A stretch of 64,000 nucleotides of DNA from Acetomicrobium hydrogeniformans ATCC BAA-1850 (GTDB lineage: Bacteria; Synergistota; Synergistia; Synergistales; Acetomicrobiaceae): NCBI RefSeq assembly GCF_000160455.2, contig NZ_ACJX03000001.1, positions 878,001 to 942,000 of the forward strand, given 5' to 3'. Below, piece by piece: positions 1 to 64,000 of this stretch. Position 1 is the stretch's first letter. The number at the start of each line of letters is the position of its first letter. The translations under genes were made by a program, and so were the position numbers. The notes beneath the pieces are model-generated. The model was not told the DNA's origin. It worked only from the letters and a program-made list of their open reading frames with translations, and searched no databases.

Positions 1-106
1 AATCAACCAATTGCCTGCCCGAAGAAAAACCACCGCCAAAATGTGTCGTAAACCATACAAAGGCCAACGAAAGCGCAGCAGCCCTCGTCCCTGTCCCCTT
101 CGTCAT
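1..106 (-). CDS. YkvI-like multispanning membrane protein, N-terminus only
   Basis: An ATG whose first base is at 106 follows a GAGGTG ribosome-binding site by 7 bases and opens a frame that runs off the left edge after 35 residues. The peptide has a short basic start, then a hydrophobic stretch ending in a GGGF-S-SGR motif. That resembles the GAGFASG motif near the start of YkvI-family membrane proteins, distant relatives of amino-acid/Na+ symporter folds. It lies downstream of the FAD oxidase in the same direction and may be its transport partner. The family call rests on one motif in a fragment. Confidence 0.5.
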   Translation of the reverse strand, partial: MTKGTGTRAAALSLAFVWFTTHFGGGFSSGRQLVD

Positions 107-167
107 ATTTCATCACCTCTTACTCTTATCACTCATAATAGTATTGCAGATGCTAAAACTAATTAAA

Positions 168-1595
168 TCACTCAAAGAGCTTGCCAGGGTTTAAGATCCC
201 GTTGGGATCGAAGGCCCTTTTTATCCCTCGCATCACCTCAAGCTTGCTTTTCGCCTCGTATTTCATGAAGGTATGTTTCTTTAAGAAACCGACGCCGTGC
301 TCGCCGCTTCCGACTCCTCCTAAGCTTATGGCCACGCCTATGAGCTCATCGACTATGTTTTCTACAAAATCAGGCCATTCCTCAAGGGGGATGCGGTCAG
401 GCTTGAAAAATAGCGGATGGATGTTGCCGTCGGCGATATGGCCTCCCAGGGCGATCGTAATGTCATATTTCTTGGCTGCCTCTTCTACGGCCTTAACCAT
501 CTCCGATATCTTTGACATAGGCACGACCATGTCTCCGCTAAGTGAAGCGTTGGGATCCACAGCGCGTACGGCCTCTGCAAAGCTCTCCCTCACCTTCCAG
601 ATGTTTCGCGACTCCGTGCTGCTTTCGGCGGTGAAGACTTCCATGGCGCCGTGTTCCAGGCAGGTCTCGCCCACCTTTTCTATGTACATATCCAGCTGTT
701 CGGGCGTCTGTCCCTCCACCTGAATTATGAGGAAGGCCTTCGCCTCATCCTGCATGGGAAACGTGGTGTTGTGGTATTGCGTAGCACATTTCGCGGAGAG
801 CTGGTCCATGAATTCGCAGGCCATTAGCACCACTCCAGCCCTTAAAATTGCAGCGACTGCCTCGACGGCCTCCTCGATTGATGGGAAGGGCGCGAGAAAG
901 GTGACGGTGTCTCCCGGTGCCGGCTCTAGGTTTAATATGGCCTTCGTCACCACTCCAAGCGTCCCCTCGGAGCCTATGATGATTTGAAGCAGGTCGTAGC
1001 CCCAGGTCTGCTTTCTTATCCTGCCGCCAAGCTGCAGGACGTCTCCCGTGGGAAGCACAACCTCGATTCCAAGGACGTGTCGCCTCGTGCTTCCGTATCT
1101 GATGACCTTGGCCCCGCCGGCATTGGTGGCGATGTTGCCCCCTATGAAGCTCGTCTCCGTGCTCATGGGGTATCCTGCATACATGAGGCCCTCTTTGAGG
1201 ACCATCTGGCATAAGTCGTTGGTGACCACGCCCGGCTCGACTACGGCGACTCGGTTTATCTTGTCTATCTCAAGCACCCTGTTCATCCTCTCAAGAGAAA
1301 GAAGTATCCCGCCCTCTATGGGAATGGCGCCTCCGGCGATCCCGCTTCCCGCACCCCTTGCCGTAACAGGTATTCTTTCCCTGTTGGCCAACTTCATCAC
1401 GCTAGATACCTGCTGAGTATTCTCAGGTTTTACCACCACATCCGGCATCCTGGCATAAACCTTGCCCGATTCATCGTAAGAATAAGCCTCAATGGCTAAC
1501 TCATCTGTTGCTACGTTATCCGGTCCTGCAATGTTCTTAAGCTCTGCAATAATTTCTGGTGTAACCTTGTTATAATTTTCTCCCAATGACACCAC
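168..1595 (-). CDS. FAD-linked 2-hydroxyacid oxidase (GlcD/D-lactate dehydrogenase type)
   Basis: A 475-residue protein of the GlcD family, which oxidises 2-hydroxyacids such as glycolate or D-lactate with FAD. An N-terminal PCMH-type FAD-binding domain (about residues 50-230) shows VTARGAGSGIAGGA and TNAGGAKVIRYG. The C-terminal cap has GGHIADGNIHP and the closing motif SGEHGVGFLKK, with LNPGKLF at the end. The start is a GTG just after AAGGGGAG; a second GTG follows directly. Electron-acceptor partners (GlcE/GlcF or an Etf) are not adjacent, although etfBA lies 34 kb away. The substrate cannot be told from sequence. Confidence 0.88.
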   Translation of the reverse strand: MVSLGENYNKVTPEIIAELKNIAGPDNVATDELAIEAYSYDESGKVYARMPDVVVKPENTQQVSSVMKLANRERIPVTARGAGSGIAGGAIPIEGGILLSLERMNRVLEIDKINRVAVVEPGVVTNDLCQMVLKEGLMYAGYPMSTETSFIGGNIATNAGGAKVIRYGSTRRHVLGIEVVLPTGDVLQLGGRIRKQTWGYDLLQIIIGSEGTLGVVTKAILNLEPAPGDTVTFLAPFPSIEEAVEAVAAILRAGVVLMACEFMDQLSAKCATQYHNTTFPMQDEAKAFLIIQVEGQTPEQLDMYIEKVGETCLEHGAMEVFTAESSTESRNIWKVRESFAEAVRAVDPNASLSGDMVVPMSKISEMVKAVEEAAKKYDITIALGGHIADGNIHPLFFKPDRIPLEEWPDFVENIVDELIGVAISLGGVGSGEHGVGFLKKHTFMKYEAKSKLEVMRGIKRAFDPNGILNPGKLFE

Positions 1596-1722
1596 TCCCC
1601 TTCATCCTTATTATAATTTAGTTGCCGATTATAATACTTAATCGTCAATTTTTCCAGTGTTTCAAGAAATTGTAATTGTTTCATTAATGCGCCTTCTTTC
1701 TTAAAACAAACTTAAAACAAAA

Positions 1723-1742
1723 CCCCTCCCTATCGGGAGGGG
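1723..1742 (-). terminator. Intrinsic terminator after the RpiR-family gene
   Basis: Perfect 8-bp GC-only stem (1723-1730 with 1735-1742), 4-base loop, followed on the minus strand by TTTTGTTTT. It ends transcription of the regulator and separates it from the FAD oxidase gene. Confidence 0.85.
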
Positions 1743-1761
1743 CAATAAAATCCATTTTCTC

Positions 1762-2607
1762 TTACTCCCGGTCTTCGTAAACTCCATATTGGGCCCAAGC
1801 TCTTTCGAGCTCCTGCAACCGCTTTGTAGTGAGCTCTCCTAAGTTATCGGCCACCTTTAAAAGAACTGCATTGACGAGTCCAACGGGTATTACAAAGGAA
1901 TCGATGAAGGAAATATGAGAACAGGGCGCGTAGACCAAAATATCGGCATGGGGCGCAAGAGGGCTTAAGGGAGAATCCGTTATGGCAGCCGTCTTCTTTC
2001 CCAATTCACGTGCTAATGCCAAACACTGAACGGTCCTTTTCGTGTAGCGGGGAAAGCTTATTCCTATAAAGAGGCTATCGCCCCTTGCATTAATGACATT
2101 TTCCAGGAACATATCGGCATTCAGCACATGAGTTTCTGGGATAAACCAAGAAAGGTAAGCACTAAAGTAGTAGGCCAGCCCCTTAGCGCTTCTAAGCCCT
2201 ACGATATTTATGCAAGATGATTCGCAAATTGCCCGGGCAAGGTCCTCTATTGGTCTGTCGTCCAGAGTGGCCAGGATATTTATTCCCTTTTGGAGATCCT
2301 GACGAAGGACGCTTTGAATAAAGTTGTTTCCCTCGCCTACCGTCTGGTAAAGCTGATGCCTTTCCAAAGCCTTAAGCTGGTCCAACAATGATTCCTGCAA
2401 AGCCTCCCTGAACTCCGGGTAACCGGGGAAGCCCAGAGAAGAGGCAAACCTTATGACCGTGGCTTCGCTAACTCCAACGACTTTGCCCAATTCAGAGGCG
2501 GTAAGGCTAACGGCCTCGCGGGCATGCTCCAGGACATAAAGTGCCACCGCTTTCTGGCCTCTAGGCAATTGTTCCATCTTGCTTTGAATTATTTCCCTTA
2601 GGGACAA
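1762..2607 (-). CDS. MurR/RpiR-family regulator with SIS domain
   Basis: A 281-residue one-component regulator. Residues 1-80 form the RpiR-type helix-turn-helix domain (ASELGKVVGVSEATVIRFA). Residues about 120-260 form a SIS fold that normally binds a phosphosugar or related acid. It starts with TTG after AGGAGA. It sits alone between two terminators, just downstream of the aminotransferase/TRAP/CoA-transferase/thiolase operon and upstream of the FAD oxidase. It is therefore a candidate controller of either, and the palindromes near 9.77 kb are possible targets. The ligand is unknown. Confidence 0.85.
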   Translation of the reverse strand: MSLREIIQSKMEQLPRGQKAVALYVLEHAREAVSLTASELGKVVGVSEATVIRFASSLGFPGYPEFREALQESLLDQLKALERHQLYQTVGEGNNFIQSVLRQDLQKGINILATLDDRPIEDLARAICESSCINIVGLRSAKGLAYYFSAYLSWFIPETHVLNADMFLENVINARGDSLFIGISFPRYTKRTVQCLALARELGKKTAAITDSPLSPLAPHADILVYAPCSHISFIDSFVIPVGLVNAVLLKVADNLGELTTKRLQELERAWAQYGVYEDRE

Positions 2608-2638
2608 CCAATCATCTCTCCTTGTGACTAATATTAAA

Positions 2639-2677
2639 GCGGGGCATGACGCTTATTATAATCGCATAATGCCCCGC
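2639..2677 (-). terminator. Terminator of the thiolase operon
   Basis: 9-bp stem (2639-2647 with 2669-2677) in the gap after the thiolase gene. It is T-rich on both sides: TTTAATATT on the minus strand, and a TTTTCGTTTTT run on the plus strand. It most likely ends the operon before the RpiR gene. Confidence 0.7.
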
Positions 2678-2705
2678 CTTTTCGTTTTTATAATTCTCCT
2701 ATATT

Positions 2706-3890
2706 TTACTTCAAGCGTCGAACGACAATGGCAACTCCCTGACCGCCGCCAATACAGGCACTTGCAACTCCCAACTCCTTATCATGATTTCGCAAAGCAT
2801 AAAGCAAGGTAGTGAGTATCTTAGCCCCCGTAGCTCCGATGGGATGTCCCAGAGCTATGGCACCCCCGTGGACGTTTAATTTTTCCATATCGAAGGGCAT
2901 GACGCGGTGGCAGGCTATGACCTGAGCCGCAAAGGCCTCGTTAATTTCTATTAAATCCATATCATCCAGGGATAACCCCGCTCTTTCAAGCGCTTTCGGG
3001 ATCGCCAAAGTGGGGGACAGGCCAAATCGCTCGGCTTCGAGCGCTACCGCCGAATATCCGAGGATTTCGGCCATGGGCTCCAAACCGTTGGCCTTCGCAA
3101 AATCTTCATCTGCTATAACGAGGGCGCTTCCCGCATCGCACAAAGCGGAACTTGAACCGGCAGTGATAGTCCCTCCTTCTTTAAATACGGGCGGAAGCTT
3201 GGCCAATGCTTCCATGCTCGTGTCAGGCCGGGGGATCTCGTCCTTATCGATAACTATTTCGCCTTTCTTCCTGTCCTTATAAGACAGAGGAACGATCTCG
3301 TCCTTAAAAAGTCCTTCCTCCGTCGCTTTGCAGGCCTTTCTGTGGCTGTTTAAAGAAAATTCGTCCTGTTCTTCTCTCGTGATGCGAAACTCCTCAACCA
3401 AACTTTCGGTGGCTTCTCCCATCAACATCCCTGCAAGGGGACATAAAAAACCGTCCTTTTGAAGCACGTCCAGGGCATTTTTATCTCCCATCCTCATGCC
3501 CCACCTGGCCTCCGGCAAAATATAGGGGACGTTGGAGGCGCTCTCCATCCCTCCTCCAACTATGACTTTAGCATCGCCCAAACGTATACGGTCGGCGCCG
3601 AGCATTATCGTCCTTATGCCCGATCCGCAACGAATGTTGACAGTGAAAGCAGGAATTTTTTGAGGTAACCCGGCTTTGAACATTGCAATCCTGGCCGGAT
3701 TTGCCCCCACGCCGGCTTGCCAACCGTTACCCATTATAACTTCCTCTATATCCTCTATTGCCACTCCGCTGCGCTTTACAGCCTCTTTGATAGCTATGGC
3801 TCCCAGATCCGAAGCCTCAAACCTTGATAATCCGCCGCCGAACTTGCCCCCTGCCGTCCTGCATGCGCTAAGTATGACTACCTTTTTCAT
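2706..3890 (-). CDS. Acetyl-CoA C-acetyltransferase (thiolase)
   Basis: A 394-residue thiolase that cleaves or condenses acetoacetyl-CoA or a related 3-ketoacyl-CoA in the cytoplasm. Visible landmarks are the N-terminal SACRTAGGKFGG, the nucleophile Cys in NIRCGSGIRT, the INEAFAAQ loop, the His of GGAIALGHPIGATGA, and the second catalytic Cys in ASACIGGGQG. Length matches the family. Its ATG overlaps the stop of the CoA-transferase B gene (ATGA), so the two are translationally coupled. It is the last gene of the operon and yields acetyl-CoA from the activated ketoacid. Confidence 0.95.
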   Translation of the reverse strand: MKKVVILSACRTAGGKFGGGLSRFEASDLGAIAIKEAVKRSGVAIEDIEEVIMGNGWQAGVGANPARIAMFKAGLPQKIPAFTVNIRCGSGIRTIMLGADRIRLGDAKVIVGGGMESASNVPYILPEARWGMRMGDKNALDVLQKDGFLCPLAGMLMGEATESLVEEFRITREEQDEFSLNSHRKACKATEEGLFKDEIVPLSYKDRKKGEIVIDKDEIPRPDTSMEALAKLPPVFKEGGTITAGSSSALCDAGSALVIADEDFAKANGLEPMAEILGYSAVALEAERFGLSPTLAIPKALERAGLSLDDMDLIEINEAFAAQVIACHRVMPFDMEKLNVHGGAIALGHPIGATGAKILTTLLYALRNHDKELGVASACIGGGQGVAIVVRRLK

Positions 3891-4576
3891 TCCTCTTCTT
3901 CCTCCTCTACTCCCTGCATCGTGATAAGGGGTTCTGCCACAGTAAAGTCCGCGTCAGTCATTGCTTTTATATCCTCCAGGGTGACTTCGGGGGCTATCTC
4001 GAGTAATTTCATTTGTCCTTTCTCGATGGAAAATACTGCAAATTCAGTCACTATTAGTTTTACCACGCCCTTGGCAGTCAAAGGCAGGGTGCACTTTCTC
4101 AATATCTTGGCCTCACCCTTCTTGGTGGTATGCGTCGTGGCGATGATGACCCTGCGCGCTCCAACCACTAAGTCCATGGCACCGCCCATGCCCGGAACGA
4201 TTTTGCCGGGCACCATCCAGTTCGCAAGATCCCCTTCTTGGCTCACCTGGAGGGCACCTAAAACCGTAGCATCCACATGCCCTCCTCGAATGAGGCCAAA
4301 ACTTAAATCGCTGGCTACGAAACAACCTCCGGGCAGTATGGTAAGCGGTCTGCCTCCTGCACCTATGAACCTGAGATCGGGTTTGTCCGGTGCGGGTCCT
4401 GCGCCAACAGCCCCATTTTCCGTTTGAAAGATAATCCGCACATCTTCGGGGATATAGTCGGAAACTAGGGTAGGTATTCCGATGCCCAGGTTCACAACAT
4501 CGCCATCGTGAAATTCCCTAGCTATGCGGCGGGCTATCCTTTGTCTAACCATCTCTTCATTAAGTTCTATTGGCAT
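3887..4576 (-). CDS. 3-oxoacid CoA-transferase, subunit B
   Basis: A 229-residue beta subunit of a two-subunit family I CoA-transferase (AtoA/ScoB type). It moves CoA from succinyl- or acetyl-CoA to a 3-oxoacid. The catalytic glutamate lies in the TENGAVGAG motif (about residue 53), followed by GGRPLTILPGG. The protein ends in a run of six glutamates, an unusual tail; the same codons supply the purine-rich ribosome-binding site of the overlapping thiolase gene. It overlaps subunit A by 17 bases and has GGGGGA before its ATG. The acyl substrate is not determined. Confidence 0.93.
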   Translation of the reverse strand: MPIELNEEMVRQRIARRIAREFHDGDVVNLGIGIPTLVSDYIPEDVRIIFQTENGAVGAGPAPDKPDLRFIGAGGRPLTILPGGCFVASDLSFGLIRGGHVDATVLGALQVSQEGDLANWMVPGKIVPGMGGAMDLVVGARRVIIATTHTTKKGEAKILRKCTLPLTAKGVVKLIVTEFAVFSIEKGQMKLLEIAPEVTLEDIKAMTDADFTVAEPLITMQGVEEEEEE

Positions 4577-5249
4577 AATAGTTATCCCCCTTTACAACTA
4601 ATACATCTATTAAAATTCCCGGGGTCACGATCTCATTGGGATCCAGCTTTCCAACTTCCAGCACGCTGTCCACTTCCGCTACCACATAATCGGCAGCGGT
4701 AGCCATTATAGGGTTGAAATTTCTGTTGGTACCAAAATATGTAAGGTTTCCCATTCTGTCGGCTTGGTACGCTCTTATTAAGGCTACATTGGCCCTGAGA
4801 GGGAGCTCCAAAAGGTATTTCTTTCCGTCTATCTCCAGGACCTGCTTTCCTTCCTCCACCACAGTGCCTACTCCCGTTGGAGTAAGTATGCCGCCTAAAC
4901 CGAAGCCACCTGCTCTTATCCTCTCTACAAAAGTCCCTTGGGGACAGAGTTCCAGTTCCAGCTTCCCCTCCATGTAAAACTGCCCCGTCTTTTTGTTAAG
5001 TCCAACGTGGGAAGCAACAACCTTTTTTACCTGTCCATTCGCGACTAATTTCCCATGCCCCACATCTTCATAGGCAGTATCATTTGATATTAGCGTTAAA
5101 TCTCCTGTTCCTGCTTCTACTAAGGCCTCGACTAATGTATAAGGGATGCCTCCGTAATTGAACCCTCCTATCATGATACTCATTCCAGGCTTAACGTATT
5201 TCACGGCCTCCGCCGCCGATAAGACAGGCTTTATTACCTTTTTAGCCAA
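4560..5249 (-). CDS. 3-oxoacid CoA-transferase, subunit A
   Basis: Alpha subunit of the CoA-transferase (AtoD/ScoA type), 229 residues from a TTG start that sits 8 bases after GGGAGG. The frame could open 10 codons earlier, but without a better ribosome site. It shows KPGMSIMIGGFNYGG (CoA-binding glycine loop) and LELCPQGTFVERIRAGG. It works as a dimer with the overlapping subunit B. Placement between a TRAP transporter and a thiolase suggests activation of an imported or transaminated ketoacid. Confidence 0.92.
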   Translation of the reverse strand: MAKKVIKPVLSAAEAVKYVKPGMSIMIGGFNYGGIPYTLVEALVEAGTGDLTLISNDTAYEDVGHGKLVANGQVKKVVASHVGLNKKTGQFYMEGKLELELCPQGTFVERIRAGGFGLGGILTPTGVGTVVEEGKQVLEIDGKKYLLELPLRANVALIRAYQADRMGNLTYFGTNRNFNPIMATAADYVVAEVDSVLEVGKLDPNEIVTPGILIDVLVVKGDNYYANRT

Positions 5250-5296
5250 AATATTGCACCTCCCTGCCCCAATGGGCAAATATTTATCTTAAATAT

Positions 5297-7246
5297 TTAT
5301 ACGACATATTGCTTTAAGCGAACCTTTTGAAGCAAGAAAACTACCGCGATAACCGTTACGGCCAACAAATTGGCCAATAAAGAGGGATATATAATGGCAA
5401 AGGGCAATACTATGAAGGCCAATCTTTCGACGATGTTGAGCTTGGATAGGAAATGGCCCTGTATTCCTGCAGATAAGGCAATGACTGCCAGTATCGCCGT
5501 TACACAGCCCAATATGATGTGTAATATGTCTCCCTTTAAAAGCAAGTAAGGATTGTATACGAACATATAGGGGACCAAAAAACCGGCCGCAGCGGTAGCT
5601 AACGCAGTAAAACCGGTCTTCATAGGATTGGACTTAGCTATGCCAGAAGCGGCATAGGTAGCCAAAGCAACGGGTGGTGTGACATCTGCCAAAACTCCAA
5701 AATAAAGACAAAAAAGGTGAGCCGAAAACATTGGAACGCCCATCTGCGCCAATGCGGGGGCAGCAAGGGTAGAAGTAATAATGTATTGAGCCGTCGTCGG
5801 CACCCCCATGCCTAGTATGATCGAGCCAATCATGGTGAGTATCAAGGCAAAGGGAAGGATTCCGTGAGAGAGGCTCAACACGAATGAAGAAAAGGCAAGC
5901 CCGACTCCGGTAATGCCGATAACTCCGATGATTAATCCCGAACAAGCACAAGCTGCAGCAACTTCCACTGCTCCAATGGCACCGTTTATCAAGGCATCTA
6001 CGATTCTTTTTGGTGTCATGCGATATTCTTTCTTGCCTCCCCAGGACACCACAACTAAAAGCACCAAAGACCAGAAGACAGCTTTTACGGGCGAATAACC
6101 CAGGGCTAAAAAGACGACCAGCGTTACTATCGGCAAGAGCAAATGCCATCCTTCTTTTAAGACAATTTTAAGCTTTGGCATGTTTTCAGCGCTGAATTTT
6201 CGTAATCCTATTCTTCCAGAACGAAAATGCACCATAAACCATATCGAGGCGAAATATAAAGTGGCCGGCACAGCTGCCGCTACAACTATTTCCCAATAAG
6301 CAACGCCTAAAAATTGGGCCATGATAAATGCTGCCGCCCCCATAACGGGAGGCATGACCTGCCCTCCCGTAGATGCAGCTGCGACGACGGCTCCGGCAAA
6401 TTCGTTTTTATAACCCGACTGCTTCATAAGGGGAATTGTAAAAGCCCCCGTTGTCACTGCATTGGCAACGGAACTTCCTGAGACGGTCCCCATTAAACCG
6501 CTTGCGATGACCGCCGCCTTGCCGGGACCTCCCTGGCTTCGACCGGTAAGAGCAACGGCTAAATCGATAAAAAACTTGCCTGCCCCTGAGGAGCTTAAAA
6601 AAGCGCCAAACAAAACGAAGAGAAATATGAATGAGGCAGAAACGCCCAAGGGGACGCCGAAAATGCCGTCGGTGCGAAGATATTCGAAGGGAGCGAGCTC
6701 CTTGAGAGGAAATCCTCCATGACCTAAAAGCCCAGGGAAATAGGGACCGAAAAGAGCATATATCAGAGCAAATATGGCGACAATTGGCAAAGGCCAACCC
6801 ATTGAACGCCTAGCTCCCTCGATGACCAAAATTATCATCATTACACCAAGATATATATCGGATGAGGTTGGCATCCCTTCCCGTTGAGATATGGCGTCCC
6901 AATTTATGAGTATGTTTAAACAACCTATGGCCAAAAGGATGGCGAAACACCAGTCCCATATATCTATCTTATCCTTCGGCCTTCCCTTCGAAATGGGATA
7001 CAGCAAAAAGAGGAGAACGCCCATAAACATCCAGTGCACGCCCCTTTGATACATGGCAGGCAAAAGTCCATATAAAGCAGTGTATAGATGAAATAACGAA
7101 GCAGATATGGCAATTCCGGCCACTAGCCACCATTGCCACCCTTTCAATTGACGTGTCTTTGATTCTACTTCCAGAATCTTGGTCTTGTTGGACTCATCAG
7201 GGGATGAAGATATTTTAGGGTCATTATTGCGATCCTCGGTTACCAT
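5297..7246 (-). CDS. TRAP transporter permease, fused small and large subunits (DctQM type)
   Basis: A 649-residue inner-membrane protein with many predicted membrane segments. After a polar N-terminus of about 45 residues comes a 4-helix DctQ-like part, then a DctM-like part with GTVSGSSVANAVTTGAF, STGGQVMPPVMGAAAF and GMGVPTTAQYI. Such fused permeases pair with TAXI-type binding proteins, and the TAXI gene lies directly upstream. Uptake is expected to be Na+-driven, fitting the Na+-pumping decarboxylase in this genome. The start chosen is the ATG after GGGGGC. The substrate is likely an organic or amino acid. Confidence 0.92.
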   Translation of the reverse strand: MVTEDRNNDPKISSSPDESNKTKILEVESKTRQLKGWQWWLVAGIAISASLFHLYTALYGLLPAMYQRGVHWMFMGVLLFLLYPISKGRPKDKIDIWDWCFAILLAIGCLNILINWDAISQREGMPTSSDIYLGVMMIILVIEGARRSMGWPLPIVAIFALIYALFGPYFPGLLGHGGFPLKELAPFEYLRTDGIFGVPLGVSASFIFLFVLFGAFLSSSGAGKFFIDLAVALTGRSQGGPGKAAVIASGLMGTVSGSSVANAVTTGAFTIPLMKQSGYKNEFAGAVVAAASTGGQVMPPVMGAAAFIMAQFLGVAYWEIVVAAAVPATLYFASIWFMVHFRSGRIGLRKFSAENMPKLKIVLKEGWHLLLPIVTLVVFLALGYSPVKAVFWSLVLLVVVSWGGKKEYRMTPKRIVDALINGAIGAVEVAAACACSGLIIGVIGITGVGLAFSSFVLSLSHGILPFALILTMIGSIILGMGVPTTAQYIITSTLAAPALAQMGVPMFSAHLFCLYFGVLADVTPPVALATYAASGIAKSNPMKTGFTALATAAAGFLVPYMFVYNPYLLLKGDILHIILGCVTAILAVIALSAGIQGHFLSKLNIVERLAFIVLPFAIIYPSLLANLLAVTVIAVVFLLQKVRLKQYVV

Positions 7247-7278
7247 AAAAATGCCCCCTTTACTGTGAAGGAAAAATT

Positions 7279-7307
7279 GGCCCAACCGATATACCGCCGG
7301 CTGGGCC
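7279..7307 (-). promoter_or_regulatory. Intercistronic hairpin between TAXI binding-protein and TRAP permease genes
   Basis: GGCCCA (7279-7284) pairs with TGGGCC (7302-7307), extended inward by CCG/CGG after one mismatch. It lies between the binding-protein stop and the permease start. Such structures partly terminate or protect the upstream mRNA, giving more binding protein than permease. No long T run follows, so partial attenuation or mRNA stabilisation is inferred. Confidence 0.6.
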
Positions 7308-7319
7308 TCTGAATTGTTC

Positions 7320-8279
7320 TTACTCTACAGGTACCTCTATGCCGTGCTCTTTAAAGTATTTTGCAGCCCCCGGATGGACAGGTATAATAGCAATGCTTGC
7401 TTCTTCGGGGACAAAATGCTCGGCCTGTGGAATGGATTGCATGATCTCTTCCCTATTTTCTATGATGGTCTTGACGAGCTTGTAGGCCAGTTCTTCATCC
7501 ATGTCCTTGTTAACAACCAGGAAGTTACCGTCGGCCACGGTGAGGACGTCTTCTTCTTGACCTGGATAGGTTCCTTTGGGGATCTTATAGGGAAACATGA
7601 AGGGAAATTTCTCTACTACCCTATCGACGACATCCTGAGGAATGGGTATCATGACTATATCGCGAACAGCGGCCACTTCCAGCACCGCAGACCCGGGAGT
7701 GGCGAAGTTCCAAAAGACTACATCCACATTTCCGTCTTTAAGGGCCATTACGCCCTCAGGTTGAGTCAGCTGTTGTTTTCTAATGTCCTTATCTGGATCT
7801 ATTCCTGCTGCTTCCAAGATCATGTTCGTTAGAACCTGATCACCTCCGCCGGGCGCGCCGACGGAAACTCTTTTACCAATAATGTCCTCGAACTTGGTTA
7901 TTCCCGTGCCTTTTGTCGTCACGATGTGATGAGGCGCCGGATACATATGCATCAGTATTCGCAGGGGCAAAGCACCATCTTCTTCAAAGGCCTCCGTTCC
8001 AGTGTAGGCTTGGTAGAGCGTGGAACCCATGGACATCCCTATATGCGCTCTACCTGAGGCCACGAGGCGACAATTTTCCCTCGACGCGGAAGTAGCCCTG
8101 GATGTGGCTTTTACGTCGATACCGGCCTTTGTCAAAATTTCCGCCATAACCCCTCCTAAGGGATAGTATGTACCTCCAATCCCTCCTGATGCTATGGTGA
8201 TATAAGTGACGGCGTAAGCTGTACCCACAAAGGCTACCAACGATAACAAAGCAACTGCCAATAACGTTCTTTTTTTCAT
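7320..8279 (-). CDS. TAXI-family TRAP transporter solute-binding protein
   Basis: A 319-residue periplasmic binding protein with a Sec signal peptide (MKKR, hydrophobic core, cleavage near AYA). The mature protein begins YITIASGGIGGTYYPLGG, the hallmark of TAXI (TRAP-associated extracytoplasmic immunogenic) proteins. The ATG follows GGAGGAGAG by 6 bases. It is the second gene of the operon, after the aminotransferase. TAXI proteins often bind glutamate or other dicarboxylates, but the ligand here is unknown. Confidence 0.93.
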   Translation of the reverse strand: MKKRTLLAVALLSLVAFVGTAYAVTYITIASGGIGGTYYPLGGVMAEILTKAGIDVKATSRATSASRENCRLVASGRAHIGMSMGSTLYQAYTGTEAFEEDGALPLRILMHMYPAPHHIVTTKGTGITKFEDIIGKRVSVGAPGGGDQVLTNMILEAAGIDPDKDIRKQQLTQPEGVMALKDGNVDVVFWNFATPGSAVLEVAAVRDIVMIPIPQDVVDRVVEKFPFMFPYKIPKGTYPGQEEDVLTVADGNFLVVNKDMDEELAYKLVKTIIENREEIMQSIPQAEHFVPEEASIAIIPVHPGAAKYFKEHGIEVPVE

Positions 8280-8372
8280 AACCTTCTCTCCTCCCTCTTG
8301 TTTATTTTTTTGACACATCAAAATCAACTAATCACTCTATATCTCTGGGCAACTTAAACCCAAAGGGGCTCT

Positions 8373-9710
8373 TTAAAGCAACTTTTCAGCCGTTGCCGTT
8401 AATCCTTCTTCTAACTTGTTCAACAATTCATCTACCTGCTCGGCGGTTATGACGAGAGGAGGACCTATGAGGAAGTTGTCACCATCTATACCGTCCACCA
8501 TTCCTCCGCCAGGGTAGATGACAATCCCCCTATCGAGGCATTCCTTCATCGCCAATGCGGCAGCGCCTTTGCTTTTAGGAAATGGCTTTTTGCTTTCTTT
8601 GTCCATGACCAGCTCTACGCCCCACATAAGCCCCCTTCCTCTTACATCTCCCACTATTGGATTGGAAGCCTCTATCTCTTTAAGGCCCCTGCCAAGTTTT
8701 TCGCCCTGAAGGCGAGCGTTAGTTACTAAATCGTGCTTTTTCATGTATCGTATGACGGCAGCCGTAGCAGCACCGCTTACGGGATTTCCGTTGTAGGTGT
8801 GGCCATGGACAAAAGCACCGCTTCCGTTGCGTACCGTCTCGGCAATCTCATTTCTGATGATGATTCCACCCGTAGGAATATAACCGGCGGCCATGCCCTT
8901 CGCCGTTGCTATTATGTCAGGAATTACGTTCCAGTGGTTCACGCAGAAGTTGGCACCGGTTCTGCCGAAGCCCGTCATCACTTCATCGGCTATGAGCAAA
9001 ATGTCATAACGGTCGCATATTTCACGAACTATAGGCCAGTATTCGTCGGGGGGGACCAACGCCCCAATGGCAGAACCGACCATGGGCTCGGCTATGAAGG
9101 CAGAGATATATTGGGAGCCAATATTTTTTATGATGTCCTCCAGCTGATGGGCGCAAGTAATGCCACATTGAGGATATTTCTTGCCAAAGGGACAGCGATA
9201 ACAGTAATGAGCCACGATCTTGGGGTACTCTTTGAAGAGCGGAGAGTAGATGCGACGTCGGGGTATGCTGCCTCCGACTGCCATGGTCCCGATTGTACTT
9301 CCATGATATGAATTCCATCTGGCTACGACAAGTGCTTTAGAAGTACTGACGCCATCTCTTTCGACGAAATACTGACGCGCCAGCTTGATCGCGGATTCTA
9401 CGGCTTCGCTTCCGCCGCTCACAAACCATACATAATCCAGCCCTTCGGGAGCTATGCTTGCGACTTCTTCGGCCGCCTCTTCCAATGCAGCGCTACGCCA
9501 TCGCGAAGTGTGGGCAAATTCTATAGTTTTCAGCTGTTCGGTTATTGCGTCGATAATTTCAGGAACACCATGACCTAAGTTGGAGATCAAAGCCCCACTG
9601 CAGCCATCGAGATAACGTTTTCCTTCTTCATCGTAAAGGTATATCCCCTCACCTTTTACTACCCTTGGCATAACCGCCTTGAAATTGCGCTGAAAAACCT
9701 TACCACCCAT
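8373..9710 (-). CDS. Class III PLP-dependent aminotransferase
   Basis: A 445-residue fold-type I aminotransferase (ornithine/4-aminobutyrate/beta-alanine type). It has the WFVSGGSEAVESAIKLAR motif, YHGSTIGTM, the metal/PLP motif LIADEVMTGFGRTG and the Schiff-base lysine in TAKGMAAGYIP. A cysteine-rich insert, YRCPFG followed by QCGITCA (about residues 160-180), marks a subfamily. The ATG lies 8 bases after GGAGG, and the promoter found just upstream excludes longer starts. It is the first operon gene and probably converts an imported amino acid to the ketoacid handled by CoA-transferase and thiolase. Confidence 0.9.
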   Translation of the reverse strand: MGGKVFQRNFKAVMPRVVKGEGIYLYDEEGKRYLDGCSGALISNLGHGVPEIIDAITEQLKTIEFAHTSRWRSAALEEAAEEVASIAPEGLDYVWFVSGGSEAVESAIKLARQYFVERDGVSTSKALVVARWNSYHGSTIGTMAVGGSIPRRRIYSPLFKEYPKIVAHYCYRCPFGKKYPQCGITCAHQLEDIIKNIGSQYISAFIAEPMVGSAIGALVPPDEYWPIVREICDRYDILLIADEVMTGFGRTGANFCVNHWNVIPDIIATAKGMAAGYIPTGGIIIRNEIAETVRNGSGAFVHGHTYNGNPVSGAATAAVIRYMKKHDLVTNARLQGEKLGRGLKEIEASNPIVGDVRGRGLMWGVELVMDKESKKPFPKSKGAAALAMKECLDRGIVIYPGGGMVDGIDGDNFLIGPPLVITAEQVDELLNKLEEGLTATAEKLL

Positions 9711-9747
9711 TTCTCTCGCCTCCAGGGTTCGATTTGTAAAAAAACAC

Positions 9748-9776
9748 ATTATAGTGACGTATACATTGATGTATAA
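9748..9776 (-). promoter_or_regulatory. Promoter of the aminotransferase/TRAP/CoA-transferase operon with an internal operator
   Basis: On the minus strand a TATAAT box (9748-9753) lies 17 bases from TTATAC (9771-9776). Transcription would begin near 9741, about 30 bases before the ATG. An inverted repeat, ATACAT-TG-ATGTAT (9761-9774), fills the spacer and touches the -35, the usual place for a repressor of GntR type or similar. Confidence 0.65.
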
Positions 9777-9794
9777 GCTACCTTTTAGTAAAAT

Positions 9795-9816
9795 ATATGA
9801 AGGATATCCTTCATAT
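9795..9816. promoter_or_regulatory. 22-bp perfect palindrome upstream of the operon promoter
   Basis: ATATGAAGGAT followed at once by its exact reverse complement. It lies about 19 bp upstream of the -35 box of the aminotransferase operon and 85 bp past the end of the PlsY fusion gene. With no spacer it is a poor RNA hairpin but a good binding site for a dimeric regulator. The regulator is unknown. Confidence 0.5.
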
Positions 9817-9900
9817 TGAGATGCTACATTTCAAATGGACAATTGTCAAGGCTAAACGCTTCATCTTTATAACCTTTAGCGGGGAATATGACAGAAAGGA

Positions 9901-11079
9901 TTAAAAACCTCCGGAGAAAAGAAACAGGACCAAAGCAGCAGCTGGAGCCATAGTAAAATTGTCGAGTCCCTTGGGTGTTACGATCTCTATCACGGTGGTG
10001 GCAAGGGAGGCAATTGCCACCGCTAAAATTGGCAGAGGAAGAAATAACAGTTTGCTCACTAAAAGACAGGAGAGAAAACATGCGATAAAACAGCCGACAC
10101 TTCCCTCCAAGGTTTTGCCTTCGATCAATGGCCTTTTTCCAAAGCGGGTACCGCAAAGGGCCGCCCAGGCGTCTCCCAGGACCAACATGATCATGGCGAT
10201 AACGCCCAGCGGGTCCGGGAAAAGAGTGGCCAGAGCCGATCCTGCCAAAAACATCGTCGTAGAGGAAAGGTGTTCTGCTTCCTGCGCTCTTCCGACGGGG
10301 GCGAAGAGGGACTTCACATATTCGTTTACTTGCGGTTTGCGAAACCTCAGAAACTCCACAAAAACGGCAAGGGCTGCGGAGGCAAAGAGTGCGCTGCGAC
10401 ATGTAGCGTAACCGAACATAGGATAGAAGAATGCAGGAAAGACCAAAGCGGAATATCTGTATAATTTTCGCCTTACCAAATGCTGTTCCATTGCCTTGGC
10501 AAAATCGTTAAGGTCATTAGAAAGGCGCTTCCATCCGAATACCAGTACCCACAGTACCAAAAAGGTGGCCGTGCAAGCCGTCTTGAGATCGACGGTATCT
10601 CTCGCAAGAGCCACCAAAATACAAAATGGCCAAAGCGTCGCCAGCGACAAAAGCAGGCATCCGCCAAAGGTCAAAAGGGCGGTTGCCACCATCAGGCCGG
10701 AGATCATCGCCTCCAAGGGCATCAAAGCCACAAAGGCTCCCACAGTAGCTGACGCTCCCCTGCCTCCCTTGAAACGCAGAAAAATTGACCACGTATGGCC
10801 CAAGACGGCCATCCATGCACACATTGGCCACAAAAAGGCGGAAAGCCCGGCCCACCTGGCCATCAAGACGGCAAAACCGCCCTTTGCCGCGTCGCCCAGG
10901 ACTGCGAGACAACCCGCGGCAGGACCGGATAAAATCCACACATTGGTGGCTCCCACATTCTTCGTCCCCTCTTTTGTAAGGTCCACCGAAGGCCCGCTAA
11001 AAAACCTGGCAACGATCGCGCTCCAGGGGATGCTGCCTATGAAATAACATAAAATCAACAGGCTCAACGCTTTGGCCAT
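9901..11079 (-). CDS. plsY: Fusion: PlsY acyl-phosphate:glycerol-3-phosphate acyltransferase + SEC59/Dgk1-like CTP-dependent lipid kinase
   Basis: A 392-residue membrane protein with two enzyme-like halves. Residues 1-190 carry PlsY motifs: IGSIPWS, KNVGATN (40-46), GDAAKG (62-67) and RFKGGRGAS (102-110). PlsY makes lysophosphatidate from acyl-phosphate and glycerol-3-phosphate. Residues 195-392 look like the diacylglycerol/dolichol/phytol kinase family (COG0170): RRKLYRYS (203-210), GDAWAALCG (302-310) and GKTLEGS (321-327). Free-standing PlsY is about 200 residues, so the length itself shows a fusion. ATG start after AGGGGGTGG. It lies directly downstream of a patatin-like lipase. The kinase substrate is inferred, not shown. 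Confidence 0.85.
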   Translation of the reverse strand: MAKALSLLILCYFIGSIPWSAIVARFFSGPSVDLTKEGTKNVGATNVWILSGPAAGCLAVLGDAAKGGFAVLMARWAGLSAFLWPMCAWMAVLGHTWSIFLRFKGGRGASATVGAFVALMPLEAMISGLMVATALLTFGGCLLLSLATLWPFCILVALARDTVDLKTACTATFLVLWVLVFGWKRLSNDLNDFAKAMEQHLVRRKLYRYSALVFPAFFYPMFGYATCRSALFASAALAVFVEFLRFRKPQVNEYVKSLFAPVGRAQEAEHLSSTTMFLAGSALATLFPDPLGVIAMIMLVLGDAWAALCGTRFGKRPLIEGKTLEGSVGCFIACFLSCLLVSKLLFLPLPILAVAIASLATTVIEIVTPKGLDNFTMAPAAALVLFLFSGGF

Positions 11080-11091
11080 ATAGGCCACCCC

Positions 11092-11949
11092 CTATTCGAA
11101 CAACTCCCCAATAGCCGATAGGTTCCTTTCTACCGCCTTCTTGCCTTCGGCGATGGCGACGGAAGATTTATCGAATTCTAACATGCGGATGTTTTTTACC
11201 TTGGGGGAGATGAGAAGGTCGGGAGGGTCAGCAGCCAGGCGATGTCTGGTCAACCTGGTTTGAATGATTTGGCTGGATACGGCGAGCACTTCCAGGAAAT
11301 GAGGCATCCTCTGGCCCTCGTCATCGTTTGTAAAGTTGCCGGACCTTTCGGGCAAACCCCAATGAGGGCCGAAATACCTCCCAACCCTCTCTCCGTTCAG
11401 GTCTACAGCTACAACTATATCGGCGCCCAAAGCCCTGCATAAAGACACGGGAACGGGGTTCGCCAATGCACCGTCCCCCAAAAGCAGTCCCTTTTTTTGA
11501 TAGGGAATCAACATGCCCGGGGCAGAAATGCTTGCCATAATCGCATCTACGAGGTCTCCTTCGGTAAACCAAAGCTCCATCCCGGTGGAAAGATCTACTG
11601 CGACGGCGCCGAACTTCACTGGCAGATCCTCGATCATAACTTCTCCCAGGGCATCTCGAAGCCATTTCATTATACCGTCGTTGTCGAAAAAACCACCACG
11701 AAAGATCAGCCGTCCCAACATCCTGAACATACCCATCTTGCTCCAGGAGCCGGAGGCTTCCTCGAGAGCATCGAGCTTAGAAGCCGCGTAAAAACCTCCT
11801 ATCAAAGCCCCCATGGAGCATCCGCAAACGATATCAGGGCATATTCCCCTCTCTTCCAACGCCTTCAAGACGCCTATATGCGCCCATCCTCTTGCCGCGC
11901 CGCTTCCCAAAGTGATCCCTATCTTTGCCCTGTAGTTTTCGTCCTTCAT
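11092..11949 (-). CDS. Patatin-like phospholipase/esterase (RssA/NTE type)
   Basis: A 285-residue soluble protein with the complete patatin signature: oxyanion-hole GSGAARGWAHIGVL, the nucleophile elbow GCSMG (GxSxG) and the Asp of the dyad in LLGDGALANPVP. These enzymes hydrolyse acyl chains from phospholipids or lysophospholipids. The ATG overlaps the stop of the fumarase beta gene (ATGA), which decides the start over an earlier in-frame codon. Fumarase genes lie upstream and the PlsY/kinase fusion downstream; the latter pairing suggests lipid deacylation coupled to re-acylation. Confidence 0.9.
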   Translation of the reverse strand: MKDENYRAKIGITLGSGAARGWAHIGVLKALEERGICPDIVCGCSMGALIGGFYAASKLDALEEASGSWSKMGMFRMLGRLIFRGGFFDNDGIMKWLRDALGEVMIEDLPVKFGAVAVDLSTGMELWFTEGDLVDAIMASISAPGMLIPYQKKGLLLGDGALANPVPVSLCRALGADIVVAVDLNGERVGRYFGPHWGLPERSGNFTNDDEGQRMPHFLEVLAVSSQIIQTRLTRHRLAADPPDLLISPKVKNIRMLEFDKSSVAIAEGKKAVERNLSAIGELFE

Positions 11950-12527
11950 CTGTTTTCGCCAATCCTTTCTCCACGGGAAGACGACCACTGCCCTGGCCCA
12001 ATCTCATACAGGTCGTTGCCCTCCCTGTCTACGACCACCAGCAGCGGGAAGTCCTCGACCAACAATTCGTAAATTGCCTCCGGTCCGAGGTCTTCGTAAG
12101 CTATAACCCTGGAGGCCTTCACCCTTTTGGCAAGAAGCGCTGCCGCACCGCCCGTCGCCCCAAAATATACTGCCCCATTTGTTCTGATGGCGGCAATGAC
12201 TTCCGGGTCCCTTCGCCCCTTTCCGATCATTCCCTTCAACCCCATCTCTAGAAGCATGGGCGTGTATCTGTCCATTCTCCCGCTTGTAGTCGGGCCTATG
12301 GAACCGATCGGGGCACCAGGTGGGGCCGGAGCAGGTCCTGCATAGTAAATAACCTGCCCCCGAAGGTCGAAGGGAAGATTTTCGCCCCTTTTCAAGGCCT
12401 CTGCCATCCTCCTGTGGGCTGCATCGCGTGCGGTGTATATAATGCCTGACAGCAGCACCCTTTCGCCAACGTACAAATCCTTAACGATATCTTCCTCGAG
12501 TGGCGTTCGAACTTTCCTGCCCTTCAT
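11946..12527 (-). CDS. Class I fumarate hydratase, beta (C-terminal) subunit
   Basis: A 193-residue subunit of the [4Fe-4S] fumarase/tartrate dehydratase family, acting on fumarate and malate. It shows LSGIIYTARDAAHRRM, YYAGPAP, the GPTTSGRMD motif and KGMIGKG. In many anaerobes the E. coli FumA-type enzyme is split into alpha and beta chains, as here. One base separates it from the alpha gene. L-tartrate dehydratase beta is the main alternative. Context with succinate-propionate genes favours fumarase. Confidence 0.9.
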   Translation of the reverse strand: MKGRKVRTPLEEDIVKDLYVGERVLLSGIIYTARDAAHRRMAEALKRGENLPFDLRGQVIYYAGPAPAPPGAPIGSIGPTTSGRMDRYTPMLLEMGLKGMIGKGRRDPEVIAAIRTNGAVYFGATGGAAALLAKRVKASRVIAYEDLGPEAIYELLVEDFPLLVVVDREGNDLYEIGPGQWSSSRGERIGENR

Positions 12528-12528
12528 C

Positions 12529-13389
12529 TTAAAGCTCTCTTCCTTTCAGACGACCGCCGGCATGCCTGGTAGCATTACAGGAAATATTAACCGCCACGGG
12601 AAGACCCGCTATGTGAGTGGGCATGAACTCTACCAGAACGTCAAGGACGGTCACCTTTCCTCCATATCCGCCTGGGCCCAAGCCCAACTCGTTCACATGG
12701 CGAAGCATCTTTTCTTCCAACCGGGCATATCGTTCGTCGGCGCTTCTGCAGCCAATCGGCCGAAGCAGCGCTCTCTTGGCTAATATGGGTGCACTTTCAA
12801 AGTTTCCCCCGATGCCCACTCCCACCACGAGAGGGGGACAGGCGTTCTGGCCCTTTCTTGCAACGACGTCTTTAACGAAATCGATCACGCCCTCTTCTCC
12901 TTCGCCCGGAGACAGCATGGCCAGGGCCGAGGCGTTTTCACTTCCCATGCCCTTGGGAACCACTGTAATTTTCACTTCGCTTCCTTCGACGAACCTCAAA
13001 TGCACGACGGCCGGCGTATTGTCGCCTGTGTTTTTTCTGTCGTACAGAGGATCGCTTACTACCGACCTTCTAAGGTAAGATCCGAGATACGCCCTTCGCA
13101 CGCCCTCATCGACCGATTCCTGGAGGCTTTTGCCGACCAGAAGAACCTCCTGCCCCCAATCTACAAAGACTACGGTCATCCCGCAGTCCTGACAGAGGGG
13201 CATCTTTTCTTTCCGAGCAATCTCAACGTTTTGAAGCAGATCGTCCAGGACGGCCTGTCCATAGAGGGACTGTTCGTGTTCTTTTGCCTTAACTAAGCCG
13301 TCTGCCACATCCTCCGGAAGACGGATGTTGGCCTCTATACATAACTCTTCGACTAATTTTACGATCTCAAATGAATCCAGATATCTCAA
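12529..13389 (-). CDS. Class I fumarate hydratase, alpha (N-terminal) subunit
   Basis: A 286-residue alpha subunit holding the iron-sulfur cluster. Candidate ligand cysteines sit in PLCQDCG (about residue 65), NACPP (about 185) and near GCRS. GVGIGGNFE and the C-terminal ISCNATRHA fit the family. It begins at TTG, 7 bases after AAAGGA. It is the first gene of a four-gene run (alpha, beta, patatin, PlsY fusion), separated by a strong terminator from the methylmalonyl-CoA operon upstream. Confidence 0.9.
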   Translation of the reverse strand: MRYLDSFEIVKLVEELCIEANIRLPEDVADGLVKAKEHEQSLYGQAVLDDLLQNVEIARKEKMPLCQDCGMTVVFVDWGQEVLLVGKSLQESVDEGVRRAYLGSYLRRSVVSDPLYDRKNTGDNTPAVVHLRFVEGSEVKITVVPKGMGSENASALAMLSPGEGEEGVIDFVKDVVARKGQNACPPLVVGVGIGGNFESAPILAKRALLRPIGCRSADERYARLEEKMLRHVNELGLGPGGYGGKVTVLDVLVEFMPTHIAGLPVAVNISCNATRHAGGRLKGREL

Positions 13390-13411
13390 TTAAATTTCCT
13401 TTCTTCTTGTC

Positions 13412-13446
13412 AAATACCCGGAAAGAGCTCCTCTTTCCGGGTATTT
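13412..13446 (-). terminator. Strong terminator between the methylmalonyl-CoA and fumarase operons
   Basis: A perfect 16-bp stem (13412-13427 with 13431-13446) with a 3-base loop. The stem ends in A-rich and T-rich sequence on its two sides, so it can work in either direction. It closes the decarboxylase operon. Confidence 0.88.
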
Positions 13447-13481
13447 TAAATTCTTAATTCGTAATAAAGACGCCACGTTAC

Positions 13482-14603
13482 TTACGAAAGCAAGGTGAGC
13501 ATGACTCCGGCTGCCACAGCTGTGCCTATAACACCTGCGACGTTAGGCCCCATGGCGTGCATCAGCAGGAAGTTGCCGGGGTCCTCTTTCTGGGAAATCC
13601 TTTGAACCACGCGAGCAGCCATGGGAACGGCCGAAACCCCTGCAGCACCTATCATTGGGTTGATCTTTCCGCCGGAAAGCACCTTCATGATTTGTCACAA
13701 AAGCAGGCCTCCTGCGGTGCTGGCAGCAAAGGCAACCAATCCCAGAAGGATTATCTTGATCGTTGCAGGAGTCAAAAAGACTGTTGCGTCCATGGTAGCT
13801 CCAACGCTTATGCCTAAAAAGATAGTAGTGGCGTTGAGGACTTCGTTTTGAGCGGCAAGCGACAATCTGTCGGTAACTCCGCATTCCCTAAGCAAGTTGC
13901 CAAACATTAACATCCCGATAAGAGGAACGGAGGCGGGCAAGATCAATCCTGCCACAACCGTAGAGACGATGGGAAACAATATTCGTTCCTTTTTAGAGAC
14001 AGGTCTCAACTGCTCCATTCGAATTTTTCTGTCCTGTTTAGTGGTAAGCAGTCGGATCACGGGTGGTTGGATTATAGGAACCAGGGACATGTAGCTGTAA
14101 GCTGCAACGGCCGTCGCTCCCAGTAGATGGGGAGCCAATTTAGCGGCAAGGTATATCGTCGTAGGGCCGTCTGCACCACCGATGATGGCTATGGGAGCTG
14201 CTTCCTTTACGGTGAAGCCCAAAGCCACGGCACCCAAAAGCGCTATAAAGACGCCCAGTTGAGCGGCAGCACCGAGCAAGAAAGTGATGGGGTTTGCGAT
14301 TAGCGGTCCAAAATCGGTGAGAGCACCTATTCCCATGAATATTATTATGGGAAATATTTCGTGCTCTATGCCGAATGAAACGTATTTTAAAAAACCTCCT
14401 TCTTCCATTATTCCCGATAGAGGAAGGTTGACGAGCAGACATCCTATAGATATGGGAACCAAAAGCAACGGCTCGAAACCCTTTCCTATCGCCAGATAAA
14501 GGAGGATGGATGCAACACCGATCATCACCAGGTTGCCCCACGACAACCCAGCAAAACCGGATTGGCTGAAGATGCCAAACAAAGCATTGAGATATATTTC
14601 CAT
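13482..14603 (-). CDS. Na+-translocating decarboxylase, beta subunit, with one in-frame TGA
   Basis: The Na+-pumping membrane subunit (MmdB/OadB/GcdB family) that couples biotin-linked decarboxylation to Na+ export. Codons 1-302 read normally (GGADGPT motif and many helices). Codon 303 is TGA (13695-13697), and the same frame continues for 70 codons through [24 protein letters not shown] and [12 protein letters not shown] to a proper stop. The total of about 373 residues equals the family length. From memory, homologues have a small residue (Ala, Gly or Cys) at this position. Options are a sequencing error, a recent nonsense mutation, or UGA recoding to selenocysteine; a 6-bp hairpin lies 15 bases downstream. 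AAGGAGG precedes the ATG. Confidence 0.88.
13665..13679 (-). other. Hairpin downstream of the in-frame TGA (SECIS-like candidate)
   Basis: On the mRNA strand CTTTCC (13679-13674) pairs perfectly with GGAAAG (13670-13665) around GGC, starting 15 bases after the TGA. If the closing C-G opens, the loop is CGGCG and shows the GG typical of bacterial SECIS loops. However, the GGC GGA codons encode a conserved Gly-Gly, so the hairpin may be a by-product of protein constraint. Confidence 0.3.
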
Positions 14604-14625
14604 AGCTTGAAGCCTCCTTAAAGGG

Positions 14626-15087
14626 CTATACGATGACGGCCAGCGTATCGCCGGTGTTTACGTTGTCACCTTCTTTGACTTTCACTTCCCTGACCACGCC
14701 GTCCGAGGGGGCCAAAATCTCGTTTTCCATCTTCATGGCTTCCAAGACCATTATGTTCTGGCCATTTTTGACCTGTGCGCCCGGTTGAACGAGAACTTTC
14801 AGTATTTTACCCGGCATCGGCGCCGATACGACGGTTCCGCCTGCGGAAGGCGCGGGAGCCGCAGGGGAGGGCTTGGGAGCAGGAGCAGGAGCCGGCTTGC
14901 TCGGGGCCGGTGCCTGGGGAGCAGGCATGGGTGCGGGAGCAGCCTGCTGCATGGGAACCTGAGCAGGTGAAACCTGCGGAAGGGGTGCAAAATTTTGAGA
15001 ATAATTTGCGCCGACCGATCCTTCGAGTTCTTCAACTACCACCTCGTATTCTCTGCCGTTTATAGTTATCTTGTATTTTTTCTGCAT
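14626..15087 (-). CDS. Biotin carrier subunit of the methylmalonyl-CoA decarboxylase
   Basis: A 153-residue carrier. A short N-terminal strand region (KYKITINGREYEVVVEE) is followed by an Ala/Pro-rich flexible linker (about residues 35-85) and a biotinyl domain with the EAMKMEN motif whose Lys is biotinylated. The start is the ATG after GGAGGAAGCGCGA; an earlier in-frame codon adds 25 residues but has no ribosome site and would reach into the spacer. It shuttles the carboxyl group from the carboxyltransferase to the membrane beta subunit. Confidence 0.93.
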   Translation of the reverse strand: MQKKYKITINGREYEVVVEELEGSVGANYSQNFAPLPQVSPAQVPMQQAAPAPMPAPQAPAPSKPAPAPAPKPSPAAPAPSAGGTVVSAPMPGKILKVLVQPGAQVKNGQNIMVLEAMKMENEILAPSDGVVREVKVKEGDNVNTGDTLAVIV

Positions 15088-15116
15088 TTCGCGCTTCCTC
15101 CTAGAATTTATTGATT

Positions 15117-15521
15117 TTATTCCATACCTTCCAGACTTTCGTAGAAAGAGGCTTTCCGCCAAAGGCTGATCTTGGGAGGCGTTATTCTTTTTATCGACTT
15201 GACCGTGAAGGGCGCAGCGCCGAAGGCAGCGACAGCTGCCGTCATGGCTGCTACTTCCTCTTCGTTAATGTCAGAGCCTTCCCCTTGCGTCGCTTCGCCA
15301 TAAAGGACTTCTTCGGCAGGCGGTGGGGAAACCGTCTCCACCGGAGTTGTCTCGCCACCGGACGGAGGGATCGCGTCCTTCTTTTTCCCTTCCGCCCCTC
15401 CAACTAACTTGATGGCAACTATAATAAGGGTCAAACCCCCTAACACCAAGAAGACCACGCTAAAGGCTATAATCGAAAGGATGAACCCTCCGCGAAGGCC
15501 TTGCTCAAAAACGGAGATCAT
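15117..15521 (-). CDS. Small membrane subunit (OadG/MmdD type) of the Na+ decarboxylase
   Basis: A 134-residue protein with a single N-terminal membrane helix (about residues 12-38), a Gly/Pro/Glu-rich linker and a short basic C-terminal domain. This is the plan of the OadG gamma or MmdD delta subunit that holds the carboxyltransferase on the membrane beta subunit. Sequence identity in this family is low, so the call rests on topology, length and position between mmdA and the biotin carrier. Confidence 0.85.
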   Translation of the reverse strand: MISVFEQGLRGGFILSIIAFSVVFLVLGGLTLIIVAIKLVGGAEGKKKDAIPPSGGETTPVETVSPPPAEEVLYGEATQGEGSDINEEEVAAMTAAVAAFGAAPFTVKSIKRITPPKISLWRKASFYESLEGME

Positions 15522-15534
15522 CTGTCACACCACC

Positions 15535-17094
15535 TTAGTTCGGCATTATGCCATGTTTGCGTTTGGGTCGAAGCTCCCTCTTCGTCTCAGAAAGCAGCAA
15601 CGCCTGATAAATTTCCCTGCGAGTCTCCTCGGGCAATATAACGCGATCCACGAACCCTCGCGATGCAGCTACATAGGGATTCGCAAAGGCTTCCCGGTAT
15701 TCTTCGATCTTCTGACGCCTTACTGCCTCCTTATCCTCTGCCTGATCTATTTCCCTCTTAAAGACTATGTTGGCAGCACCCTCGGCACCCATTACGGCAA
15801 TTTCAGCCTGAGGCCATGCCAATACCACATCGGCGCCCAGGTCCTTACTGCACATGCCAAGGTAAGAACCGCCGTAGGCCTTTCTCAGGATAACGGTTAT
15901 CTTTGGCACAGTGGCTTCGGAATAGGCGTAGAGCATCTTGGCTCCGTGGCGTATGATCCCGCCTAACTCCTGAGTTTTGCCCGGCAGATAACCGGGAACG
16001 TCTACGAAGTTGACGACGGGAATGTTGTAGGCATCGCATATCCTGATGAAACGACTGGCCTTATCCGAGGCATCTATGTCAAGACATCCTGCAAGGTGAC
16101 GTGCCTGATTGGCTATGATGCCGATAACCCTGCCTCCCACTCTCGCAAAACCTGTCACTATATTTTGTGCCCAATAGGGTTGCACTTCGAAGAAATCCCC
16201 ATTATCGACGACGCAACTTATGACGTCTTTAACATCGTATCCTTTATTGGGATTGGTGGGAACCAGCTCTCTCAGGCGAATGTCGATCCTCTCGGGATCG
16301 TCGCCGGTATCTGCGAAGGGCGGCTCTTCCATGTTGTTGCTCGGCAAGAAACTCAACAACTTCCTCACCTGGAGAAAGCAGTCATCCTCGTTGGCTGCAA
16401 AGAAGTGGGCCACACCGGACTTTTGGTTGTGGGTCATCGCTCCGCCGATCTCTTCGCTAGTGACGTCCTCACCCGTGACTGCCTTGATGACTGCAGGACC
16501 GGTTATGTGCATGATCCCAATCTTGTCCACCATAAACACGAAATCCATCAGGGCAGGGCTGTAAACGGCACCTCCCGCACTGGGACCCGCTATTATGGAT
16601 ATCTGAGGGACTATGCCGCTAGCTTTCACATTTCTGAAAAATATGTTTCCGTAACCGGAGAGGGAGTCCACTCCCTCCTGAATGCGCGCACCGCCTGAGT
16701 CGTTAATTCCAACGACAGGAGCTCCGTTGAGAAGCGCCATATCCAGGACCTTGCAAATTTTCTTCGCGTGCATCTCTCCCAAGGAACCGCCCATTACGGT
16801 AAAGTCCTGGCTAAAGACGTATACAAGACGACCTTCGATAGTTCCATAGCCCGTTACGACCCCGTCGCCGGGGATTTTTCGATTCTCCAGCCCGAAGAGA
16901 GAGCAACGATGTTCTACGTGCTCGTCAAGCTCGACGAAAGAACCGGGGTCGAGCAGTTTATCTATCCTTTCCCTGGCCGTCAATTTACCTCTTTTATGCT
17001 GTTTATCTACAGCTTCCTTTCCCTCCGGCAAACGCGCCCTTTCCTTTCTCGCCAAAAGCTCTTCGCACAATTGATCTATCGTCTTATCGGCCAT
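15535..17094 (-). CDS. mmdA: Methylmalonyl-CoA decarboxylase/carboxyltransferase, alpha subunit
   Basis: About 519 residues with two crotonase-type carboxyltransferase halves. It has KRGKLTARERIDKLLDPGSF near the start, INDSGGARIQEGVDSL and GPSAGGAVYSPALMDF in the first half, and GYDVKDVI, FVDVPGYLPG and KAYGGSYLGM in the second. It transfers CO2 from (S)-methylmalonyl-CoA to biotin. Three ATG codons in a row follow GGGGAGG; the third has the best spacing (8 bases). A propionyl-CoA carboxylase beta chain is the closest alternative, but the OadG and beta-subunit neighbours settle the role. Confidence 0.93.
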   Translation of the reverse strand: MADKTIDQLCEELLARKERARLPEGKEAVDKQHKRGKLTARERIDKLLDPGSFVELDEHVEHRCSLFGLENRKIPGDGVVTGYGTIEGRLVYVFSQDFTVMGGSLGEMHAKKICKVLDMALLNGAPVVGINDSGGARIQEGVDSLSGYGNIFFRNVKASGIVPQISIIAGPSAGGAVYSPALMDFVFMVDKIGIMHITGPAVIKAVTGEDVTSEEIGGAMTHNQKSGVAHFFAANEDDCFLQVRKLLSFLPSNNMEEPPFADTGDDPERIDIRLRELVPTNPNKGYDVKDVISCVVDNGDFFEVQPYWAQNIVTGFARVGGRVIGIIANQARHLAGCLDIDASDKASRFIRICDAYNIPVVNFVDVPGYLPGKTQELGGIIRHGAKMLYAYSEATVPKITVILRKAYGGSYLGMCSKDLGADVVLAWPQAEIAVMGAEGAANIVFKREIDQAEDKEAVRRQKIEEYREAFANPYVAASRGFVDRVILPEETRREIYQALLLSETKRELRPKRKHGIMPN

Positions 17095-17115
17095 CATCAT
17101 GTCCTCCCCACGCAT

Positions 17116-17517
17116 CTAACGCTCGGAAATCTCGAGCAAAACGCCACCGGCAGCCTTTGGGTGAACGAAGGCTATCTTCGCTCCCCCCGCCCCACAGCGG
17201 GGCTTTTCGTCGATGAGCCGAATACCCTTATCCTTGAGCTCTTTCAAGGCTGCCTCTATGTCCTCTACTTTAAGGGCCAAATGATGGATCCCTTCTCCTC
17301 TGCTTTCGATGAACTTGGAGATGGGACTCTCGGGGGAAGTGGGTTCTAAAAGCTCAATCTCCGTACCGCCCAAGGGCAAGAAGGCAGTTACGACCTTCTG
17401 CTCTGCCACCTCTTCCCGACCTGTGCATTTGATGCCCAAGGCCTCCTCCCAAAACTTCAATGCTTCATCTATAGATTTGACTGCTATTCCAATATGATCT
17501 ACGCCTATGGTCTTCAT
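17116..17517 (-). CDS. mce: Methylmalonyl-CoA epimerase
   Basis: A 133-residue glyoxalase/bleomycin-fold protein. It interconverts the (R) and (S) forms of methylmalonyl-CoA so that the mutase product can be decarboxylated. The family start [19 protein letters not shown], the middle [24 protein letters not shown] and the ending [13 protein letters not shown] are all present, including the metal-ligand His and Glu positions. It lies between the B12-binding mutase subunit and mmdA. Confidence 0.95.
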
Positions 17518-17568
17518 TTTCGCCTGCTCACGCTCCCTTCTCTATATCTTTATCTTTAAAGGTACCCG

Positions 17569-17988
17569 TCATACATGCTCTTTTGCTCTTCTTTCCTGGA
17601 CCGCCTCTTGAAGCCACTCTATGACCTTGGACGTCGGGGTTCCCGGTCCGAAAACAGCCTTAACTCCCATCTGCTTTAGAACCGGCACATCGTCGTCGGG
17701 GATCACGCCGCCGCCGAAGACTATGATGTCTTCCGCCCCCCTTTTCTTGAGAAGCTCTATTACTTCCCTGAAATAGTGCTCGTGAGCGCCCGATAATATG
17801 CTCAACCCAATTGCATCGGCGTCTTCCTGGATTGCGGTGGCAACTATCTGCTCGGGCGTCTGCCTCAAACCGGTATAAATGACTTCCATTCCCGCATCCC
17901 TGAGGGCCCTGGCTACGACCTTGGCCCCTCTGTCATGCCCGTCAAGACCGGGCTTTGCTACTATTACGCGTATCTTCCTCTCGTCCAT
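17569..17988 (-). CDS. Methylmalonyl-CoA mutase, small cobalamin-binding subunit
   Basis: About 139 residues making one B12-binding Rossmann domain. The DGHDRG motif gives the lower-axial His of base-off/His-on cobalamin, followed by LSILSGAH and [10 protein letters not shown]. The chosen ATG has GGAGG 8 bases upstream; an ATG 15 bases earlier lacks a site. Split mutases, with catalytic and B12 domains as separate chains, are typical of archaea and many anaerobes. No MeaB-type G-protein chaperone lies next to it. Confidence 0.94.
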
Positions 17989-18007
17989 CGTCCCTGCCTC
18001 CATACAT

Positions 18008-19690
18008 TTAGAGGATTATGCTTTCAGTGTATTCGCCGAACTCTTCCCGCAATACGTCGCAGATCTCTCCCAAGGTTGCGTAGACTTTCACGGCCTCCAA
18101 TATCTTGGGCATGAGGTTCACCGATTCGTCCTTAGCGGCCTTCCTGATTTCTTCCAATGCTTCTTTGACCTTTACGTTGTCCCTGCTTTTCTTCAAAGCT
18201 TTAAGCCTTGCGATTTGCTTTTCGGCCATGGAAGGATCTACCCTCAAGATCTTGCGAGATGTCCCCTTTTCTTCTATTTGAAATTTATTTACTCCAACTA
18301 CTATTTGCTCTCCCTTTTCGATGGCCCTCTGGTAGGCGTATGCCGAATCCTGAATCTGCTGCTGCACGTAACCCTTTTCAATGGCAACGAGCATGCCTCC
18401 CATTTCGTCTATCTTATCTATGTACTCCTGAGCCCTTCTTTCTATCTCGTTTGTAAGCCACTCTAGGTAGTAACTTCCGGCCAGGGGATCGACCGTGCTC
18501 GTCACCCCGGACTCGTAGGCAATGATTTGCTGAGTGCGAAGGGCTATTCGGACGCTTTCTTCCGTGGGCAACGCCAGAGCCTCGTCGAAGCTGTTGGTGT
18601 GAAGCGACTGTGTGCCTCCCAAAACTGCAGCCAAAGCCTGAATAGTCACCCGTATTATGTTGTTTTCCGGCTGTTGAGCGGTTAGCGTGCATCCTGCCGT
18701 CTGAGTGTGGAAACGAAGTTTTTGCGCGTCCGGATTGGTGACTCCAAACCTTTCTCTCATGATCTTTGCCCAGAGCCTCCTGGCGGCCCGGAACTTGGCT
18801 ATCTCTTCGAGGAAGTCGTTATGAGAGTTGAAGAAAAAGGACAGCCGGCGCCCAAATACGTTTGGATCCAACCCCTTCTTGACGGCGGCCTCTACGTAGG
18901 CTATCCCGTCTGCAAGAGTAAAGGCAACTTCCTGAACTGCCGTGGATCCTGCTTCTCTAATATGATATCCTGAAATAGATATGGTGTTCCATTTCGGGAC
19001 GTGTTTGCTACAAAACTCAAATATGTCCGTGATCAATCGCATGGAGGGCTTTGGAGGAAATATATAAGTTCCCCTTGCGATATATTCCTTTAATATGTCG
19101 TTTTGAATGGTTCCCGACAATTTGTCCGCCGGGACGTTCTGCTTTTCGCCGACAGCTATATACATGGCAAGCAGGATTGATGCCGGAGCATTTATAGTCA
19201 TCGATGTGGAGACCTTGTCAAGAGGGATGCCGTCGAAGAGAATTTCCATGTCCTCCAGGCTGTCTATTGCAACACCAACCTTGCCCACTTCCCCCTGAGC
19301 CATGGGGTGGTCCGAATCGTAACCAATCTGGGTGGGCAGGTCAAAAGCCACCGAAAGCCCCGTCTGTCCCTGCTGCAATAGGTATTTGTATCTTTCATTC
19401 GACTCTTCGGCTGAGGCATATCCCGCGTACTGGCGCATCGTCCAGAAACGCCCTCTGTACATGGTCGGCTGAACGCCTCTGGTGTAGGGGTAATCGCCGG
19501 GAAAACCCAAGTCTTCTGTGTAGTCGAGGTCCTTTATGTTTTCCGGGGTGTATAACCTTTCTACAGGAACCCCCCCTCCCGTCGTAAAGGTGCTTTTACG
19601 CTCGGGGTACTTCTGAACTGTCTTTTTGACCTCTTCTTCATATTTAAGGCGAGCTTCAGATATCTTTTCCAGTTCTTCCTCTTTGAACAT
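18008..19690 (-). CDS. Methylmalonyl-CoA mutase, large catalytic subunit
   Basis: A 560-residue TIM-barrel subunit that rearranges succinyl-CoA and (R)-methylmalonyl-CoA with adenosylcobalamin. Clear landmarks are [64 protein letters not shown] and [20 protein letters not shown]. The ATG after GGGAGGGTG is preferred to a codon 26 residues earlier. It is the first gene of the seven-gene propionate operon. The reaction and the Na+ pump work in series: succinyl-CoA to methylmalonyl-CoA to propionyl-CoA plus CO2. Confidence 0.96.
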
Positions 19691-19942
19691 TAAGTTCACC
19701 CTCCCAAGAAATTCCGCCTTGTAGTAATTTGCACATTTGTATTTATTATTTCGCACATTTTTATGCATTGCAACATTTAGGAAATATTAAGACAATTCAA
19801 ACTACTGTTTGCGCCTCTTCTACGCAACCCTGCAAAAACGATGCTATCATAGCGGGATCTATAAGTCCACACTTCTTGGGCTCTATAAAGACAAGTGACC
19901 ATCGATATATCTTTTGCTATAATTTAACGAGGAGGGATTAGT
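19691..19942. promoter_or_regulatory. Divergent intergenic region with a plus-strand promoter
   Basis: About 250 bp between the mutase operon (leftward) and the zinc-ribbon gene (rightward). On the plus strand TGACCA (19896-19901) and TATAAT (19918-19923) are 16 bases apart, with GGAGGG just before the ATG at 19943. The AT-rich left half presumably holds the mutase promoter, but no clear pair of boxes could be assigned there. Confidence 0.6.
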
Positions 19943-20323
19943 ATGCCTATGATTGAATGCTTTCTTTGCGGGAAGGGGTTCGTCAGCGCAGGACCCAAGG
20001 TTTGCCCAAGTTGCATGAAACGCCTTGATAAGCTTTACATGGATGCGAGGAACTACATAAGAGACAACCCTGACCTCAGGCTTAACGTGAAAGCATTGGC
20101 AGAAGAGCTAGATGTCGATCCCAGGGACATTCAGGCGTTGGTCGATATGGGGCGCCTTGAGCTCGAGGGTGAATCGGAGAGCAGCGACAGGCAATCCGAA
20201 AGAGAGCGGTTGTTGCTGGAGTTCGAAAAACACCTAAAAGACGGCAAGGGGAAGGGCAAAGAATTCCGGCAGATCAGGTATGCGGCCGAAAAATACGGCA
20301 AACAGGAGAAAAAAGAAGACTGA
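19943..20323 (+). CDS. YvyF-like zinc-ribbon protein of flagellar-operon type
   Basis: A 126-residue protein. CFLCGKGF and CPSCMKRL form a zinc ribbon, followed by a short helical, wHTH-like segment (LNVKALAEELDVDPRDIQALVDMGRLEL) and a charged C-terminal tail. The plan matches the B. subtilis YvyF / flagellar operon protein family, which in Firmicutes sits next to flgM. No flagellar gene is nearby, so this copy is an orphan or a more general regulator. Strong GGAGGG site; own promoter and terminator. Confidence 0.6.
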   Translation: MPMIECFLCGKGFVSAGPKVCPSCMKRLDKLYMDARNYIRDNPDLRLNVKALAEELDVDPRDIQALVDMGRLELEGESESSDRQSERERLLLEFEKHLKDGKGKGKEFRQIRYAAEKYGKQEKKED

Positions 20324-20365
20324 AAGCTGCCACAAGATTGCTTAATCGTCTTTTTAGTCCAAAGT

Positions 20366-20399
20366 AAATACCCTCAACTTCATGGAGTTGAGGGTATTT
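20366..20399. terminator. Bidirectional terminator between convergent genes
   Basis: Perfect 14-bp stem (20366-20379 with 20386-20399) with a 6-base loop, flanked by A-rich and T-rich ends. It serves the zinc-ribbon gene from the left and the flavodiiron gene from the right. Confidence 0.9.
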
Positions 20400-20418
20400 T
20401 AACGATTCGACAAGTTTT

Positions 20419-21624
20419 TTATCCGGCGCATTCCTTGAGGCGCCTTGCCATAGCTTTGCCAAGCTCCTCGGCCCTGACGTAATCTTCGTCCTTAGGCGAG
20501 GATTGTATGACTATCTCGGGATCGAGCAGCTCCCATTTGCCCGAGTTTTTGGCAAAATCTTCAAGTTTCTTCAAAATGCCGGGGCTCCAGGTGTAGTTTC
20601 CCATTATACCAAGCAACCTGTTTCTCATTTTTTTATTTTCTAGATGAGCCATGAGATCCTCTATAGGAGGAAAGGGCATGGTATTGTAGGTGCAGGAGGC
20701 AAGGATAAGCCCCTTATATCTCCAGATGTCTCTGATAATGAAGGAAACGTGGTCCCTTGACGCATCGTGAACTACGATGTGTTCGATGCCCTCTTTGGCC
20801 ATGGCCCTGGCAGATGCCTGAGCCAGCTTTGCCGTATTCCCGTACATCGATCCGTATACTACGACGGCACCGCATTCTGTTTCGTGGCGACTCCACCTGT
20901 CGTAAAGGCTAATTATATGCTCGGGTTTGCTCCTGTGTATGGGGCCGTGAGAAGGAGCAACGACTCTTATATCCGTTCCGCTCAACTTCGATATAGCGGC
21001 CTGAACCTGGTCGGAATAACGACCCACTATATTGGAAAAATATCTGAGTATCTCTCCCTCGTAGTAGGACATATCGACTTCATCGTCGAAGATTCCTCCC
21101 TCGAGGCAACCGAACCCGCCGAAGGCATCGCAGGAAAACAACGTCTTAGCAGTCTTGTCGTAGGTCATCATGGTCTCCGGCCAATGTACCATGGGAGTCA
21201 AAAAGAATTTGAGCACGTGGCCGCCCAGGTCCAACTCTTCCCCGTCCTTTATCTGAATAACCCCCTCGGTGACGGCGTAGAAGTTCTCCAGCATCTTAAC
21301 GGTCTGGGCGTTACAAATGATCTTCAAGTCGGGATACAGCTTCTTGAGGATTTTTATGGAACCCGAGTGATCCGGCTCCATATGGTTTACCACTAAATAG
21401 TCTATGGACCTGTCTTCCCCTAGTAAGCGCCTTATCTTGCTCACTAAATCTGTGAGATAAAAGGCCTTGACGGTATCTATGAGGGCAATTTTTTCTCCTA
21501 TTACCAGGTAGGAGTTATAGGTAACTCCCCTTGGAAGGGGCCAAAGCGCTTCAAAAAGATCTGTCTCTTTATCGTTTACACCCACCCAATAAATGCCCTT
21601 TGTGACTTCTATTGCGTCGTTCAT
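20419..21624 (-). CDS. FprA-type flavodiiron protein (A-type flavoprotein)
   Basis: A 402-residue two-domain protein. The N-terminal metallo-beta-lactamase-like domain carries the diiron ligands in VNHMEPDHSGS, plus the later MVHWPETM and SCDAFGGFG segments. The C-terminal flavodoxin domain begins VVYGSMYGNTAKLAQ (FMN phosphate loop). Such enzymes reduce O2 or NO to protect anaerobes, usually fed by rubredoxin or coenzyme F420. No rubredoxin gene is adjacent. The start is the ATG after AAAGGGGGA, six codons into the longest frame. Confidence 0.94.
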   Translation of the reverse strand: MNDAIEVTKGIYWVGVNDKETDLFEALWPLPRGVTYNSYLVIGEKIALIDTVKAFYLTDLVSKIRRLLGEDRSIDYLVVNHMEPDHSGSIKILKKLYPDLKIICNAQTVKMLENFYAVTEGVIQIKDGEELDLGGHVLKFFLTPMVHWPETMMTYDKTAKTLFSCDAFGGFGCLEGGIFDDEVDMSYYEGEILRYFSNIVGRYSDQVQAAISKLSGTDIRVVAPSHGPIHRSKPEHIISLYDRWSRHETECGAVVVYGSMYGNTAKLAQASARAMAKEGIEHIVVHDASRDHVSFIIRDIWRYKGLILASCTYNTMPFPPIEDLMAHLENKKMRNRLLGIMGNYTWSPGILKKLEDFAKNSGKWELLDPEIVIQSSPKDEDYVRAEELGKAMARRLKECAG

Positions 21625-21706
21625 AGAAAATCCCCCTTTCATTGAGATTTACTGAGATTTACTCGGGCCTTGAACTTTCAAGGCGACCCTGTCTTTATCG
21701 TCCTTT

Positions 21707-22342
21707 TTAATCGAAGGACGTCCGCGAAAGCTCTGGCAAAATAAGACATAAATCCCTTAAAAGCTCGGCTTTGTTTTTATATAAAATGCCCACGATGCCC
21801 AATTTTTTTGCCAGGGTCACATTTTCTTCTTTATCGTCAATAAAAATTATGCTTCCCGGGTCCTCGTGAAGCGTATTTAACACGTCTTGAAATATAGTAC
21901 CATCATGTTTGCTTTTCCCCAAGCGATAACTGTTGAATACATAGTCGAAGATGTCATAAAAGGAGGCCTTCTCGTTAATTTCCTCAATCCAGTTGGTCTG
22001 GTCTGTCAGCAGGGCCGTGGCGTAACCTAGATCGCGCAACGTACGGATCAGCTTCAGCATCCAGGGCCTCAAAACAAACCTGCTTAAAACCTCATTTCTT
22101 AAGTCTTGAACCGATTCGTTCAGGTCGAACTTCCTTTTGAAGGACTCCCAAAAGGCTTCTTCAGTCGATTGGCCGCAGAGATATCCCGAATCATAAAGTA
22201 CGGCTGTGGCTGTCTTCTCCACAGAAGAAGGATCAAGGCCGTGCTTTTCCGCAATAGCCTTCATGCCCTGAACAAATCCCTCTTCAGCTATTACGCCTCC
22301 AAAATCGAACATAACGACAGAATATTTTTTATTATTATGCAA
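21707..22342 (-). CDS. HAD-superfamily hydrolase (subfamily IA)
   Basis: A 211-residue haloacid dehalogenase-like phosphatase. Motif I is MFDFGGVIAEE with the nucleophilic Asp, motif II is ALLTDQTNW (Thr), motif III includes the Lys of RLGKSKHDG, and motif IV is IIFIDDKEENV. The start is a TTG, 7 bases after GAGGTG. It is divergent from glutamate dehydrogenase. Substrate unknown; relatives include epoxide-hydrolase-like N-terminal phosphatases and sugar or nucleotide phosphatases. Confidence 0.85.
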   Translation of the reverse strand: MHNNKKYSVVMFDFGGVIAEEGFVQGMKAIAEKHGLDPSSVEKTATAVLYDSGYLCGQSTEEAFWESFKRKFDLNESVQDLRNEVLSRFVLRPWMLKLIRTLRDLGYATALLTDQTNWIEEINEKASFYDIFDYVFNSYRLGKSKHDGTIFQDVLNTLHEDPGSIIFIDDKEENVTLAKKLGIVGILYKNKAELLRDLCLILPELSRTSFD

Positions 22343-22355
22343 ATTTGAACACCTC

Positions 22356-22383
22356 TTGGTTTTTGTATGATATAAGTTATAAT
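22356..22383 (+). promoter_or_regulatory. Promoter of the glutamate dehydrogenase gene
   Basis: TTGGTT (22356-22361) and TATAAT (22378-22383) are 16 bases apart. Transcription would start near 22390, leaving a leader of about 160 bases before the ATG at 22551. Confidence 0.6.
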
Positions 22384-22403
22384 AGAATTGATATTATCGC
22401 ATG

Positions 22404-22509
22404 CATAGATGGCATTTTTGGGATCTTCGAAGATGTGATAGTGAAAACATTACCATCTATGAAATCTAATGCAATAACAACACAGGATACAATGGGCATC
22501 GCGCCCATT
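22404..22509 (+). promoter_or_regulatory. Structured 5' leader of gdhA, possible cis-regulatory RNA
   Basis: A 9-bp stem (CATAGATGG 22404-22412 with CCATCTATG 22453-22461) encloses two smaller hairpins, a palindromic ATCTTCGAAGAT and GTGAT/ATTAC, giving a three-way junction. A GC hairpin (22491-22497 with 22503-22509) follows before the AGGAGGGG ribosome site. It matches no riboswitch class known to me. Confidence 0.4.
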
Positions 22510-22550
22510 AGTGTTCATATAATTACACAATACAATAGGAGGGGTCAATA

Positions 22551-23828
22551 ATGGCCGTAAAAAGGCGCACCTCGCAGGATGTTCTTCTCTCAACTGCCCT
22601 TGAGAACTTCTATAATGCAGCTGAAGAGATGGGACTGGAGGATGATTTGGTCGAAATACTGAGCCGTTCTGAGAGAAGGCTTTGTGTGTCCATACCTGTG
22701 GAAATGGACGACGGATCCGTAAGGGTTTTCGACGGCTATCGGGTAGTCCATTCAAGCGCTCTGGGTCCGGCAAAGGGCGGCATTCGCTTCCATCCCCAGG
22801 TCTCTATTGACGAGACGGAGGCTCTTGCCTTCATGATGACTTGGAAATGCTCCCTCGCGGGTATTCCCTACGGCGGAGGCAAAGGCGGAGTTTGCTGCGA
22901 GCCCCTTGAGCTTTCCCTGAAGGAGAAGGAGAGGATTACCAGAACCTTCGCAGCCAGGATAGAGCCCTTCGTAGGCGCGTGGACGGACGTTCCCGCCCCG
23001 GACGTAAACACGGGAGCACAGGAAATGGTATGGTTCATGGACACCATTAGCAAGATCAGAGGCCAGCTTGAACCGGCCGTATTCACGGGAAAGCCCGTCC
23101 CCCTGTGGGGTTCCAAGGGCAGAAACGCTGCCACCGGACTTGGCGTGGCTACTTGCGCTCTCGAACTTCTCCGAGTCCTCGGAAAGGACCCCAAAGATAC
23201 CACTGTAGCCGTACAGGGCTTCGGCAACGTAGGCAGTTTCACCGCCAAGTTCTTGCACGATGCCGGCGTCAAAGTCGTAGCCATCTGCGACATCACCGGA
23301 ACCTATTACTGTAAAGACGGAATCGATGTAAATAAGGCCATGGAGCACACACAAAAGAATCCTAAGAGGTTGCTAGAGGGGTATACCCAACCCGGGCTCG
23401 AAAAAAGCGATCCAACCGACCTCCTCTATTTGGACGTAGACGTCTTGCTCCCCTGCGCCATGGAGGGAGCCATCAACAAATCCAACGCCGACAAGGTCAA
23501 AGCGAAACACATCGTCGAAGGAGCCAACGGCCCACTTACTCCAGAGGCAGACGAAATATTGAGACCGAAAGGCATTTACATTGTGCCCGACTTCCTTGCC
23601 AACAGCGGCGGCGTCATAGGGTCCTACTTCGAATGGTGCCAGAACCTCGCTGGATTTTTCTGGAGCGAAGAGGAATACAATCAGAGGCTGACTTCAATAA
23701 TGAGGTCTAACTTCCAGAGGGTATGGGAATACTCCAAGGAAAAGAAGGTCGAGATGCGTCGAGCCGCTTTCATGGTCGCCATAAAGCGCGTAGCCGATGC
23801 CGTTAAGATGAGAGGGGTATTTCTATAA
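22551..23828 (+). CDS. gdhA: Glutamate dehydrogenase (Glu/Leu/Phe/Val family)
   Basis: A 425-residue NAD(P)-dependent amino acid dehydrogenase that interconverts glutamate with 2-oxoglutarate and ammonia. It has the substrate-site motif GPAKGGIRFHP, the catalytic lysine in MTWKCSLAGIPYGGGKGG, PAPDVNT, the Rossmann motif VAVQGFGNVGSFTAKFLHDAG, and VEGANGPLTPEADEIL. The hexameric GDH length (about 420) fits. Ribosome site AGGAGGGG. In this amino-acid fermenter it probably regenerates 2-oxoglutarate for the aminotransferases. Leucine or other amino acids as substrate are less likely but possible. Confidence 0.95.
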   Translation: MAVKRRTSQDVLLSTALENFYNAAEEMGLEDDLVEILSRSERRLCVSIPVEMDDGSVRVFDGYRVVHSSALGPAKGGIRFHPQVSIDETEALAFMMTWKCSLAGIPYGGGKGGVCCEPLELSLKEKERITRTFAARIEPFVGAWTDVPAPDVNTGAQEMVWFMDTISKIRGQLEPAVFTGKPVPLWGSKGRNAATGLGVATCALELLRVLGKDPKDTTVAVQGFGNVGSFTAKFLHDAGVKVVAICDITGTYYCKDGIDVNKAMEHTQKNPKRLLEGYTQPGLEKSDPTDLLYLDVDVLLPCAMEGAINKSNADKVKAKHIVEGANGPLTPEADEILRPKGIYIVPDFLANSGGVIGSYFEWCQNLAGFFWSEEEYNQRLTSIMRSNFQRVWEYSKEKKVEMRRAAFMVAIKRVADAVKMRGVFL

Positions 23829-23864
23829 AAAAGAATAGGCTAAAATTTAGCTTAACATAGCAAT

Positions 23865-23885
23865 AAAACAGGCTTCGCTGTTTTT
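23865..23885 (+). terminator. Terminator after gdhA, with an alternative long-range stem
   Basis: AAAACAG pairs with CTGTTTT around GCTTCG, continuing as TTTTT. The sequence CAGGCTTCGCTG (23869-23880) can instead pair with CGGCGGAGCCTG (23909-23920), with two G-U pairs. That would disrupt the terminator ahead of tenA. Confidence 0.6.
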
Positions 23886-23956
23886 GGGCTTTCATTAAAG
23901 GTCTACGACGGCGGAGCCTGAAATTTTAACACATTTCAAAAAGAGGGGGGACGAGA

Positions 23957-24619
23957 ATGGGTAAAAGCCTTTCGGAGATCCTTTGGGAAGAAAACCGCGA
24001 TATAGCCGCCTCATGCCTCAACCACCCCTTTGTGCAGGGCATCGCCTCGGGAAAATTGACGAGGGAGAAGTTCAACTGGTACGTGGGGCAGGATTATTTC
24101 TATCTTCACGCCTTCGCAAAAGCTTTTTGCCTTGCCGCGGCTAAGGCGCCAGATACGCTGGGAATGGTCTCCTTTCATAAGTTGGCCGAGGGCGCTTTGA
24201 ACGAAATGAAGCTTCATAAAGGATTTGAGAGTTCCCTTGGAGCCGACGTGGAAAGCGTTGTTGCGAGCAAGCCAACGCGCATGTACACCGATTTTTTGCT
24301 TTCCACTGCATGGGGATGCGACGTCGGCCTCATAGCGGCAGCGACCACTCCCTGCAACCGCCTCTACGCATGGATCGGGCAAAACCTGAAAGAATATGCG
24401 CAAAACGAGGAAAATCCCTTTATCGACTGGATAAGAACCTACTCCAGCGATTCCTTTGAGAGCCTGGCAAGGGAGACGGAGCGCCTAATAGACCTTTACG
24501 CTACAAACGTCTCCGAAGCAAGAAAGGCTTACCGATATGCAATGATATGCGAATATGACTTCTTCGACGCAGCGTGGAAATATGAGGCGTCGAAGGGCGG
24601 CGGGGAAAGGCAGCTTTAA
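23957..24619 (+). CDS. tenA: TenA/thiaminase II family protein
   Basis: A 220-residue all-helical TenA/PqqC-fold enzyme that salvages thiamine by hydrolysing amino-pyrimidine breakdown products. Visible motifs are WYVGQDYFYLHAFA (active-site Asp), the Cys in TTPCNRLYAWIG, and the C-terminal CEYDFFDAAW with the catalytic-site Glu. GAGGGGGG precedes the ATG by a few bases. No thiamine riboswitch signature is present upstream. It lies tail to tail with the transporter gene, overlapping by 4 bases. Confidence 0.9.
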   Translation: MGKSLSEILWEENRDIAASCLNHPFVQGIASGKLTREKFNWYVGQDYFYLHAFAKAFCLAAAKAPDTLGMVSFHKLAEGALNEMKLHKGFESSLGADVESVVASKPTRMYTDFLLSTAWGCDVGLIAAATTPCNRLYAWIGQNLKEYAQNEENPFIDWIRTYSSDSFESLARETERLIDLYATNVSEARKAYRYAMICEYDFFDAAWKYEASKGGGERQL

Positions 24620-25320
24620 TCCGCCGCGTATTTTGCTTCGCCGCCAACCTTTCCCTGGCAAAACCATCTCTTTGCCAGGTATATACACCATGTATCGCTC
24701 AAGGCCACTATCCACTTTATTACGTAAGTGCTCAATATGATCGACAGGAGAACCTTTGCAGGATATACTCCGTAAAATGCCACGACGGCAAATATTGCCG
24801 TATCTATGGCCTGGGAGATCATCGTGCTGACGTTGTTTCTGAACCAAAGATATTTGTCGCCCGTCAATTTCTTCAACAAATGAAACAACCAGACATCATG
24901 GTATTGCGCAAGGGCGTATGCGCAAAAGGAGGCACCTGCAACTTTTGGGGTCAAACCAAAAATCCCCTTTAAGGCGTCATGGGCCAGATCGTTAGGGTTG
25001 GGGACAAACAGAAGGGCCATTTGCATCACCACGACCATCATAAAGAGCGTGAAAAAGCCCAGATGAACGGCCAGAGTGGCCTCCCTCTTGCCGTAATTTT
25101 CGCTCAATATGTCGGTGGCCAAAAAAGAAGTACCGTACAAAATATTCCCGAGTGTAGCTGTCATGCCAAAAAGAGTGACGAGTTTCATGACCTGAATGTT
25201 GGCCAAAATGACCGACATCACCACCCAGGCATATAGCCCGTACTTCCCAAAGACCCTATAGGATATCAATATAACGGATGTGCAAAAAATCAGCATTAAA
25301 AACCAGATTGCCTCATTCAT
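24616..25320 (-). CDS. Queuosine-precursor-type transporter (YhhQ/VUT family)
   Basis: A 234-residue inner-membrane protein with about six helices and the family stretch ATDILSENYGKREA plus FSRF-less C-terminal helices ending WCIYLAKRW. YhhQ members import 7-cyano- or 7-aminomethyl-7-deazaguanine for tRNA queuosine synthesis. ATG start with GGAGG 11 bases upstream; a GTG six codons earlier is the alternative. The start overlaps the 3' end of the uracil-DNA glycosylase gene, so the two are co-transcribed. Confidence 0.8.
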   Translation of the reverse strand: MNEAIWFLMLIFCTSVILISYRVFGKYGLYAWVVMSVILANIQVMKLVTLFGMTATLGNILYGTSFLATDILSENYGKREATLAVHLGFFTLFMMVVVMQMALLFVPNPNDLAHDALKGIFGLTPKVAGASFCAYALAQYHDVWLFHLLKKLTGDKYLWFRNNVSTMISQAIDTAIFAVVAFYGVYPAKVLLSIILSTYVIKWIVALSDTWCIYLAKRWFCQGKVGGEAKYAAD

Positions 25321-25909
25321 CGGGCAAATCGCCTCCACTTATCGTTTGATAAAATAACCCGAAGAGATCGAACATCTGCACCGTCTGTCCCCACAGCGCC
25401 GATCTGTACACCAAAGATGCCGGATGAGGCAAGGGAAAAAGGACGTACTCCCCCACGCCTAAAGGTTTCCCAAACAACGAAGGGATCGAGGAATTTTTCT
25501 CAGGCCTCGGCAGGCCAAAGAGGGCAAACAGACCTTTTAAAGCCCATTTGCCCAGGGGAACTATAACTTTTGGCCTTACGCATTCTATCTCTTCCTTCAA
25601 GTAGGGAAGGCAGGCGTCGATCTGCCTCCACTTTGGCCTTCCGTACCTTGGCAAAGGGCATTTCAGCAAATTCGTCCTCCAGCATTCGTAAAAATTCACT
25701 CCTGCCCTCCCGAGAAAATAACGCAGGAAAGCCCCTGTCACCCCCCAAAAGGGTCTTCCATTCATCTCTTCCGCGTCAAAGGGAGCTTGCCCCAGCAAAA
25801 ACACCCTTGCTCCCAAAGGACCCTCTCCGGGGATTGCCCTTTTTCGCTTTAAAGCCAAATCGCACCTCTCGCAACTCATTATTTGAGACTCCAAAAGCTT
25901 CATATCCAC
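25313..25909 (-). CDS. Family 4 uracil-DNA glycosylase, [4Fe-4S] type
   Basis: A 198-residue repair enzyme removing uracil from DNA, common in thermophiles. Four cysteines (13, 16, 84, 100) have the spacing of the [4Fe-4S] cluster in family 4 glycosylases. LGQAPFDAEEMNGRPFWG is the water-activating motif with altered residues (family norm GEAPG-x-x-ED). LLKCPLP and PLPHPASLVY are the remaining site motifs. The first-motif changes mean activity on uracil is likely but not certain. Confidence 0.88.
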   Translation of the reverse strand: MDMKLLESQIMSCERCDLALKRKRAIPGEGPLGARVFLLGQAPFDAEEMNGRPFWGVTGAFLRYFLGRAGVNFYECWRTNLLKCPLPRYGRPKWRQIDACLPYLKEEIECVRPKVIVPLGKWALKGLFALFGLPRPEKNSSIPSLFGKPLGVGEYVLFPLPHPASLVYRSALWGQTVQMFDLFGLFYQTISGGDLPDE

Positions 25910-25956
25910 ATCTCACGAATGGGCTAAATACTTGCAAGCTTCTACTTGCACTCTTC

Positions 25957-27129
25957 TCATTGCCGAGTATTTATTTTATCCCAAAGCCTGTCAAAGCGAA
26001 AATACAACAATCTCTTTATGAAATCCGACCTTTTCAATGGGTCGGAGGAAAAATAAAAGAGGTGGGAATCGCACCGACAGTCACTGCAACCGAAATTCGA
26101 AACGATGTCGTTGGCAATTTCTTTCATGGAGGCTGCCAAATCGCATTCGATATCATCGGCGGTTCTTATGGGTAGGTTCAAAACGCTCTCGGAAACTTCC
26201 CGTAAATAATCTACATGCCAATGAAGCACCTTCCGCCTTCGCAAATGACGGTTTATACGAGCAGTCAGGTTTTTCTTTCCCGAACCCGCATAGACGTAAA
26301 AACCTGGGCGCAGTTGTACCCTTCCCAAAGCGCCTATATCTATTTCCCTGAAGCCGTCGACTTCAAAGATAGATAAGTAGGCGCCCCTATCAGCCATTTC
26401 TTCCTCTATTAAACCCCAGGGAACGGGCAATTTCGCCGGCAAATCGCCCATCTTCATTTCCTCACTCCAACGCACCCCCAGGGGCATGACGTCGACCGCA
26501 TGGCGATTTTCCGCCAGAGCCTCCGAAAAGGCCAAGTCGGTATGGTAATCGGGAAGGAAAAACTTCGGCCGTAAGGAATTAACCAAAAATAAAAGCGCGA
26601 CCTCATAGCCGTCCTTCGCAAGCAAGGCAAGCTCTTCTATGTGCCTCTTACCCCTTGCCGTAACGGCATCGGGGAAGGCGGCGACATAGCTGCCAAAGAG
26701 TGTGCAAGACTTTACCTCGAGGAAGATCTTTCTCCCGCATCTTTCAAGAAGAAAGTCAATACGGCTTTTATTGACAGCCACTTCCCTCTCCAAAATTTTC
26801 GCACCTGACAAATCCGGGACGAGATCGTGGCGTATCATCCAATCTACAACGTCGTTTACTACATGAGTGTGCAGCAACACCCAATCACCCCGGCGTTTTG
26901 CAGCCATAACCACAAAGGGCAGCTCTCCCTTAGAAGGAGCAAGAAGGAGCAAAACGCCGGGCAAAAGGATCTCCCAAAGTCTTCCGGGATTTGGGAGGTA
27001 GGCAAAGGTCGCAGCGCCTTCGATTTCCACCTGAACTACGAAACGATTCTTTCTCCTTAGAAAATGGCCCAAGATCAGAGGGCCATCAGAAATCTTATAG
27101 TTTAAAGCTTCGTGTTTCGTGCCCCTCAC
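25957..27129 (-). CDS. sfsA: Fusion: SfsA nuclease + DUF123 GIY-YIG-type domain
   Basis: A 390-residue two-domain protein. Residues 1-230 are SfsA, a nucleic-acid nuclease once described as a sugar fermentation stimulator: [17 protein letters not shown] (122-129), FLEVKS (136-141), FPDAVTARG and HAVDVMPL. Residues 248-365 match DUF123, a GIY-YIG relative: GFYVYAGSG (276-284), [20 protein letters not shown]. SfsA alone is about 230 residues. GTG start 6 bases after AAGGA. Fusion of two nuclease folds suggests action on a shared substrate such as structured or damaged DNA; that is inference. Confidence 0.88.
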
Positions 27130-27180
27130 CTTCGTCCTTCAGTCAAATAGAAGCAAGTTCATTTTACCATCGTCCCAATA

Positions 27181-27194
27181 GATCAATATTGATC
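27181..27194. promoter_or_regulatory. 14-bp palindrome upstream of the SfsA fusion
   Basis: GATCAATATTGATC, a perfect palindrome about 52 bases upstream of the GTG. It overlaps a possible minus-strand -35 (TTGATC), so it may be an operator. No known regulator is implied. Confidence 0.35.
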
Positions 27195-27636
27195 AGTTAT
27201 TTCTTACGCTTTATGTTGCAAAACTGACGCCCAAAATTAGCATAAACTTTTTTCACATGCTACTGTGCAACCTCACCCAATCGCCCGGGGCATGACAAAA
27301 TAAATTGCCCCATCTATAGTTTATGAAGGACGGGCAAACTGGGGGTCGTATAAAACACCCTAAGGAGCATTCAGCCAAATGCCTGGGGATGATCAATTAA
27401 AGTCGCAGCTGATGCACTAAAATGACAATACTTTCGACCTTACACCTGCTATATGAGGATGTAGCAGAGGATATTGAAGAATCCCTGAAGAGTTTCCCGA
27501 AGAAAGACATTCCTTAAGGGTAATAAATGGTTGACTTATATTGACCTTTATAGGGAAAATACTGCTATTTTTTTTATAGGGCGCATGTCCACAAGCGAAG
27601 ACCTTTGCGGGAGAGAACCGCAACTTGTCTTATGCA
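27195..27636. other. Region without a supported gene
   Basis: About 440 bp between the SfsA fusion and the ABC permease. The only coding-like trace is a 31-codon plus-strand frame (27422-27517) with a plausible acidic-helix composition (EDVAEDIEESLKSF) but no ribosome site. Upstream frames carry stops, so it may be a decayed gene remnant. Sequences near 27590-27635 can form nested stems (ACAAG with CTTGT). No known RNA family was recognised. Confidence 0.4.
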
Positions 27637-27674
27637 CCCCTCACAGAAAGGCCTGTCGACCCTTCTGTGAGGGG
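27637..27674. terminator. Terminator at the end of the nucleoside ABC operon
   Basis: Perfect 12-bp stem (27637-27648 with 27663-27674) with a 14-base loop. Its plus-strand side is followed by a T-rich tail; the minus-strand side is poorer in T. It closes the leftward ABC operon and can also stop rightward transcripts. Confidence 0.7.
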
Positions 27675-27685
27675 ATATTTATCTT

Positions 27686-28615
27686 TTATTCTCTTTCTTC
27701 TCTGTAGAAGGGAAGCCCCAAGGCGCTTGGAGAACCCAGGAACCTTCCTCTGCCCTTTAAGACAGATATCATAACCAATACCGTTATGGTCAATATGTAG
27801 GGAAGCATCATCAGGAGGGGGGCCGGAATGGACGTACCTCCTGCTTGAATTCTCATTTGAAGCGCCTCTACTCCACCGAAGAGGTAAGACCCAAGGGCAG
27901 CCCTGAAGGGGTGCCATATAGCGAAAATTACGAGCGCGACCGCTATCCAACCCCTTCCCGCCGTCATGAGCTCCACCCACATGTGGCTATAGACAACGGA
28001 AAGGTAGGCGCCTCCAAGGGAGACAAATCCTCCGCCCAGAAGCGTCGAAAGATATCTAACTGCGGACACTGATATTCCTGCCGCCTCTGCGGAAAGAGGG
28101 CTGTCGCCCACGGCCCTCATCTTCAGTCCAAATTTTGTCTTAAAGATCAAAAACCAAACGAGGAAGACGAGAAAATAGGACATGTAAACCATGGGGTCCT
28201 GATTGAAAAAAACAGGCCCCACAACGGGCAAAGAAGACAGCCCCGGTAGGGGCATGGCCCTGAGTCCCGAAATGGTCTGACCCACGTAGCTTCTACCCAA
28301 AAGCGAGCTCATCCCCGTTCCGAACATGGTCATGGCAAGCCCGCATATGACCTGATTTGCCCTTAAGCTGATGCACAAAAATGCATGAATCACGTTTACG
28401 GCCACTCCGACTAAAAAGGCCGCCACCAAACCCCAAAGGGGCGATCCCGTATTAAAGGTAACTATGAAGCCGGTGTATGCGCCGATCAGCATGATGCCCT
28501 CGAGCCCCAGGTTCAAAACGCCGGACTTCTCGGTTATTATCTCTCCTAAAGTGGCATACAGAATTGGCGTACCACTTCTTACGGCAGCAGCAAGGATTGG
28601 AACGATCAATTCCAC
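27686..28615 (-). CDS. ABC transporter permease (nucleoside BMP type, NupQ-like)
   Basis: A 309-residue membrane permease of the BPD_transp_2 family, with LYATLGEIITEKSGVLNLGLEGIMLIGA at the start, the classic motif of the second permease in BMP-dependent purine nucleoside importers. About eight to ten helices follow. It lies six bases after the other permease and shares the operon with the ATPase and BMP lipoprotein-type binding protein. Substrate inferred as nucleoside or purine from family and from the facing gpt gene. Confidence 0.92.
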   Translation of the reverse strand: MELIVPILAAAVRSGTPILYATLGEIITEKSGVLNLGLEGIMLIGAYTGFIVTFNTGSPLWGLVAAFLVGVAVNVIHAFLCISLRANQVICGLAMTMFGTGMSSLLGRSYVGQTISGLRAMPLPGLSSLPVVGPVFFNQDPMVYMSYFLVFLVWFLIFKTKFGLKMRAVGDSPLSAEAAGISVSAVRYLSTLLGGGFVSLGGAYLSVVYSHMWVELMTAGRGWIAVALVIFAIWHPFRAALGSYLFGGVEALQMRIQAGGTSIPAPLLMMLPYILTITVLVMISVLKGRGRFLGSPSALGLPFYREERE

Positions 28616-28621
28616 CGCAGA

Positions 28622-29683
28622 TCACCTCTTTTTGAAGGTCAGGCTAATTCGGTAGCTTCTGAAAAACTCCCCGCCGAGAAGGAAAAAGAGTATCAAACCC
28701 TGTAGTATCTGAACCGTCGAAAGCGGGAGACGCATGGCTATTTGGAGATTCTCTCCGCCAACGAAGAGCGCTCCGAAAAAGAAGGAGACGAAAATAATCG
28801 TGAAGGGATGAAGCCTAGCAAGCCATGCGATAATTATCGCCGTGTAGCCATACCCTACGGCAAAACCGGGTTGTAATCTGCGGTGCAAGCCAGCCATCTC
28901 GGCCATACCGGCCAGTCCAGCTATGGCTCCGGACAGAAACATGACTAAAATTACATTTCTGGCTGACTTGATGCCCGCGTAATCCGCTGCCCTGGGGTTC
29001 TGGCCGCTAACCCTTATCTCATACCCCCATACGCCCTTTCTAACGACAATCCAGAGGATCAGGGCGACAATAAGGGCAAAAAACAGGCCGGCGTGGACTC
29101 TGGAGGCAAAAAACTGAGGAAGGCGTGCGCTCTCCGGAAAAACAGGGGTCATGGGAAAGCCCAAACTCGTCGGATCGCGCCAGGAGCCGTAGACGAAGTA
29201 CTGCAACAAAAGGATGGCAATATAGTTCATCATCAAAGTCGTGATAATTTCGTTTACGTTCCAGCGCGCCTTTAAGAATCCCGCGAAAGCCCCCCAGAAC
29301 CCTCCGGCCAGGGACGAGGCAACGGCCATGGAGGCTAACATGACTATGGCGCTGTCGGTGTAAAAGTACCTCACGAAGGCCGTGCAAGCCAATGCACCCA
29401 TGACGAATTGCCCTTCGGCACCTATATTCCATACCACCATGGTAAAGGCGAGGCCAACGGCCAGGGAACACATGACAAGAGGTATCGTCTTCGCAAGTGT
29501 TTCGCTGATTCCGTAAAAGTCGCTTAAAGAGCCTTTGAGCATCATTCCGTAGGCTTCCCAGGGATTTACGCCCATAAGTCCAAGCATCAGGGCTCCGCTT
29601 AGAAGGGCTAAAATAATGGAGGCAAGTATTATATAAAGCTCCTGTCCTTTGGATATGTAAAATCTCTTTTCAATTTTAATCAT
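28622..29683 (-). CDS. ABC transporter permease (nucleoside BMP type, NupP-like)
   Basis: A 353-residue permease, the larger partner of the pair, with GVNPWEAYGMMLKGS, the NIGAEGQFVMGA motif, LKARWNVNEIITTLMMNYIA and GQNPRAADYAGI. The start is the ATG that overlaps the last codons of the ATPase gene (29676-29683), which fits translational coupling; a start eight codons earlier is possible. It forms the membrane channel with the downstream permease. Confidence 0.92.
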   Translation of the reverse strand: MIKIEKRFYISKGQELYIILASIILALLSGALMLGLMGVNPWEAYGMMLKGSLSDFYGISETLAKTIPLVMCSLAVGLAFTMVVWNIGAEGQFVMGALACTAFVRYFYTDSAIVMLASMAVASSLAGGFWGAFAGFLKARWNVNEIITTLMMNYIAILLLQYFVYGSWRDPTSLGFPMTPVFPESARLPQFFASRVHAGLFFALIVALILWIVVRKGVWGYEIRVSGQNPRAADYAGIKSARNVILVMFLSGAIAGLAGMAEMAGLHRRLQPGFAVGYGYTAIIIAWLARLHPFTIIFVSFFFGALFVGGENLQIAMRLPLSTVQILQGLILFFLLGGEFFRSYRISLTFKKR

Positions 29684-31226
29684 GCTCTTTTTTGCCCCCC
29701 TGTCCATCCGAGGCTATTCCTGCCATCATAAGCCCTATTTTTTCTATGTGGCTTCTATCGGGGGCCTCGATAGTTCCCATCAGTCTGCCCCTATACATAA
29801 CCGCCAACAGGTCGCTCAGCATGAGAAGTTCGTCCAGATCTTCGGATATAAGCAAAACTGCTCCACCCTCCTCCTTAGCTGCAAGCAACTTTTCTCTAAC
29901 GAATGCAGTGGCCTTTACGTCGAGCCCCCAGGTGGGGTGCATCGCAATCACGACCTTCATGTTGTCCGATAACTCCCTGGCCAATATGAGCTTTTGCTGA
30001 TTCCCTCCCGAGAGCATCCTGACTGCAACGTCAATGCCAGGAGTGAGGATGTCGTAACTTTCGATGAGGTATCCTGAGTCCTGGTATACTTCATCCCAAT
30101 CGATGAAAAAACCTCTCTTGTAGGGAGGACGCCAATACTTTCTCAGTGCCACGTTTTCTGCGACGTTCATATTAGGGACCAGTCCAACGCCCTTCCTGTC
30201 GGAGGGTATATATTTAACTCCTAGATCTACCATGCGCCTCGCCGACGTAGAAGTTACATCTTCCACTGTAAAATACAGGCTTCCTCTTTCTATGTGTCTC
30301 ATGCCTGCCAGGGCCTCGGCCAATTCGCCCTGTCCGTTTCCGCTGACGCCTGCGATGCCAAGTATCTGGTTTTCTCTTAAGGTCAACGAAACGCCATCGA
30401 CCGCGACAAGACCTTTGTCGTTTCTGACCCTAATCTCTTCTGCGATGAGAATAGGCTTGCCCGGGGGCTTACGGCTTACGCCGACTTTTATCTCCCCTAC
30501 CCCACCGCTTCCTACCATCATCTCCGCCAGCTTTTCGGCCGTAACTTCGCGGGCGGGCAAAGTACCAACAACTCTGCCGCGCCTCAAGACAGTTATTCTG
30601 TCGGAGATCTCAAACACTTCCTTCAGCTTATGGGATATGAAAACTATGCCAAAACCCTCTTCTTTCATATGCTTAACTGTCTCGAACAATTTTTCGGTCT
30701 CTTGCGGAGTCAGCACAGAGGTGGGCTCATCCAATATCAGTATTTTGGCTTTATGAAAAAGCATCCGCAGGATAGCAACCCGCTGTTGTTCGCCTATGGA
30801 AAGTTGCCATACCGGAGACAAAGGATCCACGTCAAGGCCGTATCTGGCCGACAGCTCCCTTATCCTGGCACATGTAGCGCTTTCTTTTACTGTAAAATTC
30901 CTCTCGGCACTGCCCAGAGCCATGTTTTCCCAGACGGTGAGGCTTGGCACCAGCATGAAGTGTTGATGAACTATGCCTATGCCCTGGGCTATAGCATCTT
31001 TGGGCGAATGAAACACCACCTCACGACCCTCCAGCTCGATCGTGCCCTCATCAGGTTGGTACAAACCGCACAATATGCTCATGAGCGTGCTTTTTCCGGC
31101 TCCGTTTTCTCCAAGCAGAGCGTGGACCTCGCCTGCCTTCAAGTCAAAATCCACATCATCGTTTGCCTTTATGTCGTAAAAGGTCTTTGTTATTCCACGC
31201 ATATTTACAAGAACTTTTTCAGCCAT
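29676..31226 (-). CDS. ABC transporter ATP-binding protein, tandem domains (NupO-like)
   Basis: A 516-residue protein with two nucleotide-binding domains in sugar/nucleoside importer style. The first has Walker A GENGAGKSTL, signature LSIGEQQR and Walker B ILILDEPTS. The second has GVSGNGQGEL and LSGGNQQKLILAREL, but the Walker B region reads VVIAMHPTWGLD in place of the usual aspartate-glutamate pair, as in RbsA-like second domains. The ATG after GGCGGAGA was chosen over a codon 35 residues earlier that lies in the preceding spacer hairpin. Confidence 0.93.
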   Translation of the reverse strand: MAEKVLVNMRGITKTFYDIKANDDVDFDLKAGEVHALLGENGAGKSTLMSILCGLYQPDEGTIELEGREVVFHSPKDAIAQGIGIVHQHFMLVPSLTVWENMALGSAERNFTVKESATCARIRELSARYGLDVDPLSPVWQLSIGEQQRVAILRMLFHKAKILILDEPTSVLTPQETEKLFETVKHMKEEGFGIVFISHKLKEVFEISDRITVLRRGRVVGTLPAREVTAEKLAEMMVGSGGVGEIKVGVSRKPPGKPILIAEEIRVRNDKGLVAVDGVSLTLRENQILGIAGVSGNGQGELAEALAGMRHIERGSLYFTVEDVTSTSARRMVDLGVKYIPSDRKGVGLVPNMNVAENVALRKYWRPPYKRGFFIDWDEVYQDSGYLIESYDILTPGIDVAVRMLSGGNQQKLILARELSDNMKVVIAMHPTWGLDVKATAFVREKLLAAKEEGGAVLLISEDLDELLMLSDLLAVMYRGRLMGTIEAPDRSHIEKIGLMMAGIASDGQGGKKEHD

Positions 31227-31253
31227 ATTTAATCTCCGCCCAATCGGTAAAAG

Positions 31254-31285
31254 AAGAGCACGCAAGCATTTGCTTGCGTGCTCTT
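31254..31285 (-). promoter_or_regulatory. Intercistronic hairpin between the BMP binding protein and ATPase genes
   Basis: Perfect 14-bp stem (31254-31267 with 31272-31285) with a 4-base loop, followed on the minus strand by CTTTTA. It stands 7 bases after the binding-protein stop and 28 before the ATPase start. It should act as a partial terminator or 3' mRNA shield, raising binding-protein dosage. Confidence 0.75.
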
Positions 31286-31291
31286 TGCAGT

Positions 31292-32374
31292 TTATTTGGG
31301 TAATTCTCCTTCTACGCCCTCGACCAGCCAATTCATCGACAAGAGGTCCTGATCGGTAAGTTTTTGGCCTTCTTTAACGATCAAATTCCCCTTGTTGTCT
31401 TTAATGGGCCCTTCGAACACATCCCACTCGCCGGACGCAATGCGTTGTCTTTCTCCTTCCACCAGGTCTTTAACGGCATCGGGAACATCTTTGGCGTACG
31501 GAGCCAACGCCACCATGCCTTTATCCAAACCCCACCATATGTCTTCCGGCTCCCAGGTGCCGTTGATCACCTTTTCGACGGTGTATTTATAAACCACTCC
31601 CCAATTCCAGACGGGCGCCGTAAGGTGTTTTGTGGGAGCATATTGAGACATGTCGTTGTTGTAACCTACGACGTAAACCCCGGCCTCTTCCGCAGCCTGA
31701 GGTACGGATCCGGTGTTGGCGTGCATTGCAAGCACGTCAGCTCCCGCATCGACCAGAGCCTTGGCTGCTTCCTTCTCCTTTCCTGGGTCGATCCAGGAAA
31801 ATAGCCATACTACCTTTACCTTAACGTCAGGGTTGGCTCTGCGAGCGCCCAAGGTAAAGGCATTTAACCCCCTGATCACCTCCGGAATGGGATGAGCTGC
31901 AACGAAACCGATCACGTTTTTCTCAGTCATGCTGCCGGCAACTAAACCGGACAAATATCTTGCCTGGTACATTCTGCCGAAATATATGCCCACGTTATCA
32001 GCCATCTTAAAGCCCGAACAGTGCATGAAAATGATGTCGGGGTGGCGTTTCGCCGCTTCCTGCACATAATCCATGTATCCAAAGGAGGTGGCAAAGATCA
32101 CCTTTGCTCCGTTTCTTATGAAGTTCTCCATCGCCCTGACCGAATCGGGCCCCTCCGGAACGGATTCAACATACATGGTGGTCACGTCGGGAAAGGCCTT
32201 TTCCACCTCGAGCCTTCCAAGATCGTGCATGTAGGTCCATCCGCCATCGCCTATGGGGCCGTTGTAAAGCCAGGCAGCCTTGAGCTTGTCTGCGGGTACG
32301 GCTTCGAAGGACATGGCAGCGGTACTAAAAAGACAGAGCGTAAAGAGAGCGACAATAAGAGCCATCTTCCTCAT
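31292..32374 (-). CDS. BMP-family (PnrA/Med) substrate-binding protein
   Basis: A 360-residue periplasmic protein with a Sec signal (MRKM, hydrophobic core, cleavage around AMSF). It lacks an obvious lipobox cysteine at the cleavage site, unusual for a family that is mostly lipoprotein. Mature motifs are LYNGPIGDGGWTYMHDLGR, IFATSFGYMDYV, NVGIYFGRMYQARYLSG and DVLAMHANTGS. Relatives bind purine nucleosides. It is the first gene of the operon and faces the xanthine-guanine phosphoribosyltransferase gene. Confidence 0.93.
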   Translation of the reverse strand: MRKMALIVALFTLCLFSTAAMSFEAVPADKLKAAWLYNGPIGDGGWTYMHDLGRLEVEKAFPDVTTMYVESVPEGPDSVRAMENFIRNGAKVIFATSFGYMDYVQEAAKRHPDIIFMHCSGFKMADNVGIYFGRMYQARYLSGLVAGSMTEKNVIGFVAAHPIPEVIRGLNAFTLGARRANPDVKVKVVWLFSWIDPGKEKEAAKALVDAGADVLAMHANTGSVPQAAEEAGVYVVGYNNDMSQYAPTKHLTAPVWNWGVVYKYTVEKVINGTWEPEDIWWGLDKGMVALAPYAKDVPDAVKDLVEGERQRIASGEWDVFEGPIKDNKGNLIVKEGQKLTDQDLLSMNWLVEGVEGELPK

Positions 32375-32688
32375 TACACATCAACCTCCCAATTATAATT
32401 TAAAAACCTTCACATAAAATTTTACCTTCTTTTCCAACGCTCTTCAATTAAGGAAAAACTTTAATAAAACTATAACATAACTTCATCAATGACGCTCTTT
32501 ATCAAACTAGCCACGCAATCGGCATAGAATATCTCCTAATACGCTGATTTAATAATATATACAAACATAGCATCGCGAAGGATATCGCTTTTTCAAACGG
32601 AAAATTAATGCTAAAATATAACCTCACTAAAAGGATCAGGGCATTTCAAATCGCTATAATATCAATAACAAAGAAGAGGAGATGCAAA
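32375..32688. promoter_or_regulatory. Divergent intergenic region between the BMP operon and gpt
   Basis: About 310 bp, AT-rich. On the plus strand TAAAAT/TATAAT-like boxes (32613-32618 and 32655-32660) precede the AAGAGGAG ribosome site of gpt. Leftward boxes for the BMP operon are probably near 32470 (TTATAG) but lack a clear -35. No purine riboswitch core was found on either strand. Confidence 0.4.
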
Positions 32689-33177
32689 ATGACCGGCAAA
32701 GATCGTTACAAAAGGACCTATCCAGTATCGTGGGACCAACTGCACAAGGATAGCAAGGCCTTGGCTTGGCGCTTGATAGATACAGGGCAGAGGTGGGATA
32801 AGATAATCGCCGTCGTGCGGGGCGGCTTGGTTCCGGCTGCGATAATTGCCAGGGAGCTGGATATACACTATGTGGATACCGTATGCGTCTCAAGCTACAC
32901 ATTAAAGGAACAAGGAGAATTGAAGATCATAAAAAGCATAGAGGGGCTGAATGGCGAGAACGCGCTCATAATCGACGATTTAGTGGACACGGGAAAAACA
33001 GCGAGGATCGTGAGGCAAATGCTTCCCCATGCCCACTTTGCCACCGTCTATGCCAAGCCGGACGGAAGGCCTTACATCGATACTTACGTGACGGAAGTCA
33101 GCCAGGACACCTGGATTCTGTTTCCCTGGGATTCGGAGATTCAGTTCATCGAACCTCTGATCCAACAAAAGCCATAG
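32689..33177 (+). CDS. gpt: Xanthine-guanine phosphoribosyltransferase
   Basis: A 162-residue type I phosphoribosyltransferase that joins guanine, xanthine or hypoxanthine to PRPP. It has VVRGGLVPAAIIARELDI and the PRPP motif LIIDDLVDTGKTA, and ends WILFPWDSEIQF as E. coli Gpt does. The ATG after AAGAGGAG is 27 codons inside the longest frame. The nucleoside-type importer in the opposite direction suggests a shared purine salvage role. It is convergent with bioY, one base apart. Confidence 0.93.
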   Translation: MTGKDRYKRTYPVSWDQLHKDSKALAWRLIDTGQRWDKIIAVVRGGLVPAAIIARELDIHYVDTVCVSSYTLKEQGELKIIKSIEGLNGENALIIDDLVDTGKTARIVRQMLPHAHFATVYAKPDGRPYIDTYVTEVSQDTWILFPWDSEIQFIEPLIQQKP

Positions 33178-33178
33178 A

Positions 33179-33751
33179 TCAACGCTTTGTCTCCAACCCA
33201 ACCCGAGGCTCAATTGTCTTGAGCTGCGGCACGATCCTGTAGGCAAGTATGGTAGCCGCAGTTGCCTTTAGCGTGTCAGCCGCCAAAAAAGGCAGCACTC
33301 CGATTTTAAAGGCACCCAGCAATGATATATCCTTCCCCACCACGTAGTTTAAATTCAGGTAAAGACCCGTAACTCCACAAAAATATATCGCGCCCACGCC
33401 AAGAAATGACCCTAAAAGAAAACGAGGAAGTTTCGCACCCCCCCTCGTAACGCTTCCAGCCAAGTAGGAAGCGACTATGAAGCCTATCAAGTAGCCAAAG
33501 GTAGGAGAAAACATGATATGAGGCCCACTCGTGCCGGCAAAGACGGGCAACCCCATTAAACCCATGCCTATATATACGACCTGAGACATGGCACCCAACT
33601 TCGGTCCCAAACACATACCGGAAAGCAGAACGAAAAATACCTGTAAAGTCAAAGGAACGAGAGGAAAGGGAATTCTAATCCATGCTCCCGCTGCCGTCAG
33701 ACAGACGAACAATCCCGCCAGGATTATAGATTTAATTTCAGAATTGGACAT
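33179..33751 (-). CDS. bioY: BioY, biotin transporter S component
   Basis: A 190-residue membrane protein with about six helices. It carries the BioY motifs PFPLVPLTLQVFFVLLSGMCLGPKLGA, PVFAGTSGPHIMFSPTFGYLIGF, and ends in a basic tail. It imports biotin, alone or with an ECF EcfA-T module not seen here. Biotin is needed by the decarboxylase carrier subunit in this genome. The ATG 10 bases after GGAGG is preferred to the GTG that overlaps that site. Confidence 0.93.
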   Translation of the reverse strand: MSNSEIKSIILAGLFVCLTAAGAWIRIPFPLVPLTLQVFFVLLSGMCLGPKLGAMSQVVYIGMGLMGLPVFAGTSGPHIMFSPTFGYLIGFIVASYLAGSVTRGGAKLPRFLLGSFLGVGAIYFCGVTGLYLNLNYVVGKDISLLGAFKIGVLPFLAADTLKATAATILAYRIVPQLKTIEPRVGLETKR

Positions 33752-33772
33752 AGGGGCTTTCACCTCCAGAAA

Positions 33773-34405
33773 TTATCGGTCGATAACCCATTCCCATCTA
33801 ACTACCCAACCCTGCCCCGCATAACTGATTAGCATTTCCTCGGCCTCCTTCACGAGAGAAAGGGGAATGTGACCGAGAAGAAGCACCCTCTCCCCATAGT
33901 GGGCTTCCCACATCGACTCCTCCACCCCCATGGATCTAAACCTGGAGTAAATTAGGCTTTGTTTGTCGTAGGGCACCTCTATTTTTATTTTTCTGCTTTT
34001 AATTCTTTTGACCGTTCCCGCTGCTTTAATCGCTTCTTTTGCGGATAGGCTGTAAGCTTCTATGAGCCCCCTCACTCCCAGCTTGACTCCGCCGAAGTGC
34101 CTAGTCACTACTATCGCCGTATTGGTGAGGCCGGCCCGGGCGATCTCCCCCAATATAGGCTTGCCGGCCGTTCCAGAAGGTTCTCCTGCATCGGAATAGT
34201 GCTCACGAAGAAGATCTACCCCTACCCTGTAGGCCCAGCAATTGTGAGTGGCATTTGCGTACTCCTTCGATATGGTCCTTATGAATTTCCTTGCATCTTC
34301 GGTCGAGCGCGCTATTTCAAGATGGCCGATGAAGCGAGACCTCTTTATGACAAGCTCTACCGCGGCTCCTTTTTTGGGTTCCAGGTAAACTTGATCTTCC
34401 GTCAA
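33773..34405 (-). CDS. YigZ/IMPACT-family protein
   Basis: A 210-residue protein of the YigZ family, with the N-terminal UPF0029 domain (KRSRFIGHLEIARSTEDARKFI, NCWAYRVG, SDAGEPSGTAGKPIL, NTAIVVTRHFGGVKLGVRGL) and a ferredoxin-like C-terminal half. YigZ relatives are linked to translation or ribosome factors, and the exact role is unknown. It abuts the HIT gene with no gap between stop and start regions, so both are in one transcript with bioY. Confidence 0.9.
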   Translation of the reverse strand: MTEDQVYLEPKKGAAVELVIKRSRFIGHLEIARSTEDARKFIRTISKEYANATHNCWAYRVGVDLLREHYSDAGEPSGTAGKPILGEIARAGLTNTAIVVTRHFGGVKLGVRGLIEAYSLSAKEAIKAAGTVKRIKSRKIKIEVPYDKQSLIYSRFRSMGVEESMWEAHYGERVLLLGHIPLSLVKEAEEMLISYAGQGWVVRWEWVIDR

Positions 34406-34891
34406 CTATTCCTCCCACGCCTCCTTTAGCTTCCTGTAGGTGACATCCAGGGCTTCCGGTATCACCTTTGTCTCTCCGACGACGGGCATGAAGTTAGTGT
34501 CACCCTCCCATCTGGGGACTATGTGAACGTGAACGTGGTCCTCGAAACCAGCTCCTGCGACTTTTCCCATGTTTATTCCGATGTTGAATCCATGAGGATC
34601 CATAGTTTTTTTAAGAGCTTTTAAGCACTTTTGGACGAGGAGGTTTATCTCCAGTATCTCCTCCTGATTTAATTCGTCGTAATTGCCCGTATGGCGATAG
34701 GGCGCTACCATTAGGTGTCCCGGGTTATAAGGGAAGGCGTTAAACATTACGAAGGCCTTTTTGCCTCTGTATAATATTAGCCTTTTTTCGTCTTCCCTTT
34801 CTTTTATGAACTCGCAAAATATGCAATCTATCTTTTCCTTGCTCGATTTGTCTATATATTTCATTCGCCACGGTGCATGGAGAACGTCCAT
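34406..34891 (-). CDS. HIT-family nucleotide hydrolase/phosphorylase
   Basis: A 161-residue histidine-triad protein, with the catalytic motif HVHVHIVPRW and the upstream NPGHLMVAPYRHTGNY. A CxxC pair (CIFCEF) near the start suggests zinc binding as in bacterial HIT proteins. It acts on AP4A- or AMP-lysine-like substrates. The ATG 7 bases after GGAGGT starts with MDVLHAPWR, typical of this branch; GTG and ATG codons ten and five codons earlier are weaker. It lies next to the parS palindrome. Confidence 0.92.
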   Translation of the reverse strand: MDVLHAPWRMKYIDKSSKEKIDCIFCEFIKEREDEKRLILYRGKKAFVMFNAFPYNPGHLMVAPYRHTGNYDELNQEEILEINLLVQKCLKALKKTMDPHGFNIGINMGKVAGAGFEDHVHVHIVPRWEGDTNFMPVVGETKVIPEALDVTYRKLKEAWEE

Positions 34892-34920
34892 CGCAATTAC
34901 CTCCATCCCTTCTGTTTCCA

Positions 34921-34954
34921 CCTCAAAAATGTTTCACGTGAAACATTTTTGAGG
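34921..34954. other. parS centromere site inside a 34-bp perfect palindrome
   Basis: The central 16 bp (34930-34945) are TGTTTCACGTGAAACA, the canonical ParB-binding parS consensus. Nine further bases on each side extend the symmetry to a perfect 34-bp palindrome. It lies in the divergent spacer between the HIT and etfB genes. ParA and ParB genes are about 10 kb away. Such sites cluster near the replication origin; no second complete copy was seen in the window. Confidence 0.95.
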
Positions 34955-35049
34955 TCCACATGATGTATTGCTCCGCCTGGATTATAACATGATCGTGGAA
35001 TATCGGGCCCAGCGATCCAAAGGAGTGTTTCAAAGACCTAACTAATGAG

Positions 35050-35077
35050 TTATGAGAACATGACATTGTGTTATAAT
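35050..35077 (+). promoter_or_regulatory. Putative promoter of etfBA
   Basis: TATAAT (35072-35077) with TTATGA (35050-35055) 16 bases upstream; the -35 is weak. Start near 35084, then GGAGG before the etfB ATG. Confidence 0.5.
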
Positions 35078-35123
35078 ATGTAACAATTTACAGGTTGTCG
35101 CGAAAAATTGGAGGTAGCAAACC

Positions 35124-35906
35124 ATGAATATAATTGTGCTGACAAAGGTCGTGCCCGACATAGAAAGGGTGAAGTTCGACGCAGCCAGGGGAGTGGTGGA
35201 CAGGAGTTCGGCACCACAGGAGATCAACCCCTTCGACCTGAACGCCATAGAGGAGGCCGTGAGGCTTAAAGAGCGTCACGGCGGAAGGATAACAGCCATA
35301 TCCATGGGCCCGAGTGACGTAGAGCAAACTCTCAAGGACACCATAGCCAGGGGCGTCGACGAGGCCATTTTGCTCACCGACAAGAAGTTTGCAGGTTCTG
35401 ACACCTTGGCGACCTCTTATGCCCTGTCTCAGGCGATTAAGTCCACAGGCGACTTCGACATAGTGATCTGCGGCGAAAAGACCGTGGACGGCGACACGGG
35501 ACAGGTGGGAGGCGAGGTATCGGAGTGGCTTGGCATACCATACCTTCCCTATACGTCTAGGTTGGATTACGAAGATGGGAAATTCAAGGCAAGAGTGGAG
35601 CTTGAGAACATTATATATGAGGTGGAGGCGAAACCTCCTTTGCTCGTATCCGTCACCAAGGACATAAACACCCCACGCCTTCCGGGGTTCAGGGAAAAGC
35701 TCAATGCCCGAAAGGCCCAGGTAAAGGAGATGGATGCCGAGGGGATCGAAGCCAACGAAGGTCGCCTGGGTTTTAACGGATCACCAACATGGGTATACAA
35801 GATAGAGGTGCCCGAGGAAGGACAGAGAGACTGCAAAATATACAAAGACCCCGAAAGCGGATTGAAGGAGATCATGATCATGTTGGAATCGAGGGATTTG
35901 ATATGA
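35124..35906 (+). CDS. etfB: Electron transfer flavoprotein, beta subunit
   Basis: A 260-residue EtfB/FixA subunit. It shows MNIIVLTKVVPD, INPFDLNAIEEAVRLKE, the ITAISMGP strand, ICGEKTVDGDTGQVG and the C-terminal ESRDLI. It binds AMP or a second FAD and, with EtfA, carries electrons from dehydrogenases. GGAGG precedes the ATG. Its stop overlaps the etfA start (ATGA). No acyl-CoA or lactate dehydrogenase is adjacent, so the partner is unknown; the GlcD-type oxidase at the left end is one candidate. Confidence 0.95.
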   Translation: MNIIVLTKVVPDIERVKFDAARGVVDRSSAPQEINPFDLNAIEEAVRLKERHGGRITAISMGPSDVEQTLKDTIARGVDEAILLTDKKFAGSDTLATSYALSQAIKSTGDFDIVICGEKTVDGDTGQVGGEVSEWLGIPYLPYTSRLDYEDGKFKARVELENIIYEVEAKPPLLVSVTKDINTPRLPGFREKLNARKAQVKEMDAEGIEANEGRLGFNGSPTWVYKIEVPEEGQRDCKIYKDPESGLKEIMIMLESRDLI

Positions 35907-36883
35907 GCCTTAGCGATGGAAGGGAAATTCTGGTCTTTGCCGAGCAACGCAGAGGTAGAGTTCACCCCGTCACAATTGAGCTTTTGGGCAAGGCCATTGA
36001 GTTAAGCGGTAACCGCGACCTTACGGTCTCGGCGGTACTTTTGGGCAGGGATGTAAGGGGCGAAGCGCAGGAGTTAATCTACTATGGCGCAAAAAGGGTT
36101 TATCTGTTTGAAGACCCCTCCTTTTATAATTACGATCCGTTTTTATATAAGGCAAATCTGGTTGCCCTGGCGAATGAGATAAATCCCTACGCCATCCTCT
36201 TTGGATCGACCCATATAGGGAGATCCCTTGCTCCTCGGGTTGCCGCTTCCTTGCAAACCGGCCTGACGGCAGATTGTACGAATCTTTCAATAGACGAAGA
36301 CGGAGCATTTATCCAGATAAGGCCGGCCTTCACGGGAAATATATTGGCCCACATAAAGACCAAAACCTCTCCCAGCATGTCAACGGTGCGATACAAGGTC
36401 ATGCAGCGCGCCAAAAGGGACGAAAAAAGAGAGGGCACTATCGTGAAGATGACACCGCTGCCTAATGACCCCTCCTGGGAGGTAATTGACGAAAGAGTTA
36501 TCGAGGGCATCAACCTTCCCGACGCTGAAGTAGTAGTATCGGGCGGAAGGGGACTCAAAAGGGCGGAGGACTTCAAAATGTTAGAGGAGCTCGCGAAGCT
36601 TTTGGGAGGAGTCGTAGGATCGAGCAGGCCTCTCGTGGACGAAGGATGGATAGGGAAGGAACATCAAGTAGGTTTTAGCGGCAATACGGTCAAACCAAAA
36701 CTTTATATCGCCTGTGGCATCTCGGGAAGTTCGCAGCATCTAGCTGGAATGAGGGACTCCGAAATGATAGTGGCCATAAACAGCGACCCGTCGGCCCCCA
36801 TTTTCAGATACGCCGATATGGGGATCATCGGCGATATTTACGAGATAATACCCAAAATGATAGAAAATCTTAAAAGACGGTAA
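35903..36883 (+). CDS. etfA: Electron transfer flavoprotein, alpha subunit
   Basis: A 326-residue EtfA. The C-terminal FAD domain has SRPLVDEGWIGKEHQVGFSG, KPKLYIACGISGSSQHLAGM and INSDPSAPIFRYADMGI. There is no N-terminal 4Fe-4S extension of the kind seen in some bifurcating forms. The start is the ATG overlapping the etfB stop; an earlier in-frame codon would reach far into etfB. Terminator follows at once. Confidence 0.95.
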   Translation: MSLSDGREILVFAEQRRGRVHPVTIELLGKAIELSGNRDLTVSAVLLGRDVRGEAQELIYYGAKRVYLFEDPSFYNYDPFLYKANLVALANEINPYAILFGSTHIGRSLAPRVAASLQTGLTADCTNLSIDEDGAFIQIRPAFTGNILAHIKTKTSPSMSTVRYKVMQRAKRDEKREGTIVKMTPLPNDPSWEVIDERVIEGINLPDAEVVVSGGRGLKRAEDFKMLEELAKLLGGVVGSSRPLVDEGWIGKEHQVGFSGNTVKPKLYIACGISGSSQHLAGMRDSEMIVAINSDPSAPIFRYADMGIIGDIYEIIPKMIENLKRR

Positions 36884-36891
36884 ATTACGGC

Positions 36892-36921
36892 AGGCAGCCC
36901 TCGAGGCTGCCTTATTTTTTT
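36892..36921 (+). terminator. Terminator after etfBA
   Basis: 8-bp stem (36892-36899 with 36905-36912), 5-base loop, then TTATTTTTTT. The right arm touches the stop codon of the convergent transporter gene. Confidence 0.92.
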
Positions 36922-37994
36922 GTGCCCCTTGATTCCATTAGAATTGCAACTGGGCGTAATATGGGCACGTTTTCGCAGGTGATTTTAACAACTACTGCTA
37001 TTGGAACGGCTAAAACCGCACCGACCCCTCCCCAGAGCCAGCCCCAAAAAAGGAGCGACAGGAGTACGACGATGGGATTGATGTTGAGGGCGTCTCCCAC
37101 TACTTTGGGTGCAAGAAAATTCCCTATGCTCATCTGTATGACCAAGAGGACAATGGCCGTAGTTATCGCAGGTTTTATGTCGGGATAAAACTGCACCAAA
37201 GCGACCAATATGGGAGGAATTGAGGCAATCAAAGAGCCGACGTAGGGTATAAAGTTAAGCACAAAGGCCAACACTCCCCAGTTGACGGCAAAATCGACAC
37301 CTATGACTGAGAGGGCAATCCATACGGCTACGCCCGTCGATGCGCTTATGATGACTGTCGTGAGCAAGTATCGACCGATCTGATATGAAATTGAATTTAT
37401 TATCTGTTGAACCCGCTCCGCTGTAGTTAAAGAAAAGGCGCGCCTGAGCCTCTCCGTGGACGCCGGAGTGCCGAGCAATATGAACACCAAAAAAACTACT
37501 ATAAGAAAAAAATTGCTTATCAACGTAATAACTTTACCGGGAAGTGCAAAAAGCAGCGGGGCAAGTCGCCTTCCGAGGTCAAATTCCAACAACAAATCTG
37601 TAGGCAGGTCGGTTTTTTGACCTATTTCCTCAATTATCTTCATTAAGCGACCATAATAGTTCGGAAAGGCATTGACGAAGGGCAATATCCTTCTGTAAAG
37701 CAATGTGAAGGCCAATAGACAAATGACAAAAAATAGCGTTAGGATCAGTGAGACGGCCAGACCTCGAGGTATTTTCTTCTTTTCAAGTTTCAACAGCGCC
37801 GGTTTAAATATAAAAGAAAGTAGCCATGCTATCACCAGAGGCATTACAACGCTTCTGGCCGAGCGCAAAACGGCACCTCCGGCCACAATGCAGAGAAAAC
37901 TCAGTAGCATCAGTAAAGTTTGGAAGCTGTACCAATTTATTACGAATGTTCTATCCCCGAATTTTCTGGGCCTATGGCGATCGTGTTCGGACAT
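36912..37994 (-). CDS. AI-2E/PerM-family transporter
   Basis: A 360-residue membrane protein with about eight helices: a helical pair near residues 20-60, a pair near 80-110, a long cytoplasmic or periplasmic stretch, and a C-terminal bundle with LNFIPYVGSLIASIPPILVAL and GDALNINPIVVLLSLLFWGWLWGGVGAVLAVP. Members export or exchange small solutes (AI-2, Na+/H+ antiport). The ATG 8 bases after GGAGG was chosen over one 33 codons earlier, which lies in the shared promoter region. Confidence 0.88.
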   Translation of the reverse strand: MSEHDRHRPRKFGDRTFVINWYSFQTLLMLLSFLCIVAGGAVLRSARSVVMPLVIAWLLSFIFKPALLKLEKKKIPRGLAVSLILTLFFVICLLAFTLLYRRILPFVNAFPNYYGRLMKIIEEIGQKTDLPTDLLLEFDLGRRLAPLLFALPGKVITLISNFFLIVVFLVFILLGTPASTERLRRAFSLTTAERVQQIINSISYQIGRYLLTTVIISASTGVAVWIALSVIGVDFAVNWGVLAFVLNFIPYVGSLIASIPPILVALVQFYPDIKPAITTAIVLLVIQMSIGNFLAPKVVGDALNINPIVVLLSLLFWGWLWGGVGAVLAVPIAVVVKITCENVPILRPVAILMESRGTKK

Positions 37995-38069
37995 CGGCGA
38001 AACCTCCTTCGCATTTACTCCATTATTATAATCAACTTTCGTAAGCACTATCGGAAATTTATTGGTTCT

Positions 38070-38098
38070 TTGCAAATTATTTGCAAATGACATAAAAT
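38070..38098 (+). promoter_or_regulatory. Promoter and 17-bp operator of the Fur-type/zinc ABC operon
   Basis: TTGCAA (38070-38075) and TAAAAT (38093-38098) are 17 bases apart. A perfect inverted repeat TTGCAAAT-T-ATTTGCAA (38070-38086) covers the -35 and spacer, a layout like Fur, PerR or Zur boxes. The start site would be near 38105, right at the ATG, so the mRNA is expected to be leaderless. Autoregulation by the first gene product is the simplest reading. Confidence 0.7.
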
Positions 38099-38105
38099 AT
38101 TTTTT

Positions 38106-38585
38106 ATGAACGAAAATACAGCAAATGATATTTTAAGGAGCAAGGGCCTGGCAGCAACGAAACAGAGAGTTGCAATTTTTCTAAAAATAGAGGAGTGCAA
38201 TTGCCACTTCACGGCAGGGGAATTGCATCGAATGCTCGCTGAAGATAAATTCAGGGAAAGGGTGGACCTTGCCACCGTTTATCGGACGATTAAGACCTTT
38301 GAAAGAGCTGGTTTGCTCAGATGCGTGGCCGAGATCGGCAGTTGTCGATACTACGGGAGGATCGACAACTGCGGCTTTGAACACCCCCACTTTTATTGCA
38401 GGAAATGCAGGCGATTATTTTGCCTTAAAACGATGAAGTTGGACTCGAAGGATATAGAAAATCTCGAAAAAATTGGCTTCGAGCCTCAGTTTCTGCTTCT
38501 TACGGTAGAGGGCTTATGTGCACAATGTAGCGAAGGAGGACATTCTAAGAATGGGCAGGACGATAGGACGCAGAGGTCTGATTAA
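38106..38585 (+). CDS. Fur-family metalloregulator (Zur-like by context)
   Basis: A 159-residue Fur/Zur/PerR protein. The winged-helix part has VDLATVYRTIKTFERAGLL; the metal-binding part has HPHFYCRKCRRLFC and the C-terminal CAQC, a structural-zinc Cys4 site. No ribosome site precedes the ATG and the promoter sits directly upstream, so translation is probably leaderless. Its end overlaps the zinc binding-protein gene by 35 bases. Co-transcription with znu-type genes supports a zinc sensor over an iron sensor. Confidence 0.88.
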   Translation: MNENTANDILRSKGLAATKQRVAIFLKIEECNCHFTAGELHRMLAEDKFRERVDLATVYRTIKTFERAGLLRCVAEIGSCRYYGRIDNCGFEHPHFYCRKCRRLFCLKTMKLDSKDIENLEKIGFEPQFLLLTVEGLCAQCSEGGHSKNGQDDRTQRSD

Positions 38586-39435
38586 GATACTTTTGCTTTT
38601 TTTAAGCATATCGTTGTTTTTGGACAAAAACACATCTGCATTTGCAGATAATGAAGAGATAGTATTCGTTTCGGTGCCACCCATTGCCTATTTTGTCGAA
38701 AAAATAGGAGGGGAGACGATAAGGGTAGAATCGCTCATAAATCCCGGCAACGATCCTCACGTATATGAGCCAAAACCGAAACAAATGGCGGACCTTTCAA
38801 AGGCAAGGTTATATTTTTCTACGAACTTTCCCTTTGAGAGGAACCTTTTGACGAAGATAAAGGCCACGAACCCTAATCTGACCATAACCGAGACTGGTTA
38901 TGGAATTTCATATATGGCAGATGCAGCACATAAAGGCCATGAAGGGGAGGACGACTTCGATCCCCATATCTGGAGCTCGCCCTTAAACGCTTTTAAGATA
39001 GCGGAAAATATCTACAGGGGGCTCGTTTCCACAAACCCGGAAAAAGTAGAAATCTACAGGAAAAATTATCTGGAACTGCTGAGAGGCATAGCAAAACTGG
39101 ACGAGGAGTTATGGGAAAGGTCAAAGTCAGCAAGGGGGATTAAATTTCTGGTCTTTCATCCTGCATGGAGTTATTTTGCGAGAGATTACGGTTTAATTCA
39201 AGTTTCCGTGGAACAGGAAGGCAAGGAACCCAAAGGTGCTCAACTTTCCCGTTTAATCGAAGATGCCAAAAAAGAGGGAATTAAAGTGCTCTTCGTCTCT
39301 CCTCAGCATTCGAAAAGAAGCGCTAAAACCATAGCTGACGCCATAGGAGTGGAGATCGTTGAGATTGACCCACTCTCCAAGAAATGGGACGAGAACTTAA
39401 GATCCATGGTCAAGATTCTCTGCGAGGCTCTCTAG
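38551..39435 (+). CDS. Zinc/manganese ABC transporter binding protein (ZnuA-like)
   Basis: A 294-residue cluster A-I metal-binding protein with an N-terminal signal (cleavage near SAFA). The mature sequence starts VFVSVPPIAYFVEKIGG; metal-site His and Asp are in NPGNDPHVYEPKPKQ, the acidic/His loop HKGHEGEDDFDPHIW, VFHPAWSYFA and VEIDPL. The short His-rich loop favours zinc. The ATG with GGAGG 11 bases upstream is preferred to a GTG 11 codons earlier. Confidence 0.9.
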   Translation: MGRTIGRRGLIKILLLFLSISLFLDKNTSAFADNEEIVFVSVPPIAYFVEKIGGETIRVESLINPGNDPHVYEPKPKQMADLSKARLYFSTNFPFERNLLTKIKATNPNLTITETGYGISYMADAAHKGHEGEDDFDPHIWSSPLNAFKIAENIYRGLVSTNPEKVEIYRKNYLELLRGIAKLDEELWERSKSARGIKFLVFHPAWSYFARDYGLIQVSVEQEGKEPKGAQLSRLIEDAKKEGIKVLFVSPQHSKRSAKTIADAIGVEIVEIDPLSKKWDENLRSMVKILCEAL

Positions 39436-39447
39436 GCAGGTCCCAAG

Positions 39448-40221
39448 ATGAGAGGCCCACAGGATATCTATTTCGAAGACGTCTGGTTTTCATACAACGG
39501 TTCCTTCGTGCTCCGGCAGGCTTCCTTTTCGGTGCCGACAAGGGAATTTCTGGTCATTATCGGTCCAAACGGAGGGGGAAAGACTACGCTTCTAAAGCTG
39601 ATGCTGGGGCTTTACTCTCCTCAAAAGGGAAAAATCATTCTTTTTGGCGAATACACGCCAAGAGAGGCTTCGCACCTGTTGGGTTACGTCCCCCAAAACA
39701 CAAATATAAATCTGGATTTTCCCGTCAGAGTCATCGACGTGGTGCTCATGGGAAGGTTGCGGGGTTTGAAATTCCTTTACACGAAAGAGGACAGAAGGGC
39801 CGCCGAGGAGGCACTTGAAATCATGGGCATGGACAAATATGCCAACGCCAGGATGAGAGAGCTTTCGCAGGGACAGAGACAGCGCGTGTTAATCGCCCGG
39901 GCACTGGTCTCTCAACCAAGAATATTGCTGTTGGACGAGCCGACGGCAAGCGTTGATGTCGAAGCGCAAAGGATACTATACGACAGATTGAGGGAGCTGA
40001 ATGAAAAGATAACCATAGTACTCGTAAGTCATGATATGACCGTGATATCGAGCTATGCTACAGCCGTGGCCTGCGTCAACGGCACGGTCTATTATCACGG
40101 TTCAAAGGAGATAACTTCTGAGATGCTCCAGATGGCCTACGGATCCTGCCCCGTGGAGCTGGTAGCCCACGGCATTCCCCACAGAGTACTGGCCAAACAC
40201 GACGGTGATCGCGATGCTTGA
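39448..40221 (+). CDS. Zinc/manganese ABC transporter ATPase (ZnuC-like)
   Basis: A 257-residue ATP-binding protein. Walker A IGPNGGGKTTLLKL, Q-loop YVPQNTNI, signature LSQGQRQRVLIARAL, Walker B ILLLDEPTASVD and switch His LVSHDM are all intact. It powers the metal importer with the binding protein upstream and the permease downstream, which overlaps its last codons by 8 bases. Confidence 0.93.
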   Translation: MRGPQDIYFEDVWFSYNGSFVLRQASFSVPTREFLVIIGPNGGGKTTLLKLMLGLYSPQKGKIILFGEYTPREASHLLGYVPQNTNINLDFPVRVIDVVLMGRLRGLKFLYTKEDRRAAEEALEIMGMDKYANARMRELSQGQRQRVLIARALVSQPRILLLDEPTASVDVEAQRILYDRLRELNEKITIVLVSHDMTVISSYATAVACVNGTVYYHGSKEITSEMLQMAYGSCPVELVAHGIPHRVLAKHDGDRDA

Positions 40222-41032
40222 GGCCCTCCAATACGAGTTCATGAGAAACGCACTGGCTGCTGCTGTCCTGGCAAGTGTCATATGCGGGATCATGGGAACG
40301 ATTGTAGTCAGTAAAAAACTGGTATCCATGGCGGGAGGGGTAGCTCATGCAGCCTACGGGGGCATAGGAATGGCATTGTTTTTCGGCTTTTCGCCCCAGC
40401 TTGGAGCAATCGGTTTTGCCCTTGCCTCCTCTCTTTTCATGGCTTGGACGACTTTAAAGATGGCCTCCAGGGCCGATACGGTGATCAGCATCATATGGGC
40501 CGTGGGGATGGCTACAGGGGTGATATTTTCAGACCTCACTCCAGGGTACGGGGCAGACCTGATGAGCTATCTCTTTGGCAGCATACTCATGGTCGCTAAA
40601 GAAGACATATTGTACATGGCAATCCTGAGCCTGGCACTTTGTGCTTTTGTACCACTCTTTTACGGGCATTTACTGGCCTATTCCTACGATGAAGACTACG
40701 CCCGAACGAGGGGAGTGCCGGTGGACGTCCTTCATTTCACGGTTATAGTATTGGTGTCCTTCTCCGTGGTGCTTACGATAAGGATCGTCGGACTTATTCT
40801 CGTAATAGCCCTTCTTTCCATCCCTCCCTACATAGCAGAAAAGTTTTGCCGGTCCCTGGCGGGGATGATGGCCACGTCCTTTCTCTTGAGCATGTTCTTT
40901 TCCGTCTTGGGCCTGGCGGCAGCTTACGCCCTCGATCTAACGTCGGGCGCAGCGATAATAATCATTGCCGCCATCGGTTATCTTGCCGCAGAGGTATATT
41001 TAAAGTTCAGAAAAAAGCCAAAGGGGGCTTGA
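40214..41032 (+). CDS. Zinc/manganese ABC transporter permease (ZnuB-like)
   Basis: A 272-residue ABC-3 family permease with about eight helices. Motifs are GIMGTIVVSKKLVSMAGGVAHAAYGGIG, SIIWAVGMATGVIF and TIRIVGLILVIALLSIPPYIAE. The ATG at 40214 and a GTG at 40205 are both possible starts inside the 3' end of the ATPase gene. Its stop codon overlaps the -35 box of the serA leader promoter. Confidence 0.9.
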   Translation: MLEALQYEFMRNALAAAVLASVICGIMGTIVVSKKLVSMAGGVAHAAYGGIGMALFFGFSPQLGAIGFALASSLFMAWTTLKMASRADTVISIIWAVGMATGVIFSDLTPGYGADLMSYLFGSILMVAKEDILYMAILSLALCAFVPLFYGHLLAYSYDEDYARTRGVPVDVLHFTVIVLVSFSVVLTIRIVGLILVIALLSIPPYIAEKFCRSLAGMMATSFLLSMFFSVLGLAAAYALDLTSGAAIIIIAAIGYLAAEVYLKFRKKPKGA

Positions 41033-41057
41033 CAACTTTTCTCCTGAGTATTATAAA
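41029..41057 (+). promoter_or_regulatory. Consensus promoter of the serA leader
   Basis: TTGACA (41029-41034), 17-base spacer, TATAAA (41052-41057): the best promoter in the window. It overlaps the stop codon of the zinc permease gene. Transcription near 41064 gives a leader of about 237 bases before the serA ATG. Confidence 0.82.
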
Positions 41058-41127
41058 AAACGAAATTTAAGGTTCGACGAAGTGGTGAGGCAATATTATG
41101 ATGCCTAAAAAAATAATATTTTCCATG

Positions 41128-41204
41128 TCATGCGGCAACGGTAGCAACTCTCGATCCTGGTCCCGAAACCAGGATTGGAAAGAGTGTTGCTTTTGGCCGC
41201 ATGA
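41128..41204 (+). ncRNA. Long hairpin in the serA leader, undescribed cis-regulatory RNA candidate
   Basis: Nested stems: 9 bp (41128-41136 with 41196-41204), then AGCAA/TTGCT and CTCT/AGAG, then ATCCTGGT (41154-41161) with ACCAGGAT (41168-41175) around a CCCGAA loop. Upstream, AGGCA/TGCCT and AATATTAT/ATAATATT are competing pairings (41088-41120). It lies between a consensus promoter and a terminator that abuts serA. It does not show T-box, SAM, or lysine riboswitch cores. Confidence 0.6.
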
Positions 41205-41240
41205 AAGCTCGTAGAGTCTCGTTTTTTACATTAAGCTACA

Positions 41241-41276
41241 AAATGGGCCGGAGGCGACACCTTCCGGCCCATTTTT
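41241..41276 (+). terminator. Terminator immediately upstream of serA (attenuator candidate)
   Basis: 11-bp stem (41241-41251 with 41264-41274) extended by GG/CC, then TTT run. Only about 25 bases remain before the serA ATG, filled by the GGGGGGG ribosome site. No promoter fits there, so serA mRNA should depend on read-through. Confidence 0.85.
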
Positions 41277-41300
41277 ATATTTCTAAAAGGGGGGGAATTT

Positions 41301-42935
41301 ATGTTTAAAGTCTTAATAACAGAACATATTCACGAAGAGGGCTTGAAGGAACTCTATGAGGCACCTGACATCGAGGTAATCCTTCGGTTGAACATGTCGC
41401 AGGAGGAGCTTTGCGATGCCGTCAAAGACATGGACGCCCTGATCACCAGGAGCGGAACTGCCGTGGACAAAAAGCTGCTGGAAGCAGGCAAAAAGTTGAA
41501 AGTGGTAGCCAGAGTCGGAGTGGGGGTAGACAATATCGATTTAGGCGCTGCGAGCAAGATGGGGATTATAGTGCTCAACTCGCCCACGGGTAATACTCTT
41601 GCCGCCACGGAGCTTACCATGGGGATGATATTTTCGATCGCAAGAAAAATCCCGCAGGCGAACAATTCACTGCTGTCGGGAGAGTGGAAGAGGGAGAAGT
41701 TTCTAGGGACGCAACTTTACGGAAAGACCCTTTTGATAGTTGGCCTGGGGAGGATAGGCTCCTCAGTGGCAACGAGGGCAAAGGCGTTGGGAATGGAGAT
41801 ATTTTGTTACGATCCATACATAAATCCGAAAAAGGCCGAAAACCTCGGAGTTAAACGTCTGGACGATCTAAGGGGAGCTTTATCCCTCGCAGATTTTGTA
41901 ACCCTTCACGTGCCCCTGACGCACGAGACCAGAAACATGATCAACGAAGAAACTCTGAAATCTACCAAAAGAGGGGCATATCTGATAAATTGTGCCAGAG
42001 GAGGGATCGTAAACGAAGGAGCCTGTGCGAAGGCACTCAAGGAAGACAGGTTGGCCGGGGCTGCTTTCGACGTCCACGTCGTCGAACCGGCAAAGGAAAG
42101 CTCCCTTTTCGACCCCGCCATAATAGAGAAGGTCGTCGTAACACCCCATATAGGAGCAAACACCAGGGAGGCCCAAAGAGCCGTCGCCGAGATCGTGGTG
42201 AAAAACCTCATAAAAGCGCTATCGGGCGAACCCTACGAAAATGCCGTAAACCTCCCCTATATGGAAAACAAGATGACCCTTCAGGAAAGGGAGTTTCTGT
42301 CGCTTGCCAGAAGGATGGGCATGATAGCGGCTTGTGTCATCAAGGAACACGTTGATGAGATCACCGTGGCCATGGCCGGACCCTTATTTGAAGAGGTCGA
42401 GATAAGCTTGCCCTTTGAAGTACCCTACAGATATATGCCCTTCACGGCAGCGGCTCTTAAGGGGCTTCTCGAGGTAAGGCTGGGCCCTGAAGTGAACGCC
42501 ATGTCGGCGCCTCTTCTCGCAAAGGAGCATGGTATAAGCGTCTTCGAGAGCAGGCGAGAGGCAAGGACGTATAAAAATGTACTTGCCATCGAAGTCAAAT
42601 CTCAAAATAAGACCTTTTCCATGGCGGGAACGGTGACGGAAGAGGGCAAAAAGCGAATAGTAGGCGTAGATGATTACGAGATAGATTTCGTTCCCGAGGG
42701 GTGGGTGCTGCTTTTTTCCAACCACGACAGGCCTGGGGTCATAGGAAAGATAGGCACATTGCTGGGAGATTACGGAGTAAACATCGCAAACTTTGCCTTG
42801 GGGAGGAAAAATGGGAGCGGGCTTGCCATCGCTGCCCTTCAACTTGACAGCAGCATTCCAAAAGAGGCAATGGAAAAGATCCAAAAAGATGCAGATTTAA
42901 TCTGGGCCCACCTGATAAACCTCAAAGGAGAGTGA
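41301..42935 (+). CDS. serA: D-3-phosphoglycerate dehydrogenase
   Basis: A 544-residue long-form PGDH, first step of serine synthesis. The catalytic domain has TRSGTAVDKKLLE and ARVGVGVDNIDL; the NAD domain has GLGRIGSSVATRA; active-site Arg is in NCARGGIVNE and His in TPHIGANT. An allosteric-substrate-binding-like domain (about 320-455) and a C-terminal ACT domain (DRPGVIGKIGTLLGDYGVNIA) suggest serine feedback. Preceded by the attenuator-like leader and followed 3 bases later by a histidine phosphatase gene. Confidence 0.95.
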   Translation: MFKVLITEHIHEEGLKELYEAPDIEVILRLNMSQEELCDAVKDMDALITRSGTAVDKKLLEAGKKLKVVARVGVGVDNIDLGAASKMGIIVLNSPTGNTLAATELTMGMIFSIARKIPQANNSLLSGEWKREKFLGTQLYGKTLLIVGLGRIGSSVATRAKALGMEIFCYDPYINPKKAENLGVKRLDDLRGALSLADFVTLHVPLTHETRNMINEETLKSTKRGAYLINCARGGIVNEGACAKALKEDRLAGAAFDVHVVEPAKESSLFDPAIIEKVVVTPHIGANTREAQRAVAEIVVKNLIKALSGEPYENAVNLPYMENKMTLQEREFLSLARRMGMIAACVIKEHVDEITVAMAGPLFEEVEISLPFEVPYRYMPFTAAALKGLLEVRLGPEVNAMSAPLLAKEHGISVFESRREARTYKNVLAIEVKSQNKTFSMAGTVTEEGKKRIVGVDDYEIDFVPEGWVLLFSNHDRPGVIGKIGTLLGDYGVNIANFALGRKNGSGLAIAALQLDSSIPKEAMEKIQKDADLIWAHLINLKGE

Positions 42936-42937
42936 AG

Positions 42938-43576
42938 ATGTTGCGATACTACCTCATGAGACACGGAGAAACGACCTGGAACGCCAAGGACGTATTTCAG
43001 GGAAAGCAGGACACGCCTTTAAGCGAAAAGGGCCTGCTTCAAGCCAAGCTTACTGCGAGCCTCGCTTCCCGGATCGGAAAGGCAAGGATATGGTGCAGCC
43101 CCCTTAAGAGGGCATTGCAAACGGCAGAACTCCTGGCCGAAAGGGGCGGATATGAGATACTAACAGAAAAAGGCCTGATGGAGATAGATCACGGCAAATG
43201 GGAACGCCTTCATGTGGAAGAGGTGAAACGTCTTTATCCGGAATCCTTTGAGATGTGGCACAAAGAGCCCGATAAGGTCGTAATGCCCGATGGCGAAAGC
43301 CTGAGGGACGTTCAGGAACGGGCTTTAAGGGTTTTGACCAAAATAAGGGAAAGCGGAGAAGAGCAGGCTATTATAATGACCCATGACGCCGTGATCAAAT
43401 GTCTTCTCTGCCATTGGCTCGAGCTTCCACTCTCGAAGTACTGGAGTTTCAAGTTCTCAAACTGCAGCGTATCCATAGTGGAGGAAGACGATAAGGGTAA
43501 GGCAGTCATCTTGCTCCTCGACGATGTATGCCACTTAGAGCAAGGCTGGACCTGGCCGGAACAAAAATCGGTGTAA
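42938..43576 (+). CDS. Histidine phosphatase family protein, possible phosphoserine phosphatase
   Basis: A 212-residue phosphoglycerate-mutase-fold protein: MRHGETTWN (phosphohistidine), WCSPLKRALQTAELLA, the acid in EIDHGKWE and the second His in MTHDAVIKCL. Length fits GpmB/CobC/PspA-type phosphatases, not full glycolytic mutase (about 250). The ATG 7 bases after GGAG follows serA by 2 bases. Metal-independent phosphoserine phosphatases of this fold are known in Hydrogenobacter; co-transcription with serA makes that role attractive but unproven. Confidence 0.85.
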   Translation: MLRYYLMRHGETTWNAKDVFQGKQDTPLSEKGLLQAKLTASLASRIGKARIWCSPLKRALQTAELLAERGGYEILTEKGLMEIDHGKWERLHVEEVKRLYPESFEMWHKEPDKVVMPDGESLRDVQERALRVLTKIRESGEEQAIIMTHDAVIKCLLCHWLELPLSKYWSFKFSNCSVSIVEEDDKGKAVILLLDDVCHLEQGWTWPEQKSV

Positions 43577-43593
43577 ATGGTTTTACAGATTCC

Positions 43594-44385
43594 TTAGGGC
43601 ACAGCCTTGAGCATCCCTCCGTCAGCGATAATCGTTTGTCCCGTGATGTAGCTGTTGGCCTCGGAACAGAGAAACGCGGCCAGACGGCCATATTCCCGGG
43701 GATCGCCATACCTGCCCATGGGAATTTGTCTTAACATATTAGAGCGAACTTCCTCAAGCGAGAGGTTCTGGCGCTCTGCCGTTGCTTTATCCAACTGCTC
43801 TATGCGATCCGTTTTGAACCTTCCCGGGCCGATAACGTTGACCAATATATTATAGGGTGCCACTTCGCGGGCCAAGCTCTTCGTCATGCCCACAACGCCG
43901 AGGCGGAATGTGTTTGAAAGTATTAAATTATCAATTGCCTCCCTGACGGAAGATGAGGTGGAATTGAGTATCCTGCCCCAGCGCATCTTTTTCATGTAGG
44001 GCAACACAAGTCTAATCGTCCTGACAAAGCTCAGGAGGGTCAGCTCGAAAGCCCTTTGCCAGACATCGTCAGGAAAATCTTCGAACCTTCCCGGGGGAGG
44101 TCCGCCGGCGTTGTTCACCAGGATATGAATGGTGCCATACTTTTGAACGACAAAGCTGACAAGCTTTTCTATATCGCCAGATTTGGTTACGTCGCAGACG
44201 AAATGTAGAGGCTCTTTTCCGGTGCTTTCTTTTATATCCTTCTTTGCAACCTTCAGCTTCTCTTCGTTCGTGGAGGAAATTACTACATTCGCTCCTTCAC
44301 TCGCAAGCTCCGTCGCAATGGCCTTTCCCAAGCCAGAACTGGAGGCCAGGACCAATGCTACCTTTCCTTCAAGCCCCATGTTCAT
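43594..44385 (-). CDS. SDR-fold protein with altered catalytic site
   Basis: A 263-residue short-chain dehydrogenase/reductase-like protein. The nucleotide motif ASSSGLGKAIATEL and NNAGG are present, but where the Tyr-x3-Lys pair is expected the sequence has Ser157 and Arg161 (LSNTFRLGVVG). It matches a known divergent FabG-like subgroup lacking the standard tetrad. Activity is uncertain. It follows the AtpZ-like gene on the minus strand, with GGGGG before the ATG. Confidence 0.85.
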   Translation of the reverse strand: MNMGLEGKVALVLASSSGLGKAIATELASEGANVVISSTNEEKLKVAKKDIKESTGKEPLHFVCDVTKSGDIEKLVSFVVQKYGTIHILVNNAGGPPPGRFEDFPDDVWQRAFELTLLSFVRTIRLVLPYMKKMRWGRILNSTSSSVREAIDNLILSNTFRLGVVGMTKSLAREVAPYNILVNVIGPGRFKTDRIEQLDKATAERQNLSLEEVRSNMLRQIPMGRYGDPREYGRLAAFLCSEANSYITGQTIIADGGMLKAVP

Positions 44386-44405
44386 GCGATTAGCCCCCTT
44401 TCTAA

Positions 44406-44648
44406 TTATTCCCTTCTATCGTTTTTAAGCTTATCCGCTATGGACTTTATCATGTTCCAACACTGTAATAACCCGAGGACTGCGCCCAAAAGGGCACCCC
44501 AAAGGGGTATCGACCTGCCCAGTCCATATCTGTCCTCAAAATAAAGGCCCAAATAGTAACCCAACAAGACGAACCCTACGATCAAAAGGGCGGCAGAGAC
44601 AACCTTCGCAAAAATCGCTATATCTTCGAAATTTAATTTAAAATTCAT
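44406..44648 (-). CDS. AtpZ/AtpI-like small membrane protein
   Basis: An 80-residue protein with two membrane helices (about 13-33 and 47-66) joined by a short acidic loop (LYFEDRYGLG), the plan of the AtpZ/AtpI family usually found at the head of F-type ATP synthase operons, where it aids Mg2+ uptake or c-ring assembly. Here it follows parB and no other atp gene is in view downstream. Low-complexity size limits certainty. Confidence 0.7.
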   Translation of the reverse strand: MNFKLNFEDIAIFAKVVSAALLIVGFVLLGYYLGLYFEDRYGLGRSIPLWGALLGAVLGLLQCWNMIKSIADKLKNDRRE

Positions 44649-44654
44649 TTTAAA

Positions 44655-45524
44655 TTATACGCCCCGATCGAACAGCGAATCAATGTTTTCCTCGAGAAAC
44701 TTTACAAGCCTTTCGACTCTCTTGTCGTCCAAACCTCCTATGATCAACCTGCTTTCGTCTTGACTTTTCTTTACGACTACTTTAAGGCCGTGGCTTTTGC
44801 CGAGGGGCAGTTCAACGGTAGAGGTCTTCTTTCTTCTTGCATCGCCCGAGGCCTTAAGCCTACTTATCTCATTCTCAAGCCTTCTAACCGACCAGTAATG
44901 GACCACGCACTTTCGGGCAAGGAGTGTTTGGTCATCTCCGGAGGACAATCCCGAAAGAGCTCTTGCATGGCCTTCCGATATCTTTCCCTCCTCGAGCAGC
45001 TTCTGTACCTCTGCAGGCAAGTCAAGTAAGCGTAGCTTGTTCGACACAAGGGGGCGACTCCATCCCAGGCGGGAGGCCACCTCCTCATGTGTCATCTCAA
45101 ACCTTTTTATCATCTCCGAAAGGGACTTGGCCACTTCGATGGGCGACAGATCCTCCCTTTGGAGATTTTCTACGAGCGCCACCTCGAGGGACTGAGCATC
45201 ATCCAAATCGACTATTACAACGGGAACTTCCTTAAGTCCCGCGATCTTCGCAGCTTTCCAACGCCTTTCGCCGGCCACAACTTCGTAACCTTCCCCGGCA
45301 CGCCTGACTATCAGGGGCTGTAAAATGCCATGTTCTTTGATGGACTCGGCCAGAGACGTCAAGCCCTCGTCGTTTATGCTTTGTCTCGGCTGAAAGGAAG
45401 AGGGTTTAATTTCGTCTATGGGCAAAAACCCCCGATCCTTTGAAGGGATCGCCCTTTTATCCTCGAAGGATGATCCTATTAGCGCTTCTAATCCCTTTCC
45501 TAAAGCTTTCTTGGATTTAGCCAC
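44655..45524 (-). CDS. parB: Chromosome partition protein ParB
   Basis: A 289-residue ParB/Spo0J CTPase clamp that loads at parS. It begins near AKSKKALGKGLEALIG, has the C-motifs HGILQPLIVRR and GERRWKAAK (CTP binding), ENLQREDLSPIEVA, and the parS-reading helix-turn-helix THEEVASRLGWSRPLVSNKLRLL. A GTG start 10 bases after AGGAGG fits; it overlaps the end of parA by 25 bases. A matching parS is at 34930. Confidence 0.95.
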   Translation of the reverse strand: MAKSKKALGKGLEALIGSSFEDKRAIPSKDRGFLPIDEIKPSSFQPRQSINDEGLTSLAESIKEHGILQPLIVRRAGEGYEVVAGERRWKAAKIAGLKEVPVVIVDLDDAQSLEVALVENLQREDLSPIEVAKSLSEMIKRFEMTHEEVASRLGWSRPLVSNKLRLLDLPAEVQKLLEEGKISEGHARALSGLSSGDDQTLLARKCVVHYWSVRRLENEISRLKASGDARRKKTSTVELPLGKSHGLKVVVKKSQDESRLIIGGLDDKRVERLVKFLEENIDSLFDRGV

Positions 45525-46273
45525 CTTTCTTCCACCTCCTCGGCCAATGCCATATAGGCCTTGGCACCGATGCACTGGGGGTCATAGTAAATTACAGGTT
45601 GACCGTAACTAGGCGCTTCCGAAAGCCGAACGTTTCGCGGAATTGTCGTCTCGAACACGGCATCCGAAAAACGCTTTCGCACTTCCTCCGCCACCTCTTT
45701 AGAGAGGTTTGTACGGCTGTCGTACATGGTCAGGATGACACCCCCGATATGCAACCTTTCGTTGAGGTGGCGTCGCACTAGTTCGACGGTTCCTACAAGC
45801 TGAGACAGCCCCTCCAGTGCGTAATACTCGCATTGTATGGGAACTACCACCGTTTCGGCAGCAACCAGCGCGTTCACGGTCAAAAGCCCTAAGGAGGGCG
45901 GGCAATCTATCAGGATCAGGTCGAAATCCTTGAGCCTCGATAAGGCCTTAGCCAATCTGGTCTCTCTGCTCAAAAGTCCCACCAGCTCGACCTCCGCCCC
46001 CGCCAATTCCAGCCTGGCCGGCAAGAGGTAAACTCCCTTCCACGGCGTCGAAGAGACCACCTCATCAGGAGACGAGTCGTTGATCAACACGTCATACACG
46101 CTTCGAGACAACTTTCCCTTATCGATCCCCAATCCGCTGGTACTGTGCCCCTGAGGGTCGAGATCCGCTACGAGCACCCTTCTTCCCCTATCTCCCAGGG
46201 CTGCCGCCAGGTTCACGCAGGAGGTGGTCTTGCCCACACCTCCCTTTTGATTTGCTACGGCTATGATACGCAA
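45500..46273 (-). CDS. parA: Chromosome partition ATPase ParA (Soj type)
   Basis: About 257 residues of a deviant Walker ATPase: NQKGGVGKTTSCVNLAAALG, DLDPQGHSTSGLG, and LILIDCPPSLGLLTVNAL. It moves ParB-parS complexes over the nucleoid. A TTG start just after the rsmG stop, with GGAGGT 7 bases upstream, gives the usual short N-terminus; an ATG 18 bases earlier, inside rsmG, is the alternative. Order rsmG-parA-parB is the common origin-side arrangement. Confidence 0.93.
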   Translation of the reverse strand: MRIIAVANQKGGVGKTTSCVNLAAALGDRGRRVLVADLDPQGHSTSGLGIDKGKLSRSVYDVLINDSSPDEVVSSTPWKGVYLLPARLELAGAEVELVGLLSRETRLAKALSRLKDFDLILIDCPPSLGLLTVNALVAAETVVVPIQCEYYALEGLSQLVGTVELVRRHLNERLHIGGVILTMYDSRTNLSKEVAEEVRKRFSDAVFETTIPRNVRLSEAPSYGQPVIYYDPQCIGAKAYMALAEEVEERWLNPRKL

Positions 46274-46278
46274 AAGGC

Positions 46279-46986
46279 TCACCTCCACCATGGCCTTCTT
46301 TCGGGGATGCCAACCCTTCTGGGAACGCTTATTCGTGCGTCCTTTACCTTCTTCCATGTAAATAAGTAAAGCTTCTTGCCCGCCACCTCATAGCTCCATA
46401 TCTCAAGCCCCGACCACCCCAATTTCTCCTCTTTGCCCTCTAATTCTTCCAGCTCCTCAAATCCCTTTAGCCCCTTGAAGGCGATGCAGCTACCGCCCCT
46501 TCTGACGAGGGGGGAAAAATATTCTAGAAGTACGCCCAGGTGGGAGACGGCGCGGGCAGCAGCCAAATCGTAGAGATCTTTATTTGAAGATGCGAATTCC
46601 TCCGCCCTGGAGCAATGAACCACGACATTTGCCAGATTTAAGTTGCGAACCATCTCCTCCAGAACGAGACATTTTTTTCTGACGCTGTCCAGGAGATCGA
46701 CAAATACGTCGCTTCTGCAGACAGCCCATACGAGCCCCGGCAATCCCCCTCCTGTCCCGATATCCACTATTCGGATATTGGAAGGAATAAGCGGTAGGGC
46801 CGCGAGACAGTCCACGATATGTTCGTCGAATATACACTTTGGGTCGGCAGGCCCCGTCAAACGGGCACGGCTGTTTGCCAATCCCAGAAGCTTTGCATAG
46901 TCCATCAATTTATCTCTGTTAGCATCTATTATGCCTTCTAATACGTCCGATGCTACTTCTTTCGTCATTACTTTCAAATCTTCCAT
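46279..46986 (-). CDS. rsmG: 16S rRNA m7G527 methyltransferase RsmG (GidB)
   Basis: A 235-residue SAM-dependent methyltransferase with RLTGPADPKCIFDEHIVDCL, the SAM loop VDIGTGGGLPGLVWA, LLDSVRKKCLVLEE, and the catalytic-region ARAVSHLGVLLEY. Start uncertain: the ATG is only 2 bases after GGGAGG, a GTG precedes it and a later ATG lies 7 codons in. MnmG (gidA), often its partner, is not in the adjacent region. Confidence 0.93.
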   Translation of the reverse strand: MEDLKVMTKEVASDVLEGIIDANRDKLMDYAKLLGLANSRARLTGPADPKCIFDEHIVDCLAALPLIPSNIRIVDIGTGGGLPGLVWAVCRSDVFVDLLDSVRKKCLVLEEMVRNLNLANVVVHCSRAEEFASSNKDLYDLAAARAVSHLGVLLEYFSPLVRRGGSCIAFKGLKGFEELEELEGKEEKLGWSGLEIWSYEVAGKKLYLFTWKKVKDARISVPRRVGIPERRPWWR

Positions 46987-47128
46987 CACCTCCCATCGAT
47001 GATATACTATTTTTCAAAGCCCTAACAACAGGCGTCTTTTTGCGATGCCTCCGTGATTTTATGTTATCATTATTATAGCGTGACAAAATTATCGAGGAAT
47101 AGAAGACTAAGGGAAAGGGGAGATCGAC

Positions 47129-47572
47129 ATGTCCGATAAAATTATCTACGCTAGAGACGATAATTATCTTATAGTCCGTCTGAGAGACGGCGATGATTTT
47201 TTTGAAACGCTTTTGTCCTTGCTCAAAAAAGAGGACATTAAATCAGCCGTTTTAGTCTCTTCCGTAGGAATGATGAGAGACGTAGAGTTGGGCTGGTTTA
47301 GCGGGGAAGAGTACATAAAAAAATCATTCGAAGAGCCAATGGAGCTTCTTTCGCTCACGGGTTCCGTAAACGAGACGGAGGAAGGGAAAATATTCTTACA
47401 CCTCCATGCGGTATTAGGGTCTTCGGATTTGACAACTGCAGGGGGTCATTTGTTCAAGGCTACAGTACATCAGACGAACGAACTGGTATTCCTGCTGCCG
47501 ACAAATATAAATTTGAAGCGATTGAAAGAGGGAGAGGGATTGCTCAGGCTCTTCCCCGAGCGCAAGAAATAA
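47129..47572 (+). CDS. PPC/DUF296-domain DNA-binding-type protein
   Basis: A 147-residue single-domain protein of the PPC family (plant AT-hook partner domain). The three conserved histidines, HLHAVLG and GGHLF, form the probable metal site, preceded by VLVSSVGMMRDVELGWF. In bacteria these trimers are of unknown function, sometimes proposed as DNA-binding. GAAAGGGGAG precedes the ATG. It heads a rightward group with the nuclease-like gene 7 bases behind. Confidence 0.88.
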   Translation: MSDKIIYARDDNYLIVRLRDGDDFFETLLSLLKKEDIKSAVLVSSVGMMRDVELGWFSGEEYIKKSFEEPMELLSLTGSVNETEEGKIFLHLHAVLGSSDLTTAGGHLFKATVHQTNELVFLLPTNINLKRLKEGEGLLRLFPERKK

Positions 47573-47579
47573 CAAGACT

Positions 47580-48428
47580 ATGAAGAGCTTGGTTTCGCCA
47601 AAGGGCAAGAGGCGCTTGATTCGAAAGGCGCTTCTTGCCGCTTTTTTAATATTTCTTTACCTCTTTTCGGGCAATTTAGGAGAAAAGGAAGCTCTGGTAA
47701 TCGACGTCATCGATGGCGATACTGTTGTAGCCGTGACGGAGGAGGGCGAAAAAGAAACCGTAAGATACCTGCTCATAGATACCCCAGAGCTTCATCATCC
47801 CCGCCGCGGAGAGGAAGAGCTAGGAAGAGAAGCCAAAGCTTTCAACGCTTCACTGGTAGCCGGCAGAAAGGTAAGGTTTGAGCTGGACGCAGAAAAAAGA
47901 GACAGGTACGGAAGGCTGCTAGCCTACGCATGGATAGAAGAAAAGGGAGAAGAAAAGATGGTAAACGAGATGCTTGTTAAGGAAGGTTTGGCTCTGCCCT
48001 ATTTCATACCACCAAACGGGAAATATCTCGACAGGATTTCGGAGGCTGCGAAAAGGGCAAAAGTCAGAAATGTCGGGCTTTGGAAGATCGCCCGGAAGAG
48101 GGTTTACACTCCCGACCAGGTCTACTCGGCACTGCCATATATTGCAGGCCGTTATATAACGCTTGTCATGAGAATCGAGGAGGCCAAAAAATCGGGCTCC
48201 CGATGGTTGCTGTATGAAAGGAAAAGCAGATGTCAACTGGTCATATACGATAACAATGAACACCTTCTTGGAGCAAAAGATTTCATTGTAGGCAGGAAGA
48301 TAAGGGCGATCGGCAAAATAACGGCTTCCCACAACGGCGCCGAGATGATCATCTCCGACACATCTCAAATAGAAATCGAGGTAAAGGCTAAGAGTCGAGT
48401 AAGTAAAAGAGCGGTTAGGGTTTTATGA
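47580..48428 (+). CDS. Membrane-anchored or secreted thermonuclease-like protein (SNase fold)
   Basis: A 282-residue protein: basic N-terminus, one hydrophobic helix (about 17-33, signal or anchor), then a staphylococcal-nuclease-type OB fold with VIDGDTVV, the Arg and Glu of VRYLLIDTPE, and KRDRYGRLLAY (second Arg). A C-terminal part (about 190-275) may be a second OB-fold. The three catalytic residues are present, so nuclease activity outside the cytoplasm is likely. Weak ribosome site; probably coupled to the upstream gene. Confidence 0.87.
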   Translation: MKSLVSPKGKRRLIRKALLAAFLIFLYLFSGNLGEKEALVIDVIDGDTVVAVTEEGEKETVRYLLIDTPELHHPRRGEEELGREAKAFNASLVAGRKVRFELDAEKRDRYGRLLAYAWIEEKGEEKMVNEMLVKEGLALPYFIPPNGKYLDRISEAAKRAKVRNVGLWKIARKRVYTPDQVYSALPYIAGRYITLVMRIEEAKKSGSRWLLYERKSRCQLVIYDNNEHLLGAKDFIVGRKIRAIGKITASHNGAEMIISDTSQIEIEVKAKSRVSKRAVRVL

Positions 48429-48497
48429 TTTATAATGATAATATATAGATTGAGAATGTAAAATTATGGTAAAATATTATTATGGAGGCGGCAAGTT

Positions 48498-48986
48498 ATG
48501 TTTAAACAAATACTACCTAATAGGAAAAGCCTTCTTTTCATTCTATCGTCTTTTATGCTCATCTCTTTTTTTCTGACATCCCTTACAAATCTCTACGCCG
48601 ACCAGTTTTTCAGCAAACTCGACATCGATGAGATCTCCCTTAAGGGGCATAAATTGCACATTCGCGGGGATACGGACCTGCCCCCAGGGTCTGCCCTGCA
48701 AATAAAGCTTATGATCCCTAAACTGGACGACGACAAGGGAAAGGACCACGATGTAAAAGTCCAGATAACCCCGGGTAAATTCTTCGTAATGATCGACCTT
48801 CCGAAGGAGTGGAAAAACGGTGGATGGATAAAATTTCTGTCCCTTAAAGCGATATTCGATCCCGATGATCAACCAAAGAAGGTCAGGGAGATAGTGGGCA
48901 ATAAGGGAGAAAAGCTCAACGGCCCCAAAGTGAAAGTTCAAAAGAACAAAAAAATATTGGTCTCCGTTAAAAACGTTGCTTTCTAA
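48498..48986 (+). CDS. Secreted protein of unknown function
   Basis: A 162-residue protein with a clear Sec signal (basic start, hydrophobic residues 12-31, cleavage after LYA). The mature part is lysine/aspartate-rich and looks all-beta (LDIDEISLKGHKLHIRGDTDLPPGS), possibly an Ig-like fold as implied by alternating strands. It is not recognised. GGAGG precedes the ATG and an AT-rich promoter-like stretch lies at 48430-48480. It stands directly before the AsmA-like gene and may be an envelope partner. Confidence 0.75.
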   Translation: MFKQILPNRKSLLFILSSFMLISFFLTSLTNLYADQFFSKLDIDEISLKGHKLHIRGDTDLPPGSALQIKLMIPKLDDDKGKDHDVKVQITPGKFFVMIDLPKEWKNGGWIKFLSLKAIFDPDDQPKKVREIVGNKGEKLNGPKVKVQKNKKILVSVKNVAF

Positions 48987-49028
48987 ATGGGCCTGTTACA
49001 ATTGTAAATTGTAAGGTGGTGATTGAAG

Positions 49029-52000
49029 GTGAAAGTGCAAAAGAAACATATTTTGATAGGTGTTGCAGCGATAATAGTGATCCTTCTGCTGATCATCGCA
49101 AATATCGACGTAGGCACGGGCATGATCCGAGAAATGGCTCCCCAGGCCGCGAAGGATGCCATTGGAGCCGACCTAGCCCTTGGGAACGTTTCGGGCAACC
49201 CCATAAGGGGTTACAAATTGAGGGATGTCGCGCTCTCAAAGGAAGGAGAGGAAGTCCTTTCCATAAAACAGCTGGATGTCAAGCCAAGCTTGTTCGCGCT
49301 GATAGGCGGGAAGGTCTATCTCAATTCCCTGGTTGTGAACGAAGCCTTAATCGATTTCGAGAGAACGTTTGAACTGGTAAAGAGCTTTAAACCATCAGGT
49401 GCGGGGGAGGGTTTGCCTTTAGGGACAATAGAAGTTAACTCCAGCACGGTAAAGGGCCCCTTCGGAGTTATAGATTTGAAGAGCATCGAGGTAAAGCCCG
49501 AGGCGACCACCATCAAGGCAAAAATTGATGCTTCATACAACGGGCTGCCAGCAAAGGGGGATGCAGTAATATCGCTAAAGGAAGGCGTCGCAATAGATGA
49601 GATGAACCTTAAGATCGCCCAGGGCGATATCTCCTTTAGCGGCGAGATAATGCCCGAGCTCAATATCGAAGGAAGGGCCAAAAATATACAGGTAGAGGAG
49701 TTGAAACTTCTCTGGCCTCCCCTCGAGAAACAAAAGCTGGCCGGGGCCTTCGGCGGCACCATCAAGTTATCAGGTAAGCTGCCCGACATTCGCGGCGAGG
49801 GCGATTTGAGCTTCGAAAGGGGTATGATCGTCGGCATATCCGTCGAAAGGGCGGGGTCCGACTGGCGTTACGAGGAAAATACCCTCGACTTCAAAAACAT
49901 AGATGCTGACGTCTTAAGCGGCAACGTCCACGGAAGCCTGACCATGATTCTCAGGACATTGCCGCCGCACATAAACCTCTCTTTGGAGGGTAAAAACCTC
50001 GACGTTGGCCTGCTGTCGAAGGAATTTCCCCAACTGGCGGGAAAAGTATCCGGCACTGTGGACAGCATCAAGGCTGATATCTCCGGAATGGCCATGGAGT
50101 TATCGGGAAAGGTCGCTCTTTCCGCGTCAAAACTTTCCGTCATGAATCAACCCCTTCAGGCTACTAATATTAAGGCGAACATCGATAAAGGGAAAAGGAT
50201 AGATATCGACGCAACTTCCCGATGGAACGAAATGCCTCTCAAGGCGACGGGTTATGTCGATCTTCCGGCGGGTCCTTTTGTTAGCATGGTCGTGTCCTGC
50301 CAAAAAGCTTCCATCGATAAGATAAAGGCCCTTGTGCCATCCCTAAAGGATCTGCCAGCAAAGGGAGATGCCTCGGGAGAAGTGCAGATCAAGGGCTCTC
50401 TCAAGGACGTTGCTTCCCTTTCGACCTCGGGCAAAGTATGGTCTGATGCCATCACGCTTTTAGACCAGGAGATAAAGTCTCCCACCGTGAATTTCGAATT
50501 TAAAGAAAACGCCCTGGACATCAAGAGCTTTTCCGCATTATGGCAAAAAGCTAAGTTCCACGGCGCAGGGAAGGTCGCCAACGTCACAAAGGCCCCAACT
50601 TTGGACATAAAAGGAAAAGTTGAGGGATTGAATTTGACCAACATGAGACAACTCATTCCCCAGCTCGAGCAATATGAGTTGGCAGGCACCGTTTCATCGG
50701 AATGGCATATAGTTGGACCTTTGAGTTCTCCAGATCTGTCTTTAGATTTTAATTCAAACAGTATAACCTTCTCCGGCATAGCAGCAAAAGACATCTCCGG
50801 TTCAACTTCTTTGAAACCTTTGGCTAAAGACCCCTTGTCCGGAATTTCGGCTCAAATAAAGGCCTCTTCGGTAGGGACGACGGCCTTTCCGTTGATAAAT
50901 GACCTGTCAGCTTCTATAAAAGGTGAGGCTAACAAGATCAACTTGACCGAGATGAAGGGCCTGCTTCTGGGCGGAAACTTCAATGCCACGGGCCAAATAT
51001 CCATCAAGGACAAACAACCTGCCCTATCTTTGACGGCCTCAGCGAAGGGCGCCAGACTGTCAAACCTGCAAAACCTTGGGTTGGCTTTGCCGATAGAGGG
51101 ATTGGTCGATTTTGAGGCGAAGGCAGACGGCTTGCTGCCGGACATCATAATTGCAGCCAAGGCTTCGTCGCCCGAGATAACCGTGGCCGGCTTCACGCTA
51201 ACCGATGCAGCTTTAGACGCGGAAGGCCCGTGGAACTCCCTGAAGATCAAATCCTTCAACGCCAGGGCCGGAGGAGGGACGTTAACAGGCAGCGGAAACA
51301 TCGCTTATGATAAAGCGTTGAGTCTAAACTTTGACATGCAGGGAAACAATCTCGATCTGAAGGAGATATCCAAGAAATTGGACGAGGAAAATAAAATGAA
51401 TATGCAGGGTCTCGTAAACCTTAGGGCGACAATTTCCTATGACGACAAAGGCCTTATGGGCGATGGAGAAATCACATCTCCTGAAGCCGGTGTCTACGGG
51501 CTTAAAGCCAGTGACATAAAAGTCCCCTTCGTCATGAAGGATGGCACAATAACAAGCCAAGACATGAAAGCCCGCTTTTACGAAGGGAACGCATCGGGCA
51601 AAGGATCCATCACTTTGTCAAATCTGAAATGGACGACGTCCGTAAGCGTTTCCGAGGCAAACTTGGATCCGCTCATTCATGATCTCTTTCCCATGGAGGG
51701 GCATATCACCGGAAAGGCAGGGCTACAGTTTGACGGCAGTGGCACGCTGGGCAAGAATCTGGAAGGCAATGGTTCCTTTAATGTCGGAAGCGGCAAAGTA
51801 TCCGATTTCAAAATGGTTAAAGTCATTGCAGCAGCCTACGGCAAAAGCACCATAGATTACAAGTCGATCCAGGGAAGGTTCGTCTTAGATACCATGGCGT
51901 TAACTCTGCTGCCTGGGACTCAGGCTTATGCCCCCAAGGGAGATCCTATGTATACCTACTTCGGTGCCGACGGCATGATTAAATACAACGGCAACCTCGA

Positions 52001-52337
52001 TCTCTCATGTTACGGCAATTTGAACGTACAGGCCATAAACGCCCTGGTGGGCGGCATAAAGGGCGGCATTCTTTCCGGAGGGGAATCGCTCAAGTCAACT
52101 CTCGAGGGGTTCTTAAGCGGCTTGCTGCAGGGTTCTCAGACAACGGACTTCAGGGACGTCAGCCTTAAAGTCACGGGCACTTTTAAGTCTCCGAAGATAT
52201 CCAATCTGGAAGTCTCCAGACCCATCACGGAAGAGACGCCGCAAGGCCTCACTCAAGACCAGACGGATATACAATCGAGTCCCGAAGATGTGATCAAAAA
52301 GACAATACTTGAAAGGATATTCAATAAGGATAACTGA
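49029..52337 (+). CDS. Giant AsmA-like envelope protein
   Basis: A 1102-residue protein: a short cytoplasmic start, one membrane helix (about 8-25), then a long periplasmic body of repeated beta-strand units typical of AsmA/TamB bridge proteins that carry phospholipids to the outer membrane. Repeats such as GSGNIAYDKALSLNFDMQG and GKAGLQFDGSGTLGKNLEG fit AsmA-type C-terminal domains. A GTG start 8 bases after AAGGTGGT is preferred to a TTG two codons earlier. It implies a diderm envelope. Which AsmA subfamily is not clear. Confidence 0.85.
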   Translation: MKVQKKHILIGVAAIIVILLLIIANIDVGTGMIREMAPQAAKDAIGADLALGNVSGNPIRGYKLRDVALSKEGEEVLSIKQLDVKPSLFALIGGKVYLNSLVVNEALIDFERTFELVKSFKPSGAGEGLPLGTIEVNSSTVKGPFGVIDLKSIEVKPEATTIKAKIDASYNGLPAKGDAVISLKEGVAIDEMNLKIAQGDISFSGEIMPELNIEGRAKNIQVEELKLLWPPLEKQKLAGAFGGTIKLSGKLPDIRGEGDLSFERGMIVGISVERAGSDWRYEENTLDFKNIDADVLSGNVHGSLTMILRTLPPHINLSLEGKNLDVGLLSKEFPQLAGKVSGTVDSIKADISGMAMELSGKVALSASKLSVMNQPLQATNIKANIDKGKRIDIDATSRWNEMPLKATGYVDLPAGPFVSMVVSCQKASIDKIKALVPSLKDLPAKGDASGEVQIKGSLKDVASLSTSGKVWSDAITLLDQEIKSPTVNFEFKENALDIKSFSALWQKAKFHGAGKVANVTKAPTLDIKGKVEGLNLTNMRQLIPQLEQYELAGTVSSEWHIVGPLSSPDLSLDFNSNSITFSGIAAKDISGSTSLKPLAKDPLSGISAQIKASSVGTTAFPLINDLSASIKGEANKINLTEMKGLLLGGNFNATGQISIKDKQPALSLTASAKGARLSNLQNLGLALPIEGLVDFEAKADGLLPDIIIAAKASSPEITVAGFTLTDAALDAEGPWNSLKIKSFNARAGGGTLTGSGNIAYDKALSLNFDMQGNNLDLKEISKKLDEENKMNMQGLVNLRATISYDDKGLMGDGEITSPEAGVYGLKASDIKVPFVMKDGTITSQDMKARFYEGNASGKGSITLSNLKWTTSVSVSEANLDPLIHDLFPMEGHITGKAGLQFDGSGTLGKNLEGNGSFNVGSGKVSDFKMVKVIAAAYGKSTIDYKSIQGRFVLDTMALTLLPGTQAYAPKGDPMYTYFGADGMIKYNGNLDLSCYGNLNVQAINALVGGIKGGILSGGESLKSTLEGFLSGLLQGSQTTDFRDVSLKVTGTFKSPKISNLEVSRPITEETPQGLTQDQTDIQSSPEDVIKKTILERIFNKDN

Positions 52338-52355
52338 AGGCAAACGACGACAAAG

Positions 52356-52390
52356 AAAGGACCATCGCTAAAAGTGCGATGGTCCTTTCT
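52356..52390. terminator. Bidirectional terminator between AsmA-like and beta-CASP genes
   Basis: Perfect 14-bp stem (52356-52369 with 52377-52390) with a 7-base loop, T-rich on the plus side (TTTCTTCG) and on the minus side (CTTTCTTTG). Confidence 0.85.
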
Positions 52391-52419
52391 TCGATATTCT
52401 CAAACAGTCCATAAAGATG

Positions 52420-54003
52420 TTAACGAACGACCCTTTGGCTTGCTATCTCCAGTAATATTTTGGCCGACATGAGGAGAGGTCCGATCTCTTCCGCAACTTC
52501 CGCCTCTTTAAGTGCGTCGTTAATGTTAGCCAGCAAAAGATCCATGTCCTTTAAGATGTACTGCACCTCAAGGGGAGGCCTTTCCGCTGGAATTTCGACC
52601 CTCTTTTCGACGGTGGAACGTCCACGATCAAGGGACATCTCATATCCCCTTTGGGGTACAAGGGCCTGACTGCCCAACTTTCTCAACTCATCCGCCAAAG
52701 AATTAGATGACCTCTCTTCTCCGTGGGTAACTATGAAAGTCGGATTCGTCTTGAAGTTGGACGCCCAGGCAAGGAGGTCGTCCTTGTCTGCATGGGCAGA
52801 AAAGCCGCCTATCGTGTGATACTTGCACTTCACGGCCACCTCCTCGCCGGCTACCTTGACGAACCTCGCTCCATCTATGATCTTGCGCCCCAGAGTACCG
52901 GCCGCCTGATATCCTGCGAATATCACGTGAGCCTTTGGGTTCCACAGATTATGTTTCAAATGATGGACAATCCGACCTCCGTTAGCCATGCCGCTTCCCG
53001 CCAAGACAATGGCGAAAGATACATCGTTGATTTTTTTCGACTCCTCGGGAGAGATGACCTCCTTCAAACCCCTGGGGGCGAAGGGGTCCTGATTCTTAAA
53101 GAGCTTGTCCTGTATTTCAGCCGAAAGGAGGGAAGAATATTTCCTGTATATCTCCGTAGTCTTGACGCCCATGGGGGAGTCGAAGTAAATGGACACATTG
53201 TCCTTTAATATGCCCCTTTCCTGAAGGATGTTGAGTTCGTAGAGTATTCTTTGCACCCTGTCCACAACGAAAGTAGGAATCAAGACCTTGGAGCGGTCCC
53301 TCAAAGATTCCGCTATGACTGAGGCGAACTCCTCCCTCGTCTCATCCAGGCTTTTGTGATTTCGGTCTCCGTAAGTGGACTCTATTATCACGTAGTCGGC
53401 GTCGTCAATGACGGCCGGATTCCTGTCCAGGACTGTAACCTGCTGGCCAAGATCGCCTGAAAAGACCAGCTTAATGCTGTCCTTACCGGCCCAAATTTCG
53501 ATGATGGCACTTCCTAAAATGTGTCCGGCGTCGCGAAAGCGCACCTTAATATCGGGCATCGCCTCGATGACGTCATCGTAGGAGACGGGCACGAACATTT
53601 CCAACGCCCTTTCTATCTCCTTTTCCGAAAACAGGGGATATACGGGCGGAAGCCCCTTTCGCCTGTTTTTTCTGCTCTTCCACTCCGCCTCCTCCTTCAT
53701 CAAACGGGCCGAATCCCTCCACAATATTTCGCACAGCTCGAGGGTCGGAGTAGTTGCGTAAATCTTTCCTCGAAATCCCCTCTTCACGAGAAGGGGAACG
53801 CGTCCGGAATGATCCAGATGGGCATGGGTCAATAAAAGGGCATCCACCTTGGAGGCGTCGAAGGGAAAGGGCTCGCTGTTTTTCCTGTCCTCATCCCGCC
53901 CCTGAAAGATACCGCAATCGATCAACACCCTTTTCTCGTCGTGTTCGAGTAAATAATTGGACCCCGTTACTTCTCCTGCAGCACCATAAATACCCAGTCT
54001 CAA
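52420..54003 (-). CDS. Metallo-beta-lactamase/beta-CASP RNase-like protein
   Basis: A 527-residue protein: MBL domain with THAHLDHSG zinc motif, DAGHILGSA and SGDLG; a beta-CASP insert (about 180-390); and the RMMBL-type end GGFSAHADKDDLLAW. Related to CPSF-like 5'-processing nucleases of archaea and bacteria (YsgA/TTHA0252 group). It probably cleaves RNA. TTG start region follows GAGGGGAGGG. Confidence 0.92.
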   Translation of the reverse strand: MRLGIYGAAGEVTGSNYLLEHDEKRVLIDCGIFQGRDEDRKNSEPFPFDASKVDALLLTHAHLDHSGRVPLLVKRGFRGKIYATTPTLELCEILWRDSARLMKEEAEWKSRKNRRKGLPPVYPLFSEKEIERALEMFVPVSYDDVIEAMPDIKVRFRDAGHILGSAIIEIWAGKDSIKLVFSGDLGQQVTVLDRNPAVIDDADYVIIESTYGDRNHKSLDETREEFASVIAESLRDRSKVLIPTFVVDRVQRILYELNILQERGILKDNVSIYFDSPMGVKTTEIYRKYSSLLSAEIQDKLFKNQDPFAPRGLKEVISPEESKKINDVSFAIVLAGSGMANGGRIVHHLKHNLWNPKAHVIFAGYQAAGTLGRKIIDGARFVKVAGEEVAVKCKYHTIGGFSAHADKDDLLAWASNFKTNPTFIVTHGEERSSNSLADELRKLGSQALVPQRGYEMSLDRGRSTVEKRVEIPAERPPLEVQYILKDMDLLLANINDALKEAEVAEEIGPLLMSAKILLEIASQRVVR

Positions 54004-54020
54004 TAAAGATCCCTCCCCTC

Positions 54021-54704
54021 TCAGAGAGATGCCGGGAAGGGGTTTTCGTATTTTTCCAGGGACACGACACCCTCAAAGGATTTCCGCGGCCTGGGTTTGG
54101 GGTCTTCGGCAGGATATCCTAATGTTACGAGGGTTAAAATCATGGCATCTTGCGGGATCTTTAGATCACGGCGAACTTCCTCATAAAGTTCCTCGTTTAC
54201 AGCCGTAACCTCGTTTGCGAAGGCTCCGACTATGCAGCTTCCCACGCCTTCGTGTTTGGCCTGGAGTATCATGAAAGCAATGGCCAGAGACAGCTGCTCG
54301 TATAGCCTTGCAACCAATATCTCCTCGCCTCTCAAAAGAGGGTTGTATGCAGGATCGTCGAGGGATTTCTTGATCCTTTCCTCGTCGAAGCTCTGTCCCA
54401 GGGCTTGAGACAGGGCCTTCATCTGCATTATCCTCTGCTCTTTTGACCAGGCGTTTCGCTCGCCTAAACAAAGGACGACGCTGTCGGCTGTCTCTACGAA
54501 AGGCTGGCCCACCGCCAACCGACGCAATTTTGACTTCATCGTCTTTTCCCGCACGACGATAAAATGCCAGGGCTGTACGTTTGCCCAGCTGGGTGCTCGT
54601 CTTGCCGCATCTAGAATTCTCAATAAAACACCATCCGGAATGGGACGGGGGTCATACCTTCTAATGCTCGCCCAACTTTCTATCTCGGGAAGCAACCCCT
54701 TCAT
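54021..54704 (-). CDS. Nitroreductase-family FMN protein
   Basis: About 227 residues of the NfsA/FRP-like family: SIRRYDPRPIPDGVLLRIL with Arg residues for FMN phosphate, ARRAPSWANVQPWHFIVV, and the C-terminal LVTLGYPAEDPKPRPRKSFE. Members reduce nitro compounds, quinones or flavins. ATG (54704) or TTG (54707) after AGGAG both fit. It is 18 bases upstream of the beta-CASP gene and probably co-transcribed. Confidence 0.9.
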   Translation of the reverse strand: MKGLLPEIESWASIRRYDPRPIPDGVLLRILDAARRAPSWANVQPWHFIVVREKTMKSKLRRLAVGQPFVETADSVVLCLGERNAWSKEQRIMQMKALSQALGQSFDEERIKKSLDDPAYNPLLRGEEILVARLYEQLSLAIAFMILQAKHEGVGSCIVGAFANEVTAVNEELYEEVRRDLKIPQDAMILTLVTLGYPAEDPKPRPRKSFEGVVSLEKYENPFPASL

Positions 54705-54795
54705 CAATTCATCATCTCCTCTTTCAAGCTATTTCTCATAGAAAGTATAACATATCCAGCATCGACACCCAGCTTCACCGTTTGTATCAGAAAAG

Positions 54796-55299
54796 CTATA
54801 AACCAAATTTTTCTTTTATTTGTTCATACGTCAGCGGGCCAACATGTACCTCGATAATCTTCAAATTTTCGTCCAAGAAGTAGCTTGTGGGAATGTACCT
54901 CACAAGATATGCTTGAGCCGCCAATCCATCTTCATCGAGATAGACAGGAAAGGCGAGCTTATTTTCGAGAACAAAATTTTTAACGTGAAGGGCAGACCTT
55001 TCCGAGGTAGTCAAATTGATGGCTACGATGTTCACATCTTCGCCATGTTCGTCGAAAAATCGCTGAAATTCGGGCAACTCCTTGAGACAGGGAGGACACC
55101 AGGTGGCCCAAAAATTCAATAAAAGGGGCTTACCCTTGAAATCGGAGAGTTTGACCTGCCTTCCGTCGAAGTCCACCGCTTCGAAATCCGGTGCGGTTTC
55201 ACCCCTTTCCATGGCCGAAAGAGGTGAAATGCTAAAAGCAAAGACGACCATGAAAGCTAAAGATAATATTGTCAATGTCAAGGTTTTCTTCGTTTTCAC
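54796..55299 (-). CDS. TlpA/ResA-type thiol-disulfide oxidoreductase
   Basis: A 167-residue exported thioredoxin-fold protein: signal segment (about 1-29), GETAPDFEAVDFDG, the redox motif WCPPC and the cis-proline loop YIPTSYFLD. It reduces periplasmic disulfides with electrons delivered through CcdA, whose gene lies 28 bases upstream in the same direction. With no cytochrome c genes seen here, envelope redox repair is as likely as cytochrome maturation. Confidence 0.92.
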   Translation of the reverse strand: MKTKKTLTLTILSLAFMVVFAFSISPLSAMERGETAPDFEAVDFDGRQVKLSDFKGKPLLLNFWATWCPPCLKELPEFQRFFDEHGEDVNIVAINLTTSERSALHVKNFVLENKLAFPVYLDEDGLAAQAYLVRYIPTSYFLDENLKIIEVHVGPLTYEQIKEKFGL

Positions 55300-55327
55300 T
55301 TAACAACACCTCGCCTTTATTTGAAAT

Positions 55328-56035
55328 TTACATAGGAGGGGTCCATAGATATGCGAATCTCGAGAAAAGATCGAAGTACATTAAAAGCCCGACCGCTATA
55401 AGAACAACTCCAGCTACTTTTTTAACGTATTCCAGCTTACTTGCGTTAGCTTGTATAAAGCGCTCGAACCACTCCATGAATAGGGCTACGGCCAAGAAAG
55501 GCAGCCCCAATCCCATGGAATAGGCAAAAAGAAGGAGCATTCCGTCCCTTACAGTTGAACTGCCGCTTGCCATGACCAGTATCGACGCCAAGATGGGGCC
55601 GACGCAGGGCGTCCATCCGGCTGAAAAGGCCATCCCCGCAAGAAGAGCCCTTATCCAGGAATGACCTCCCGATCCGGCCTTCAATCGGCGCTCCCGCTCA
55701 AGAAATGCTATATCAAACAGTCCAACCATATAAAGCCCAAATATGACTATTATCGTCGCTCCTACTTTCTTAACGAGAGCTTGGTTTTTGATCAGAAAAC
55801 TTCCCAATGCCGTGGCGGAAGCTCCGAAGGAAACGAAAACTACAGAAAAGCCTAAAACAAATAGCAGGGCGTGAAGAAAGACCCTAAAGTTCTTCTTTGC
55901 CTCGGCTTTACCCGATATCGGGAGAGCGTCTCCGGCCAAATAGGCGATATAAATGGGAATCATCGGCAAAAGACATGGAGAAAGGAAGGAAAGCAATCCT
56001 GCAGCGAAAGCGATCGTTAGCGATATCTCAGACAT
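55328..56035 (-). CDS. ccdA: CcdA-type thiol electron carrier
   Basis: A 235-residue membrane protein with six helices. The two catalytic cysteines are in FLSPCLLPMIP (helix 1) and GWTPCVGPIL (helix 4). It passes electrons from cytoplasmic thioredoxin across the membrane to the TlpA-like partner encoded downstream. AGGAGG precedes the ATG by a few bases. Confidence 0.93.
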   Translation of the reverse strand: MSEISLTIAFAAGLLSFLSPCLLPMIPIYIAYLAGDALPISGKAEAKKNFRVFLHALLFVLGFSVVFVSFGASATALGSFLIKNQALVKKVGATIIVIFGLYMVGLFDIAFLERERRLKAGSGGHSWIRALLAGMAFSAGWTPCVGPILASILVMASGSSTVRDGMLLLFAYSMGLGLPFLAVALFMEWFERFIQANASKLEYVKKVAGVVLIAVGLLMYFDLFSRFAYLWTPPM

Positions 56036-56097
56036 ATCCTTGACCTCCTATACCCGTGTATGTATATTATAACATCGAATACAGCGTCTTTTTAAAA

Positions 56098-56127
56098 AAC
56101 AGGAGCCGAAAATTCCTGGCTCCTGTT
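56098..56127 (-). terminator. Terminator of the peptide ABC operon
   Basis: 10-bp stem (56098-56107 with 56118-56127), 10-base loop, T6 on the minus-strand side. Confidence 0.9.
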
Positions 56128-56159
56128 GAAACGACAGGTTAAAGGGCGCACGTTGTATT

Positions 56160-57137
56160 CTATTTAGAATGCAGGAAGCAGGCGACAAAGTGGCCGTTAC
56201 CCACATCCACCAACGGGGGTTGCTCCTTCTTGCACCTTTCCATAGCGTAACGACACCTGGGATTAAACCGGCAACCAGAAGGTGGATTGGCAGGCGAAGG
56301 CACGTCGCCCTCCAAAATAATGCGCTGACGTTGGCGCTTTGGATCGGGAACCGGTATGGCAGAAAGTAGGGCATGGGAATAGGGATGCAAGGGGTTGCTA
56401 AAGAACTCAAGCTTTGGCGCCTTTTCGACTATTTTACCCAAATACATTACGGCAACTCTATCCGATATATGCCTCACCACGGCTAAGTCGTGGGAAATGA
56501 ACAGATAGGTCAGCTTCAGTTGCTCCTTTAAATCGTTCAACAAATTTAATATTTGGCTCCTGATGGAGACGTCCAGAGCCGACACCGGCTCATCGCAGAC
56601 TACGAACTTTGGCTTTAAAGCTAAAGCTCGAGCAATGCTTATCCTCTGGCGCTGCCCGCCGGAAAACTCATGGGGATACCTGAAGCGATGCTCTGGGAGC
56701 ATTCCGCATTTCGACAACACCTCGGATATGTAATCGTCCAGCTCTCTTTTAGAGCACAGGCCATAATACCTCACTGCCTCGCCCACAATTTCGTTGACAG
56801 TCATGCGAGGGTTTAAGCTGCCGTAGGGATCTTGAAATATTATCTGCATCTTTTGCCTGATACCGCGCGGGTTATCGCTAAGCATTGTTTCCACGTTTTG
56901 TCCCATAAAGAAGGCCTTTCCTTCGGTAGGCTTCAGCAAATGGAGCACGGTCCTCCCCAATGTAGTCTTTCCGCATCCCGATTCGCCGACCAATCCCAAT
57001 GTTTCCTGATCATCAATGAAGAAGGATACGTCATCGACGGCTCGAACATAACCTACCGTTCTCTTGAATACTCCCTTGCGAATGGGAAAATACTGCTTCA
57101 TGTTTTTGACCTCTAAGAAATGGGAGGCTTGCGTCAT
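56160..57137 (-). CDS. Peptide ABC transporter ATPase (DppF/OppF type)
   Basis: A 325-residue ATPase: KQYFPIRKG, Walker [14 protein letters not shown]-loop [14 protein letters not shown], signature [15 protein letters not shown], Walker [13 protein letters not shown], and the C-terminal oligopeptide extension with [14 protein letters not shown], a cysteine motif that in this family can hold an Fe-S cluster. The start overlaps the upstream ATPase stop (ATGA); a codon 44 residues earlier would run into that gene. Confidence 0.93.
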
Positions 57138-58129
57138 CTGTCCCCACCCCCGGAGTCGGAATCGTAGAGGAAACATCTGACCATACGCCCATCGCCAAGG
57201 GAATAAAGAGGAGGTATTTCCCGTGAGCACCTCGAAAAGGCCCTTTCGCAACGGTTGTGAAAACGGCATCCATCGGGAAATTCAAAGGGGCTGGGCACAA
57301 ACCCAGGGATTACGTGAAGTTTATCGAGTTCTTTATCAATTCTCGGAATTGAAGCAAGCAACCCCCGTGTATAGGGATGCAAGGGTTCGTAAAAGAGAGA
57401 GGCCACGGGCGCTTCTTCAACTATAAGCCCGGCATACATGACCACCACTCGCTGGGCCATCTCGGCAACGACGCCCAAATCATGGGTAATGAGCATGATG
57501 GCCGCATTGAATTCTCTTTGCAGATCGTTCATGAGGTCTAGTATTTGAGCCTGAATCGTAACGTCCAAAGCAGTAGTAGGTTCGTCCGCTATCAACAATT
57601 CGGGCTTGCAGGCCAAGGCCATGGCTATCATGGCCCTTTGGCGCTGTCCTCCCGAAAGCTGATGCGGATATTCGTCAACCCTTTGTTTTGGGTCGGGAAT
57701 TCCGACCAGTTGAAGCAACTCTACGGCCCTCTCTTTGGCCTCCTTACTGCCCATTCCCTGGTGGAGCATCAAAGGCTCCATTATCTGAAACCCTATAGTC
57801 AAAACGGGGTTCAAGCTCGTCATCGGTTCTTGAAATATCATGGAGATCTTGTTGCCCCTTATTTGGCGCATCCTCGCTTCAGAAGCTTTAGTTAAGTCTT
57901 CGCCTTTAAAAAAGATGCTCCCTCCCGCTATCCTTCCAATGGGCCTTGGAAGAAGCCTCATCACGGAAAGCGCGGTAACGCTTTTGCCACAGCCGGATTC
58001 ACCTACCACACCCAAGGTCTCGCCCGGATTGATGCGGAAGGTCACCCCTTCTACGGCCTTCACCAGGCCTCTATCGGTATCGAAATAGGTCTTAAGATCT
58101 TTTATCTCCAATAAGCTCAACAACCCCAC
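57134..58129 (-). CDS. Peptide ABC transporter ATPase (DppD/OppD type)
   Basis: A 331-residue ATPase: [15 protein letters not shown], Walker [15 protein letters not shown]-loop [14 protein letters not shown], signature [15 protein letters not shown], Walker [12 protein letters not shown], and a C-terminal [14 protein letters not shown] cysteine motif. GTG start immediately after the permease stop; a nearby TTG is possible. It powers import with DppF. Confidence 0.93.
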
Positions 58130-59011
58130 CTACCTTTTGAGCCTTACGTCGAGGGCATCTCGCAAGCCGTCCCCGAGGAAGTTGAAGGCAAGGACGGTGT
58201 ACATGATCGCCAGACCGGGGAAAATAGCCCACCACCATTTGCCCATGCTTAGATATTTCTGGCCCTCGGAGATCATCAATCCCCAACTTGGAGTCGGGGG
58301 CTGAGCGCCAAAGCCCAGAAAGGCCAATCCCGCTTCTGTCATTATGATGCTGCCCATGCCAAGCGTAGCCTGCACGATTACGGGGGCAAGGGCGTTCGGA
58401 AGGATATGTTTAAATATTATCTTCCCTCTGGGTAACCCCAAGGCCTTGGCCGCTTCGACGAACTCCCTGTCGCGCAGTGAAATGAATTGCGCCCTAACCA
58501 CTCTGGCTATGCCAACCCAGTTGACCAGACCTATCGCAATGTAAACGACCCGCAGGCTAGGACTTTGAAATACTGCTATTACAGCCAGCACGAAAAGCAG
58601 GAAAGGAAAGGCAAAGACAACGTTAATCAACCAAGATATGAGGTCGTCAACCCATCCTCCCGTATACCCTACTATGGCCCCAAGCGGCACCCCGATGAGA
58701 AGAGACACTATGGTCGCAAAGATGCCTATCTGCAGCGAAATTCGGGCCCCGAAGATAATTCTGCTTAATATATCACGACCGTATATGTCGGTCCCCATCC
58801 AATGTTTCACACTGGGGGGAGCCAACCGCACCTGTCTACCCTCCGTCCATATGAGCTGTTCGACAGGATCGTAGGGAGCTATAAGCGGAGCGAATATGGC
58901 AATTAAAATAACGGAGGCAGCCATAAAAAGCCCCAACAACGCCAGCTTGTTCCGCTTAAACCTGAGCCATGCCTCATACCAAAGACCGCTGGATCTACTC
59001 TTTTTAGCCAT
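58130..59011 (-). CDS. Peptide ABC transporter permease (DppC type)
   Basis: A 293-residue permease with the DppC/OppC N-terminal domain (LRFKRNKLALLGLFM), HWMGTDIYGRDILSRIIFGARISL and the EAA-like loop EAAKALGLPRGKIIFKHILPNAL. Six helices expected. It pairs with DppB. One base separates its stop from the DppD start. Confidence 0.94.
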   Translation of the reverse strand: MAKKSRSSGLWYEAWLRFKRNKLALLGLFMAASVILIAIFAPLIAPYDPVEQLIWTEGRQVRLAPPSVKHWMGTDIYGRDILSRIIFGARISLQIGIFATIVSLLIGVPLGAIVGYTGGWVDDLISWLINVVFAFPFLLFVLAVIAVFQSPSLRVVYIAIGLVNWVGIARVVRAQFISLRDREFVEAAKALGLPRGKIIFKHILPNALAPVIVQATLGMGSIIMTEAGLAFLGFGAQPPTPSWGLMISEGQKYLSMGKWWWAIFPGLAIMYTVLAFNFLGDGLRDALDVRLKR

Positions 59012-59023
59012 CTTCGAACCACC

Positions 59024-59950
59024 TTAATCGTAACGGATTCTGGGGTCTATGAACCCGTAGGAAATGTCGACTATTAAATTGGCTACCAAAAATATCACCG
59101 CCATAAATATGACCGTGCCTCGAATCATGGGAAAATCTCTGGCTATCAGGGCCTCAACGGCCAGCCTTCCCACTCCAGGCCAGGCAAAGATGGTCTCGGT
59201 CAAAACTGCACCTGAAAGCAGCTCGGCCACCTGAGTACCAATGATGGTAACGACTGGAATTAGCGCGTTTTTCAAAGCATGTCGCATTATTACAATTCTT
59301 TCGCGCAATCCCTTTGCCCTGGCCGTACGGATGTAGTCCTGGGTCAAGACCTCCAGCATACAGGATCGCGTTAGCCTCGCTATGAGGGCAGCCGGCCTGA
59401 CTCCCAATGTGATCACGGGAAGTATGAAGTAACGCCAATCCCCCGGAACGTAACCAACCCCCGGTACCAGATGAAGCGTATAGGCAAAGATCAACAAAAG
59501 CAAAAGCCCCACCCAAAAGACGGGGGCACTGATACCCGATATCGCTATGAACATGGCCGAATAATCGAATATTGAATATTGTTTCACGGCAGAGACCACT
59601 CCTGCCAATATTCCCAAAAGGGCCGCCAAGACCATGGCCCAAAAGGCGAGCTTCAGGGTGGCTCCGAAGCGAGTCATCAAGGCGTCTACGACCTTTTCGT
59701 TGTTCCTGTAGGATACTCCCAAATCGCCCCTTACCAGGTCCTTCAAAAACCTCGTGTACTGCTTATGAATCGGAAGGTCTAACCCCAGGTCGGCCCTGAT
59801 GCGGGCCAGCGTCTCGGGATCGCCCCTTTGGCCCATCATCAACCTGGCAGGATCGCCGGGAACTATCGTCATCAGAATAAATACTATGGTCACAACTCCC
59901 CATATGACGGGGACTGCATAAAGCATTTTTCTCACGATGTAGGAAAACAT
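59024..59950 (-). CDS. Peptide ABC transporter permease (DppB type)
   Basis: A 308-residue permease: FSYIVRKMLYAVPVIWGV at the N-terminus, FILMTIVPGDPARLMMG, LDLPIHKQYTRFLKDLVRGDLG, and TRSCMLEVLTQDYIRTARAKGL with the EAA loop. The ATG 7 bases after GGGAGG is chosen; five codons earlier is a weaker start. It follows the interrupted binding-protein gene after a hairpin. Confidence 0.94.
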   Translation of the reverse strand: MFSYIVRKMLYAVPVIWGVVTIVFILMTIVPGDPARLMMGQRGDPETLARIRADLGLDLPIHKQYTRFLKDLVRGDLGVSYRNNEKVVDALMTRFGATLKLAFWAMVLAALLGILAGVVSAVKQYSIFDYSAMFIAISGISAPVFWVGLLLLLIFAYTLHLVPGVGYVPGDWRYFILPVITLGVRPAALIARLTRSCMLEVLTQDYIRTARAKGLRERIVIMRHALKNALIPVVTIIGTQVAELLSGAVLTETIFAWPGVGRLAVEALIARDFPMIRGTVIFMAVIFLVANLIVDISYGFIDPRIRYD

Positions 59951-59973
59951 ACATTTGCCTCCCATCTTCGATC

Positions 59974-60005
59974 AAATGTGGGCTAGCCGCGACTAGCCCA
60001 CATTT
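59974..60005 (-). promoter_or_regulatory. Intercistronic hairpin between dppA and dppB
   Basis: Perfect 13-bp stem (59974-59986 with 59993-60005), 6-base loop, no long T run. It lies between the binding-protein stop and the DppB start, the same place as the hairpins in the TRAP and BMP operons. Confidence 0.75.
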
Positions 60006-60014
60006 GTCATTAAT

Positions 60015-61649
60015 TTACTTTTCGATCCATACGACCTCAAGGGGAGTAGTGTAGTCTCCAAAGGCGGGAAGATGTATGTTCTTCAGCCAATCTTGAGCCA
60101 GCAAGCTCGTCGTGTAGTGAAACAGGAACAACCAAGGGGCATCGTCAACTATCATCTGCTCTGCCTCCTGATAAAGCTTCATTCGCTTATTCCAATCCGT
60201 CTCCACGCGCGCCGCAGCCAACAATTCATCCACCTTTGGATTGCTGTAAAAGGAGTAGTTGCCCTTGGAACCGTGGTTTGCGGAGTGGAGCAATACGTAT
60301 AGGAAGTTGTCCGGGTCGGCGTAATCGGCTACCCAACCCATTCTGAACACCTGAGTCTCTCCCCGTTCACAGAGATCCAGATGCACTCCCCAGTCGAGAA
60401 CCTTGATGTTTATGTTGATGCCAAGGTTCTTGAGTTGCGCCTGAATTGCTTCAGATATGAGGGTGTGGCGGGGGTCGTTGTTGACGTTCAAGTCGACGGT
60501 TATTCCGTCGGGGTAGCCTGCCTCAGCCAATAACTGCTTTGCCTTTTCAGGATTGTACTCATATCCCCTCAAATTGGGATTGTACCCCGGCATGCCGGGA
60601 GGAAGGATTCCCTTAGCCGGGTAATAGCGCCCGTGTATAACGAGTTCGTTTATGGCTTCCCTGTCTACAGCGTAATTAAATGCCTGCCTAAGTTTCAAAT
60701 TGTCCTTAAAGGGAGGTTTGGAGTTGTTAAATCCGTAGTAATAAGTCCCAAGTTCAGGCCTTTCTTGCAGCAGGTGGGAGTACTGGGCCTTTATCTCTTC
60801 GTAATATTCGTCCGGAGGCGCAGGCAGGACGTCTATGTTTCCCTTCTTAAACTCCTCGTAGGCAATCGTGTTATCGGGTATTATGACGATCTCGATACCG
60901 TCCAGGTAGGGAAGCTGTCTGCCAGCTTCGTCCTTTTTCCAATAATCGGGGTTTTTCCTGTAGACCAACCGTTGATCGTGATCCCAGCGCTCCAGAATGA
61001 ACGCTCCCGTGCCTACAGGATGGAAGTTGAATTCCTTGCCCCACTTCTCGGCATCCTCTTTGGGAACCACTACAAAGGAGTTATAGGCCAGTACGCTGAG
61101 GAAGGGAGAAAAGGGATAGTCCAGTTCGAATTGCAAGGTGTAGTCGTCAACGACCTTGATTCCAATCCATTCATCGGCCTTGCCGTCGACGAAATCCTGA
61201 TATCCCTTGACCATATCGATGAAATAAGCTCTTGGGGAATTGACCTTAACCAGCCTCTCGAAGGAATATTTCCAGTCGTGGGCCGTTACCTCGCGTCCGC
61301 CGTTTTCGGTGGGTTTGCCGAGAGATTCTTTGTGGAATTTGACGCCCTTCCTTAAGTGAAAGGTCCATGTCTTTCCATCGGGACTTGCCTCCTAGCTTTC
61401 GGCCAACCTAGGAACTATGCTCTTTCCGTCGGGATCATTATCTACCAGCATATCGAACATGAGGTACACGTTTCTCGAGGAGCTGGTGTCAGTTGCCATC
61501 GCCGGATCTAGCTTGGGAGGATCGTTTACCGCACGCCACCTCAACACGCCACCATACTTCGGCTCCTGAGCCGCTGCCGCGTTCTGCCCCACAAAAACCA
61601 GGGAAAGAAGGATCGCGACCATTACGAACCAAACCAACCGTCTCTTCAC
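60015..61649 (-). pseudogene. Peptide ABC transporter binding protein (SBP family 5) interrupted by one TAG
   Basis: One frame of 545 codons. Signal peptide (about 1-27), then EPKYGGVLRWRAVNDPPKLDPA; codon 86 is TAG (61392-61394), then EASPDGKTWTFHLRKGVKFH and the rest of the family fold to a normal stop. Family members read AESWE-x-SPDG here, so the stop replaces the conserved Trp by a single TGG-to-TAG change. The rest shows no decay, so this is a very recent nonsense mutation, a base-call error, or suppressed. GTG start. The partners dppBCDF are intact. Confidence 0.87.
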
Positions 61650-61674
61650 AACTCTTCGCCACCTTTCGTTTATT

Positions 61675-61693
61675 TTAATGCTTGTCGCATTAA
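61675..61693. promoter_or_regulatory. Inverted repeat upstream of the dpp operon
   Basis: TTAATGC and its reverse complement GCATTAA around 5 bases, 26 bp upstream of the dppA start. A candidate operator. The IS605-type element starts only about 65 bp further upstream. Confidence 0.4.
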
Positions 61694-61767
61694 AGCCTCA
61701 CGTAATAAGGGTGGTGACAAAACATAAGAAACATGCCTAAAGATATGGCGATGGTTCTTGACATACT

Positions 61768-61787
61768 CCCACGAATAAATTTGTGGG
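61768..61787 (-). repeat. Right-end hairpin of the IS605-type element
   Basis: CCCAC/GTGGG stem with an AT-rich loop, followed by GAGTATGTCAA on the minus strand. This is the subterminal hairpin read by TnpA and also the usual 3' scaffold of the TnpB-associated guide RNA, whose guide would be the flanking sequence beyond 61758. Confidence 0.7.
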
Positions 61788-61795
61788 ATTCTGGT

Positions 61796-62929
61796 TCATC
61801 GAAGGATGCCCGCCGAAGCAGGTTTTACTCCTTCTCCCCCAAGGGTTGATGCCCCAACCCTGAGAATGTTTATGGCCGCATTGACATCCCGATCATGCAC
61901 TGCACCGCATATCGGACAGGCCCAACTTCTTACATCGAGAGACAATTCTTCCAGCACATACCCACACTTCGAACATGTCTTGCTGGAAGGATAAAACCGC
62001 GGAATTTCTACTACCATCGTCCCAACCTTGGTACACTGGTGCTTTAAGATGTTTACAAACTGGCCGTGTCCGAGATCGGATATCTTTCTTCCCCACATTT
62101 TTTGCATCGCATTAATGTTTAAGTCTTCAATGCAGATTATGGTATATTCTTCAGCCAGTTCTTTAGCCAGCTTGAAGTGATAGTCCCTGCGGCGGTTTGT
62201 TATCTTCTTATAGGCCTTGGCAAGAGTTATTAATGCTTTTTTGCGATTGTTAGATCCTTTCTTTTTGCGGGAAAGGATTCTGTGCAGTTTCCGTATTTCT
62301 TTTATACTTTGTTTGAAGAATAAAGGAGATTCGATAATTTTTCCATCTGACGTTGTGAGAAACTGCTTCAGGCCGAAGTCCAACCCGACGCTTTTACCCG
62401 ATCTTGGTTCGACAGCGGTCTCTTCAGTTTCACACGTCAGATGAATGTATATATCTCCCAGAAAGTCGCGTTTAACTGTCAAGGTCTTAATTTTTCCTTC
62501 AATATTGCGGGACTTGGAGTATTTGTATACGTTGCCCATAATTATAATCTTATTCCCTTCAAGCAGTTTGTATCCGGTCTGCTTCAAAGTGAAAGATTTG
62601 TACTTCTTGATCTTCTTGAAGGAAGGCGGCGCTGTTTTGATACCGCGCTTTTGGTTTTTGAAAAAAAGCTTGTAGTTCCTTTCAATCCGCTGGGCAATAT
62701 CCTGGATCGCCTGGGAACCTAACTGATTCCAGAAAACAAACCTTCGGCGTTTCTTTAATTTCGTCATATGTTGCATCAGTTTGTTGACGTTCAAATGTTT
62801 TCCGTACAGGCGGTAGTATCTCTTATGCAGGGCTATAAGGTGGTTATATATACGCCCAGCAACGTCTATCAATCTATGAAGTTTTTTGTTCTTCTTTGAG
62901 CGGTAGAGCTTGAAACGGTAGGTTTTCAT
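61796..62929 (-). CDS. tnpB: TnpB, RNA-guided nuclease of IS605 elements
   Basis: A 377-residue TnpB (OrfB). RuvC-type residues are intact: Asp in VGLDFGLKQFL, Glu in IICIEDLNINAM, Asp in HDRDVNAAINIL. A zinc ribbon CSKCGYVLEE with CPICG lies between the last two. It is the compact ancestor of Cas12-type nucleases and uses an RNA from the element's right end. The start overlaps the tnpA stop (ATGA). Confidence 0.95.
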   Translation of the reverse strand: MKTYRFKLYRSKKNKKLHRLIDVAGRIYNHLIALHKRYYRLYGKHLNVNKLMQHMTKLKKRRRFVFWNQLGSQAIQDIAQRIERNYKLFFKNQKRGIKTAPPSFKKIKKYKSFTLKQTGYKLLEGNKIIIMGNVYKYSKSRNIEGKIKTLTVKRDFLGDIYIHLTCETEETAVEPRSGKSVGLDFGLKQFLTTSDGKIIESPLFFKQSIKEIRKLHRILSRKKKGSNNRKKALITLAKAYKKITNRRRDYHFKLAKELAEEYTIICIEDLNINAMQKMWGRKISDLGHGQFVNILKHQCTKVGTMVVEIPRFYPSSKTCSKCGYVLEELSLDVRSWACPICGAVHDRDVNAAINILRVGASTLGGEGVKPASAGILR

Positions 62930-63327
62930 TTGTTCTTCTGCTTCTCGATATACTTGCGGATAGTTTCTTCGGATATATGGCCAACCGATTCACAGTAGTA
63001 CGATCTGGTCCACATAGACGGTAGCCTACTTTTCAGCGATGGGAACTCTTGTCTCAATATACGAGAAGTATAACCTTTCAACTGCTGTACGATAAAATGG
63101 GGGCTATTGGTAGGCGTTGTTTTCACGAACAGATGCACATGATCTGGCATGATCTCCATTTGGACAATCTCTAGTTCAATCTCATGAGCCTTTTGTAACA
63201 GCAGTTTCTCCAGCCGTTTTGCCACATCATCCACCAGTACTTTGCGGCGGTATTTAGGACACCAGATAAGATGATAGCTAATATTGTATACAGTTGTTGT
63301 TGACCGTTTCCATCTTTTCCCGTTCAT
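62926..63327 (-). CDS. tnpA: TnpA, Y1 HUH transposase of IS200/IS605 family
   Basis: A 133-residue single-strand transposase. The HUH motif is MPDHVHLFV, the catalytic Tyr is in RKYIEKQ near the C-terminus, and the N-terminal YNISYHLIWCPKYRR is typical. All catalytic parts are intact, so the element may be active. Confidence 0.96.
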   Translation of the reverse strand: MNGKRWKRSTTTVYNISYHLIWCPKYRRKVLVDDVAKRLEKLLLQKAHEIELEIVQMEIMPDHVHLFVKTTPTNSPHFIVQQLKGYTSRILRQEFPSLKSRLPSMWTRSYYCESVGHISEETIRKYIEKQKNK

Positions 63328-63346
63328 AATTAAATTATAATATAGT

Positions 63347-63373
63347 TATTAGATATTTGCAATACATCTAATA
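63347..63373 (-). repeat. Left-end hairpin of the IS605-type element
   Basis: 8-bp stem TATTAGAT/ATCTAATA around 11 bases, 20 bases upstream of the tnpA ATG. Position and size match TnpA-binding subterminal hairpins. The exact cleavage site beyond it is not resolved. Confidence 0.6.
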
Positions 63374-63385
63374 AAAATAACACCA

Positions 63386-63838
63386 CCTTTCATCCCACCT
63401 TTAAAAAAGGGGGCTTTCCCGGCGGTTGATCGTAAGAAGACATGCTTTTTCATTCCCATGCTACGCATAGGGTTAAAAAATCCGATGAGGAAAGGGCAAT
63501 AAGATACTATGTACCCAAGGGGTAAAGCCAAAAACGACCTCAAAAACAGTAATGCTTTTATGAATTTCGAAAAACCCAAAGTCGAGATATCCGAATATAC
63601 CATGAACATCCTGTGATTGTTCGAATAATTTTTTACGTTTGATAAATTTATATTAATTGAGTCTCGGAAGAAAAGTCAAGACATTTCGCATAATTATAAT
63701 AACTGATGATTTACTAATGCAAATAAACGAGCAACATAATATGCAACGATTTATCGTAATATCACAAGTTGAGTAACAATTATTAATAGATAAATAAATA
63801 AATCTAACAATAATGACGCTAAACTCATCTAAAATAAA
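63386..63838. other. AT-rich region without a supported gene
   Basis: About 450 bp. A hairpin (63394-63416, CCCACCTTT with AAAGGGGG) may be a terminator of a decayed transcript. The rest is AT-rich with scattered stops in all frames. It looks like decayed or regulatory DNA. No operator or RNA was recognised. Confidence 0.5.
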
Positions 63839-64000
63839 TCAACTCCCGGCATTTTTCGTAAGGTCGTCAAAATCGATCTTCTCCTTTTGGAGGTTCCCGT
63901 GCCGAGAGACCTTCACGCGCACAAAACCGCCTTCATGGGGGACTTCTTCAATCGTACGTTTCATTTTTACCCTTGAAACCGGCCAATATCTCACCCCTAT
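63839..64000 (-). CDS. 3' end of a probable LarC-like gene
   Basis: The last 53 codons of a leftward gene that enters from the right edge. The peptide GVRYWPVSRVKMKRTIEEV then GGFVRVKVSRH resembles the C-terminal ferredoxin-like domain of LarC (DUF111), a nickel-pincer cofactor enzyme, where a basic linker leads into a GxVRVKV strand. The fragment is short, so this is a tentative call. Confidence 0.4.
   Translation of the reverse strand: MGVRYWPVSRVKMKRTIEEVPHEGGFVRVKVSRHGNLQKEKIDFDDLTKNAGS

Follow-up and report, generated by a model that had tools for sequence, protein, structure and literature searches.

The serA locus and its leader

The window analysed in this study, a stretch of 64,000 nucleotides from Acetomicrobium hydrogeniformans ATCC BAA-1850, includes the serine biosynthesis gene serA. 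Upstream of it (38106-41032) lie a gene for a Fur-family regulator and then a metal (zinc-type) ABC transporter operon ending at 41032, with the -35 box of the serA promoter overlapping the stop codon of the upstream permease gene. The features of the locus are the following:

41029..41057, + strand: sigma-70 type promoter, TTGACA-17-TATAAA (consensus match)
41084..41090, + strand: Shine-Dalgarno site GGTGAGG of the leader ORF, found in the sequence 7 nt before the ATG at 41098
41098..41214, + strand: leader peptide ORF of 38 codons, MMPKKIIFSMSCGNGSNSRSWSRNQDWKECCFWPHESS and stop, found by reading all frames; Ser-rich relatives in 37/45 sampled genomes
41122..41163, + strand: control region with six Ser codons (TCC 41122, TCA 41128, AGC 41143, TCT 41149, TCC 41155, TCC 41161)
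41128..41204, + strand: 77-nt nested hairpin, regions 1:2 (protector hairpin), z = -8.0
41189..41255, + strand: predicted antiterminator, regions 2:3, GCUUUUGGCC (41189-41198) with GGCCGGAGGC (41246-41255)
41240..41283, + strand: intrinsic terminator, regions 3:4, 15-bp stem (41240-41254 with 41261-41275) followed by a U-rich tail
41301..42935, + strand: serA, phosphoglycerate dehydrogenase, 544 aa (NCBIfam TIGR01327 PGDH, 611 bits, cut-off 454)
42932..43576, + strand: gene of the histidine-phosphatase family, overlapping the serA stop codon; best match phosphoserine phosphatase PspA, below cut-off

The encoded SerA is 97% identical to SerA of Acetomicrobium sp. UBA5826. The histidine-phosphatase gene (NF045917, E = 3.7e-54, 184 bits versus a cut-off of 350 bits) is the second gene of the predicted regulated operon.

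The consensus promoter proposed in an earlier, sequence-only reading of this DNA was borne out, as its boxes (41029-41034 and 41052-41057, spacer of 17 nt) constitute the sole exact match to TTGACA-N16..18-TATAAA in the window, where 0.05 would be expected. The same promoter was also found in the congeneric genomes G003, G004 and G001. That reading had further stated that no second promoter fits between terminator and gene, which is nearly right: one weak match (9/12) exists at 41254-41281, inside the terminator, and G004 has not retained the second hexamer of this match. The leader RNA, extending from about 41060 to 41276, has a minimum free energy of -85.3 kcal/mol (z = -5.3 versus dinucleotide shuffles). 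Within it, the 77-base nested hairpin described earlier was recovered with a folding energy of -43.2 kcal/mol. The terminator (41240-41275) has a 6-nt loop and folds at -24.8 kcal/mol (z = -5.4); it is located about 25 nt 5′ of the serA ATG (41301), with its U-rich tail ending shortly before this ATG. Its presence had been noticed before, but the stem length of 11 bp given then was too short. Two mutually exclusive small pairings, which had also been reported, do exist as sequence at around 41088-41119; they overlap the Shine-Dalgarno site and the start codon, and were rejected for lack of conservation in two congeneric genomes.

What the earlier reading overlooked is an open reading frame that passes straight through the 77-nt hairpin. 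This ORF starts at 41098 or 41101, has its stop codon at 41212 and is a short, Shine-Dalgarno-preceded ORF between promoter and terminator. Serine accounts for 8 of its 38 residues, and the control region contains, besides its six Ser codons, codons for Cys (41131), Gly (41134 and 41140) and Trp (41158). The Ser codons are cognate to the product of the pathway to which the downstream gene serA belongs, and an intrinsic terminator stands ahead of that gene. Because the Ser-rich ORF runs through the hairpin, the latter is best seen as regions 1:2 of an attenuator and not as an aptamer. A single Ser-rich ORF is not rare, as 6/98 ORF-like starts in the window, the leader ORF included, contain at least five Ser in 15 codons. 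The case therefore rests on recurrence at one gene between genomes.

Serine-rich leader peptides in the Synergistota

This SerA is encoded by 83 of the 183 genomes of the order, and the upstream DNA was read for 45 genomes, either directly ahead of serA or ahead of the class V aminotransferase gene which precedes serA in most families. A Ser-rich short ORF in front of serA or of the aminotransferase-serA operon was found in 37 of these 45 Synergistota genomes, and such leaders occur in all nine families of the order having this serA. Examples of the leader peptides are MIFDHILFGMGSGSSSSSSGWSGRAGLPLPAEEEPQSPI (G182), MTKSKKRLLGIGCSGAMGSSSSSWEGDSSSIVLFLRAPETDY (G013), MRYKTFSASISCSSLSSGLSSCGWSSPPCRSQSE (G149) and MFISTSLFRSSCGSSSASRGCEWCIFRFFSPGPGTLS (G035). 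An automated rule, which demanded a Shine-Dalgarno-preceded ORF with at least five Ser in 15 codons, was passed by 33/45 regions versus 1.5 expected from dinucleotide shuffles, and a terminator was located by script in 35 of the 37 leaders. Eight of the 45 sampled genomes exhibited no clear leader. The leader is also absent in the four genomes of a sister lineage outside the order, in which serA sits in a longer operon.

The class V aminotransferase gene (TPGPV motif; L042-L081) is absent at this place in families f1 and f8, and all its NCBIfam matches are below cut-off. It may encode the missing phosphoserine or serine transaminase. The window's genome (G000) contains only a distant homologue of this aminotransferase (31% identity) at another site. 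At one locus (L070, G179) the aminotransferase gene seems to be largely deleted, with serA following soon after the terminator, and the Ser-rich leader and terminator persist.

The leaders contain 22-24% Ser overall versus 5-6% in background proteins. Within the same 21 genomes, Ser amounts to 21.9% of leader residues and 4.9% of SerA residues (P = 2e-54). Conserved Ser codons vary mostly synonymously within the genus (AGC/AGT, TCT/TCC). The leaders are also enriched in Cys (6.4% vs 0.9%), Trp (3.4% vs 0.6%) and Gly (13% vs 8.9%). These three amino acids are the ones made at the expense of serine. Part of the excess of Cys and Trp can be attributed to RNA pairing; in the window's genus, UGUUGCUUUUGG overlaps the antiterminator strand. 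Among the Ser codons, the leaders prefer UCN over AGY (144:25 versus 370:180 in SerA, P = 4e-6). In B. subtilis, serine starvation raises the ribosome density at UCN and Cys codons, not at AGY codons (PMC3862929). It is conceivable, albeit rather doubtful, that the leader reads a shortage of serine through several amino acids and acts as a serine-family sensor tuned to the codons at which ribosomes slow first. This natural preference for UCN over AGY provides evolutionary data against which to test the theory that the way tRNAs lose their charge governs the choice of regulatory codons.

Alternative folds and the proposed attenuator

The predicted antiterminator is formed by the 3′ arm of the 77-nt hairpin pairing with the 5′ arm of the terminator, and includes an extra CAU/AUG pairing of 41200-41202 with 41243-41245. 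To analyse the competing folds, a ribosome was placed at various codons and the RNA downstream of it, truncated ahead of the terminator's 3′ arm, was folded in silico. With the A-site on any of the six Ser codons at 41122-41163 the antiterminator forms, with a pairing of the terminator arm of 0.97-0.98, whereas the helix 41189-41198/41246-41255 is absent once the A-site has reached the late Cys codons. A ribosome at the stop codon likewise leaves no antiterminator, and the terminator arm is then engaged in weak local pairs (0.51). On ribosome-free RNA, 41194-41204 are sequestered in the 77-nt hairpin. Thus, in these simulations, the antiterminator appears on stalling at Ser codons and not at the stop codon.

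In an analogous folding of 35 leaders, the terminator arm was paired with upstream RNA at a mean of 0.64 with the ribosome at Ser codons and of 0.35 with it at the stop codon. The pairing in the stalled state exceeded that of shuffled RNA (0.68 vs 0.58, Wilcoxon P = 0.001), with 12/35 leaders individually reaching P <= 0.1. In the absence of a ribosome, the mean antiterminator pairing over the 35 leaders was 0.62, with the terminator not clearly favoured in many families; the protector hairpin is therefore not clear in every family. The competing arms have different sequences in different families; for example, the window's genus pairs UUUUGGCC with GGCCGGAG, and several genera of family f5 pair GUCUCAAAGCG with CGUUUUGAGAC. 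Peptides of f5 leaders (e.g., L055, L057, L067 and L069) often carry SQSE near or at their end, and conservation of these ends is accounted for by RNA pairing, as TCTCAAAGCGAATAG is the antiterminator strand.

Covariation in relatives, the lack of which the sequence-only reading had named as a refutation of its claim, is weak but positive within the genus. Among five congeneric genomes, 92-100% of cells are paired per helix of the 77-nt hairpin, whose apical helix contains two pairs in which both partners have changed; two pairs of the terminator also exhibit changes on both sides, and hairpin and terminator taken together have 96% of cells paired and four such pairs. In the long helix of the antiterminator 94% of cells are paired with zero double changes, and as this helix is nearly invariant, covariation within the genus cannot support it.

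The serA leader is very probably a ribosome-mediated transcription attenuator for serine biosynthesis, of the leader-peptide type known from trp, for instance in E. coli, or from his, and most likely senses the charging of Ser-tRNA. In favour of this reading are the Shine-Dalgarno-preceded Ser-rich ORF, its recurrence, the alternative folds, the covariation of hairpin and terminator, the preference for UCN codons and, as a positive control, the trpE leader of the same genome. The earlier proposal of a serine-linked, attenuator-type leader controlling serA is supported to this extent. RNA polymerase would start near 41064 and, assuming coupled transcription and translation, a ribosome would follow on the leader ORF. 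With ample charged Ser-tRNA the ribosome would reach the stop codon at 41212 and cover the 3′ arm of the hairpin, whereupon the terminator (41240-41275) would form and serA would not be transcribed. At a shortage of charged Ser-tRNA the ribosome would presumably stall on the Ser codons at 41122-41163 and cover the 5′ arm of the hairpin; the freed 3′ arm (41189-41198) would pair with the 5′ arm of the terminator (41246-41255), the terminator would be blocked, and serA together with the phosphatase gene would be transcribed, which would constitute the response to serine. On RNA without a ribosome, the 77-nt hairpin would hold the 3′ arm and termination would be the default.

The idea that the leader is instead a metabolite-binding riboswitch for serine, phosphoserine or glycine, with the 77-nt hairpin as aptamer and the ORF arising by chance, appears highly improbable. 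The nested hairpin is indeed very stable, the order of promoter, fold and terminator is that of a riboswitch, and Rfam matches are lacking: a cmscan of the window, a check which the sequence-only reading had suggested, gave zero matches at the gathering threshold and only chance-level ones at the serA locus at a loose threshold, in agreement with the earlier statement that common riboswitch cores are absent. Yet Ser-rich in-frame ORFs are shared by nine families with otherwise dissimilar leader RNA sequences, and the Ser enrichment is confined to one frame (23.8% versus 7% in each other frame of the same DNA, 35 leaders). Moreover, the strand competing with the terminator lies within the hairpin's best-conserved stretch, and across families no aptamer-like conserved nucleotides or structure were seen, only the Ser codons and the competing pairings being kept. 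As the nested hairpin is mostly Ser-rich coding region, the serine- or phosphoserine-responsive aptamer or protein-bound RNA inferred earlier is very unlikely, and sensing is expected to be done by a ribosome running short of charged Ser-tRNA rather than by an RNA binding serine or phosphoserine. Genome scans for structured RNAs would label this leader a riboswitch candidate, an error which a preceding check of the reading frames avoids.

Slightly less probable still is a nascent-peptide arrest leader similar to TnaC or the Erm leaders, in which the peptide itself would stall the ribosome by binding a small molecule within the exit tunnel. The presence of a leader ORF with a terminator and the conservation of SCG, SRSW and CC within the genus would fit with such an arrest. 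Between families, however, Ser richness is kept with little alignable peptide sequence and with Ser codons varying in number and position, and RNA pairing of GUUGCUUUUGGCC accounts for the CC pair close to the end. An attenuator controlled by a protein (PyrR-like) or an sRNA, or a leader that is a terminated independent small RNA, is similarly implausible, as the terminator ahead of the gene and the strongly folded stretch are outweighed by the lack of any conserved protein-site-like sequence between families, by the presence of all parts of a leader-peptide attenuator and by the ORF and terminator travelling together with serA or the aminotransferase-serA operon.

Relation to known regulatory leaders

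Like the attenuators of trp, his, leu, thr, phe and ilv operons (PMC9413887, PMC1262725), the serA leader contains a Shine-Dalgarno-preceded ORF rich in codons for the pathway product and shares with them the 1:2 hairpin, the 2:3 antiterminator, the U-tailed 3:4 terminator and a biosynthetic gene next to it. It differs from these classical examples in its proposed regulatory amino acid, serine, and in its occurrence in Synergistota; moreover, it has many spread Ser codons, mostly UCN, where classical attenuators have a short tandem run. While the mechanism is a known one, the serine specificity was not found described: the literature searched, including the main text of a study on intergenic regions of the Synergistota member Thermovirga lienii (PMC6429828), mentioned no serine leader peptide or serA attenuator, an entry in the supplementary tables of that study, outside this search, being possible. 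With the serA leader, serine would join the amino acids that are sensed through leader-peptide attenuation, and this in a phylum for which descriptions of regulation are scarce.

The serC leader RNA of alpha-proteobacteria (RF00517; PMC1273637) likewise precedes a serine biosynthesis operon, serC-serA. Its two short stems are thought to hide the ribosome-binding site, and a leader peptide or terminator is not described for it (PMC1273637); its covariance model found no match at the serA locus. Cys-rich leader peptides ahead of cys operons in Mycobacterium (PMC1262725) resemble the serA leader in being rich in the amino acid of the pathway, but the amino acid is cysteine and a terminator was not found there. 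Sensing through UCN serine codons is also described for sinR of B. subtilis (PMC3862929): a serine shortage slows ribosomes at UCN and Cys codons, as proposed here, but the effect is on the translation of a repressor gene and involves neither leader nor terminator.

Within the same Acetomicrobium genome, trpE is preceded by a leader ORF ending in NNNWWWQAR before its stop codon (Trp-Trp-Trp). This locus (L095, G000:C1, upstream of trpE at 676531) consists of the short ORF MIILNNHNIKNNNWWWQAR and subsequent terminator-like hairpins and is apparently a trp attenuator, so leader-peptide attenuation is apparently in use in this organism. Leaders similar to that of serA were not seen ahead of serS and cysK in this genome.

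T-box leaders (RF00230) also sense tRNA charging and, as the serA leader, frequently have a terminator at their end, ahead of amino-acid genes, but they bind the tRNA directly whereas the serA leader would sense it by translation of codons. The absence of a T-box at serA, noted before, was confirmed, as RF00230 has no match at the locus and three matches elsewhere in the genome. These (L039, L040 and L041) are located on G000:C1 at 1376409-1376637, 188749-188985 and 1814030-1814278 with scores of 109, 90 and 64 bits, respectively, of which only the first passes the Rfam cut-off, and, judged from the adjacent ORFs, they precede thrC-thrB, argG and dapA. The order-wide serA leader hence coexists in one genome with T-boxes ahead of threonine, arginine and lysine-family genes.
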